Below, one piece after another: positions 1-35,536 of a stretch of 35,536 nt of DNA. Numbering within the stretch: the stretch's first letter is position 1; each line of letters starts with the position of its first letter. The position numbers and the translations under genes are program-made. The notes under the pieces were generated by a model. The model made no database searches and had not been told where the DNA came from. It was given only the letters and a program-made list of their open reading frames with translations. Source of the stretch: Candidatus Korarchaeum sp. (GTDB lineage Archaea > Korarchaeota > Korarchaeia > Korarchaeales > Korarchaeaceae). The stretch is from the NCBI GenBank assembly GCA_020833055.1, contig JAJHQZ010000009.1:1-35536 (forward strand). Reading direction: 5' to 3'.

Positions 1-631
1 TAGCTCTAGGGCCCTCTACCCTATATCCTATATCAGCAAGCTTCCTCACGATATCGAGGATCTTCCTGCTAATAGGATCGCTCTCAAGGGCCTCCCTGAC
101 GACCAGATATTTGTAGACCTCCTTGGGGACCAGCTCTATCATTGGGCCCTCATGACCGCAATTCAGACATCTATAAGAATATAAGGGGACTGAGAAGACC
201 TCCTTGCAAGACGCACATCTGTAAATGTCAGCCACTCTGATGTAATCTACCCCCGGGGCCTTCAGTTCCTTCCCGCACTTCGGGCATATCCTCCTCCCAT
301 CCGGACCCATGAACTCCTCCTCGAGCCCTGAGTAACCGCAGCTCAAGTGCTCTATTACTATGCCCTTAGAGAAGTTCAATGAACCGCAGTAAGGGCATTT
401 AGCCCTCAGAAGGAATACCTCGGATCCGCAATTCGGGCAGCTAGCAACTCTATCGTGCAACTCCTTCCTGAGATACCCTCTCTCGTATAGATACTCTAGG
501 GCCTCCCCCACTCCCTCGCACTCCCCCCTCAGGCAGTAATAGTGACCCTTCAGGGGATCGAAACTCGGCCTTATCTCATCTAAGGCCTCGCTTATTATCA
601 GATCGATGAGCCTCAGGGCCCTCTCGTGCAT
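1..631 (-). CDS. TackOD1-type multi-zinc protein (C-terminus beyond window edge)
   Basis: The reading frame starts at ATG 631 and stays open to the left edge, so only about 210 residues are visible. After an N-terminal helical part (about residues 1-60) there is a run of zinc-binding pairs: CPNCGS, CPYCGS, a lone Cys in LSCGYS, CPKCGKEL, CASCKE and CLNCGH. The order and spacing match the TackOD1 domain, defined by comparative genomics in TACK archaea and thought to act in signalling. The last residues seen look like the beginning of the REase-like tail found in the neighbouring paralog. The start lies 4 bases after the TGA (636-638) of that paralog, so the two are probably cotranscribed. Exact function is unknown. 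Confidence 0.8.
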   Translation of the reverse strand, partial: MHERALRLIDLIISEALDEIRPSFDPLKGHYYCLRGECEGVGEALEYLYERGYLRKELHDRVASCPNCGSEVFLLRAKCPYCGSLNFSKGIVIEHLSCGYSGLEEEFMGPDGRRICPKCGKELKAPGVDYIRVADIYRCASCKEVFSVPLYSYRCLNCGHEGPMIELVPKEVYKYLVVREALESDPISRKILDIVRKLADIGYRVEGPRA

Positions 632-635
632 GGGA

Positions 636-1591
636 TCACCCTACCACCTCTCGGCGATCCTTCCCCCTCTCCTCCTTTATCAGGGAATGGAGCTTCGTCA
701 ATGCCTCATCTAAGTTCGATGCCTCAATTATCTCTATGTTCAAGCTCTTAGCTAGGGTTTTAGCCTCTTGAGTAGCTCTGGGTATCGCTATTAGCACGCC
801 TCCTCTTGCTGATATATCGAAGAGCTTCCCGAATAGAGCTAGGACTTTCTCCTCCCCCCGCCCTCGCTAGATTCAACGATGTCTATGAATCTTTCCGAAT
901 CCCCTCCCTTAACTGAGAGCGAGAACCTCTGAGTCAGGCCTGAGGCACCTATTACTTCACTGGGATGCTTGACTTCCATCCCCCTCCTCTTGAGCCCCTC
1001 AGATATAGCTCTCTCGAGCGAGGGCTTGAGCAACCTCTCCTCGATGACCTCGTACCTCAATAGGGGCTTCAGATCTAACTCGCTCTCACTCATGGACTCC
1101 CCGCAATCGGAACAGATGAAGATTAGCTTGGGGGAGATAGATACTCTCTTGCAATTCTCACAATATATCACGTTCTGATACTTATTGTAATCTACTCCTA
1201 TCGCCCTCAACGGCTTACCGCAATTCGGGCACCTCAGGGTCTCCCCCGATGAGAACATGTCCGAGGGGGCGGTGAAATTGCAAGATATGTGATGGATAGC
1301 CTCCACCCTCCTTATATTCTGCGAGTCGCAGATCGGGCAGAGAAGCCTCAATATCAGCTTGTGGGAGCCGCAATTCGGGCAAGTGGGTATGGTCCCCACT
1401 TTAGTCCCTTTCAATATTCCCTTCCTCTCAAGTTCTATCAGAATATCATTTAAATTCGGGAAATCTTCACGAGAAATACCTAAAGATTCATAATAACTTA
1501 CCCCATAATCGTAATCGAGTCTGGGCTCTATCTCCTTCACTCCCTTCTTTAGGAGCAGGTCTATCAGCATATCCGCGAACTTCGATACCAT
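636..1591 (-). pseudogene. TackOD1 + REase-like protein, frameshifted in a G6 run
   Basis: From ATG 1591 the frame encodes an N-terminal helical region, then the TackOD1 zinc pairs (CPNCGS, CPICDS, CPNCGKPL, CENCKR, CSDCGE, about residues 70-165), then the start of an alpha/beta domain with 'VIGASGLTQRFSL' and 'FIDIVESSEGGG'. The frame stops after 250 residues (839). In the -1 frame the protein continues without a gap through 'EEKVLALFGKLFDIS' and 'GGVLIAIPRAT' to TGA 636-638. Restoring one G in the run (C854-C859 on the plus strand) gives one 318-residue protein. I infer the tail to be restriction-endonuclease-like. The break may be a sequencing error, a real mutation or a -1 slip site. The paralog follows 4 bases downstream. 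Confidence 0.75.
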
Positions 1592-1611
1592 CCAGATTAT
1601 GCTACCTCAAT

Positions 1612-1622
1612 TTCAAATAAAG
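1612..1622 (-). promoter_or_regulatory. TATA-like box for the TackOD1 operon
   Basis: On the minus strand the A/T element 'CCTTTATTTGAA' lies about 25 bases before ATG 1591, the spacing expected for a leaderless archaeal transcript. Confidence 0.45.
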
Positions 1623-1683
1623 GTTGCGAGTGAAAGGAGTGTCTTTCCACCTCCGAGAGCTTCATAGGTTATCTCGAAGAGAT

Positions 1684-2499
1684 CTAAATTGATATAGCTA
1701 TTATTATCCCAGTCGTTATTAATATTGTACCAATAACTTCATTTCTATTCAATTTATTTCCACTAAGGGCAGAGGCTATCTGGGAGACTGGAGGGGCGAG
1801 TGCTGTCGTCAGTGAAGCTAGAGCCACACCTAGCTCCCTGACAGCGTAGAAGTAGAGCGGTAGGGATATGCCCACCCCTATCATCCCCCCTAGAGCTGCT
1901 TTCCCCTGACCCCTCACCCTAGGGCTCGGGAGGGAGAGCATGAGGTAGAGAGAAGCCACTATTATCGAGTTCCAAGTGGCTAATGTCACCTCGCTGACAT
2001 AATTCAGGGCTTTTTTAGCTGCTATAGGGCTGAGGGTCCACCCTATGGATGCTATTAGGCTCAAGGCTATCCCTCTCATCTTCCACTCCCCTGAGCCCCT
2101 CGAGATGAGCCATATCCCGAGGAAAGCGAGAGCAGCCCCTAAAAGAACGAAGGCTGAGAACGGCTCCCCTATCATTATGCTGGGGAGTATGGCCGTCCAT
2201 ATTAGGTAAGTGAATCCTATTGGCGTCGCTCTGCTCGGCCCTATAATGGCTATAGACTTCAGGAATGAGTAATCAGCTATTCCAGTGCCGAGAGCTGCGT
2301 TCAGGATTATGTAAATAATCGCTACTCGCGAGGGAAGCTCGAAGTTACTTAGATAAAGGAGGAGGAGTACTGATAGAGCTCCCAAGGACTTCCAGAAATT
2401 TGCTCTAGCAGACCCGCCCTCTCTAGATGCTTGAGCGTACAAGCTGGGGGTTATGCCCCAGACGCACCCCGCGAATATAGCCGCAGCTAACGCTAGCAA
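1684..2499 (-). CDS. DMT/EamA family transporter
   Basis: A 271-residue, almost wholly hydrophobic protein with about ten membrane segments in two repeated halves, as in the EamA branch of the drug/metabolite transporter superfamily. The N-terminal 'FAGCVWGITP' and the second-half motif 'IASIGWTLSPIAAKKAL' are the typical repeated first-helix signatures. Such proteins export amino acids or metabolites across the cytoplasmic membrane; the substrate cannot be read from the sequence. The start is TTG (2497-2499). It is divergent from the HMG-CoA reductase gene, and both promoters share the A/T-rich patch at 2515-2531. Confidence 0.85.
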   Translation of the reverse strand: MLALAAAIFAGCVWGITPSLYAQASREGGSARANFWKSLGALSVLLLLYLSNFELPSRVAIIYIILNAALGTGIADYSFLKSIAIIGPSRATPIGFTYLIWTAILPSIMIGEPFSAFVLLGAALAFLGIWLISRGSGEWKMRGIALSLIASIGWTLSPIAAKKALNYVSEVTLATWNSIIVASLYLMLSLPSPRVRGQGKAALGGMIGVGISLPLYFYAVRELGVALASLTTALAPPVSQIASALSGNKLNRNEVIGTILITTGIIIAISI

Positions 2500-2518
2500 G
2501 ACATCCCCGGGCGTAATG

Positions 2519-2531
2519 GTAATATTAAATA
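2519..2531. promoter_or_regulatory. Shared A/T-rich promoter patch between divergent genes
   Basis: The 47-base gap between the DMT transporter and HMG-CoA reductase holds one A/T block (TAATATTAAATAAA). It is about 20 bases from each start and could serve as TATA element in both directions. A short GGTGA precedes the reductase ATG. Confidence 0.4.
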
Positions 2532-2546
2532 AATGGTGAATGAGCT

Positions 2547-3818
2547 ATGCGTACTTCCAGGATACCCGGGTTCTACAATCTCCCGATGGATGAGAGGCTG
2601 GAGATAGTTAAGGAATTCGCTGGCCTGACCGATGAAGAAGTTGAGGTACTGAGAGAGGGTAAGCTCCCCAGGGAAGTCGCTGATCACATGATAGAGAATG
2701 TCATAGGCCTCTACTCCCTCCCCTTCGCTATAGCTACTAACTTCCTGATAAACGGGAAGGATTACTTGATCCCCATGGTAATAGAGGAGCCCAGTGTAGT
2801 AGCTGCCGCTAGTAATGCAGCTAAGATGGCGAGGGATTCCGGGGGCTTCGAAGCGGAGGCCACTGATTCAATAATGATATCTCAGATACAGGTAGTCAAG
2901 GTCCCAGATCTCGAGGAGGCGATCAGGAGGATAATGGCCGAGAAGGACAAGCTGATAGCAGCTGCTAATGAGATGGATCCCCTACTGACTAGACTCGGAG
3001 GAGGGGCTAGGGATCTCGAAGTTAGAGTCGTGGGCACTGAAGCCGGGCCTATGCTCATAGTCCACCTATTAGTGGATACTTTAGATGCGATGGGGGCTAA
3101 TACTGTCAATACAATGGCTGAGGGCCTAGCCCCAACCATAGAGAGGTTAACGGGGGGGAAGGTCTATTTGAGGATAATATCGAATTTAGCTGATAGAAGG
3201 TTGGCTAGAGCTAAAGCCAAGTTCTCGAAGGCGGCGATAGGAGGGGAGGAAGTCGTCGAGGGGATAATGTGGGCCTACAGGTTCGCTAAATACGATCCTT
3301 ACAGGGCTGCTACACACAATAAGGGGATAATGAACGGTATAATAGCTGTAGCACTGGCGACAGGCCAGGACACTAGGGCTTTGGAGGCTGGGGCTCACAG
3401 TTATGCAGCTAGGAGCGGGAAGTACACTACCCTCACTAACTACTGGGTGGATGATAACGGGGACCTCTGGGGTAGCATAGAGCTCCCATTAGCAGTGGGA
3501 ACTGTTGGAGGTGTCGTTAGAGTCCATCCTATAGCTAAGATAGCCCTGAAAATATTAGGAGTTGAGAGAGCAAGGGAATTAGCTATGGTAATGGCTTCAG
3601 TTGGCTTAGCTCAGAACTTCGCAGCTCTGAGGGCTCTGGCTACGGAGGGCATACAAGCTGGTCACATGAAGCTCCACGCTAGGAATATAGCTATGTCAGT
3701 AGGCGCTTCCCCGAGCGAGGTCGATGAGGTCGTTGAGAGGATGATAAGGGAGAGGAAGATAAACTTCGAGAGGGCTAAGCAGATACTGGAGGAGATGAGG
3801 AGTGGGAAGAAAGCTTGA
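2547..3818 (+). CDS. hmgA: Hydroxymethylglutaryl-CoA reductase, class II type
   Basis: 423 residues. It reduces HMG-CoA to mevalonate (or runs the reverse reaction), the committed step to archaeal isoprenoid lipids. The signatures are those of the class II (Pseudomonas mevalonii-like) enzymes: 'ENVIG' (about 50-54), 'NGKDYLIPMVIEEPSVVAA' with the catalytic Glu near 80-81, the substrate/cofactor segment 'DAMGANTVNT' (180-189), catalytic Lys259 in 'THNKGIMNG', Asp275 in 'GQDTRA', and the flap His373 in 'GHMKLHARN'. All catalytic residues are present. Start ATG follows GGTGA. Its last 17 bases overlap the next gene, implying translational coupling. Class II is not the usual archaeal form, so cofactor preference should not be assumed. 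Confidence 0.95.
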   Translation: MRTSRIPGFYNLPMDERLEIVKEFAGLTDEEVEVLREGKLPREVADHMIENVIGLYSLPFAIATNFLINGKDYLIPMVIEEPSVVAAASNAAKMARDSGGFEAEATDSIMISQIQVVKVPDLEEAIRRIMAEKDKLIAAANEMDPLLTRLGGGARDLEVRVVGTEAGPMLIVHLLVDTLDAMGANTVNTMAEGLAPTIERLTGGKVYLRIISNLADRRLARAKAKFSKAAIGGEEVVEGIMWAYRFAKYDPYRAATHNKGIMNGIIAVALATGQDTRALEAGAHSYAARSGKYTTLTNYWVDDNGDLWGSIELPLAVGTVGGVVRVHPIAKIALKILGVERARELAMVMASVGLAQNFAALRALATEGIQAGHMKLHARNIAMSVGASPSEVDEVVERMIRERKINFERAKQILEEMRSGKKA

Positions 3819-4899
3819 GATATTCCTAGTGGAGATGCCACTCTTAGCTCCTTTCGAGATAAGCTCTGGGGTGAGCGAGAGGAGGCAGTGCGTGATAGTG
3901 AGGCTGGAGGAAGACGGCTTAGTCGGCTGGGGGGAGGCTCCAGCTGATTCCCAGCCTTTCTACTCATATGAGACATCGGAGACAGCCTTCTACATAATAA
4001 AGGAATTCCTTTCGAAGCCCTTAATGGAAGCTAAGGATCCAAATGAATTCCTGAATAAAGTTAGGAATGTCAGGGGGCATCAGATGGCGAAAGCTGGTGC
4101 TGAAATGGCCCTCTGGGATCTGGAAGCCAAGAAGGCTTCAATTCCATTGTGGAAGCTGCTGGGTGGTGTTAGGGAGGAGATAGAGAGCGGTGTCAGCGTG
4201 GGGATACAGAGGAGCGTGGATGAGCTCCTTAGGATAGTTTCCTCCTACTTGGATGAGGGATACAGGAGGATAAAGCTTAAGATAAAGCCCGGATGGGATA
4301 AGGATATAGTTGGGGCCGTTAGGAGGGAATATCCGGATATAAAGCTCCAGGTTGATGCTAACGCAGCTTACAGGCTCCAGGACTGGCCCTCCCTAAAGGA
4401 ACTGGATAAATATGAGCTCCTGATGATAGAGCAGCCCCTGGATTACGATGATCTAGTCGATCACTCCATCCTCGCTAAGATGCTCAAGACGCCCATATGC
4501 TTGGATGAATCCATAAAGAAGCCTGAGGATTCCTACAAAGCTTACAGGCTTGGCAGTTGCTCAATAATAAACTTGAAGCCAGCTAGAGTCGGGGGCCTCC
4601 TCAACTCCAAGATTATACATGATTTCTGCGAGAGCGTCGGCATGCCAATCTGGATAGGGGGAATGCTCGAGACTGGGATAGGCAGGGGCCATTTGGTGGC
4701 TGCAGCCACCCTCCCGAACGTGAAGTTCCCTAATGACATATCAGCCAGCAGCAGATATTACGAGGAGGATATAGTCGATCCCCCCTGGGAGCTGACATCC
4801 AGAGGTACTATAAGAGCTCCTGGAGCCCCAGGAATAGGAGTTGAAGTTCTCGAAGAGAAATTGAGGAAGTTTTCCCTCAGATCCTGGTCTAGCTCTTGA
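3802..4899 (+). CDS. Enolase-superfamily OSBS / N-acylamino acid racemase-like enzyme
   Basis: 365 residues from GTG 3802. It has the enolase-superfamily MLE-subgroup architecture: an N-terminal capping domain and a barrel with 'KLKIKPGWD' (catalytic Lys158/Lys160), metal ligands Asp185 (VDANAAY), Glu210 (IEQPL) and Asp235 (LDES), and the second catalytic Lys259 (NLKPARVGG). The late segment 'GGMLETGIGRGHLVAA' and 'PNDISASSRYYEEDI' is typical of o-succinylbenzoate synthase / N-succinylamino acid racemase. No menaquinone genes are nearby, so a racemase/epimerase role is at least as likely as MenC. It overlaps HMG-CoA reductase by 17 bases at its 5' end and the convergent marC by 11 bases at its 3' end. 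Confidence 0.85.
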   Translation: MGRKLEIFLVEMPLLAPFEISSGVSERRQCVIVRLEEDGLVGWGEAPADSQPFYSYETSETAFYIIKEFLSKPLMEAKDPNEFLNKVRNVRGHQMAKAGAEMALWDLEAKKASIPLWKLLGGVREEIESGVSVGIQRSVDELLRIVSSYLDEGYRRIKLKIKPGWDKDIVGAVRREYPDIKLQVDANAAYRLQDWPSLKELDKYELLMIEQPLDYDDLVDHSILAKMLKTPICLDESIKKPEDSYKAYRLGSCSIINLKPARVGGLLNSKIIHDFCESVGMPIWIGGMLETGIGRGHLVAAATLPNVKFPNDISASSRYYEEDIVDPPWELTSRGTIRAPGAPGIGVEVLEEKLRKFSLRSWSSS

Positions 4900-5497
4900 T
4901 GAAATCTAGGATACCGGAGGAGATCATATCCGCTGCCGTCGCAGCCACTATTATGGCCATGAACCTACCGAGCCCCCTCAGACCGTTGACCCCCAGGACT
5001 TTCCTGAGCTTCCCCGAGTTCCTGAGTATCAAGTAACTAGCTACCGTAACTAAAGCCGAGGCTAGGGTCAGGATGAGGGAGGAGCATAAGTAACCGTAAG
5101 TCCCGGAGTACTTGTTGGATAGGAGGAGTATTGTCGTCATGGTCCCGGGACCTACTAGCAGGGGAGTGGATAGAGGAACTATAGCGAGCTCCTCTTCCTC
5201 GACGCTCTTAGTCCTCGGCATCCCCTGGAGCATATCGACCGCTAGCACCATGAGTATAGCGCCTCCCCCTATCTTGAGCCCCCTGACGCTTATCCCCATG
5301 AGCTTGAGGATTAGCTCCCCGGCTAAGGAGAATATGGACATCATGATGAAGATAGCTACCGAGACGACCCCCACTATCCTCCTCACCTCGCCCTCATCCC
5401 TGCCCTCGGTCAGGGAGAGGAAGATAGGTATCACGCTTATGGGGTTCAGTATAGCGAATATCTGGATCGCTGAGATACCGACCTCCTCTATGCACAT
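4889..5497 (-). CDS. MarC family integral membrane protein
   Basis: 202 residues with about six membrane helices. 'AILNPISVIPIFLSLT' near the N-terminus, 'GLKIGGGAILMVLAVDML' in the middle and 'PLSTPLLVGPGTMTTILLL' are the conserved MarC (UPF0056) signatures. The family is membrane-bound and widespread; despite its name no transport substrate is established. Start ATG 5497 follows AAGGTGAGCT. The gene is convergent with the enolase-superfamily gene, with an 11-base overlap. Confidence 0.9.
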   Translation of the reverse strand: MCIEEVGISAIQIFAILNPISVIPIFLSLTEGRDEGEVRRIVGVVSVAIFIMMSIFSLAGELILKLMGISVRGLKIGGGAILMVLAVDMLQGMPRTKSVEEEELAIVPLSTPLLVGPGTMTTILLLSNKYSGTYGYLCSSLILTLASALVTVASYLILRNSGKLRKVLGVNGLRGLGRFMAIIVAATAADMISSGILDFIKS

Positions 5498-5628
5498 AGC
5501 TCACCTTACCGGTCCCCGATATATTGTTAATCGAGGGTAATCCTCATGAAGTCTCATACATTCAACATTCATCGAGAATTTTTCTGATATACAGCTTGGG
5601 TACTTAAATATGGGATTCAATGGAGAAT

Positions 5629-5640
5629 CTTTATATAAAA
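5629..5640 (+). promoter_or_regulatory. TATA-like promoter box
   Basis: 'CTTTATATAAAA' is a near-consensus archaeal TATA element. ATG 5661 is about 25 bases downstream, where a leaderless transcript would start. Confidence 0.55.
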
Positions 5641-5660
5641 CGCACCCTCAATTCAGCTCG

Positions 5661-5785
5661 ATGAGAGTCCTCTTAATATTATTTCTCCCATCTTGATCGC
5701 AATTTCTTCAATAATGCCCTTCCAGATACCTGAATGGACCCCGCTAGCCATCTGTTTAATCTTAGCTCCTCTCTCCTTCATTTAA
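5661..5785 (+). pseudogene. Small two-helix membrane ORF, frame-broken
   Basis: From ATG 5661 the frame reads 'MRVLLILFLP' and then stops. In the -1 frame it continues hydrophobically ('ILIAISSIMPFQIPEW', 'TPLAICLILAPLSFI') to TAA 5783-5785. One extra base in the C-run near 5687-5690 would give a 41-residue protein with two membrane helices. No family is recognised. The well-placed TATA box supports a once-real gene, but the ORF is short and the reading is tentative. Confidence 0.3.
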
Positions 5786-5801
5786 ATGTTGAGAGCTGCT
5801 C

Positions 5802-6047
5802 ATGAATTCAGGGAAAATGAATGAGGGAAGCAATTCCAGTAAGAGATCGAAAGTTATAGCTGGCTTGAAGGTCCTCGCACTATTCATCTTATCCTGGCTA
5901 TCCTTATCCTGGCTATCCTCCGGTTATTTGCTAGGGTTCGTCAGCAGCTCCCAAAAAGTTAACTATTATTGCTCTTGGTGCACACTCACAATATTTATAA
6001 GTAGAAGATCCTTAATTCTTCTGTGCCCGGTATGTGGTGGTAAGTAG
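5802..6047 (+). CDS. Small membrane protein with C-terminal Cys pairs (hypothetical)
   Basis: 81 residues: a Ser/Lys-rich N-terminus (1-20), one hydrophobic segment (about 23-48), then 'YYCSWC' and, after about 15 residues, 'CPVCGGK' at the very C-terminus. Two CxxC pairs at the end of a membrane-anchored protein suggest a zinc ribbon, but the stretch between the pairs (TIFISRRSLILL) is unusually hydrophobic, so the fold may be damaged. A perfect 15-base tandem duplication encodes the repeated LSWLS. The promoter of the candidate RNA gene lies inside its 3' end. Function unknown; the ORF could be spurious. Confidence 0.4.
   Translation: MNSGKMNEGSNSSKRSKVIAGLKVLALFILSWLSLSWLSSGYLLGFVSSSQKVNYYCSWCTLTIFISRRSLILLCPVCGGK
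5889..5918 (+). repeat. Perfect 15-base tandem duplication
   Basis: The unit TTATCCTGGCTATCC occurs twice back to back. It keeps the frame of the 81-residue ORF and encodes LSWLS twice within the predicted membrane segment. Confidence 0.85.
5991..6001 (+). promoter_or_regulatory. TATA-like box before the candidate RNA
   Basis: 'ATATTTATAAG' (preceded by CACA) is a good archaeal TATA element. Position 6025, where a G/C-rich self-complementary stretch begins, is about 25 bases downstream. Confidence 0.5.
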
Positions 6048-6228
6048 CACCGAATGGGCGCATGCGCAGGATGAGGGGAACCCCGTTGCCCCTGAAAGCC
6101 ATCGAGGATAGCAACAGAGCTATCCGAGATGGAACGGGTAGTAAATGTTAACTACTCGACAACGGAATTGGTCGGGAGGGACGTGAGGGTATCGATAGAG
6201 TATGTCCTGAGCCCCTCCTGAAGTTTTT
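6025..6228 (+). ncRNA. Candidate structured non-coding RNA, no known family recognised
   Basis: This stretch has no convincing protein frame, is clearly richer in G+C than the preceding gap and contains a series of local hairpins. These are GCCC 6025-6028 with GGGC 6056-6059 enclosing GGTG/CACC; AGGGG 6074-6078 with CCCCT 6089-6093; CCATC 6099-6103 with GATGG 6128-6132, enclosing GGATAG 6106-6111 with CTATCC 6120-6125 and separated by GA facing GA; GGGTAGT 6136-6142 with ACTACTC 6151-6157; and GGAGGG 6175-6180 with CCCTCC 6213-6218. A T5 run follows at 6224-6228, just before the convergent mntP stop. Together with the TATA box this is compatible with a stand-alone RNA gene. I found neither RNase P nor SRP signature motifs. 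Ends are estimates. Confidence 0.5.
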
Positions 6229-6236
6229 AATTAAGA

Positions 6237-6749
6237 TCACCCCAATGTATGCTCCATCAGGATCTTAACTCCTATAGCTATTAATATTAGCCCCCCTACT
6301 TTCTCAGATTTATCCCCCATCCCCCTCAGCCTCGAGCCCAAGCAGTAGCCAGCTATCGTGAGCAAGAAGGATGAGCCTCCGGCTACCAAGGAAGGCGTTA
6401 TTATCTCTAGGCCCAAGAGGGAGAGGGCTATCCCGACTGATAGGGCATCTATGCTAGTAGCTATCGATAGGATGAGTAGCATGGCAGATTTCACCTCATT
6501 TCCCCTCATCATATTTACCCCAGCGAAAAGGAGGAGCAGGAAGGCTATCCAGTGATCGAAAGCCCGTATGTAAGATTCCAAGAGGAGCCCGAAGGAGTAA
6601 CCGGAGAGGAGCATGAAGGATTGGAAGAAACCGAAGGATGTCGCGTAAGTGAGCGCATCCTTTCTCACATAATTGGGGCAAGCGGAGTTTGAGATAGATA
6701 CTGAGAAACAGTCCAAGGCCAAGCTGATGGATGTGAGTAGGGTATCCAT
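6237..6749 (-). CDS. mntP: MntP-type manganese efflux pump
   Basis: 170 residues with about six membrane helices. It matches the MntP (formerly DUF204/YebN) family: 'LALDCFSVSISNSA' in helix 1, 'FGFFQSFMLLSGYSFG', 'FDHWIAFLLLLFAGVNMM', and the second-half repeat 'ATSIDALSVGIALSLLG'. The two Asp-containing helix motifs (ALDCFSVS and SIDALSVG) are the conserved polar sites of the family. It is expected to export Mn(II). Start ATG 6749. The nearby superoxide reductase gene makes a shared metal/oxidative-stress context plausible. A duplicated A/T-rich element lies upstream. Confidence 0.9.
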   Translation of the reverse strand: MDTLLTSISLALDCFSVSISNSACPNYVRKDALTYATSFGFFQSFMLLSGYSFGLLLESYIRAFDHWIAFLLLLFAGVNMMRGNEVKSAMLLILSIATSIDALSVGIALSLLGLEIITPSLVAGGSSFLLTIAGYCLGSRLRGMGDKSEKVGGLILIAIGVKILMEHTLG

Positions 6750-6768
6750 ATTCCTCTGAGCATCGGGA

Positions 6769-6783
6769 CATTAAAAAGTTAAA
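6769..6783. repeat. Copy 1 of 15-base direct repeat upstream of mntP
   Basis: CATTAAAAAGTTAAA recurs exactly at 6836-6850. This copy lies 20-34 bases before ATG 6749. Read on the minus strand (TTTAACTTTTTAATG) it is at TATA position for mntP, so it may be the promoter or a regulator site. Confidence 0.55.
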
Positions 6784-6835
6784 TTGTTTGCCCGGGATTC
6801 CCCGAGAGCTAGGGCACAATCATGGCATCTAGAGG

Positions 6836-6850
6836 CATTAAAAAGTTAAA
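6836..6850. repeat. Copy 2 of 15-base direct repeat upstream of mntP
   Basis: Identical to 6769-6783, starting 67 bases further on. It extends into an A/T block (AAATTTAAAAT). It could be a second promoter or a second operator in the 243-base gap between mntP and the superoxide reductase gene; nothing else was seen in the gap except the TATA box near 6955. Confidence 0.55.
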
Positions 6851-6952
6851 AATTTAAAATTCGGTGCCCATTTTTGATACTTATACTTCTCTCAACTCAT
6901 CAAATCCTGGGCTTCTCAGGGCGAGCTACTCCCCATTCGGAGGATGAACCAA

Positions 6953-6963
6953 AAATTTAATTT
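6953..6963 (+). promoter_or_regulatory. TATA-like box for superoxide reductase
   Basis: 'AAATTTAATTT' lies about 30 bases before ATG 6993. Confidence 0.45.
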
Positions 6964-6992
6964 AGTGTAACTCTGAACTCGGGGGCGAGACC

Positions 6993-7364
6993 ATGGAGAT
7001 GTTCAGGACCCAGGATTGGAAGACCGAGAAGCACGTCCCTGTCATAGAGATAGTCGAGAGGAAGGAGGATCAAGTTACAGTGAGAGTGACTGTCGGGAAG
7101 GAGATACCCCATCCGAATACCACTGAACACCACATAAGGTGGATCTCCCTCTACTTCTGGCCCGAGGGTGAGAACTACCCGTTTGAGATAGGGAAGGCAG
7201 ATTTCAACGCTCACGGGGAGTCGACCCAGGGACCAAACACGAGCACAGTTTACACCGAGCCGGTAGCTCACTTCACTTTCAAGACTAAGAAGAAGGGGAA
7301 GCTCATAGCCTTCAGTTTTTGCAATATACACGGCCTCTGGAGGAACGAGGAACCCCTCCCATAA
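6993..7364 (+). CDS. sorA: Superoxide reductase, one-iron (neelaredoxin) type
   Basis: 123 residues forming only the iron-binding domain, without the N-terminal rubredoxin-like domain of desulfoferrodoxin. It reduces superoxide to peroxide in the cytoplasm at a Fe(His)4Cys centre. The ligands are visible: His14 in 'EKHVP', His40 in 'PHPNTTEHHI', His46, and 'CNIHGLW' with Cys110 and His113. The catalytic loop Glu12-Lys13 is intact, unlike in some archaeal enzymes that lack the lysine. Its own TATA box precedes it. The neighbouring Mn exporter points to an oxidative-stress or metal-homeostasis setting. The promoter of the next gene overlaps its stop codon. Confidence 0.95.
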   Translation: MEMFRTQDWKTEKHVPVIEIVERKEDQVTVRVTVGKEIPHPNTTEHHIRWISLYFWPEGENYPFEIGKADFNAHGESTQGPNTSTVYTEPVAHFTFKTKKKGKLIAFSFCNIHGLWRNEEPLP

Positions 7365-7394
7365 GATTATATTTTTTACTTATGAGGCCGGTGT

Positions 7395-8300
7395 GTGGAG
7401 ACCGTAAACTCTCTTAACGCCACATTATACGTGCTGCTCTCACTCCTCTTAGGCTACTCCCTCATATACACAAATCTCCTGAGGAGAGGAGAGGAGAGCG
7501 TCATCTTCAAGTACGTTATGTATGTGGGAATGCCTGCCTTAGCTTTCACGAGCCTCTCGAAGGTGCAGTTAGATATGGGCTTCCTGAGGGCATCCCTCTC
7601 CTATGCACTATCCATGGCGCTGATTTCCCTCTCGATATTCCTCCTCTCTAAGGTCCTGGGATGGGGGAGGGAGAGAGCTTACCTCCTCATACTGATAGCT
7701 AACTTCGGAAACACTGGCTTCTTCGGTATACCTTTCGTAAGCTTGGCTTTTGGGCAGGGGAGACCGCTCCAGCTCTCAATATTCCTATGGGTCCTCACCT
7801 TCCTCTTCGCTACTTTCGTAGGGATACCGATGCTCGAGAGCCTCAGGGGAGGTAGCTACGCGATTAGAGCCCTGAGGAATCCCCTCCCCATCTCAGTGAT
7901 CCTCGGGCTATCTGCATCGATCCTAAAATTGAGCCTCCCCCAGCCCATCTCACTCTTCCTAGATTCATTAGCTTCTACAGCATCTCCCTTAGCTCTGATA
8001 TCTATAGGAGCATCAATTCCGGGCTTAAGTTCCATAAGAAAATCTAAGATATCTCTTTTCCTCTTGAAGACTTTCATATCTCCGGCCCTCTCGATGATAA
8101 TAGGCCTCATCCTCCATCTTGAGATCGTAGAGCTCAGCGTCCTCGTTATCATGAGCGCCATGCCAGTAGCTATTTTCCTAGGTGTATTCAGCAATGAGTA
8201 CGAGTTCTATAAGGAGGAGGTAGTAGCTCAGATAGCCCTTACCTCGATCTCAGCCCCGATATACCTCAACTTATGGCTCTACTTACTCTCAGCCCTTTAA
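7395..8300 (+). CDS. AEC (auxin efflux carrier) family permease
   Basis: 301 residues, about ten membrane helices, GTG start at 7395 with the TATA-like 'TTATATTTTTTAC' about 25 bases upstream. 'MPALAFTSLSK' and 'IANFGNTGFFGIPFVSLAFG' are the typical N-terminal-half motifs of the AEC/PIN family (NxGxxG-I-P), and 'SAMPVAIFLGVFSNEY' is the matching C-terminal-half segment. Characterised bacterial members carry malate, malonate or related organic acids. It converges on the LarA gene with a 12-base overlap, so an organic-acid substrate is a reasonable inference. Confidence 0.88.
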   Translation: METVNSLNATLYVLLSLLLGYSLIYTNLLRRGEESVIFKYVMYVGMPALAFTSLSKVQLDMGFLRASLSYALSMALISLSIFLLSKVLGWGRERAYLLILIANFGNTGFFGIPFVSLAFGQGRPLQLSIFLWVLTFLFATFVGIPMLESLRGGSYAIRALRNPLPISVILGLSASILKLSLPQPISLFLDSLASTASPLALISIGASIPGLSSIRKSKISLFLLKTFISPALSMIIGLILHLEIVELSVLVIMSAMPVAIFLGVFSNEYEFYKEEVVAQIALTSISAPIYLNLWLYLLSAL

Positions 8301-9572
8301 CCTGGGGATGCAAACGCTGGCCTCGGGGAGGACAGCTACCTCCCCGCTCACATTGGATAGGGCCTCATTCAAAGCCTCTTGCAAGCTCCTGAAGGGCCTT
8401 ATCCCTATCCTCCTAAGAACTTCCTCATCGAGATCAGTGACAGCGTAAACATCGAACCTCTCCAGGACATCCAAGAACTTAGCTGCCTTATGATAACCCA
8501 ATTTGTAGTCCCATATCCTCCTCTTCACCTCCTCCCTAGTCCCGCTAGTGAGGAGATCGTAGAAGTTCCTGGGGCCTATGCCGTCCCAACAGGGGGCCAC
8601 TAATATTATTATCCCCCCGCCCTTAGTCACTAACTTAGCTGCTTCTAGGGCTTTCTGCGATTGATAGAGGTCTATGCCCATCTGCCCTGGGGCTACAGCC
8701 ACTACTATCTCAGCCTCCCTGGGGAGGTAGATTGAGTAGTAACGTTCCACTTCCCTAACTATTGAGTAGAAGGATTCGAAGGGATCGCCAGCTCTCGCAG
8801 CCCATACTTCGCTGCCCCCGCTTATCGCAGTATTTACAGAGAATATGGGGACTCTCTCAGCTATAGCCTTAGCTATCTCCTCCAGATCCTCGTGCACCGG
8901 ATTGCCATCTAGCTTTCCGAGGGCTGCTTCCGGGAGTAAAGCCATTCTATGGTTCTTCTCTATGGTCTCGTACATGCAGAGGCCTGGGGCGAACATCTTC
9001 CTCCCCCCGCTGTAACCTGCGAAGTAGTGAGGCTCTACAGAGCTTATGGTGATCAGTAGATCGCTCTCAAACACTTCCTTATTCACTAGGATCGGAGTCC
9101 CCCTGCTAGTCTCTCCCAAGTCAAGGAATTCGCTCCTCTTAGCATCATGAGCTATAGTCCTTCCTCTCAAGCTATCGTAATGGTGCCCAAGTATTATATC
9201 CCGGTACTCCTCCTCAGTAGGCGCCCTGTGGGAGCCAGTCGCCACTATCACCCTGACTTCCCCTCTAACCCTCCTCAATACGCGATCCAAGATCATTGGA
9301 GTCGGTATGAGCCTAGTAGCATCGTTCACTGCAATTAGCACTCTTCTAGCATCGTAATCCTCCAGCTTCCTCCCTATCGGATTCCTCAGGGCTTCCTCCA
9401 CGACATCCCCAGTTACTTCAGGCTCATTTATTTCGAAGACCCCCATGAGCCTGGATTCAGGGATATCAGCCCAAATAAGCTCCTTTCCGTAAGGGACGCT
9501 TATCCTCAGGGTCTCACCTGTCTCATGGAAAGGATAAATTGAAAAGCTTTTCTCCCTCCTTATGAGATTCAT
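8289..9572 (-). CDS. larA: LarA-type nickel-dependent racemase
   Basis: 427 residues from ATG 9572. LarA racemises lactate or related 2-hydroxyacids with the nickel pincer nucleotide cofactor. The family residues are in register: His115 in 'GSHRAPT', His182 in 'EPHYFAGYSGGRK' with Lys192 (the residue that carries the pincer in lactate racemase), His208 in 'EKNHRM', and Gln304/Lys307 in 'DLYQSQKAL'. Homologues act on various hydroxyacids, so lactate is not certain. Homology proper begins near 'RISVPYGKE' (residue 23). The open frame extends upstream to 9821 but that part is antisense to the next gene. ATG 9572 has GGAG six bases before it and overlaps the divergent gene by 11 bases. No larB/larC/larE is in the window. 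Confidence 0.9.
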   Translation of the reverse strand: MNLIRREKSFSIYPFHETGETLRISVPYGKELIWADIPESRLMGVFEINEPEVTGDVVEEALRNPIGRKLEDYDARRVLIAVNDATRLIPTPMILDRVLRRVRGEVRVIVATGSHRAPTEEEYRDIILGHHYDSLRGRTIAHDAKRSEFLDLGETSRGTPILVNKEVFESDLLITISSVEPHYFAGYSGGRKMFAPGLCMYETIEKNHRMALLPEAALGKLDGNPVHEDLEEIAKAIAERVPIFSVNTAISGGSEVWAARAGDPFESFYSIVREVERYYSIYLPREAEIVVAVAPGQMGIDLYQSQKALEAAKLVTKGGGIIILVAPCWDGIGPRNFYDLLTSGTREEVKRRIWDYKLGYHKAAKFLDVLERFDVYAVTDLDEEVLRRIGIRPFRSLQEALNEALSNVSGEVAVLPEASVCIPRLKG

Positions 9573-10206
9573 CTTGCTCCATCGGGATGGGGAGGTAGAG
9601 CAGTTAGATCTCCAGATAAGGAAAGTGATACTCGGGGGATGGACCGGGAGGAACAGGGAAGAGGTCCTCTCCCACATAGAGGAGTTGAGGAAACTCGGTA
9701 TCCCTGAGCCGGATAGAGTACCCTCTTTCTTCCCCGTGCCCTCCAACCTCCTCTGTTCCTCGAGCTCGATACAAGTAGTGGGCGGTAGGACAAACGGTGA
9801 GGTAGAGTACGTCCTCTTCATCGAGGGAAAAAAGCCAGCTTACGTGACTGTGGGGAGCGATCACACTGATAGGGAAGTTGAGAGGATCAGCGTTCACTTA
9901 TCGAAACTCCTCTATCCTAAGGTAGTTGCCCCGGTCTTATGGAGCTATGAGGATGTGAGGGACCATTGGGACGAGCTGAAGCTATCGATGGAAGTGGATG
10001 GCTCTATAGCTCAGGAATCGAAAGTATCTTCGATAATACATCCTGAGAAGCTCCTAGAGGTTTGCGATGATTGTGTCATCTTCTCAGGATCTATAAAGTG
10101 GAAGGATGGCACCCTGAGGTTCGGTGAGAGGTACAGGATATCTATAGAGGACCCGGTGCTCGGGAGGTCTATATCATTCTCATATGAGGCCATCAGAATA
10201 CACTAA
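9562..10206 (+). CDS. DUF2848 family protein
   Basis: 214 residues from ATG 9562. The conserved blocks of the DUF2848 family are present in order: 'GGWTGRNREEVLSHIEEL', 'PSFFPVPSNLL', 'GEVEYVLF', 'VGSDHTDREVE' and 'LYPKVVAPVLWSYEDVRDHWDELKL'. The family's reaction is not established; it is found mostly in bacteria, often near carboxylate or amino-acid catabolism genes. The C-terminal half resembles a compact beta-rich enzyme core, but I cannot name catalytic residues beyond the conserved SDHTD. Its first 11 bases overlap larA on the opposite strand; the TATA-like 'GATAAATTG' lies about 25 bases upstream. Confidence 0.85.
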   Translation: MRFILLHRDGEVEQLDLQIRKVILGGWTGRNREEVLSHIEELRKLGIPEPDRVPSFFPVPSNLLCSSSSIQVVGGRTNGEVEYVLFIEGKKPAYVTVGSDHTDREVERISVHLSKLLYPKVVAPVLWSYEDVRDHWDELKLSMEVDGSIAQESKVSSIIHPEKLLEVCDDCVIFSGSIKWKDGTLRFGERYRISIEDPVLGRSISFSYEAIRIH

Positions 10207-10252
10207 AAATTTTCAAGAATTAATTTTAAATCATTCAGATGGCTGAAGCCTC

Positions 10253-11200
10253 ATGAGCTCCGAGCATGTCTGCGAGGGCATAGATAGGCTGATCACTGTA
10301 GATGTGAGCGGTAGAGGTGTAATATACAAACTGTACGAAGCAGCCAGATCTCAATCCGGGAAGCCCCTCACACTGAGCGCGGCTGAATCCATAAGGGAGA
10401 GGTTGAAGGAGGGCGATACGGTGATAATAACGACGGGCTTCAGGGTGCTCCCCGGTATGATACAGGAGACTGATGGGCCCTTGGGCGCCGCTTCGATAGC
10501 TAAAGCTCTAGCTCATCTAAAAGCCAAGCCGGTGATAGTGATAGAGAGGGAATCTTTCGGGATAATGAGGGCAGCCCTCACTTCCCTAGGATTGAGGGAA
10601 GCTCGAAATATTGAGGAGCTTGGAGGATATTCTTACATCCTTATGAGCTTCCCATATGAGATTTCAGAAGCTGAGGAGGAAGCTGAGAGGATAGTCTCTG
10701 AATACAATCCTTCTATCTTCCTCTCGATAGAGAAAGCCGGTATGGCTGGGAACGGGAGGTACCACACGATGAGGGGTTACGATATAACTGACTTCCACAT
10801 AAAGGTAGAGGCTCTACTCGAGAGGGCCAAGAAGAACGGGGCTCTCACTGTGGCGATAGGGGATGGGGGTAATGAGGTTGGGATGGGTAACATAAGGGAA
10901 GTTGTCGAGAGGAACGTCCCGAACGGGGAGAGGATAGCCGCTATATCGACTGTGGATCGATTGATATGCGCTGCAGTCAGCAATTGGGGAGGATACGGTC
11001 TCTCAGCTGCTCTCTCGATGATGGAAGGGGTGAAAGAAGCACTTCACACACCGGAGCAAGAGGAAATGATGCTCAAGAGTATCCTGGAGGCTGGAGCTGT
11101 CGATGGAGTCACAGGGAAGAGGGAGGAATCCGTGGACAATATACCGATGAAAGTGCACTCCTCGATCATCAGGATACTGGAGGGCTTGATCAAGAAGTGA
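10253..11200 (+). CDS. D-glutamate cyclase-like protein (DUF4392)
   Basis: 315 residues. The whole protein corresponds to the C-terminal domain of mammalian D-glutamate cyclase (DGLUCY), which converts D-glutamate to 5-oxo-D-proline. Visible signatures are 'TGFRVLPGMIQETDGPLGAA' near residues 61-80, 'SIEKAGMAGNGRYHTMRG', 'AIGDGGNEVGMGNI' and 'NWGGYGLSAAL'. The N-terminal domain of the two-domain eukaryotic protein (DUF1445) is absent, as in many prokaryotic homologues. A/T-rich sequence before ATG 10253 suggests an own promoter. Between DUF2848/LarA and racemase/dehydrogenase genes, a role in D-amino acid or related chiral-acid turnover is likely (inference). Confidence 0.85.
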   Translation: MSSEHVCEGIDRLITVDVSGRGVIYKLYEAARSQSGKPLTLSAAESIRERLKEGDTVIITTGFRVLPGMIQETDGPLGAASIAKALAHLKAKPVIVIERESFGIMRAALTSLGLREARNIEELGGYSYILMSFPYEISEAEEEAERIVSEYNPSIFLSIEKAGMAGNGRYHTMRGYDITDFHIKVEALLERAKKNGALTVAIGDGGNEVGMGNIREVVERNVPNGERIAAISTVDRLICAAVSNWGGYGLSAALSMMEGVKEALHTPEQEEMMLKSILEAGAVDGVTGKREESVDNIPMKVHSSIIRILEGLIKK

Positions 11201-11304
11201 TTATATTCGCAGATCTAAGCTCCTAGAAAGTGATATTCATCGAGGAAGTCGGAGCCCCTCAATTCAACCGACTCATTTACGATTTTTAACTTTGCATTAG
11301 GTGA

Positions 11305-11424
11305 ATGAGTTACCCTGGCCTCGGAGTAGGCTGTGTGCTGCCCAAGGCTGTGAGGGAGGCTTTAGGAATAGAGGAGAAATTTATAGTTGAGATACTTTGT
11401 ATCACCTCGAGATACAATGATTAA
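11305..11424 (+). CDS. AbrB-like mini-ORF (39 residues), possibly a remnant
   Basis: The ORF begins ATG 11305 after AGGTGA and reads 'GVGCVLPKAVREALGIEE' early on, matching the core of AbrB/MazE swapped-hairpin DNA-binding domains (xxLPKxVRExLGIxxGDxVEI). It then degenerates ('LCITSRYND') and ends at TAA 11424, somewhat short of a full domain. An A/T-rich element (ATTTTTAACTTT) lies about 20 bases upstream. No toxin partner is adjacent. It may be a minimal regulator or a truncated antitoxin. The rest of the 11201-11478 gap shows nothing else. Confidence 0.45.
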   Translation: MSYPGLGVGCVLPKAVREALGIEEKFIVEILCITSRYND

Positions 11425-11478
11425 TGCTTAAAGCTAAAATTCATTTAAGTTTCACGTGATCAAAAAAGTCAGGGGAGA

Positions 11479-12504
11479 TCAGTCCAGATATATCCTCATA
11501 TCCTCGAGTACAGCAGATGGTATTGGGAGGTCCTTCATCGTGAAGAGGCCTGGAGGGGCATTAATGACCTTGGGTATCATGTTTATTACGACCGCGACAG
11601 TACCTATGTCACCGTGAACTCCCCCTATCTTCTTCTCCTCTATCCTGGGAGTTCCCTCTATTATTATCGTATCGTGCTCCTCCTCGACTAAAGCGTGGGA
11701 TATGAACTCGAGCACTATGACGGGCTTCCCATCCTTTATCCCGTGAGCCACGCTCTTCAGACCTGCTACTTGACCTGGCTTTACTGTGACGTAAGCTTGA
11801 ACCTCCCTATCCGCTATAACTGGCTCCGGCGGGAACTCCTTTATCTCATCGAGCTTCCAGCCCAATGCTGCAGCTATCATAGCTATCGATTCCGTCAACC
11901 CGACGTGACCCGTTATCTTCTTCTCCTCTATCATCTTCTTGAACTCCTCAGGCGATAATCCTGTCCCTATCTTCTTCTGATAGGGTATCCTCCTCTTCTT
12001 GGAGTCCATCATCCTTATCACTCTTATGCTATCCACTTTAGTGCAGGCCCCAGTTAGCATTATCGGGAGGGCGTCCATCAGATAGCCCGGATTTATCCCA
12101 GTCCCCAGCACCGTCACACCGTAATCTTTAGCTAACTTATCTATCTTCGCTGAGAGCTCCGGGTAGCGATAGTAGGGATATGAGAGCTCCTCGCACGTTG
12201 ATATGACGTTAACGCAGTGCTTCACGCAAGACTCTATCTGAGGGTAGACATCTGGCAAGTAAGATTTCGTGGCTATCACAGCTATATCTGCCTTCACTTC
12301 ATCCAGTAGCTTATCTAAGTCATCCCTCACAGTGACTCCCAGCTTCCTCCCAAGTTCCAGCACTTCTCCGAGATCCTTCCCAACTAATTCAGGGGCAATA
12401 TCCACAGCCCCAACTATACTCACACCCTTCTTCTCGAGCAGGCCCTTCGCTATTGCCTTACCTATCGGGCCCAGGCCCACGCAGACTACCCTCAGCTCCT
12501 CCAT
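11479..12504 (-). CDS. 2,4-diaminopentanoate dehydrogenase-like / DapB-fold oxidoreductase
   Basis: 341 residues. The N-terminal Rossmann fold has 'VCVGLGPIGKAIAKGLL' followed by 'GAVDIAPELVGKDLGEVL' as in dihydrodipicolinate reductase-like proteins. Further on, 'GTGINPGYLMDALPIMLTG', 'KKRRIPYQKKIGTGLSPEEF' and 'GHVGLTESIAMIAAALGW' match the family typified by 2,4-diaminopentanoate dehydrogenase of ornithine fermentation. The true substrate is probably an amino or keto acid; adjacent chiral-acid genes support this, but it is not certain. The gene is upstream-isolated, with a GGGGGTGC ribosome-binding site before ATG 12504. Confidence 0.75.
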   Translation of the reverse strand: MEELRVVCVGLGPIGKAIAKGLLEKKGVSIVGAVDIAPELVGKDLGEVLELGRKLGVTVRDDLDKLLDEVKADIAVIATKSYLPDVYPQIESCVKHCVNVISTCEELSYPYYRYPELSAKIDKLAKDYGVTVLGTGINPGYLMDALPIMLTGACTKVDSIRVIRMMDSKKRRIPYQKKIGTGLSPEEFKKMIEEKKITGHVGLTESIAMIAAALGWKLDEIKEFPPEPVIADREVQAYVTVKPGQVAGLKSVAHGIKDGKPVIVLEFISHALVEEEHDTIIIEGTPRIEEKKIGGVHGDIGTVAVVINMIPKVINAPPGLFTMKDLPIPSAVLEDMRIYLD

Positions 12505-12569
12505 AATAGCACCCCCGCGTGAGGCTGAGGAAAATAAAAAAAGTTTTCGTAAATAAAATTAACAAAAAA

Positions 12570-13265
12570 TTATATCAGGAGGAGCTTCCCGTAACCCGAA
12601 ATCGGCTCCTTATACCCCAGCCTCCTGAGCATAGCCCATAGAGTAGCTGTGTTGCTCGAGAAAACTGGCTTTCCAATCTTCCTCTCCAAATGATCTATAG
12701 CTTTTATCGTGGGTAAGTTAGTGCAGCTTATGAATATTCCATCAGCCCCCTCATGCCTCAGCCCCTCTACTAAAGATATCAGAGTTTCCTTACTGACTCT
12801 CCCTATCTCAAGGTTATTCTTGAGTCTCAACGCCCTCAAATCGACTACTTCGAACCCGTTCTTCTCCAGGAATTCCTCCTCCTTCTCATTTATCTCATCT
12901 ATGTATGGAGTGGCCACAGCTACTCTCCTTATCTCTAGTGCCCTGAGGGCCCTCAGGACAGCTCCCGAAGTGGCTACAGCTGGGACACCTGAAACGGACT
13001 CCAGTCTCCTCTCCAGGATCTCATCGTGCCCAACTCCCCTTATCAAGCTCCCGCTCGTGCAACCATAACCTATTATGTCCACTCCAGCGTCCTTGAGCTT
13101 CAGAGCTTCATACTCAGCCTCCCTCTCCATCTCCTCGAGCCCTCTCACTGTCACCTCCTTGAGCCTCATCCTAGCTGTGTGTAGCGAGAATCCCTCGGGG
13201 AGCATCTCCCTGAATTCTATCTCCATCGTGGTATTGGAGGAGGGGACTATCAGACCTATCCTCAT
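12570..13265 (-). CDS. Maleate isomerase / arylmalonate decarboxylase-like (Asp/Glu racemase fold)
   Basis: 231 residues from ATG 13265, which has GGTGATT upstream; an in-frame GTG nine bases earlier is less likely. The start 'GLIVPSSNTTMEIEF' and the two cysteine motifs 'GYGCTSGS' (Cys69) and 'ISCTNLPT' (Cys181) define the maleate cis-trans isomerase / AMDase group of the aspartate/glutamate racemase superfamily. Both catalytic Cys are present, so an isomerase or racemase activity is more likely than a decarboxylase. It is the last gene behind the liv transporter genes (12 bases after livF), so it probably works on an imported carboxylate or amino acid. Confidence 0.85.
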   Translation of the reverse strand: MRIGLIVPSSNTTMEIEFREMLPEGFSLHTARMRLKEVTVRGLEEMEREAEYEALKLKDAGVDIIGYGCTSGSLIRGVGHDEILERRLESVSGVPAVATSGAVLRALRALEIRRVAVATPYIDEINEKEEEFLEKNGFEVVDLRALRLKNNLEIGRVSKETLISLVEGLRHEGADGIFISCTNLPTIKAIDHLERKIGKPVFSSNTATLWAMLRRLGYKEPISGYGKLLLI

Positions 13266-13277
13266 GGAAATCACCTC

Positions 13278-13988
13278 TCACATACCTAAGTAAGCCTTCT
13301 TGACATCAGGATCTGCCATGAGTTCTTTACTGCTCCCTACTTTCACTATCCTCCCGGTCTCGAGGACATAACCTTTATCGCTGTGGAGTAGAGCCTGCCT
13401 GACGTTCTGCTCGACCAGGAGTATAGTGTAACCACTCTCCCTCAGGTCCTTTATCAGCTTGAATAAGTCAGCCACTACCTTGGGAGCTAAGCCTAAGCTC
13501 ATCTCATCAATCATCAATATCTTAGGCCTCAGCATGAGGCCCCTGGCTATAGCTAGCATCTGCTGCTCCCCTCCGCTCAGGGTCCTAGCTAGCTGCTCCC
13601 TCCTCTCCTTCAGCCTGGGGAAAAGATTGAAGACGAACTCCAGGGAGTCATTGAAATGCTTCCTAGCTTCTTTAGTGTAGGCGGCTGCCTTCAAATTCTC
13701 TATAACTTTCATATCTGGGAAGAGCCTCCTCCCCTCCGGGATGTGAGCTATCCCGAGCTCCACCCTCTTATGGGGCTCCAGCCCAGTTATATCCTCCCCC
13801 GAGAAATATACCTTACCTCTCTTTATCGGTAGCACTCCTGAGATAGCTCTAAGTGTGGTGGTCTTCCCAGCCCCGTTACTCCCAACTAAACAAGTTATCT
13901 CACCCTTCTCAACTGCTAGAGAAACCCCCCAGAGGACCTGGGTCTCACCATAAGCGACCTCAAGGTCTCTAACCTCTAACAAAACCAT
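13278..13988 (-). CDS. livF: Branched-chain amino acid type ABC transporter ATPase LivF
   Basis: 236 residues. Walker A 'GSNGAGKTT' (36-44), signature 'LSGGEQQ' (136-142), Walker B 'ILMIDEMSLGL' with Asp160-Glu161 and the switch His region 'LLVEQNVRQAL' are all intact. 'GIAHIPEGRRLFPDMKVIENL' is diagnostic for LivF over LivG. It supplies ATP hydrolysis for uptake through LivH/LivM. It follows livG by 11 bases, with a GGGTGATAAG ribosome-binding site. Confidence 0.95.
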   Translation of the reverse strand: MVLLEVRDLEVAYGETQVLWGVSLAVEKGEITCLVGSNGAGKTTTLRAISGVLPIKRGKVYFSGEDITGLEPHKRVELGIAHIPEGRRLFPDMKVIENLKAAAYTKEARKHFNDSLEFVFNLFPRLKERREQLARTLSGGEQQMLAIARGLMLRPKILMIDEMSLGLAPKVVADLFKLIKDLRESGYTILLVEQNVRQALLHSDKGYVLETGRIVKVGSSKELMADPDVKKAYLGM

Positions 13989-13999
13989 CTTATCACCCC

Positions 14000-14716
14000 C
14001 TACTCTATACCGCCTAGATATGCCTCTATGACCTTAGGATCATTCGATACCTCCTCCTTCGGCCCATCGGCTATCTTCTCCCCGTAGTGAAGCACGACGA
14101 GCCTATCAACGAGCCCCATTATGAACTTCATAACGTGCTCTATGACTACCATAGTTATCCCCTCGGAATTGAGTTTCTTGAGCAATGAGATCATCCCCTC
14201 TATCTCAACTGGGTTTAGGCCTGCCGCTACTTCATCTAAGAGGAGGAGCTTCGGTTCGAGCACTAATGCCCTCGCAAGCTCCAGTCTCTTCTTCTCCACT
14301 ACATTGAGGGATCCCGCAAGCAGATCTGACTTATCAGATAACCCTACAATATCTAACGCAGTTTTTGACTTCTCTAAAGCTTCCTCTAATCTCTTGTGCT
14401 TCATGAAAGCTCCAGTGAGCACGTTCTCGAGGACAGTCATGTTAGATAGAGGCTTGACTATCTGGAATGTCCTGGCTATGCCAAGAGGCGTTATCTTATA
14501 TGGGGGCAGCCCCGTGATGTCCTTTCCCATGTAGATGACCTTTCCCTCCTCGGGCTTCAAGTATCCAGTGATCACGTTGAGCAGAGTGGTCTTCCCAGCC
14601 CCGTTAGGGCCTATTAATCCCAATATCTCCCCCTCATTCACTTCCATCGTCACGTTCCTCAAAGCGACTAGGCCACCGAACCTCTTAGTCACGTTATCCA
14701 CTCTAAGCACTCTCAT
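14000..14716 (-). CDS. livG: Branched-chain amino acid type ABC transporter ATPase LivG
   Basis: 238 residues. Walker A 'GPNGAGKTTLLNVITG' near residue 36, Walker B 'LLLLDEVAAGLNPVEIE', and the C-terminal 'GEKIADGPKEEVSNDPKVIE' typical of LivG. The ABC signature is the divergent 'SLNVVEKKRLELARAL' instead of LSxGQ; related archaeal LivG proteins carry a similar form, so this need not mean loss of activity. Start ATG overlaps the livM stop (ATGA), indicating coupled translation. Confidence 0.92.
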   Translation of the reverse strand: MRVLRVDNVTKRFGGLVALRNVTMEVNEGEILGLIGPNGAGKTTLLNVITGYLKPEEGKVIYMGKDITGLPPYKITPLGIARTFQIVKPLSNMTVLENVLTGAFMKHKRLEEALEKSKTALDIVGLSDKSDLLAGSLNVVEKKRLELARALVLEPKLLLLDEVAAGLNPVEIEGMISLLKKLNSEGITMVVIEHVMKFIMGLVDRLVVLHYGEKIADGPKEEVSNDPKVIEAYLGGIE

Positions 14717-15690
14717 CCCCTCCTGATATAACCCTTGGACTCCAACCAGCCCACGATACCCCTAGGGACTCTCAACGATATGAAGAACAATATTATCCCG
14801 GCCACGAGGAAGTGGAGCCCGTAGTACCTCGGGAAAGCCGTGACTATATTCGATCTCACGTACTCGAATATCGGGACGAATACGAAGGAACCGATGACAG
14901 GGCCCCAGAAAGTGTACATACCACCTAGGAGGGATGCTATGACAGGGTATATCGAGATCAAAAGGATATCGAAGACGCAGTATGGATCAACGAACCTGAA
15001 CCTAACTGTGTATATCCCTCCAGCTACCCCCATGAAGAAAGAGCTAACTAACATCGCTAGGACTTTGTATTTGAATGGGTTTATCCCGAGGGACATCGCT
15101 GTCTCCTCATCCTCCCTTATCGCCTGCAAGTAGTATCCTATATCCCTCTTCACGAGGTATCTCATCAAGAGGAGCTCCACGGCTAGATAAGCTAAGGCCA
15201 AGTAGATGTAATAATAAGCTCCAGCGTACCTTAGGTAGTAGAACTCCTTCTCCCGCGGGACTATAGGTACCTGGAGCCCCGCGGCCCTTCCAGGTGCGAA
15301 TTCCTGGAAGAGGAGCAGGAAGATCGTCACCGTAGCTAGAGTTGAGAGGGAGAACCAGTGGCTCTTCAGCCTGAATAGGAAGCTCAGACCGAGGCCCGTG
15401 AGGGCAGCTAATAATCCGCCTATAGGTATCCCTATCCAAGGGGTGACTTCGTAATATAGGAGGAGGACCATCGTGGTGTAAGCTCCCACACCGAAGAATA
15501 CGGCATGACCGAAGCTCACTTGACCAGCGTATCCACCCAAGAAGTTCCAGGCCATCGACATTATCGAGTAGAGGACGCAGAGGAAGAGAGCGGCTGCAGC
15601 GAACCCCAGATCCAGTACCATGAATAAGATAGGGAGTATTAGGAGCAGAGCTATTATTATAGACGCCAATATCAACTCTCTCAACCTCAA
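14713..15690 (-). CDS. livM: Branched-chain amino acid type ABC permease LivM
   Basis: 325 residues, TTG start at 15690 behind GGAGGTGAGCGC. About nine or ten membrane helices. 'WNFLGGYAGQVSFGHAVFFGVGAY' (split here as the LivM entry motif GGYAGQVSFGHA) and 'AIREDEETAMSLGINPFKYK' (the loop that contacts the ATPases) are diagnostic. It forms the channel with LivH. It overlaps livG by 4 bases. Confidence 0.92.
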   Translation of the reverse strand: MRLRELILASIIIALLLILPILFMVLDLGFAAAALFLCVLYSIMSMAWNFLGGYAGQVSFGHAVFFGVGAYTTMVLLLYYEVTPWIGIPIGGLLAALTGLGLSFLFRLKSHWFSLSTLATVTIFLLLFQEFAPGRAAGLQVPIVPREKEFYYLRYAGAYYYIYLALAYLAVELLLMRYLVKRDIGYYLQAIREDEETAMSLGINPFKYKVLAMLVSSFFMGVAGGIYTVRFRFVDPYCVFDILLISIYPVIASLLGGMYTFWGPVIGSFVFVPIFEYVRSNIVTAFPRYYGLHFLVAGIILFFISLRVPRGIVGWLESKGYIRRG

Positions 15691-15694
15691 GCGC

Positions 15695-16564
15695 TCACCT
15701 CCCGAACATCCCCTTGGGCCTGAAGAGGAGTATCAGGATGAATACTACGAAAGCAGCTAGTGTCTTGAGGGAGGGGGATATGAATAGGGCGCTTATCGTC
15801 TCTACGAGCCCTATTATGATCCCGCCTAAGTAAGCCCCGAAGATGCTCCCGAAACCCCCGAGGACGACCGATATGAAAGCTATCATACAGAAGAATGCAC
15901 CCATCTCAGGGTATATTGGATAGAATAGAGATAGGAGGACCCCTCCTATAGCGGAGATGCCGACTCCCAATCCGAATGCTAGTCTGTACATGTACTTAAT
16001 GTCTATCCCATGCAGCTGTGCTGCTAGCATGTCTTGAGCAGTAGCTTTGAGCGCTGCCCCCAGGAACGTCCTGCTCATGAATAAGTACAGTAGAAAAGCT
16101 ACTATAAGCGAGACCGCTAGTGATATTAGCTGGGGAACAGAGACTGAGATGGATCCGAACCTTATGAATAGATCCCTGTAAGGCACTTCGACTACTCTAG
16201 TGTAGGGTCCCATGAAGACCTCGAGCCCGTACCTTATTATCAGGAGGATCGCGAAAGTCGTAGTTATCTGGCTGAGCACCGGCGCCTTCAGTATGGGCTC
16301 TATCGCCACCCTCTGGGTTAGCACTCCTATCGAGAAGACGATACCGAATATTAAGATCAGGGAGATGAGCGGATCTATACCGAGGGACTCAAGGAGTAAG
16401 AAGCCTATGAATGCCCCAAGGGCCATGAAATCAGCTTGAGCGAAATTTATTACGTTCATAACCCCCCATATTATAGCCAACCCGAGGGAGACTAGGGCGT
16501 AAATGCTCCCTATGACTAGGCCGGAGACAAAGGCCCCGATAATAGAGCCTAACTCAATTACCAT
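15695..16564 (-). CDS. livH: Branched-chain amino acid type ABC permease LivH
   Basis: 289 residues with about eight membrane helices. 'LGLAIIWGVMNVINFAQAD' near the N-terminus is the LivH signature; 'ATAQDMLAAQLHGIDIKYM' is the ATPase-contact loop and 'VVLGGFGSIFGAYLGGIIIG' the late conserved membrane segment. Partner of LivM. It lies 4 bases ahead of livM and 35 bases after the binding-protein gene, so the five liv genes form one minus-strand operon ending with the maleate-isomerase-like gene. Confidence 0.92.
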   Translation of the reverse strand: MVIELGSIIGAFVSGLVIGSIYALVSLGLAIIWGVMNVINFAQADFMALGAFIGFLLLESLGIDPLISLILIFGIVFSIGVLTQRVAIEPILKAPVLSQITTTFAILLIIRYGLEVFMGPYTRVVEVPYRDLFIRFGSISVSVPQLISLAVSLIVAFLLYLFMSRTFLGAALKATAQDMLAAQLHGIDIKYMYRLAFGLGVGISAIGGVLLSLFYPIYPEMGAFFCMIAFISVVLGGFGSIFGAYLGGIIIGLVETISALFISPSLKTLAAFVVFILILLFRPKGMFGR

Positions 16565-16599
16565 AGCTCACACCTCAGAAAAAATATTTAGGGGGAGTT

Positions 16600-17970
16600 T
16601 TACCTCTTCTCCCAAGATGGGAATGGGAATATTATAGGCTTCGTAGCCACCTCGATCGGGTAAACTGTATGGTATTTTCCATCATCAGGGCTCATCTGAA
16701 CTATTATCCCCCTAGCGAGTACGTTCTGTCCCTTCTCATCGAATTTTATCCCGGCCCATGGCATTATTATCTTATCTGGGGATACCTCCATCTTAGCTAA
16801 TGCATCCCTTATAGCCTTCCTGAAGGCCTCTAAATCAGTCGGGCTCGCCACCTTCGCTGCCTCTTCGATAGCCCAGTATAGGACCCAAGTCCCCGTGTAA
16901 TCCCTAGCTGAGTTCCCGTTCAAGCTGACCCCGTACTTTGCACTATACTCATCGTTCACTTTCTTCAGCTCGGGTATCTTCTCCAGCAGGTCCCAGTTGA
17001 ATACCTCCCTGCTGAAGAAGTAATAACCGTCCTTCCCTATCTGCTTGACATAAGCAGGATCTATGAAGCCAGCGTCCTGCGCGAGAGCGACCTTAGGAGC
17101 GAAGTTCTTGGCTTTCATAGTCCTAACTAAGAGGATCCCGTCATTAGTATATGCAGCTATTAGCAGGACGTCGGGATTCGCTGCCTTGAGCTTCTCAACT
17201 TCGCTATCCAGCGAGGTCACGGTCGCAGCGTGATAGCTGACCTCAGCCACTATCTTATATCCCGCTGCTGAGAACAGCTCCTTCCATACTTTAGCTGTGG
17301 ACGCTCCCCATTCAGTATCCTCATTTATTATAGCAACTGTCTTGAGTCCCCCGTAAGTCTTGTTCAAGTAGTTTATGAACTCGACATGCTGGGTAGCGAA
17401 GAGCCTATCGTGAGCAGTCGTCCTGAAGAACCACTTATACCCTCTCTCGGTCAAGGCAGGGGAGGTTGAATCGGGGTTCAGGAAGGGAACATTGTAGGAT
17501 TCTGCGACCTCGCTAGCTGTCTTAGTTACAGCGCTCTGATAAGCTCCCATCAATGCGACGACTTTCTCCTCCTTTATGAGCCTCTCAGCTTCTGCTGCTC
17601 CTGTAGCAGGATCTCCGGCGCTATCTCCCCATACTACCACGAGCTTAGCCCCTCCTAAGTTCTTTATCCCGCCAGCAGCATTTATCTTCTCAACAGCGAA
17701 CTCAACTCCCCTCTTTAGATCTGCTCCCGTCTCAGCGAGCCTTCCAGAGAGAGGTAATATGACTCCTATCTTGACTTCTTTCACAACTGGCGTCGTAGCA
17801 GTAGGTGTTGTGACAGTGGGCGTTGTGACTGTAGGTGTCGTAGCTGTCGGCGTGGCTACCGGTGTCGTAGGGGCGGGTGCGGGAGGCAGTGTGAGGAAGT
17901 AAGCAGCCGCTATGGCCAATATCACCACGACTATGATAATTCCATAAAGGGCTCCTCTACTCAGGGCCAT
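16600..17970 (-). CDS. livK: LivK-type substrate-binding lipoprotein-like protein, membrane-tethered
   Basis: 456 residues. An N-terminal membrane segment (about 8-27) is followed by a Thr/Pro linker (about 30-62) made of repeated 'TPTVT/TPTAT' units, then the periplasmic-binding-protein type I fold: 'KIGVILPLSGRLAETGADL', 'GGAKLVVVWGDSAGDP', 'ALMGAYQSAVTKTASEVAE', 'FLNPDSTSPALTERGYKWFF'. There is no lipobox cysteine, so anchoring is by the N-terminal helix. The linker presumably spans the surface layer and may be glycosylated on Thr (inference). It captures an amino acid or short carboxylate; the ligand is not readable. First gene of the liv operon. Confidence 0.92.
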   Translation of the reverse strand: MALSRGALYGIIIVVVILAIAAAYFLTLPPAPAPTTPVATPTATTPTVTTPTVTTPTATTPVVKEVKIGVILPLSGRLAETGADLKRGVEFAVEKINAAGGIKNLGGAKLVVVWGDSAGDPATGAAEAERLIKEEKVVALMGAYQSAVTKTASEVAESYNVPFLNPDSTSPALTERGYKWFFRTTAHDRLFATQHVEFINYLNKTYGGLKTVAIINEDTEWGASTAKVWKELFSAAGYKIVAEVSYHAATVTSLDSEVEKLKAANPDVLLIAAYTNDGILLVRTMKAKNFAPKVALAQDAGFIDPAYVKQIGKDGYYFFSREVFNWDLLEKIPELKKVNDEYSAKYGVSLNGNSARDYTGTWVLYWAIEEAAKVASPTDLEAFRKAIRDALAKMEVSPDKIIMPWAGIKFDEKGQNVLARGIIVQMSPDDGKYHTVYPIEVATKPIIFPFPSWEKR

Positions 17971-18000
17971 ATGGATGCCCCCTCCTTATGATATCACTTA

Positions 18001-18012
18001 CTTATAAAGTTT
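18001..18012 (-). promoter_or_regulatory. TATA-like promoter of the liv operon
   Basis: On the minus strand 'AAACTTTATAAG' lies about 35 bases before ATG 17970, and a strong ribosome-binding site (AAGGAGGGGG) follows in the short leader. The remaining gap up to 18140 is A/T-rich without a recognisable gene. Confidence 0.55.
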
Positions 18013-18140
18013 TCCGAAGCACGCTCTAATCTTAAAGAAAAATTTTTACTTAAGCTCACGAAGATAATACGGTAATGTAAAAAATCTTTTAAAGAAAAAT
18101 GTCCCTCGGCGAGTTGATACAGTAATATCTTGAACGGAAG

Positions 18141-19499
18141 TCATTCTTCAGCTACTATCGAGAACTCCCAATCCCTCGTTAAGAATGTGACCTGAGCTAT
18201 AGCAGCTATGAGGAGTGAGAGGAGGCCCGTATACCTTGAGATGAGCCCAACGTTAACGTCCATCGAGTTCACAAGAAATTCATATCTCACGGGATCACTC
18301 AAGTAGTAATTCCTCTGGGTTATATAGATGACCCTCGTCACCAAAGTCCCATTGGCTTGAGTTAAGATACCGTCCTTCCCATAACTGCCCCTGAAGTACT
18401 CTATCTTATTATCGACGGATACTCTGACAGTCCTCCCACCCACGGAGATCTCATGCTCAGTCCTTACCTCCTGATCCCTTATCTCTATGGTCTTCGAGGC
18501 TTTCTTAAGATCATAAAGGAGGTTCGCTGCAGCCAACCTATTTAAGAGGACCCTAGTCTCCTGCAGGGCCATAGTAGTCCTGTAGGATTCGAAATCAGGC
18601 GGTCTGAACGCTACATAGTCTACGTAAGGCGTACCATCCAGCGTGTATTGTATCGTCGCTACTTTCACCCTCCCGACGCTTGGTGCAGCTATTACTGTGT
18701 AAGCCCCTCCCAGTATCAAGGCTATAGTTAGGAAGCTCATCACAGCCTTAGTCGTCGAGCTCAACCCCCTGTAGTACGAAGACGGGAGCCTGAGGAAGGG
18801 TATCGATGTAGCATGAGTTATGACCCTGAGGAGGCCTATCCTCCTCCTATTCGCGAGTATGGGGAGTAAAGCCATCCCTGCTAGGAATCCGCCTGCGTGA
18901 GCGAAGACAGCGACTCCACCAGCGATCCTAGCGAAGCCGTATATAACTTGCATCGCGAACCAGAAGAGTATGTATAGGGAAGCCCTCATCGGGAAGCAGA
19001 GGGGGAAGAGGAAAACTGGGATGCAGACTACTAAGGATGTCCCGGGATAGAACAAGAGATAAGCTCCCAAGACTCCGCTTATAGCTCCAGAAGCCCCTAT
19101 CGCAGGTATAGCGTAGGATGTGAGCCCTCCTATGAATGAGTAAGCTGAGTGGAAGATCGATGCAGCTAGGCCCGAGATCAGGTAGAGGAGGGTGAACCTA
19201 ATCGAGCCTAAGGCATCCTCGACGGCCCTACCTGCGAAGAAGAGGAAGTACATGTTGAAGAATATGTGGAAGATATCGGCGTGCAGGAACATGGATGTGA
19301 GGAACCTGTACCATTGATCCGTATGAGTGAGGAGTGAGGGTGAGAACCCTCCGATCGTCACCCAGTAATCGCTAACGCTGAGGAAGAAGTTGTTATAAGA
19401 TGTAGCTAGGTATATTATAGAGTTTATCACTATCAGGGAGATCGTAGCCCTATGCTTCGGCCTGAATTCGGGCATAGTGACGGGTATGCCTAGCCCCAT
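18141..19499 (-). CDS. Rhomboid-family intramembrane protease with large extra domain
   Basis: 452 residues. The N-terminal half (about 15-220) is a six-helix rhomboid core: 'WYRFLTSMFLHADIFHIFFN' (63-82, with the HxxxN motif), the catalytic serine 137 in 'IGASGAISG' and the catalytic histidine 201 in 'FAHAGGFLAGM'. The dyad is intact. Then come one more helix (about 250-270), a roughly 150-residue mostly beta, presumably external, region, and a last membrane helix near 420-440. The C-terminal extension is not one I recognise. It cleaves membrane proteins within the bilayer; substrates unknown. Divergent from the MobA-like gene. Confidence 0.88.
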   Translation of the reverse strand: MGLGIPVTMPEFRPKHRATISLIVINSIIYLATSYNNFFLSVSDYWVTIGGFSPSLLTHTDQWYRFLTSMFLHADIFHIFFNMYFLFFAGRAVEDALGSIRFTLLYLISGLAASIFHSAYSFIGGLTSYAIPAIGASGAISGVLGAYLLFYPGTSLVVCIPVFLFPLCFPMRASLYILFWFAMQVIYGFARIAGGVAVFAHAGGFLAGMALLPILANRRRIGLLRVITHATSIPFLRLPSSYYRGLSSTTKAVMSFLTIALILGGAYTVIAAPSVGRVKVATIQYTLDGTPYVDYVAFRPPDFESYRTTMALQETRVLLNRLAAANLLYDLKKASKTIEIRDQEVRTEHEISVGGRTVRVSVDNKIEYFRGSYGKDGILTQANGTLVTRVIYITQRNYYLSDPVRYEFLVNSMDVNVGLISRYTGLLSLLIAAIAQVTFLTRDWEFSIVAEE

Positions 19500-19554
19500 G
19501 CATATCCCTTTATGAGCCTCCCAACTTAAAAAAACTTTTTGGAGGCTCGTGTCA

Positions 19555-20197
19555 ATGGCTTATATGCATGAAGCGACCTTACTGATATTGGCTGGAGGGA
19601 GGGGTGAGAGGTTCGGTGGGAGCAAGGCCCTCTATGAGGTCAGAGGGAGGCCCCTGCTCTCCTATTTAGTTGAGAGGGTCTCTAGTTTATCAAGGAGATT
19701 GATAATATCCGTCAAATCGGATCCTGAGATTTACTCCAAATTGTTTCCAGATGCTGAGATAGTAGTGGATGAGCACGAAATTTATGCACCGATCGTCGGT
19801 TTGATGAGCTCTCTAACTGAGGTGAAGACTGATTACGTAGCTGTGCTGCCCTGCGATTCCCCTTTAGTGGACCCCGAGCTCATAATATTGCTCCTCAGGA
19901 GGGCTAGGGGGAGGGGCCGTCCCCATTTGGGAGGATGGGAGGATAGAGCCCCTATTAGCGGTTTATAAGACGGATGATCTGAGGAAGAGCGTCCTGGACT
20001 GCTGGAATAAGTCAGATCTGAGGGTAAGATGCGCGATAGAGTCGATGGATATCGTATACGTCTCTATGGATGAGATAAGGAGAGTGGATCCCGAGCTCAG
20101 GAGCTTCCTCAATATAAATACTCGGAGGGAACTCGAGCTCCTCGATGAATTGCTAGGAGATCCTCTACCTCGAGCCTCCACCCAAGAGCTCCCCTGA
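19555..20197 (+). pseudogene. MobA-like NTP transferase, frameshifted in a G-rich run
   Basis: From ATG 19555 (GGAGG about 10 bases upstream; GTG 19549 is an alternative) the frame gives the nucleotide-binding loop 'LAGGRGERFGGSKAL', then 'AVLPCDSPLVDPELI', as in MobA-like nucleotidyltransferases. The frame derails near 19907-19916 and stops at 19968. In the +1 frame the family's next motif follows at once, 'AVPIWEDGRIEPLLAVYK', then 'FLNINTRRELELL' and TGA 20195-20197. Deleting one G gives a normal 213-residue protein. MobA adds GMP to molybdopterin; relatives act on other cofactors or sugars. The restored 3' end overlaps the convergent aldo/keto reductase by 89 bases. Confidence 0.72.
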
Positions 20198-20936
20198 ACT
20201 CCTCGACCCTCTCCACTCTCTCCGTCTTAGGGATGGCTGTGACTCTCTCATGAGATATTAAATAGTTCAGAGCTATCTGGACGGGAGTCTTCCCATATTT
20301 CACGGCTAAATCCCTCAAAATCTTACTCTTAGTTACATTCCCTCCCTCAAGCGGTGTGTAAGCTTGTATAGTTATCCCGTGCTCTATGCAGAATGGGAGG
20401 AGATCCTTCTCAACTCTCCTATCAATTGGACTGTACTTGACCTGATTCACGACTATTTCAAACCTTCTGGTGGATGATATCGCCTCCTCCAGCTCTCTAA
20501 CGTCGAAATTGCTCACCCCTATGTGCCTGCAGATCCCCACCTCAGCCACTCTCTCCAAGTATCTAATCTGCTCCTTTATGCTAACTCCCTCGTTAGGCCA
20601 ATGTATCAGGATGAGATCCGCTTTATCTAAACCGAGCCTCCTCAAACTCTCTCTAGCCGCTTTTATAACACTATCCTCACTCTTGAAGTGCTTGGGCAGC
20701 AGCTTAGTCGTCACGAAAACTTCATCCCTGCCGAACTCCCTGACCACTTCCCCGACGAGCCCCTCCGTTGAGTACATCTCCGCCGTATCGATCTGATTCA
20801 ATCCCAGCTCTATAGCCCTTCTAAGGGCCTTCCTAGCGCTTTCTTTATCCCTGATCCCCCAGGTACCGATCCCTATTGCCGCTACTCTCTCTCCCGTCCT
20901 CCCGAGCTCCTTCCTATCATCGAGATCCACGATCAT
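20109..20936 (-). CDS. Aldo/keto reductase
   Basis: 275 residues from ATG 20936, chosen because GAGGCGG precedes it; a TTG 15 bases upstream is possible. It is a TIM-barrel NADPH oxidoreductase with the complete catalytic tetrad: Asp50 and Tyr55 in 'QIDTAEMYSTEG', Lys78 in 'VTTKLLP' and His112 in 'LILIHWP'. 'GVSNFDVRELEEA' and 'AIPKTERVERVEE' are the conserved cofactor-side motifs. Substrate unknown. It follows the OsmC gene on the same strand with a 26-base gap, suggesting a joint redox-stress operon. Confidence 0.92.
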   Translation of the reverse strand: MIVDLDDRKELGRTGERVAAIGIGTWGIRDKESARKALRRAIELGLNQIDTAEMYSTEGLVGEVVREFGRDEVFVTTKLLPKHFKSEDSVIKAARESLRRLGLDKADLILIHWPNEGVSIKEQIRYLERVAEVGICRHIGVSNFDVRELEEAISSTRRFEIVVNQVKYSPIDRRVEKDLLPFCIEHGITIQAYTPLEGGNVTKSKILRDLAVKYGKTPVQIALNYLISHERVTAIPKTERVERVEEFRGALGWRLEVEDLLAIHRGARVPSEYLY

Positions 20937-20962
20937 AGAAATCCGCCTCAAAAATTAAAAAT

Positions 20963-21400
20963 TCAGATCCTCTCAACCTTCACGGTCAATGGAGTGATAT
21001 TAACTATGTTATCGCTCACAGGGCACCTCTCCTCAACTCTCCTGATGAACTCCTTCAGCTTCTCATCATCGGCATCGCTCTTAACGCGGAATAATAGTTT
21101 TATCTCCTTATATCCAGCTCTCTGCCCCTCCTTGCCGTAGAAGACGGATGGATTGAATATGCCGATCGCTTCGAAAGCGGCATCCTCTATCTCTATCCCC
21201 ATATCTTCAGCTACTAGTGTAGCTGTTATGTTAAAGCAGCCTATCAGTGAAGCGAGCATCAGATCGAGCGGGCTGGGAGCCTCTCCACCGAGCTTATCAA
21301 TTGATAGCTCGAAGTCCCCACATCTAACTTCACTCATGGTAGGGGATACTCTCCTTCCGGAGGCCCTTATCTCGATATCCTTGTACTCCGTACTCATCAT
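20963..21400 (-). CDS. OsmC/Ohr-like protein
   Basis: 145 residues. The OsmC fold is shown by 'SPLDLMLASLIGCFNITAT' with the first redox Cys and 'RRVEERCPVSDNIVNITP' with the second. Both cysteines needed for thiol-dependent peroxide reduction are present, so it may be an organic hydroperoxidase; many archaeal members are uncharacterised. Two ATGs occur in tandem at the start (21400, 21397). The A/T block 'TTAAAATTTTAATAA' a few bases upstream may contain the promoter. Neighbour of the aldo/keto reductase. Confidence 0.88.
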   Translation of the reverse strand: MMSTEYKDIEIRASGRRVSPTMSEVRCGDFELSIDKLGGEAPSPLDLMLASLIGCFNITATLVAEDMGIEIEDAAFEAIGIFNPSVFYGKEGQRAGYKEIKLLFRVKSDADDEKLKEFIRRVEERCPVSDNIVNITPLTVKVERI

Positions 21401-21450
21401 CTTAACAGTAGTTATTAAAATTTATTAAACTTTAGGTTCAACAAATAACG

Positions 21451-21458
21451 ATTTATAT
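21451..21458 (+). promoter_or_regulatory. TATA-like box for the broken LysO-like gene
   Basis: 'ATTTATAT' stands about 25 bases before ATG 21479, the usual leaderless spacing. Confidence 0.5.
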
Positions 21459-21478
21459 CTGAGGCTTCAGAGCTCCCT

Positions 21479-21774
21479 ATGCTCGAAGCGATACTCTGCC
21501 TAGCGGCTGGCTTGCTGATATCAAGATCCGTAAAGTTCCCCATCGAGCGCTTCCTCCGCTCCTAGCTTATTCCCTCATAGGCCTCGAGATAGGAAGTGAG
21601 AACTCTTCGGCCTTGCCCGAGATGATGCTTCGATCGTTAGCTATTGCCCTCTCAATGACCATCAGTATAGCTCTGTACCCCCGGGAGGCTGGGATGGTGA
21701 GATACTTATTGCACACAATTTTACTCCCTTCGGGCATGATCTCGGTTATAGCTCAGGATAGCTTTTATGATTAG
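21479..21774 (+). pseudogene. LysO-like (DUF340) small membrane protein, frameshifted
   Basis: From ATG 21479 the frame gives 'MLEAILCLAAGLLISRSVKF' and stops at 21559-21561. In the -1 frame it continues 'ALPPLLAYSLIGLEIGSE' and 'SLAIALSMTISIALY' up to TAG 21774. One missing base near 21541-21546 would give a 98-residue protein. The beginning and the 'LIGLEIGS' pattern resemble the N-terminal LysO/DUF340 domain, which in many archaea is a separate ~95-residue gene next to the larger domain. No larger domain is adjacent here. With this gene, the 21401-21800 interval is explained; nothing else was seen there. Confidence 0.45.
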
Positions 21775-21800
21775 TGGGTTACTCCCCGCTTCTCTGCTGC

Positions 21801-22241
21801 TTACCAGAGCTCCGGTCCCCTGCTATACCTGACTCTCTCCACGGGGTCTGAGCTGAACCTCCAGAACCCTCTGTAAGCATTCAATATGACTATTCCCAGC
21901 TCCCCCATGACGAAATCACTCAGAAGAACCTCTCTTTCAACCGGGGATATGACGGCATCGGCCACGAGTTCCTCAGATACTGTATCATCTTCGACTATCT
22001 GGATTGCGACAGCTCTCTCTATAATGTAGAATCTCGCTGGACCGCCTGCAGTATCATATATAGATTCCATAGCTTCCCCCGTCGGGGGCCAGAGGCCCAG
22101 GGTCTCGGCTAACTTGAGCGGTACTATTATCTCGGGCGATAATCCGATATATCCTGTGTTCAAGAGAGAGTTTGTCTCAACGATTTTCCCAGCCTTCGGA
22201 CCTTTCATGCTTTTTATCCTCGTTCTAACTCTGACTGGCAT
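21801..22241 (-). CDS. Retropepsin-like aspartic protease-family protein with Asp-to-Asn at active-site motif
   Basis: 146 residues. It resembles archaeal clan-AA (retropepsin-like) proteins: an early strand with the would-be active-site loop, 'SLLNTGYIGLSPEIIVPLKL', then 'AETLGLWPPTG', and late 'EVLLSDFVMGELGIVI' and 'YRGFWRF'. In the family the loop reads D-T/S-G; here the codon AAC gives N-T-G, a single base from GAC. If the alignment is right the protein is probably inactive as a protease or acts as a binding/maturation partner. ATG 22241 overlaps the preceding small gene by 28 bases, suggesting coupling. Confidence 0.6.
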   Translation of the reverse strand: MPVRVRTRIKSMKGPKAGKIVETNSLLNTGYIGLSPEIIVPLKLAETLGLWPPTGEAMESIYDTAGGPARFYIIERAVAIQIVEDDTVSEELVADAVISPVEREVLLSDFVMGELGIVILNAYRGFWRFSSDPVERVRYSRGPELW

Positions 22242-22339
22242 TTTCTCGACTCCTCTACGATACTTCTGAGAACCTCAAGTCTGTACACTCTACCGATACG
22301 CTTGGGGGAGACCTGCTCCAAGTCGTTAACTCTATGCAA
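22214..22339 (-). CDS. Small hypothetical protein upstream of the retropepsin-like gene
   Basis: 41 residues if begun at TTG 22339, which has GGTGGTCC just before it and a TATA-like 'AAAAACTTATATCC' about 40 bases upstream. A longer 66-residue version from TTG 22414 with GAGGAGG upstream cannot be excluded. The sequence is basic and probably helical ('KRIGRVYRLEVLRSIVEESR'). No family recognised. Its 3' end overlaps the next start by 28 bases, so the two are probably made together; partner or antitoxin-like roles are speculation. Confidence 0.45.
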   Translation of the reverse strand: MHRVNDLEQVSPKRIGRVYRLEVLRSIVEESRKCQSELERG

Positions 22340-22414
22340 AGGACCACCAAAGACTGTATACAAAGCGAGGATATAAGTTTTTCCTAGACAGAAGCTCCTC
22401 TCACTCAATGTCAA

Positions 22415-22763
22415 CTTTCACACTCCTCCTCAGCCTTCGGGATAGCAGATGGATCCTAATTTATATCCCCGACTCCTCCCCGCTCCTCCTCGCATAACGC
22501 GAGGGCAGTTTCTCCGCCCCATCCGACCTGGTATATCTAGCTCATTCCCTGGAGCCGTTGAAATATGCTTCTCTCATCTGTTGCGGGTCGCTGAAGCAAT
22601 TATTTCCATCCGATCCTCGGATTCTCTCCCCATCGCATTATTAATACGCAGAAATGCTGCTTCAAGAGAATCCCCCGTATCGATGCCGTCCTGAGATCAG
22701 GATTAGGTCCCCCAAATCCGGAACGCTAATTATACGCTCAGTCGCCACATTCGAGGTGATCGC
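22415..22763. other. 349-base gap: decayed minus-strand gene and promoters
   Basis: The interval is pyrimidine-rich on the plus strand, as if it were the antisense of a minus-strand gene. It contains the frame-broken remnant described at 22542-22748, a TATA-like 'GATATAAATTA' on the minus strand near 22460-22470 and the promoter (GCTAATTATACG near 22727) and ribosome-binding site of the marker-8 gene. Confidence 0.45.
22542..22748 (-). pseudogene. Decayed gene, weak resemblance to KEOPS subunit Cgi121
   Basis: Three minus-strand frame segments read through in order: 'RIISVPDLGDLILIS', then 'DGIDTGDSLEAAFLRINNAM' and 'GRESEDRMEIIASATRN', then 'QMREAYFNGSRE'. Joined, they run 68 residues with coding-like composition and two frame changes. 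The order of features (a helix with LxAAxxRxxxAxxR, then E-I/L-x-x-A-x-x-R-N-Q-I-x-E-A) is like Cgi121 of the KEOPS tRNA-modification complex, but it is far shorter and my match is by eye only. Read it as a broken gene of uncertain origin. Confidence 0.3.
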
Positions 22764-23609
22764 ATGCATGAGCTACTATGCAGGGGGGCCAGGGTATTAG
22801 TTAGGGGGTGCGAGGTCGAGGTGCTCACTGACCCGGCTGTCTCCAGCTGCCCTTACGTCAGGGCAGTCTATAAGATCGAGAATATAGATAGGGAGGCAGT
22901 GAAGAGGATTCTGGAGGATAAGATAAGGGAATTTGGGTTCTTCTGTCCCCATAGATCCCTTGAAAGTGATATAGTTGTCCCATTCGGGAGTTCGGAGATG
23001 ATAAGCTCTGTGATGGGGGATCTGATAGATTGCGCAGTTGTAGTGTGCGATGGTGCGGGCTCAGTCATAACCCGGAACCCGAAGCTCGTGCAGGGGATCG
23101 GAGCTAGGATGAACGGGCTCCTCAAGACAGTTCCTATCCCGGAGGTAATAGAGAGGATAAGGGAGATGGGAGGGGTCACGCTCGAGGATCCTAGGATAGA
23201 TCAAGTAGCCGCTGTCAGGAAGGCTATCGAGATGGGGTTCAAGAGGATAGCTGTCACTGTGATAGGGCCCATGGCCCGAGATATAGAGGAGCTCAGGGAT
23301 ATGGAATCAGCTGAGTCAGTGAAATTGGCCATATTTTCAACTTGCAATACGTTAGTTAGAGAGGAGGATGTCCCTTACCTCGAGAAAGCAGATATAGTTT
23401 GCGCTAGTGCATCTAGGATCGTGATGGAGAGGATAGGGCCTAGAGCACTCATCCAGCTCGGGGTACATATACCGGTATTCGTCCTCACGAGCTTCGGTAA
23501 GGCCATAGCTTTAAGGTATCTGGAGGGGATGAAATCTCCCATCTTGATATCGAGATCTAGACTGCCATTCTTGAGGGAGGATGCCCTTCCGAAGCTGAGG
23601 GGCACTTAA
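22764..23609 (+). CDS. Methanogenesis marker protein 8 family (DUF2099)
   Basis: 281 residues from ATG 22764, with GAGGTGAT upstream. The family motifs are plain: 'VVPFGSSEMISSVM', 'AVVVCDGAGSVITRNPKLVQ', 'GIGARMNGLLKT', 'IDQVAAVRKAIEMGFKRIAV' and 'FSTCNTLV'. Marker 8 proteins are almost universal in methanogens, where they are assumed to help mature or run methane metabolism, but members also occur elsewhere. No other methanogenesis gene is in the window. The conserved Cys residues (two near the N-terminus, SCPY and FFCPH, one in STCNT) could bind a metal or cofactor (inference). Confidence 0.85.
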   Translation: MHELLCRGARVLVRGCEVEVLTDPAVSSCPYVRAVYKIENIDREAVKRILEDKIREFGFFCPHRSLESDIVVPFGSSEMISSVMGDLIDCAVVVCDGAGSVITRNPKLVQGIGARMNGLLKTVPIPEVIERIREMGGVTLEDPRIDQVAAVRKAIEMGFKRIAVTVIGPMARDIEELRDMESAESVKLAIFSTCNTLVREEDVPYLEKADIVCASASRIVMERIGPRALIQLGVHIPVFVLTSFGKAIALRYLEGMKSPILISRSRLPFLREDALPKLRGT

Positions 23610-23762
23610 AGATACGATTAAGCTTTCAGGGATCTCGCGATATATTTAGGTTAATCTAAAGATCCATCTACTGAATGGAGGCGTATCGGAAGCTAATGCT
23701 ATTAATATTAATCTTGAACTTTAAGCTTTTATTTGTACTTGAGGGATGCGGGAGGGGGAACC

Positions 23763-24128
23763 TTGAAGGCCTATAGGCTCGATCTCCTTTACAAGTGGAG
23801 CTCTGGGAAGGGCTTCATAGTTACTCCGAGGAACAAGATAAAATGGGAGGAAAATTACGCGGGGGACATGAAGAAAGTCCAAGAGAATGAGAGCTATCTC
23901 CTGGTAAACTTGTTCTACAATGTGGATGAGAGGGGGAGAGTTGTGAATACTGGCTTCTCGATCAACACGAATAGTAGCGATAAAGAGATGATCGAGGAGA
24001 TAAAGAGAGTCATTAAGACATGCTGGATAGAATATCCAGATTCTCCTGAGAGCCTCAACTATAGGATAGCTGGTATCTTGAGCACGTTCACGGGGATAAA
24101 GGAGTGGAAGTTCCTGGAGGGTTCTTAA
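23763..24128 (+). CDS. Unknown-family protein, paralog of 27057-27419
   Basis: 121 residues from TTG 23763, chosen because GGGAGGGGG lies 4-5 bases upstream and because the length then equals that of its paralog; an upstream TTG (23733) is less likely. It is soluble, alpha/beta-looking, without signal or membrane helix. It shares with the paralog 'RLDLLY.W', 'TPR.K.K', 'YLLV.LFY..DE.GR', 'FSINT' and 'LNYRI.G.LS...GIKEWKF', roughly 40% identity by eye. I do not recognise the family. It stands before the MscS channel gene. Confidence 0.7.
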   Translation: MKAYRLDLLYKWSSGKGFIVTPRNKIKWEENYAGDMKKVQENESYLLVNLFYNVDERGRVVNTGFSINTNSSDKEMIEEIKRVIKTCWIEYPDSPESLNYRIAGILSTFTGIKEWKFLEGS

Positions 24129-24130
24129 CT

Positions 24131-24278
24131 ATGCAGGAGAGGAGCTCCATTTCAGTCTTAGTTTACTTCGATAAGAAGTATGAGGAGAACTCTCTCTATG
24201 ATTTAGTTTGATGTGAGGCTGTCTCTACTTCATGAGTTCGAGATCAATGGGCTTAAATGGATAGCTAAATCTGAGTAG
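24131..24278 (+). pseudogene. Small frame-broken ORF
   Basis: ATG 24131, two bases after the preceding stop, begins 'MQERSSISVLVYFDKKYEEN', then stops at 24211. In the +1 frame a coding-like stretch follows ('FDVRLSLLHEFEINGLKWIA') up to TAG 24278. Removing one base near 24206-24209 gives 48 residues. No family is recognised. It may be a small companion of the unknown-family gene or chance. Confidence 0.3.
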
Positions 24279-24300
24279 CAGTGTTGAGCTGGTGATAGCC

Positions 24301-24888
24301 ATGAGGGGGCAGTTGAGGAGGAGTATAGCTTCCATCTTCTTATGGACATTCCTATACCTCCTGATAAATTCTATTGTTTTCGTCACAATACCATCTATAT
24401 TCCCGGGGATTAGTGAGACATTAGAAAAATATTATGTATATCTCTCCGTGGGTATAACGCTACTCCTCGGGTACATGATAGTGAGCTCCCTCTCCGATTT
24501 CGCTTACTGGTCGACCAGGCTGAAGTACGAGGAGGGGACGGCTGGAGCTGTGAGGAGCGTAATAAAGATAATTGGTGTAGGATCGCTCCTCTCAGGTATA
24601 GCGGGAGCTGTCGCTGGAGGAGTGGCTGGTGTGGCTTTGGGAGGGTTCATAGGGATCGTGATAGGTCAGGCTAGTCAGCAGATAATAGGGCAGGGAGTCG
24701 CAGGCCTGATAGTGCTCGTTACGAGGCCTATCTCAATAGGGGACAGGATAACTGTGTCCAATGAGACAGGGGTCGTCAGGGACATAAGCACTATGTTCAC
24801 TATAATCGAGAGGGATGATAAGAGCGTTGTGATGATACCGAACAGCATGCTGATGGGATCCAAAATATATAAATTTCAGAGCTCTTGA
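24301..24888 (+). CDS. Small MscS-family mechanosensitive channel
   Basis: 195 residues from ATG 24301 (GGTGAT upstream; GTG 24292 is an alternative). There are three to four membrane helices, the last being the Gly/Ala-rich pore helix 'GGVAGVALGGFIGIVIGQAS' followed by 'QQIIGQGVAGLIVL'. The beta domain begins with 'RPISIGDRITV' and ends with 'IPNSMLMGSKI'. It stops there, so the C-terminal alpha/beta vestibule of E. coli MscS is missing; other short archaeal members are alike. It should release osmolytes under hypo-osmotic shock. Its end overlaps the convergent radical-SAM gene by 13 bases. Confidence 0.88.
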   Translation: MRGQLRRSIASIFLWTFLYLLINSIVFVTIPSIFPGISETLEKYYVYLSVGITLLLGYMIVSSLSDFAYWSTRLKYEEGTAGAVRSVIKIIGVGSLLSGIAGAVAGGVAGVALGGFIGIVIGQASQQIIGQGVAGLIVLVTRPISIGDRITVSNETGVVRDISTMFTIIERDDKSVVMIPNSMLMGSKIYKFQSS

Positions 24889-26345
24889 GCTACCTCCAAG
24901 AAGCCTCTAGATGCCCTCTTAACCATCGAGATGAACAGGGAGATGAGCCTCCTGACCAGGGGGTTCATGTCCTTAGCGTACCAACTGAAGATATCGTCGA
25001 GCCACTTGATATCATGCCTCAGGCATACTCTCATCAGTTCGAGCTGCTCCTCAGTCGGCTCCCTCTTGTACCAGCTCTCCCCCCTCAGTAAGCCCATGGG
25101 GACGAAGTACATCGGTACTATCAAGCTCCTGAAATCCCTCAAATCCTCGACCAACTCTATAGAGGCTATAGTATCCTCTGGTCTCTCCTCTGGTATCCCA
25201 GTTATCAGAGTGGCCGCTGGGACTATCTTGGCATCGTGCATTATGGAGAAAGCATCTATGACTATATTCCTCCAATCTTTCACACTGTATGGGAGGGCTT
25301 TAGCCGGCATTATCTTCTCAGCTAATCTCACGCTCCCCGTCTCTATACCGACTTCAACTCCCTTGTAGTAATCACCGAACATCTCGCTTATCCTACTCAC
25401 TAACTTGAAGTTCTCCTCAGCGTACTTGACTGCAGAGAGGCTGAAGTGGCTCCAGGCTATATTGACTTTCTTACTCTTGACGAGTTCATGTAACTTGAGG
25501 AGGGCCCCCTCGTCAGGGTATACGCCCCTGGAACCGTAGAGGAGGACGTCGTCTGAGTGCAGTATGACTCCCCTCACCCCTCCCCTCAAGTTTACATCTA
25601 TCTCCTCTGATATCATATCTAGGGTGTAATGCCTCAGAGGCCTGAGGGTGACCGAGCAGAATCTACACCCCCTGGGGCATCCCCTCGAGACCTCAACGAG
25701 CCCGTTCACTGAAGGCTTCTTTATCAGGGGTATCTCATCTAGCGAGGGGACTTCATCTACCCCGACTTGTATTAGTTTGGGCGGCTCCTCCCCATCCAAT
25801 ATCTTCCTGACGACATCCACTATTACTCTCTCCCCCTCCCCATCTATTATCGTAGTTATCCCCCATCTCTCTATCAACTCGGGTTTGTAGAGCCACTGCC
25901 ATGCCGCAGGTCCCCCTACTACTATCTTAGCCCCCTTCCTCCTGAAGTACTCCATCTCCTTGCTCTCCATGAACCTCCTGAAGCTCCTAGCGTTAACTGG
26001 CTCCCTCCCTGTGAGCACCCACCACTCGCTACTGGGAGGGCCTAGAGCGAAGTAATCGTGATGGCCTATAGCCACTACTCTAGCCTCAGGGTGCTTCAAT
26101 AAGTGATCTGGATCTATGACAGCTGCATCTATTCCAGCATCTAGTAGGGCCGCTTCTATCTTCCTCAGGCCGTATGGAGCTTGGCAGGGCTCACCGATAT
26201 CATTCACTTTGATCTTCGGTGCAGCTATGCTCATCCATATCTTCTCCGGGAGGAATATCGGGGGAGCTGTCGTCATGAAGCCTAAGAACTCCTTACCATG
26301 GTGATCAGTTATCATCGTCCTGTCGCTCGTTATCACTACATCCAT
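24876..26345 (-). CDS. B12-binding-type radical SAM protein
   Basis: 489 residues. The N-terminal part (about 50-200) looks like the Rossmann-type B12-binding domain common in such enzymes ('YGLRKIEAALLDAGIDAAVI', 'GAKIVVGGPAAWQWL', 'IIDGEGERVIVDV'). The radical-SAM core starts at 'VEVSRGCPRGCRFCSV', with the [4Fe-4S] ligands Cys223, Cys227 and Cys230, and has 'VGIETGSVRLAEKIMP' and 'ITGIPEERPEDT' typical of this class. The cobalamin-binding His motif (DxHxxG) is not evident, so true B12 dependence is uncertain. Substrate unknown; methyltransfer or C-C bond chemistry are typical. Third gene of the HTH/48-residue/radical-SAM operon. Confidence 0.88.
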   Translation of the reverse strand: MDVVITSDRTMITDHHGKEFLGFMTTAPPIFLPEKIWMSIAAPKIKVNDIGEPCQAPYGLRKIEAALLDAGIDAAVIDPDHLLKHPEARVVAIGHHDYFALGPPSSEWWVLTGREPVNARSFRRFMESKEMEYFRRKGAKIVVGGPAAWQWLYKPELIERWGITTIIDGEGERVIVDVVRKILDGEEPPKLIQVGVDEVPSLDEIPLIKKPSVNGLVEVSRGCPRGCRFCSVTLRPLRHYTLDMISEEIDVNLRGGVRGVILHSDDVLLYGSRGVYPDEGALLKLHELVKSKKVNIAWSHFSLSAVKYAEENFKLVSRISEMFGDYYKGVEVGIETGSVRLAEKIMPAKALPYSVKDWRNIVIDAFSIMHDAKIVPAATLITGIPEERPEDTIASIELVEDLRDFRSLIVPMYFVPMGLLRGESWYKREPTEEQLELMRVCLRHDIKWLDDIFSWYAKDMNPLVRRLISLFISMVKRASRGFLEVAQEL

Positions 26346-26451
26346 GGACGTACACCTCTATCGTTCTCATGGGATATCTCCTCTGAAGGTCCATGAAAAG
26401 TTCTACCGCTTTCTCAATGCTCTCAACTCTCAAAACTATCTTCTCACTCAT
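26305..26451 (-). CDS. 48-residue hypothetical protein coupled to HTH and radical-SAM genes
   Basis: ATG 26451 overlaps the TGA of the HTH gene (ATGA) and is preceded by the near-perfect ribosome-binding site GGAGGTGAT. The ORF ends at TGA 26305-26307, 41 bases inside the radical-SAM gene, so all three genes are translationally linked. The product is a short helix-strand protein ('KIVLRVESIEKAVELFMDL', 'RTIEVYVHGCSDN') with a polar tail and one Cys. No family recognised; the size would fit a small accessory subunit or a carrier-like partner. Confidence 0.6.
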   Translation of the reverse strand: MSEKIVLRVESIEKAVELFMDLQRRYPMRTIEVYVHGCSDNERQDDDN

Positions 26452-26840
26452 TCTATCACCTCCAAAATAGCGGAGAATTCTTCCTTGATCCTGTACTTCA
26501 GGTAATCTATCAGGTGCCTGTTTGAGTGCCTCCTCTTAGCATCCCTGAGGAGGGAGATCATCCTACTGATGCCAGTTAAGGCATCTCCTTCGCTCCTCAT
26601 CTCGATGAGCTTGCTCGATAGATGGACTAAGTCCTCATTGGGAAGGATTATCTTCCTCTGCTTGTGCCCCGAGTCCTCAGAGATCTCAACGAGTCCCATC
26701 TCAGCCAACTTCCTGACTTCCCTCAGGACTATAGATCTCGCTACTTTCCCCCTTAGGCGATTAGCTAGAGCATTCACCGAGCTCCCTCTGGGGCTGGATA
26801 GCAGAGCATCCAGGAGCAATCCATGAACTGGTCTGAACAT
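26448..26840 (-). CDS. Winged-HTH transcription regulator
   Basis: 130 residues from ATG 26840. That ATG is about 25 bases after the TATA-like 'CCTTTATAAC', hence leaderless; the longer frame up to 26894 would include the promoter. 'LLDALLSSPRGSSVNALANR' and 'SIVLREVRKLAEMGLVEISE' form the helix-turn-helix with a wing 'HKQRKIILP', as in MarR/ArsR/PadR-like archaeal regulators. The C-terminal part is helical, probably for dimerisation. A perfect short palindrome covers its start codon, so autoregulation and control of the operon are likely (inference). Confidence 0.78.
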   Translation of the reverse strand: MFRPVHGLLLDALLSSPRGSSVNALANRLRGKVARSIVLREVRKLAEMGLVEISEDSGHKQRKIILPNEDLVHLSSKLIEMRSEGDALTGISRMISLLRDAKRRHSNRHLIDYLKYRIKEEFSAILEVIE

Positions 26841-26852
26841 ATACCAGTATAT
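26839..26852. promoter_or_regulatory. Palindromic operator candidate at the HTH start codon
   Basis: ATATAC-CA-GTATAT is a perfect 6+6 palindrome with a 2-base spacer. It overlaps the start codon (26838-26840) and lies 10 bases after the TATA box. The hexamer ACCAGT also recurs 16 bases away (26843 and 26859). Confidence 0.5.
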
Positions 26853-26862
26853 AGATACACCA

Positions 26863-26872
26863 GTTATAAAGG
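26863..26872 (-). promoter_or_regulatory. TATA-like box of the HTH operon
   Basis: On the minus strand 'CCTTTATAAC' is about 25 bases before ATG 26840. Confidence 0.6.
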
Positions 26873-27056
26873 TTTCCCAATGTTCACATCCCATAATTAC
26901 AAAAACTTCATTTATATGGCCGAGAAATACTAAATTTATTTTTTAAGGCTATCACAAATATCTTAGGTTTTCAGTATAATGAACCGATTATTTCGATAAT
27001 TTCTATCAAGATTTTTACAAAAAAATTCTACATTCCCAATTTCCTCTCTTATCATA

Positions 27057-27419
27057 ATGACGCTTCGAAGACTCGACTTACTCTACGTTTGGGAGAGGGA
27101 TTCCGGGGTCATGCCCACACCTAGGAGTAAGCTGAAGTTCGGGGAGCAGTTTCGAGCTGACATCAGAGGAATCCCTGAGGGGAAGGATTACCTCTTGGTG
27201 AGCCTCTTCTATGAAATGGATGAGAGCGGGAGAATCAGTAATAGGAGTTTCTCCATCAATACGAGTCTAACTAAAGGACCATTTATAGATGAGCTCAAGG
27301 GCCTCTTGGATAACTATTGGCTCTATCCTATGGAGAGTCTTCCAGGCTTGAATTACAGGATAATGGGTTTATTGAGCTTTCATATAGGGATAAAGGAGTG
27401 GAAGTTCCCGGATTATTGA
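27057..27419 (+). CDS. Unknown-family protein, paralog of 23763-24128
   Basis: 120 residues from ATG 27057. It is soluble, with no signal or membrane helix. The order of conserved pieces is the same as in the paralog: 'RLDLLYVW', 'PTPRSKLKFGE', 'YLLVSLFYEMDESGRISN', 'SFSINTS', 'GLNYRIMGLLS' and a C-terminal 'GIKEWKF'. I cannot assign a family. It is preceded by 160 bases of A/T-rich sequence without a gene, containing the promoter, and converges on the DrrB-like permease gene (9-base gap). Confidence 0.75.
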   Translation: MTLRRLDLLYVWERDSGVMPTPRSKLKFGEQFRADIRGIPEGKDYLLVSLFYEMDESGRISNRSFSINTSLTKGPFIDELKGLLDNYWLYPMESLPGLNYRIMGLLSFHIGIKEWKFPDY

Positions 27420-27428
27420 CATTACCTC

Positions 27429-28187
27429 TCACTCTATGATCCTCCTGAAGCTCAAGGATGCAGCCACGAACATTATGGTATCGAATATAGCTATCGCGAC
27501 TATATCCAGTATGATATTTGAGAGCTCCCCAGTGATTAGTAGCCCCCTGACAGCATCTACTACGTAGCTCAGGGGGTTGATTGAGGAGAACTCCCTCAGT
27601 ATCGGTGGCATCATCTGTATCGGGTATAAAGCGTTGCTAGCGAAGAAGAGGGGCATCACTATAGCCTGACCTATCCCCATGAACCTCTCCCTCGTCTTCA
27701 TGAATGAAGCTATTAGCACAGATACCGCGGCGAAGCCCCCCGAGGACAGGAAGATTATCGCGAAGGCTAGAATGAAGTGAGCTGGATTTGGGATGAAGTG
27801 TACACCGATCATCAGGGCTACAGGTAGGATTATTAAAGCTTGGAAGAGTGCTCTAACGCCAGAGGCCATGGAACGGCCTATTACCATTGAATACCTCGAG
27901 GCTGGTGTGACTAGGAGCTTCTTCAGGATCCCTGAGTCCCTCTCCCAGACGATCATCAGCCCATAGAATATGCTCACGAATGTAGTCGATTGTATTATGA
28001 CGCCAGGGGTTATGAAATCTGTGTAAGGCACGCTCGTCGGTATTCCCCTCACTCTCCCCATCACAGGACCGTAGACAACTAACCAGAGGATCGGTTGTAC
28101 CGCTCTAGAATATATCTCAGTCCTATCGTGCCATAATCTCCTCAGCTCGAGCTCAATCATGACTAACATATTCCTGAGGGCTTCCAT
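27429..28187 (-). CDS. ABC-2 type transporter permease (DrrB-like)
   Basis: 252 residues with six membrane helices. 'FITPGVIIQSTTFVSIFYGL' and 'WERDSGILKKLLVTPASRY' are the classic ABC-2 / daunorubicin-resistance permease motifs, and 'INPLSYVVDAVRGLLITG' is the conserved C-terminal segment. It forms an exporter with the ATPase encoded just upstream (one base apart). Substrate unknown; lipids, polysaccharides, drugs or peptides are all possible. Confidence 0.92.
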   Translation of the reverse strand: MEALRNMLVMIELELRRLWHDRTEIYSRAVQPILWLVVYGPVMGRVRGIPTSVPYTDFITPGVIIQSTTFVSIFYGLMIVWERDSGILKKLLVTPASRYSMVIGRSMASGVRALFQALIILPVALMIGVHFIPNPAHFILAFAIIFLSSGGFAAVSVLIASFMKTRERFMGIGQAIVMPLFFASNALYPIQMMPPILREFSSINPLSYVVDAVRGLLITGELSNIILDIVAIAIFDTIMFVAASLSFRRIIE

Positions 28188-28188
28188 A

Positions 28189-29181
28189 TCATCCCCTCCT
28201 TATCATTCGACGGACATGCACGATCTCCCCTATCCTCCCCCTCCCCTCCAGCCTCTCCCCAGCGTACTTCAGGAATACATCATCTAGAGTAGGCTTATTT
28301 ATGGAGATCCTCCCTAAGGAAGCCCAGTTCCTCACTAAATCTATCAACTGGGGGAGGGTACTCTCAGCATCCCTGACCAATATGCTCAGCCTCCCATCCT
28401 CACTGACTACATCGAGCACGGAGCTAAGACTTCTGAGCTCCTGAATTATCTCCTGATTATAATTTCCTCTCATCTCCAGTGTTATCATCTCCCCTCCTAG
28501 AGAGCGTTTGAGCTCCTCCGCAGTGCCTCTCGCCACTATCCTCCCCCTGTTTATTATCGCTATCTCATCGGAATATAGGTCAGCTTCATCCATGTAATGC
28601 GTGTTGAAGAATATAGTGACACCGTGCTCTCTCTTAAAAATATTTAGCCTCTCCCAAACGGATTTCCTCGCACCGGGATCGAGCCCTATGGTCGGCTCGT
28701 CTAAGAACATTATCTTGGGCTTTATTAACATAGCGCACGCTATCTCCAGCCTCCTTATCATTCCACCAGAATAAGTGCGAACGAGATCGTCCTTGACATC
28801 GCTGAGGCCCATATGCTCCAGGACCTCCTCTATTACCCTCTCCCTCTCGCCCCTCGGTATGCCGAAAATTTTTGAGTATATCAGGAGGTTCTCATAACCG
28901 CTTATATCAGTCCATACGCTCATCTCCTGGGGGACGTAGCTTATCAACTTCCTCACCTCACTCCCCTCATGAACGACATCGAAACCGAAGACAGAGGCCT
29001 TTCCGGATGTGGGTCTTATCTGAGTCGTCAGTATGCGCATGAGCGTAGTCTTTCCGGCACCATTCGGCCCTAAGAGTGCGAAAGATTTTCCGGGTTCTAC
29101 TGATAAGCTCACACCATTTAGAGCCCTCACCTTTCCTTCGTAGATCTTCACTAGTTCCTCCGTACTGACAGCTAGCTCCAT
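28189..29181 (-). CDS. ABC transporter ATPase (DrrA-like)
   Basis: 330 residues. Walker A 'LLGPNGAGKTTLMRIL', signature 'TYSGGMIRRLEIACAML', Walker B 'IMFLDEPTIGLDPGARK' and the switch His in 'FFNTHYMDEAD' are intact. The ~90-residue C-terminal region with 'KPTLDDVFLKYAGE' is the DUF4162/DrrA-type tail. It forms an exporter with the permease one base downstream. Its start is divergent from the C5-epimerase-like gene. Confidence 0.94.
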   Translation of the reverse strand: MELAVSTEELVKIYEGKVRALNGVSLSVEPGKSFALLGPNGAGKTTLMRILTTQIRPTSGKASVFGFDVVHEGSEVRKLISYVPQEMSVWTDISGYENLLIYSKIFGIPRGERERVIEEVLEHMGLSDVKDDLVRTYSGGMIRRLEIACAMLIKPKIMFLDEPTIGLDPGARKSVWERLNIFKREHGVTIFFNTHYMDEADLYSDEIAIINRGRIVARGTAEELKRSLGGEMITLEMRGNYNQEIIQELRSLSSVLDVVSEDGRLSILVRDAESTLPQLIDLVRNWASLGRISINKPTLDDVFLKYAGERLEGRGRIGEIVHVRRMIRRG

Positions 29182-29288
29182 GCAGGTCCCTGAGCTTCTT
29201 CAGCTGTTTAAAAATTAAGTAGCTACGATGAGATCGGCACCAGCTTATCGATCCCAACCCTTTTAATATCCTCAGTGGATGAAACCTT

Positions 29289-30302
29289 ATGAGGAGAGGC
29301 CTCATCCTCCTCCTTCTACTGCTAATATCCACGAACGTATTAGAGCTGAGGGATCAAAGTAGCGGGAGCTTGATGAAGGATATTGAGGGCACATTGAAGA
29401 GGTTCGATGGAGTTAGGGGGAATGATGCTGCTATGAAGCAGCTGATAGATGATATAAGGGCCGATCTAGAGTATATGAAGCTCTATAAGGAACCGGGACT
29501 ATTCGAGAGGTTCGCCCCCAGCGGGGTCAGGGTACCGCTGGTCTACATAACCAACCAGGGGTTCAATGTCCATCCGATAAATGCGATGAACTTAGCTACA
29601 GAGGCCCTATTCTACAGGAAAAATTGGAGCGAGTTCAGGGACATAATGGATTGGATGCTCCGATACTTAGAGAGGAGAGGGGATTCGTGCTTCTTCAACT
29701 TCTACTTCGCGTGGGAGAGGGAATCAATACCTTGGAACTCCTCTATATCTCAGGGGATAGGCGCTGGCTACTATGCGATCGCTTATAAGAAGTTCGGGGA
29801 TGAAAGGTATCTGGAAGCAGCTATAGGTCTAGCTAGAAGCTTCTCAATACCATATGGGGAAGGCGGGTTCGTCCTAGAGACTGAATACGGACCTTTCTAC
29901 TTGGAGTACTCCAACGCACCCGATGACTTAGTTCTGAACGGGTTCATGCTCTCTTTAAAGGGGCTGGCCCTCTACAATGAGTTGATAGGGGATAGTGTGA
30001 GTGAGAAAGCTTTGAAAGATGGTCTAGAGACCTTAAGGAAGATCCTCCCATATTATGAGAAGGAGAGATGGTCCCTCTATTCCCTTAAGCATGGATGGGC
30101 TGATGAGAACTACCATAGGCTCCACATAAGGCTCCTCTACTTCCTCGGCGAGTGGTTCGATGACCCCCTCTTCCTTCAGTATGCTAGGAGATGGGACTCT
30201 TACTTAGAGAGATCTGAGCTCCCGAGAGCGGAGCAAGAATATAACTTCTGGAGGGGCTTAGTGGATTCCCTGAAGGATCCTCCCTCTCCTCAGGGACCCT
30301 GA
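29289..30302 (+). CDS. Secreted D-glucuronyl C5-epimerase domain protein
   Basis: 337 residues. An N-terminal signal peptide or anchor (about 3-16) and a short helical region precede an alpha/alpha-barrel like the C-terminal domain of glucuronyl C5-epimerases (C5-epim_C): 'ISQGIGAGYYAIAYKKFGDE', 'EGGFVLETEYGPFYLEYSNA', 'DDLVLNGFMLSLKGLALYNE' and 'WADENYHRLHIRLLYFLGEW'. In animals these enzymes turn glucuronate into iduronate in heparan sulfate. In an archaeon a role in surface glycan or exopolysaccharide modification is plausible (inference). A TATA-like 'CTTTTAATATCC' precedes it. Its end overlaps the flavin reductase gene by 45 bases. Confidence 0.72.
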   Translation: MRRGLILLLLLLISTNVLELRDQSSGSLMKDIEGTLKRFDGVRGNDAAMKQLIDDIRADLEYMKLYKEPGLFERFAPSGVRVPLVYITNQGFNVHPINAMNLATEALFYRKNWSEFRDIMDWMLRYLERRGDSCFFNFYFAWERESIPWNSSISQGIGAGYYAIAYKKFGDERYLEAAIGLARSFSIPYGEGGFVLETEYGPFYLEYSNAPDDLVLNGFMLSLKGLALYNELIGDSVSEKALKDGLETLRKILPYYEKERWSLYSLKHGWADENYHRLHIRLLYFLGEWFDDPLFLQYARRWDSYLERSELPRAEQEYNFWRGLVDSLKDPPSPQGP

Positions 30303-30827
30303 ATCTACGGTGACGTAATGATCCTCCCCCATGTAGAGGATCGGCTTAACCCTCTCTACATCTATTATGTTCCCCCTTAGCTCCCCCCTCAGGTAGAGGG
30401 ACCTGACCTCCCCTATGAAGAGATCGTGATCCCCGACCTTCACAATATCTTCGAGTGAGCATTCGAAAGATGCATATGCTTCCTGCAATATATATGCCCC
30501 GAATTCCCCCCTAATCGGGTTTATCCCAGCTCTCCTTATCTTCTCCTCCCCCAGTTCATTGAAAGAAGTCCTGCCGCAAGTGTGAAGGGAATCGAGGAGC
30601 TCGAATGGGAGGAAGTTTATCCCGAACCTCCCGCTCTCAACTATAAGCTTATATGTAGCTCTCTTAGGGCTTATAGCTACACCGTAGAACGGAGGGTCCA
30701 CGCTAAGGGGCGTGTGCCAAGCTGCTGCCATGGCGTTAGCTCTCCCCTCCCTATCCTCGCTCGTCACTAGGACTGAGTTCTTCGGATATGATAGGAGGTG
30801 GAAGAAGCTTATCGGTAACTTCCTCAT
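30258..30827 (-). CDS. Flavin reductase family protein (FMN-binding split barrel)
   Basis: 189 residues from ATG 30827, which overlaps the stop of the nitroreductase gene (ATGA) behind GAGGTGG; GTG 30836 is an alternative. The family pattern is clear: 'NSVLVTSEDREGRANAMAAA' and 'WHTPLSVDPPFYGVAISP', 'SGRFGINFLPFELLDSLHTC', and 'DHDLFIGEVRSLY'. It binds FMN and is expected to reduce flavin or act with a partner flavoenzyme. The gene order (nitroreductase then flavin reductase) supports joint function. Confidence 0.88.
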   Translation of the reverse strand: MRKLPISFFHLLSYPKNSVLVTSEDREGRANAMAAAWHTPLSVDPPFYGVAISPKRATYKLIVESGRFGINFLPFELLDSLHTCGRTSFNELGEEKIRRAGINPIRGEFGAYILQEAYASFECSLEDIVKVGDHDLFIGEVRSLYLRGELRGNIIDVERVKPILYMGEDHYVTVDSGSLRRGRILQGIH

Positions 30828-31342
30828 GGCTTCCACCTCTCCCCATACTTATTCAGGTGAGTTATCTCGCTGAGCTCCTTCCTCCTAGGAGGGCTGGGGG
30901 CTTCAGCGGGCCATCCCACTGCTAATACTGCGACTGGCACTTTACCCTCGGGGGCTCCCACTATCTCATTCACCCTCTCCACGTCCCTCAAGCTCTGTAT
31001 CCAAACGGTTCCGAGCCCGAGGGCGTGTGCCGCTAGCATTATATAAGTCGTCACGTTAGCGCAATCAGCTATATAAGATGTCGGTGACTCCCTGGGATCG
31101 CACAGGATCACTAAAGCTAGAGGTGCTTTCCTCAAGGGATAAGCATATCTATGAATCTTCCCGAGCTCCTCTATTACCCTCTTATCCCTCACTATGATGA
31201 ACTCCCATGGTTGAGAGTTCCTAGCGCTGGGAGCGTATCTCGCCACATCCAAGACCCTCTCGATAACTTCATCCCCAACTTCCCTATCCTCGAACTTCCT
31301 CACGCTCCTCCTAGTCAGGAGCAAGTTGAGGCACTCTTCCAT
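30824..31342 (-). CDS. Nitroreductase family protein
   Basis: 172 residues. 'LLTRRSVRKFEDREV' near the N-terminus and 'ARYAPSARNSQPWEFIIV' are the FMN-phosphate and flavin contacts of the nitroreductase fold. 'GLGTVWIQSL' and 'VPVAVLAVGWPAE' complete the fold. It uses NAD(P)H and FMN; the substrate is open, as the family ranges from nitro compounds to flavin-based redox steps. The gene is 26 bases after the PhoU-like regulator and coupled to the flavin reductase. Confidence 0.92.
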   Translation of the reverse strand: MEECLNLLLTRRSVRKFEDREVGDEVIERVLDVARYAPSARNSQPWEFIIVRDKRVIEELGKIHRYAYPLRKAPLALVILCDPRESPTSYIADCANVTTYIMLAAHALGLGTVWIQSLRDVERVNEIVGAPEGKVPVAVLAVGWPAEAPSPPRRKELSEITHLNKYGERWKP

Positions 31343-31368
31343 GCTCCCCCTTACATCAACCGCTCTAT

Positions 31369-32253
31369 TTATAAGAACCTAGGGCTCACTAAATCGCAGA
31401 GATCCTCTATCCTGAAGAGGATATTTATCAGTGGGAGCAGGGATTTCTCAGCTGGCATATCCCTGATTATCCCATTCACCCTCTCCCTCACCTCCAAAGC
31501 CTTCCTGAAATCCTTCAGCTCGAAGGACCTGACCCCCCTATCGAATAAGTCGGAGATCTCCCTCAGCAGATCGGTGCAATCGCAGTCCGATTGAGCTAGC
31601 TCAACTATATTATCAGCTATTAGTTCCATTATCATAGCTGCTATCCTCATATCCAGCAAACTTATGGGATCAGCTCCTATCGCCCCCATTATCTCGGGGC
31701 TCCTCATAGCCCTCCTGATGCTCCTGACTAGAGCGAAGTATATCTTATCAACTTCATCGTCCCTCTCAGCCACCAGAGACATCAGCTCCCTATCCCCCTC
31801 AGCTATCGCATCCCTTAGATCCGAGATCATCCCGGAGATGATGCTCCTCATCCTCAGGAGTAGTTCCATCGGCTTTGCGCTCGAGTGATCCATGAGGCAC
31901 CTCAGGAGGATCCTAGAGGACCCTTCCTCGAGTATCTCCATCCCTATTAGCTTCGATAATGCTTTCTTGAGAGCTTCCAGATCCTCCCTCCTTATCCTCT
32001 CCTTCCTCACCTCTATCTCATCGTACCCATCTAGATAAGCAGCTATTATCTCCCATAGCCCCTCCTCAATCCCTCTAAGATCTATAGATACCTTGGAGGT
32101 GGGCTCCTTAGCTGGGAGGATTATGAGCTCTCCGGAGGATCCCTCCACTATCCTGACCTTCCCTCCCTCTACTCTCCTCACCCAGTCCTTGGGCAGCGTC
32201 ACGGCATAAGAGCTACCTATGGAGATCAGAGACCTCCTGCCCAGGTCCCTCAT
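31369..32253 (-). CDS. AbrB-PhoU fusion regulator
   Basis: 294 residues. An N-terminal AbrB/MazE-type swapped hairpin ('SLISIGSSYAVTLPKDWVRR', about 8-27) precedes two PhoU-like helical segments (about 120-290; acidic 'AERDDEVDKIYFALVR' is the typical metal-cluster helix). This fusion is common in archaea and is annotated as phosphate uptake regulator, but direct DNA targets are not known. No phosphate transporter is near. A perfect inverted repeat covers its start codon, suggesting autoregulation. It is divergent from the ECF-S-like gene. Confidence 0.88.
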   Translation of the reverse strand: MRDLGRRSLISIGSSYAVTLPKDWVRRVEGGKVRIVEGSSGELIILPAKEPTSKVSIDLRGIEEGLWEIIAAYLDGYDEIEVRKERIRREDLEALKKALSKLIGMEILEEGSSRILLRCLMDHSSAKPMELLLRMRSIISGMISDLRDAIAEGDRELMSLVAERDDEVDKIYFALVRSIRRAMRSPEIMGAIGADPISLLDMRIAAMIMELIADNIVELAQSDCDCTDLLREISDLFDRGVRSFELKDFRKALEVRERVNGIIRDMPAEKSLLPLINILFRIEDLCDLVSPRFL

Positions 32254-32279
32254 ATATATCCCCTAATCAGATATATATG
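32251..32279. promoter_or_regulatory. Perfect inverted repeat over the AbrB-PhoU start codon
   Basis: Arms CATATATATC (32251-32260) and GATATATATG (32270-32279) are exact reverse complements around a 9-base spacer (CCCTAATCA). The first arm holds the start codon complement (32251-32253). It is a good candidate operator in the gap shared with the divergent membrane-protein gene. Confidence 0.65.
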
Positions 32280-32347
32280 ATAATATTAACTTAATTCTAT
32301 TTTTACATACGCTTTTAAAATAGTCCCCGGAGATATTAAGGGATATC

Positions 32348-33115
32348 ATGGGGATTGGGGAGAGGGTATCCGCCACTGGCTTGTGCGCAGCCCTCTACGC
32401 AATAGGCTCCTTCCTCACTTCTTACATAGTCTCCCCATTCGGGAGGGGTCAGTTCAGGCCCGCTGTAGTGCTCCCAGCTATATTCTCCATATTGTACGGG
32501 CCTGGTGTCGGTGGACTAGGGGCCGCTATAGGGACTGTGATAGCAGATTCCATGAAGCACGGAGCTCTGTACCTCCCGAGCTTGCTGGCAGCAGCCCCCG
32601 GGAACTTCATAGGCTTCTACATTTTCGGTAAGCTGACTAGAGATTTCAACTGGAGGAAGTTCTCAATAGCTTCCCAGATATCGCTCTGGGTAGGATGCGC
32701 GACTGTAGCCTACCTCTACACGATCGTAATAAGCCTCCTCGGTATGCTGCCTCCCTCACTCACTCCGGAGGATCTATTCATACTAGGAACATCATTGACC
32801 CTCTGGTTCTTCATAACTGAGTACCCCTTCGTCATACTTCTAGTTCCACCTATCCTGAGGGCCCTCAAGTTCAGGGGCGAGCTCGGGGGAGGGCCCTCCT
32901 GGCTCTCATCCCTAGCAATTCCGGGCGCTGTCTTACTAGCTATCTCCCTCATAATAACTTTCACACCAGCTTCCTCAGAGATAATGAGGGGCCTAATCCT
33001 GAAGCTCAACCCATCATATGCCTCGAGCACCCTCCAGCTCATACAGTTGCTCTTCGCTGGCTCTGGAGCTGCTATGACTATCGCTGGCTTCCTCCTCCAA
33101 GTTAGGAGGGCTTAG
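32348..33115 (+). CDS. ECF-transporter S-component-like membrane protein
   Basis: 255 residues with about six helices. 'ALYAIGSFLTSYI', 'GRGQFRPAVVLPAIFSILYG' and 'GVGGLGAAIGTVIADSMKHG' resemble the substrate-binding (S) subunits of energy-coupling-factor vitamin transporters or their archaeal QueT/ThiT-like relatives. The C-terminal third has extra helices. No ECF ATPase or T component is adjacent, so it may rely on distant subunits or act alone. TATA-like 'CTTTTAAAATAG' about 30 bases upstream of ATG 32348. Confidence 0.7.
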   Translation: MGIGERVSATGLCAALYAIGSFLTSYIVSPFGRGQFRPAVVLPAIFSILYGPGVGGLGAAIGTVIADSMKHGALYLPSLLAAAPGNFIGFYIFGKLTRDFNWRKFSIASQISLWVGCATVAYLYTIVISLLGMLPPSLTPEDLFILGTSLTLWFFITEYPFVILLVPPILRALKFRGELGGGPSWLSSLAIPGAVLLAISLIITFTPASSEIMRGLILKLNPSYASSTLQLIQLLFAGSGAAMTIAGFLLQVRRA

Positions 33116-33157
33116 TACCTCAGTCAACCTTAAAAAAATCCACTGTAAGATCCCCCG

Positions 33158-34468
33158 ATGGAAAAGCTGAACAGGCTACTCCTATCCTCCTTTCTCGCTT
33201 CCCTCCTCCTCTCAGCCCTCAAGCTTTACGCAGGACTTGTGACGAATAGCCTCAGCATAATTTCGGAATTCCTCCACTCCTCCTTGGACAGTCTGACCAC
33301 TCTTATCACTCTTCTCTCAGTCAGGTACTCCATGAGGCCCCCCGATGAGACTCATCCCTACGGCCACAGGAAGCTCGATAGCTTAGGAGGGATGCTGGGC
33401 GGCTTCTCCTTAATTATAACGATGATGTGGGTAGTATACGAGGCTCTTAAGAGGATTATCAGCCCACCGGAGATAGAGATAGGCATACTACCAATCTCAG
33501 TCATGCTGATCTCAGTAGCAGTAGATTTGGAGAGGTCTAGAGCCCTGAGGAGAGCCGCTAAACTGACTGGGAGTAGGGCAATAGAATCAGATTCCCTTCA
33601 CTTCTCCAGCGATATACTCACATCTATCACCGTTATACTGAGCCTCCTATTCATAAGGGCAGGTCTCAAGATACTGGACCCGATAACCGGAGTCCTGATA
33701 TCCCTTCTCTTCCTCAGATCAGCTGTTAAGATCACGAAGGATTCCTTATACGACTTGACGGACAGGATAGATCCCAAGATAATTGAGGAGATAAGGGATG
33801 TATGCTTGAGCAAGCCAGGCATAATTTCTGTGGAGAGAGTGAGGGCTAGGAGGGTGGGGAATTTCCTCTTCGCAGATATATCCATTAGAGTGGGCCCCGA
33901 GCACCCGAGCGATGATGAGCTAGCTGAAGCTATAAGGGAGAGGCTGAACATGGATGTGGATCTCATAGTGGAGAGGAGTGTCGAGAGCATAGAGGATTTA
34001 GTGAGGGGGATATCAAAGGGGGTGAGCGGTGTCTTAGATGTGCATGCAGTGAGCATTTCCAAGACGGATGGGGGAAAGAGGGTCTCGCTTCATGCAGTAG
34101 TGGATCCGGGGATAGAGGCCTGGAGGGCTCATGAGATCTCGGATGAGCTGGAGAGGAAAGTTAGGGAGGGGATACCAGGCGTCGTTGAGGCGATAGTTCA
34201 CGTTGATCCAGCTGATCTCCCTATACTAACCCACAGTAAGGATGAGATAGAGGACATGATCAAGAGGAGGGTTGAGGAGATTCTCAAAGGGACGGATTAC
34301 TCCCTCGAATCGCTCAAGGTCGATGAGCCTTGGGTCGTGACCATAAGGATATTGGTCCCCGGGGATGCCGATTTCAAGAGAGTCCACGATTTCACTCATA
34401 GAGTAGAGCTGGCTGTGAGGGAGATAGTACCTAGCGCTAATATAACGGTCCACTTCTCGACTAGGTGA
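33158..34468 (+). CDS. Cation diffusion facilitator metal exporter with extended C-terminus
   Basis: 436 residues. Six-helix CDF transporter: the site-A residues are His40/Asp44 in 'SEFLHSSLDS' and His148/Asp152 in 'DSLHFSSD'; 'ETHPYGHRKLDSLGG' gives the cytosolic metal loop with His66 and His70. Exports Zn(II), Fe(II), Mn(II) or Co(II); HxxxD at the first site favours other metals than the DxxxD type, but selectivity is not certain. The normal cytosolic domain (about 205-280) is followed by about 150 further residues that seem to be another one or two copies of the ferredoxin-like domain ('VSGVLDVHAVSISKTDG', 'VDEPWVVTIRILVPGD'). Confidence 0.9.
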   Translation: MEKLNRLLLSSFLASLLLSALKLYAGLVTNSLSIISEFLHSSLDSLTTLITLLSVRYSMRPPDETHPYGHRKLDSLGGMLGGFSLIITMMWVVYEALKRIISPPEIEIGILPISVMLISVAVDLERSRALRRAAKLTGSRAIESDSLHFSSDILTSITVILSLLFIRAGLKILDPITGVLISLLFLRSAVKITKDSLYDLTDRIDPKIIEEIRDVCLSKPGIISVERVRARRVGNFLFADISIRVGPEHPSDDELAEAIRERLNMDVDLIVERSVESIEDLVRGISKGVSGVLDVHAVSISKTDGGKRVSLHAVVDPGIEAWRAHEISDELERKVREGIPGVVEAIVHVDPADLPILTHSKDEIEDMIKRRVEEILKGTDYSLESLKVDEPWVVTIRILVPGDADFKRVHDFTHRVELAVREIVPSANITVHFSTR

Positions 34469-34472
34469 TATC

Positions 34473-35330
34473 ATGAGGCCCTGGCCCCTCCTCCTCTTGA
34501 TGCTAGCTTCAGGCGACTTGCTGATACAGGTGTCCCCGAGCGAGGTAATAGTGAGCCCGGGGGAGTACTTGAACGTCACGATATTCCTGATGAATAAGGG
34601 GGAGGAGGAGATAAATGTCACGGGTTTCGAGGTGAGAGTCATGCAGAATCTCCCCCTGATCCCTATCTCGATCCCAATCGGTTCTTACAATTTCCCACTG
34701 GAGGAGCCTATATCTCTAGGGGCTGGAGAGAGCAAAGTAATATACAGAGTCTTCGAGGTACCTAGGATAGCTTACTCCGGGGATTTCTCTGTCCTAATAA
34801 CGGCGAAGACTTCCAAAGGAAATAGCACCGCTGAGATGAAGGTATCCATGGGTATCCCGATCAGCTCAGCTATATCGCTCGCGATAACGATCATATTGGA
34901 GGTATCGACAGCCTACTTATTCTATCTGGCATTTAAGAGGAGGATAAAGCCCGAGGATATGATAGAGAGGAGGATAAAGAGGATAAGATCTATAATAGGA
35001 TGGAGGAAATATGATGAGGAGATCTTGAGACTCATCGAGGAGAGGAAGGCTTGGGGGACTTATGATGATGGATATGAGAGGCATTTGGATGCTGTCAGGA
35101 GGGCCGATGAACTAATCTCAATACTCCTGAGGGATCTGAGGGAGGAGGAGAGGAGGATAGAGCTCTCAATAGGAGCAATAAAGCTCGAGATGAGCGATTT
35201 AAAGGAAAAAATTGATAATAAAAATTTGAGATATCTTGAAAAAATTTTAGATAAGAAGGGGAGGATGCTGATGGAAGTGAGGGGCCTTATAACTGAATTG
35301 GAGCGCTCACTGAGCGCTCGAGTTGCGTGA
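34473..35330 (+). CDS. Membrane protein with external beta domain and cytosolic coiled coil
   Basis: 285 residues, 4 bases after the CDF gene. A signal peptide (about 1-17), an Ig/CARDB-like beta region (about 18-125; 'SPGEYLNVTIFLMNKGEEEI'), a membrane helix (about 130-154), then a long charged helical cytosolic part with heptad character (about 158-285). The arrangement resembles archaeal surface or sensor anchors, not a known enzyme. No family recognised. It may be cotranscribed with the metal exporter. Confidence 0.7.
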   Translation: MRPWPLLLLMLASGDLLIQVSPSEVIVSPGEYLNVTIFLMNKGEEEINVTGFEVRVMQNLPLIPISIPIGSYNFPLEEPISLGAGESKVIYRVFEVPRIAYSGDFSVLITAKTSKGNSTAEMKVSMGIPISSAISLAITIILEVSTAYLFYLAFKRRIKPEDMIERRIKRIRSIIGWRKYDEEILRLIEERKAWGTYDDGYERHLDAVRRADELISILLRDLREEERRIELSIGAIKLEMSDLKEKIDNKNLRYLEKILDKKGRMLMEVRGLITELERSLSARVA

Positions 35331-35333
35331 GGT

Positions 35334-35345
35334 ATCCTTATAATT
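35334..35345 (+). promoter_or_regulatory. TATA-like box for the last gene
   Basis: 'ATCCTTATAATT' lies about 30-40 bases before ATG 35374. Confidence 0.4.
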
Positions 35346-35373
35346 AGCTTCCCGAGGGATCATTTGACCGAAT

Positions 35374-35536
35374 ATGGTGGGGACGAGGGTCTTAGCTGTA
35401 TTCCTCGTCGCTCTCTTCCTGCTGGGACCGTTACTCACACTAGCGATAGGGCCCTACACGGCTTCATACCTCATAGAGCTCTATGAGAAATCGAGGAGCG
35501 AGATCTCCTCTATAGTGGGGAATATAACTACTAATA
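35374..35536 (+). CDS. Membrane or secreted protein, cut by window edge
   Basis: Only 54 residues are visible from ATG 35374. They hold a hydrophobic N-terminal segment ('VLAVFLVALFLLGPLLTLAI') and then a polar stretch ('YLIELYEKSRSEISSIVGN') with a glycosylation-type NITT. It is likely an anchored surface protein; the family cannot be read from this part. Confidence 0.5.
   Translation, partial: MVGTRVLAVFLVALFLLGPLLTLAIGPYTASYLIELYEKSRSEISSIVGNITTN

Follow-up and report, generated by a model that had tools for sequence, protein, structure and literature searches.

A nuclease-less IS607-type element of Candidatus Korarchaeum as a candidate stand-alone guide-RNA gene

The DNA analysed here, a stretch of 35,536 nucleotides from Candidatus Korarchaeum sp. 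(hereafter designated the window), contains at positions 5937–6165 what is almost certainly a non-autonomous, tnpB-less element of the IS607 type. The copies of this element are probably stand-alone guide-RNA genes that make use of TnpB and TnpA proteins supplied in trans by autonomous copies; their transcription and their activity in trans are what we infer from the features listed below. The initial annotation had proposed a structured RNA at 6025–6228. The structure does covary among copies, but two different sequences meet within the interval. The element stops at 6165, and the final ~60 bases, 6166–6221, are the 3' part of a host gene that has been disrupted. A structured RNA with a TATA box was correctly perceived, and what escaped notice was that it is a mobile, tnpB-deleted IS607 derivative with a TnpB guide-RNA scaffold.

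5640–5936, plus strand: left remnant of a DUF389-type host gene (5670–5904 is 92.8% identical to G010 L025)
5933–5936, plus strand: AGGG left junction; predicted TAM NAGGG, with GG as the IS607 overlap dinucleotide
5937–6165, plus strand: complete tnpB-less IS607-type copy of ~230 bp (BLAST and alignment of 15 short copies)
5937–5969, plus strand: left end, common with autonomous copies (matches the left ends of L035, L038 and the IS607 elements L101, L105 and L100)
5994–6000, plus strand: TATA box TTTATAA, 29 nt ahead of the scaffold start
6022–6165, plus strand: guide-RNA (omegaRNA/reRNA) scaffold, composed of two fused tnpB 3' segments and the right end
6025–6059, plus strand: scaffold hairpin 1 (GCCC..GGGC, inner GGUG..CACC) in the zinc-ribbon codons (minimum-free-energy and consensus folds)
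6099–6132, plus strand: GA/GA hairpin CCATC-GA-GGATAGC..GCTATCC-GA-GATGG, a kink-turn in most copies
6135–6158, plus strand: right-end hairpin CGGGTAG..CTACTCG (variants GGGTAG/CTACCC and GGATAG/CTATCC)
6166–6185, plus strand: predicted guide AATTGGTCGGGAGGGACGTG, host sequence adjoining the right end, with an exact target in G010
6166–6228, plus strand: right-hand remains of the DUF389-type host locus (stop at 6219–6221), then a T5 run

Identity, distribution and autonomous relatives of the element

When 41 genomes were searched with positions 6005–6240 as the query, the segment up to 6165 was found repeated about ten times in its own genome (G000), several times in a closed genome of the same genus (G010) and more than ten times in Ca. 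Methanodesulfokora washburnensis (G022). G023 contained traces of it, and what matched in the remaining genomes was short or weak; among the genomes searched, the repeat is confined to korarchaeal ones. A scan of GTDB genomes for the core motif, which may lack the genome of the window and those very close to it, matched Ca. Methanodesulfokora washburnensis only, and no IMG/VR contig carried the motif. A wider BLAST query placed the repeat at about 5933–6165, and alignment of 15 short copies fixed its ends, with the element starting TTCGTCAGCAG at 5937 and stopping CGACAACGG at 6165. The flanks of these copies are unrelated to one another, column variability being 0.06–0.27 within the element versus 0.53–0.57 outside it. 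At least a dozen copies each have a different flank that could serve as a guide, and the sister genomes differ in which sites carry insertions. L044 (G000:C4) and L022 (G010:C1) have a common right flank and unrelated left flanks, which, together with a second right-end tail beside L044, indicates a rearrangement at the element. An older tnpB-deleted kind (L027, L051, L028, L050 and L052) has no TATA segment and keeps hairpin 2 of the full-length scaffold fully or partly; the derivative L027/L051 is common to both species.

The short element consists, in order, of the left end, about four tnpB codons, a segment of ~50 bp, the zinc-ribbon codons (LCPVCGGK) and, after a second deletion of ~60 bp, the last ~30 tnpB codons, the stop codon and the right end. 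The stop (TAA, 6149–6151) lies inside the right-end hairpin. The ~50-bp segment, which bears the TATA box, stands where the body of tnpB was, and 5970–6020 finds no match in the full-length copies L035 and L038. The scaffold is homologous to the zinc-ribbon codons and the last ~30 tnpB codons of the full-length copies L024, L035, L037 and L038. In TnpB transposons the guide-RNA scaffold normally lies in the tnpB 3' region and right end, and the window scaffold is read as a TnpB guide RNA because of its homology to just these parts. As in TnpB omegaRNAs/reRNAs, the covarying structure ends at the transposon right end, as judged by shuffles that are not phylogeny-aware. The region was initially described as having no protein frame, which is true here, but only because it is a broken tnpB 3' end. 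No link between the element and the neighboring mntP was visible.

At the four full-length loci, ~1 kb of sequence encoding a protein of 382–384 aa lies between the left and right halves of the repeat. Three of the four were scanned and proved to be RNA-guided TnpB (NF040570, 142–148 bits against a cut-off of 100, E = 1e-41 to 1e-43); the protein also matches Cas12f1-like_TNB, and its nearest solved structures are TnpB/Cas12f. In G010, the same ends surround a serine recombinase TnpA together with TnpB at L101 and L105, which are IS607 elements; at L101, TnpA (1312–1944) and TnpB (1916–3097) lie between a matching left end (1258) and right end (3111). The TnpA of these relatives has the PF00239 resolvase domain and an N-terminal MerR-like helix-turn-helix read from its sequence. 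Ends common with an element of serine-recombinase tnpA and tnpB place the short copies in the IS607 family. The tnpA-less elements with the 382-aa TnpB and the tnpA-bearing ones belong to different subfamilies, their TnpB proteins being 38–40% identical, and therefore it is only from the shared ends that we infer a mobilization in trans by TnpA; the insertion polymorphism between the sister genomes would fit it and lends indirect support.

No tnpB of this subfamily was found in the own-genome assembly, in which the same TnpA reaches the end of the contig in three cases and contig C23 stops exactly at the edge of a full-length tnpB insertion known from G010. The ends of contigs C1, C3, C19, C23, C10 and C18 of G000 fall within IS607-type elements or at their borders, which explains why autonomous copies are missing from the assembly; they are probably present in the genome though unassembled. 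A Y1 transposase was found in neither G010 nor G022, and the only one in G000 lies in a separate element. With no Y1 transposase as a partner, an IS200/IS605 origin, including an IS200/IS605 PATE, was rejected. G000 does harbor an IS605-type element with a Y1 transposase and its own TnpB (G000:C3:48177–49681; L099 and L079), apparently of an unrelated family.

Structure of the scaffold and its TATA box

The hairpin-rich folding noted initially is borne out on the plus strand, where 6025–6236 folds at -78.9 kcal/mol versus -61.9 ± 4.6 for shuffled sequences (z = -3.66), the minus-strand fold being weaker (z = -2.69). The elevated G+C is likewise real (52–55% versus about 40% upstream). In the full-length copies, the counterpart of hairpin 1 is CCTGTGCCC/GGGCACAGG; none of the short copies of the window kind has kept hairpin 2 of the full-length scaffold. 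Among the 15 short copies, which are under no coding constraint, paired columns vary less than unpaired ones (0.045 versus 0.146; permutation p < 1e-4), and the RNAalifold consensus has 34 pairs, three of them with changes on both sides.

The hairpin already singled out, with facing GA/GA dinucleotides between two perfect stems, is present at 6099–6132 exactly as described. Across 27 korarchaeal copies (14 distinct variants), 95% of the cells in this hairpin are paired, with 19 two-sided changes, whereas 2000 shuffles of its 3' letters gave at most 15 and reached neither observed value; the shuffles ignore relatedness, and some of the rows, and part of the signal, come from coding copies. Among the changes are CAUC/GAUG to CACC/GGUG and GGAU/AUCC to AGCC/GGCU. 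In most copies (for example, L022, L024 and L031) the hairpin reads CCAUC-AAU-GA-GGAUAGC..GCUAUCC-GA-GAUGG, with tandem G:A pairs after a bulge of 3 nt, as in the definition of a standard k-turn (PMC8191799). The proposed tandem GA motif is accordingly of the k-turn kind and covaries, but the window copy itself, like L042 and the tnpA-bearing IS607 copies, has no 3-nt bulge. Having neither this bulge nor hairpin 2, the window copy may bind TnpB poorly. The binding of L7Ae to the scaffold kink-turn is a prediction.

No Rfam family was matched at the gathering score, nor was anything meaningful found at E ≤ 10, and RAGATH-18 (RF03064) matched none of three genomes at E ≤ 10; the scan has returned no routine RNA, and the view that the RNA belongs to no routine Rfam family is supported. 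RNase P was rejected, the RNase P RNA of the genome lying elsewhere (C11:18968–19254), as were tRNA and tmRNA, none having been found. A Mn-linked riboswitch or regulator of mntP was also rejected, the sequence being a transposon copy inside another gene and convergent to mntP.

The TATA box reported initially is upheld by its conservation across copies. Its variability is 0.057 versus 0.27 on either side in the 15 short copies, and in 14 of these it lies 24–29 nt upstream of the scaffold. Such a conserved island in the tnpB-less copies suggests a dedicated promoter. A CRISPR leader was considered as the source of the TATA segment and rejected, the leader of the main array being unrelated. At L049 (G000:C10, about 13038–13240), the left ~119 bp of the short element, including the TATA box, adjoins a CRISPR mini-array of three repeats and occupies the place of its leader; in the sister genome, a single degenerate repeat is found at this site (L026; G010:C1, about 1112756–1112890), and the leader of the main array is ordinary.

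The disrupted host gene, insertion sites and predicted guide

The window copy lies within a host gene whose counterpart in G010 (L025) carries a DUF389 domain, and the open reading frame at 5802–6047 is the left host remnant fused to the element. Across the stretch matching 6166–6228, G010 L025 reads SIRELVGRDVRVSIEYVLSPS followed by a stop. The T5 run noted initially is indeed found at 6224–6228, but in host sequence, outside the element. Compared with G010, ~335 bp of host DNA has been lost to the left of the element, with the left break at GGG (GCTRGGG). Both host breakpoints are at GGG, and the locus is more complete in G010 and decayed in the window. Such a loss would be expected if a recombinase had joined two GG sites by crossover.

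In most copies, the sequence immediately to the left of the element is NAGGG or GGG. IS607 recombination takes place at a GG dinucleotide (PMC4058570), and AGGAG and GAGGG have been reported as TAMs of IS607 TnpB proteins (Ren et al. 2024, PMC11061315); the NAGGG left junctions of the copies fit the latter. As is characteristic of IS607, there is no target duplication and the overlap is GG, the left junction being ..GGG, the right ..CGG and the empty sites ..AGGG^flank (^, junction). The empty target of the window copy in G010 is AAGGG^AATTGGTCGGG, where the genome reads ..CATAAGGG^AATTGGTCGGGAGGGACG. For L043, the empty site in G010 is contiguous with 96% identity (..CTTAGGG^AATATAATCC), and for L046 it is ..CTGAAGGG^ATAATCATC; in all three, GGG stands ahead of the flank. 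The G010 sites of L045 and L042 have diverged and are roughly consistent with empty sites, and the empty site of L047 shows no GGG. Mobility of the element is concluded from the shared ends, the GG-type junctions, the exact empty sites and the insertion differences between the sister genomes. The predicted guide of the window copy has an exact target in G010 (565158–565178, 0 mismatches) with GGG directly ahead, and at the occupied site in the window CGG (ACGG) stands there instead.

Proposed function, alternatives and relation to known systems

In the reading that we favor, transcription would start on the plus strand at about 6022–6026 and proceed through the scaffold into the flank, of which the ~20 nt after 6165 (6166–6185) would act as the guide. 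Loaded in trans with the RNA of the short copy, the TnpB of a full-length copy would cut element-free alleles in which the guide sequence follows NAGGG (AAGGG for the window), and repair after cutting would restore the element. The occupied site would be spared because the right end puts ACGG, not AGGG, before the guide sequence. Presumably, TnpA of autonomous copies moves the element in trans between GG-containing sites, which its two retained ends would permit.

The copies might instead be inert, MITE-like derivatives that are moved in trans by TnpA, with the tnpB tail as a passenger devoid of RNA function, retained since transposition requires the right end. Haloarchaeal tnpB-less IS605 derivatives that keep only the fused ends (PATEs) are known (PMC3119063), the k-turn bulge is lost in the window copy and L042, and the older type-A derivatives are without the TATA segment. 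This is nevertheless rather unlikely, given that the TATA box stays conserved amid variable stretches and lies at promoter distance, and that the stems are conserved far past the terminal hairpin while their loops are free to vary. The TATA box, along with at least a dozen copies whose differing flanks are possible guides, could also be taken to mean that the RNAs have been domesticated, so that TnpB would use them to repress or cleave particular host or viral targets instead of keeping the element in place. We regard this as very improbable: the guide is whatever flanks the insertion, the copies differ between the sister genomes, the one guide searched has the empty allele as its sole perfect target, and the trend is for insertion sites and guides not to be conserved between species. 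Least credible of all is an independent small RNA that binds L7Ae, the protein that archaea use for k-turn motifs, and is unrelated to transposition; most copies do have the textbook k-turn layout, but the hairpin comes down from tnpB and from IS607 elements, and the bulge is missing in the window copy.

For each part of the favored reading, namely TnpB guide RNAs, tnpB-less derivatives and k-turns in IS607 guide RNAs, there are precedents. Stand-alone omegaRNAs acting in trans have been reported for IscB; these are likewise guide-RNA loci without a nuclease gene, but the korarchaeal loci are archaeal, belong to an IS607-type TnpB and are still packaged as mobile elements. As in the omegaRNAs of IS200/IS605 TnpB (ISDra2 and archaeal sotRNAs), the scaffold overlaps the tnpB 3' end up to the right end and the flank is the predicted guide, whereas the ends are of the IS607 type with GG junctions and not of the Y1 type. 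The reRNAs of IS607 TnpB (RAGATH-18, ISFba1; PMC11061315) resemble the korarchaeal RNAs in their family, in a scaffold directly 5' of a flank-derived guide (a predicted one in the korarchaeal copies), in a TAM ending in AGGG in some members and in a scaffold k-turn, the UAU bulge followed by GA in RAGATH-18 being the same in copy L031; they differ in sequence and in lying outside the tnpB coding region, in contrast to the overlap of the korarchaeal scaffold with the tnpB 3' end. Like the haloarchaeal PATEs (PMC3119063), the elements are short, devoid of tnpB and transposase, bounded by TnpB-transposon ends and more numerous than autonomous copies, but, unlike PATEs, they are of the IS607 family, keep most of the guide-RNA scaffold and have gained a TATA-bearing segment. 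A literature search that fell short of key subscription papers found no description of IS607 elements that have lost tnpB but retained the scaffold and acquired a promoter, and no report of a guide RNA in Korarchaeia.

A broader proposal is tentative, and we hold it as less likely than not: a family of archaeal IS607 elements would have shed its nuclease and gained a promoter to become mobile guide-RNA genes, which would share one TnpB in trans and jointly direct it to a dozen or more sites, with L7Ae binding the k-turn. From each copy, one can predict its guide, its TAM and the empty site that would be targeted in the sister genome, which makes the idea testable. The k-turn ties the TnpB scaffold to an archaeal host lineage whose L7Ae binds k-turns. 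Cas12 descends from TnpB, and dispersed, promoter-bearing and nuclease-free guide-RNA elements would be a natural candidate for the step toward CRISPR arrays at which a single nuclease came to work with many guides encoded apart from it.
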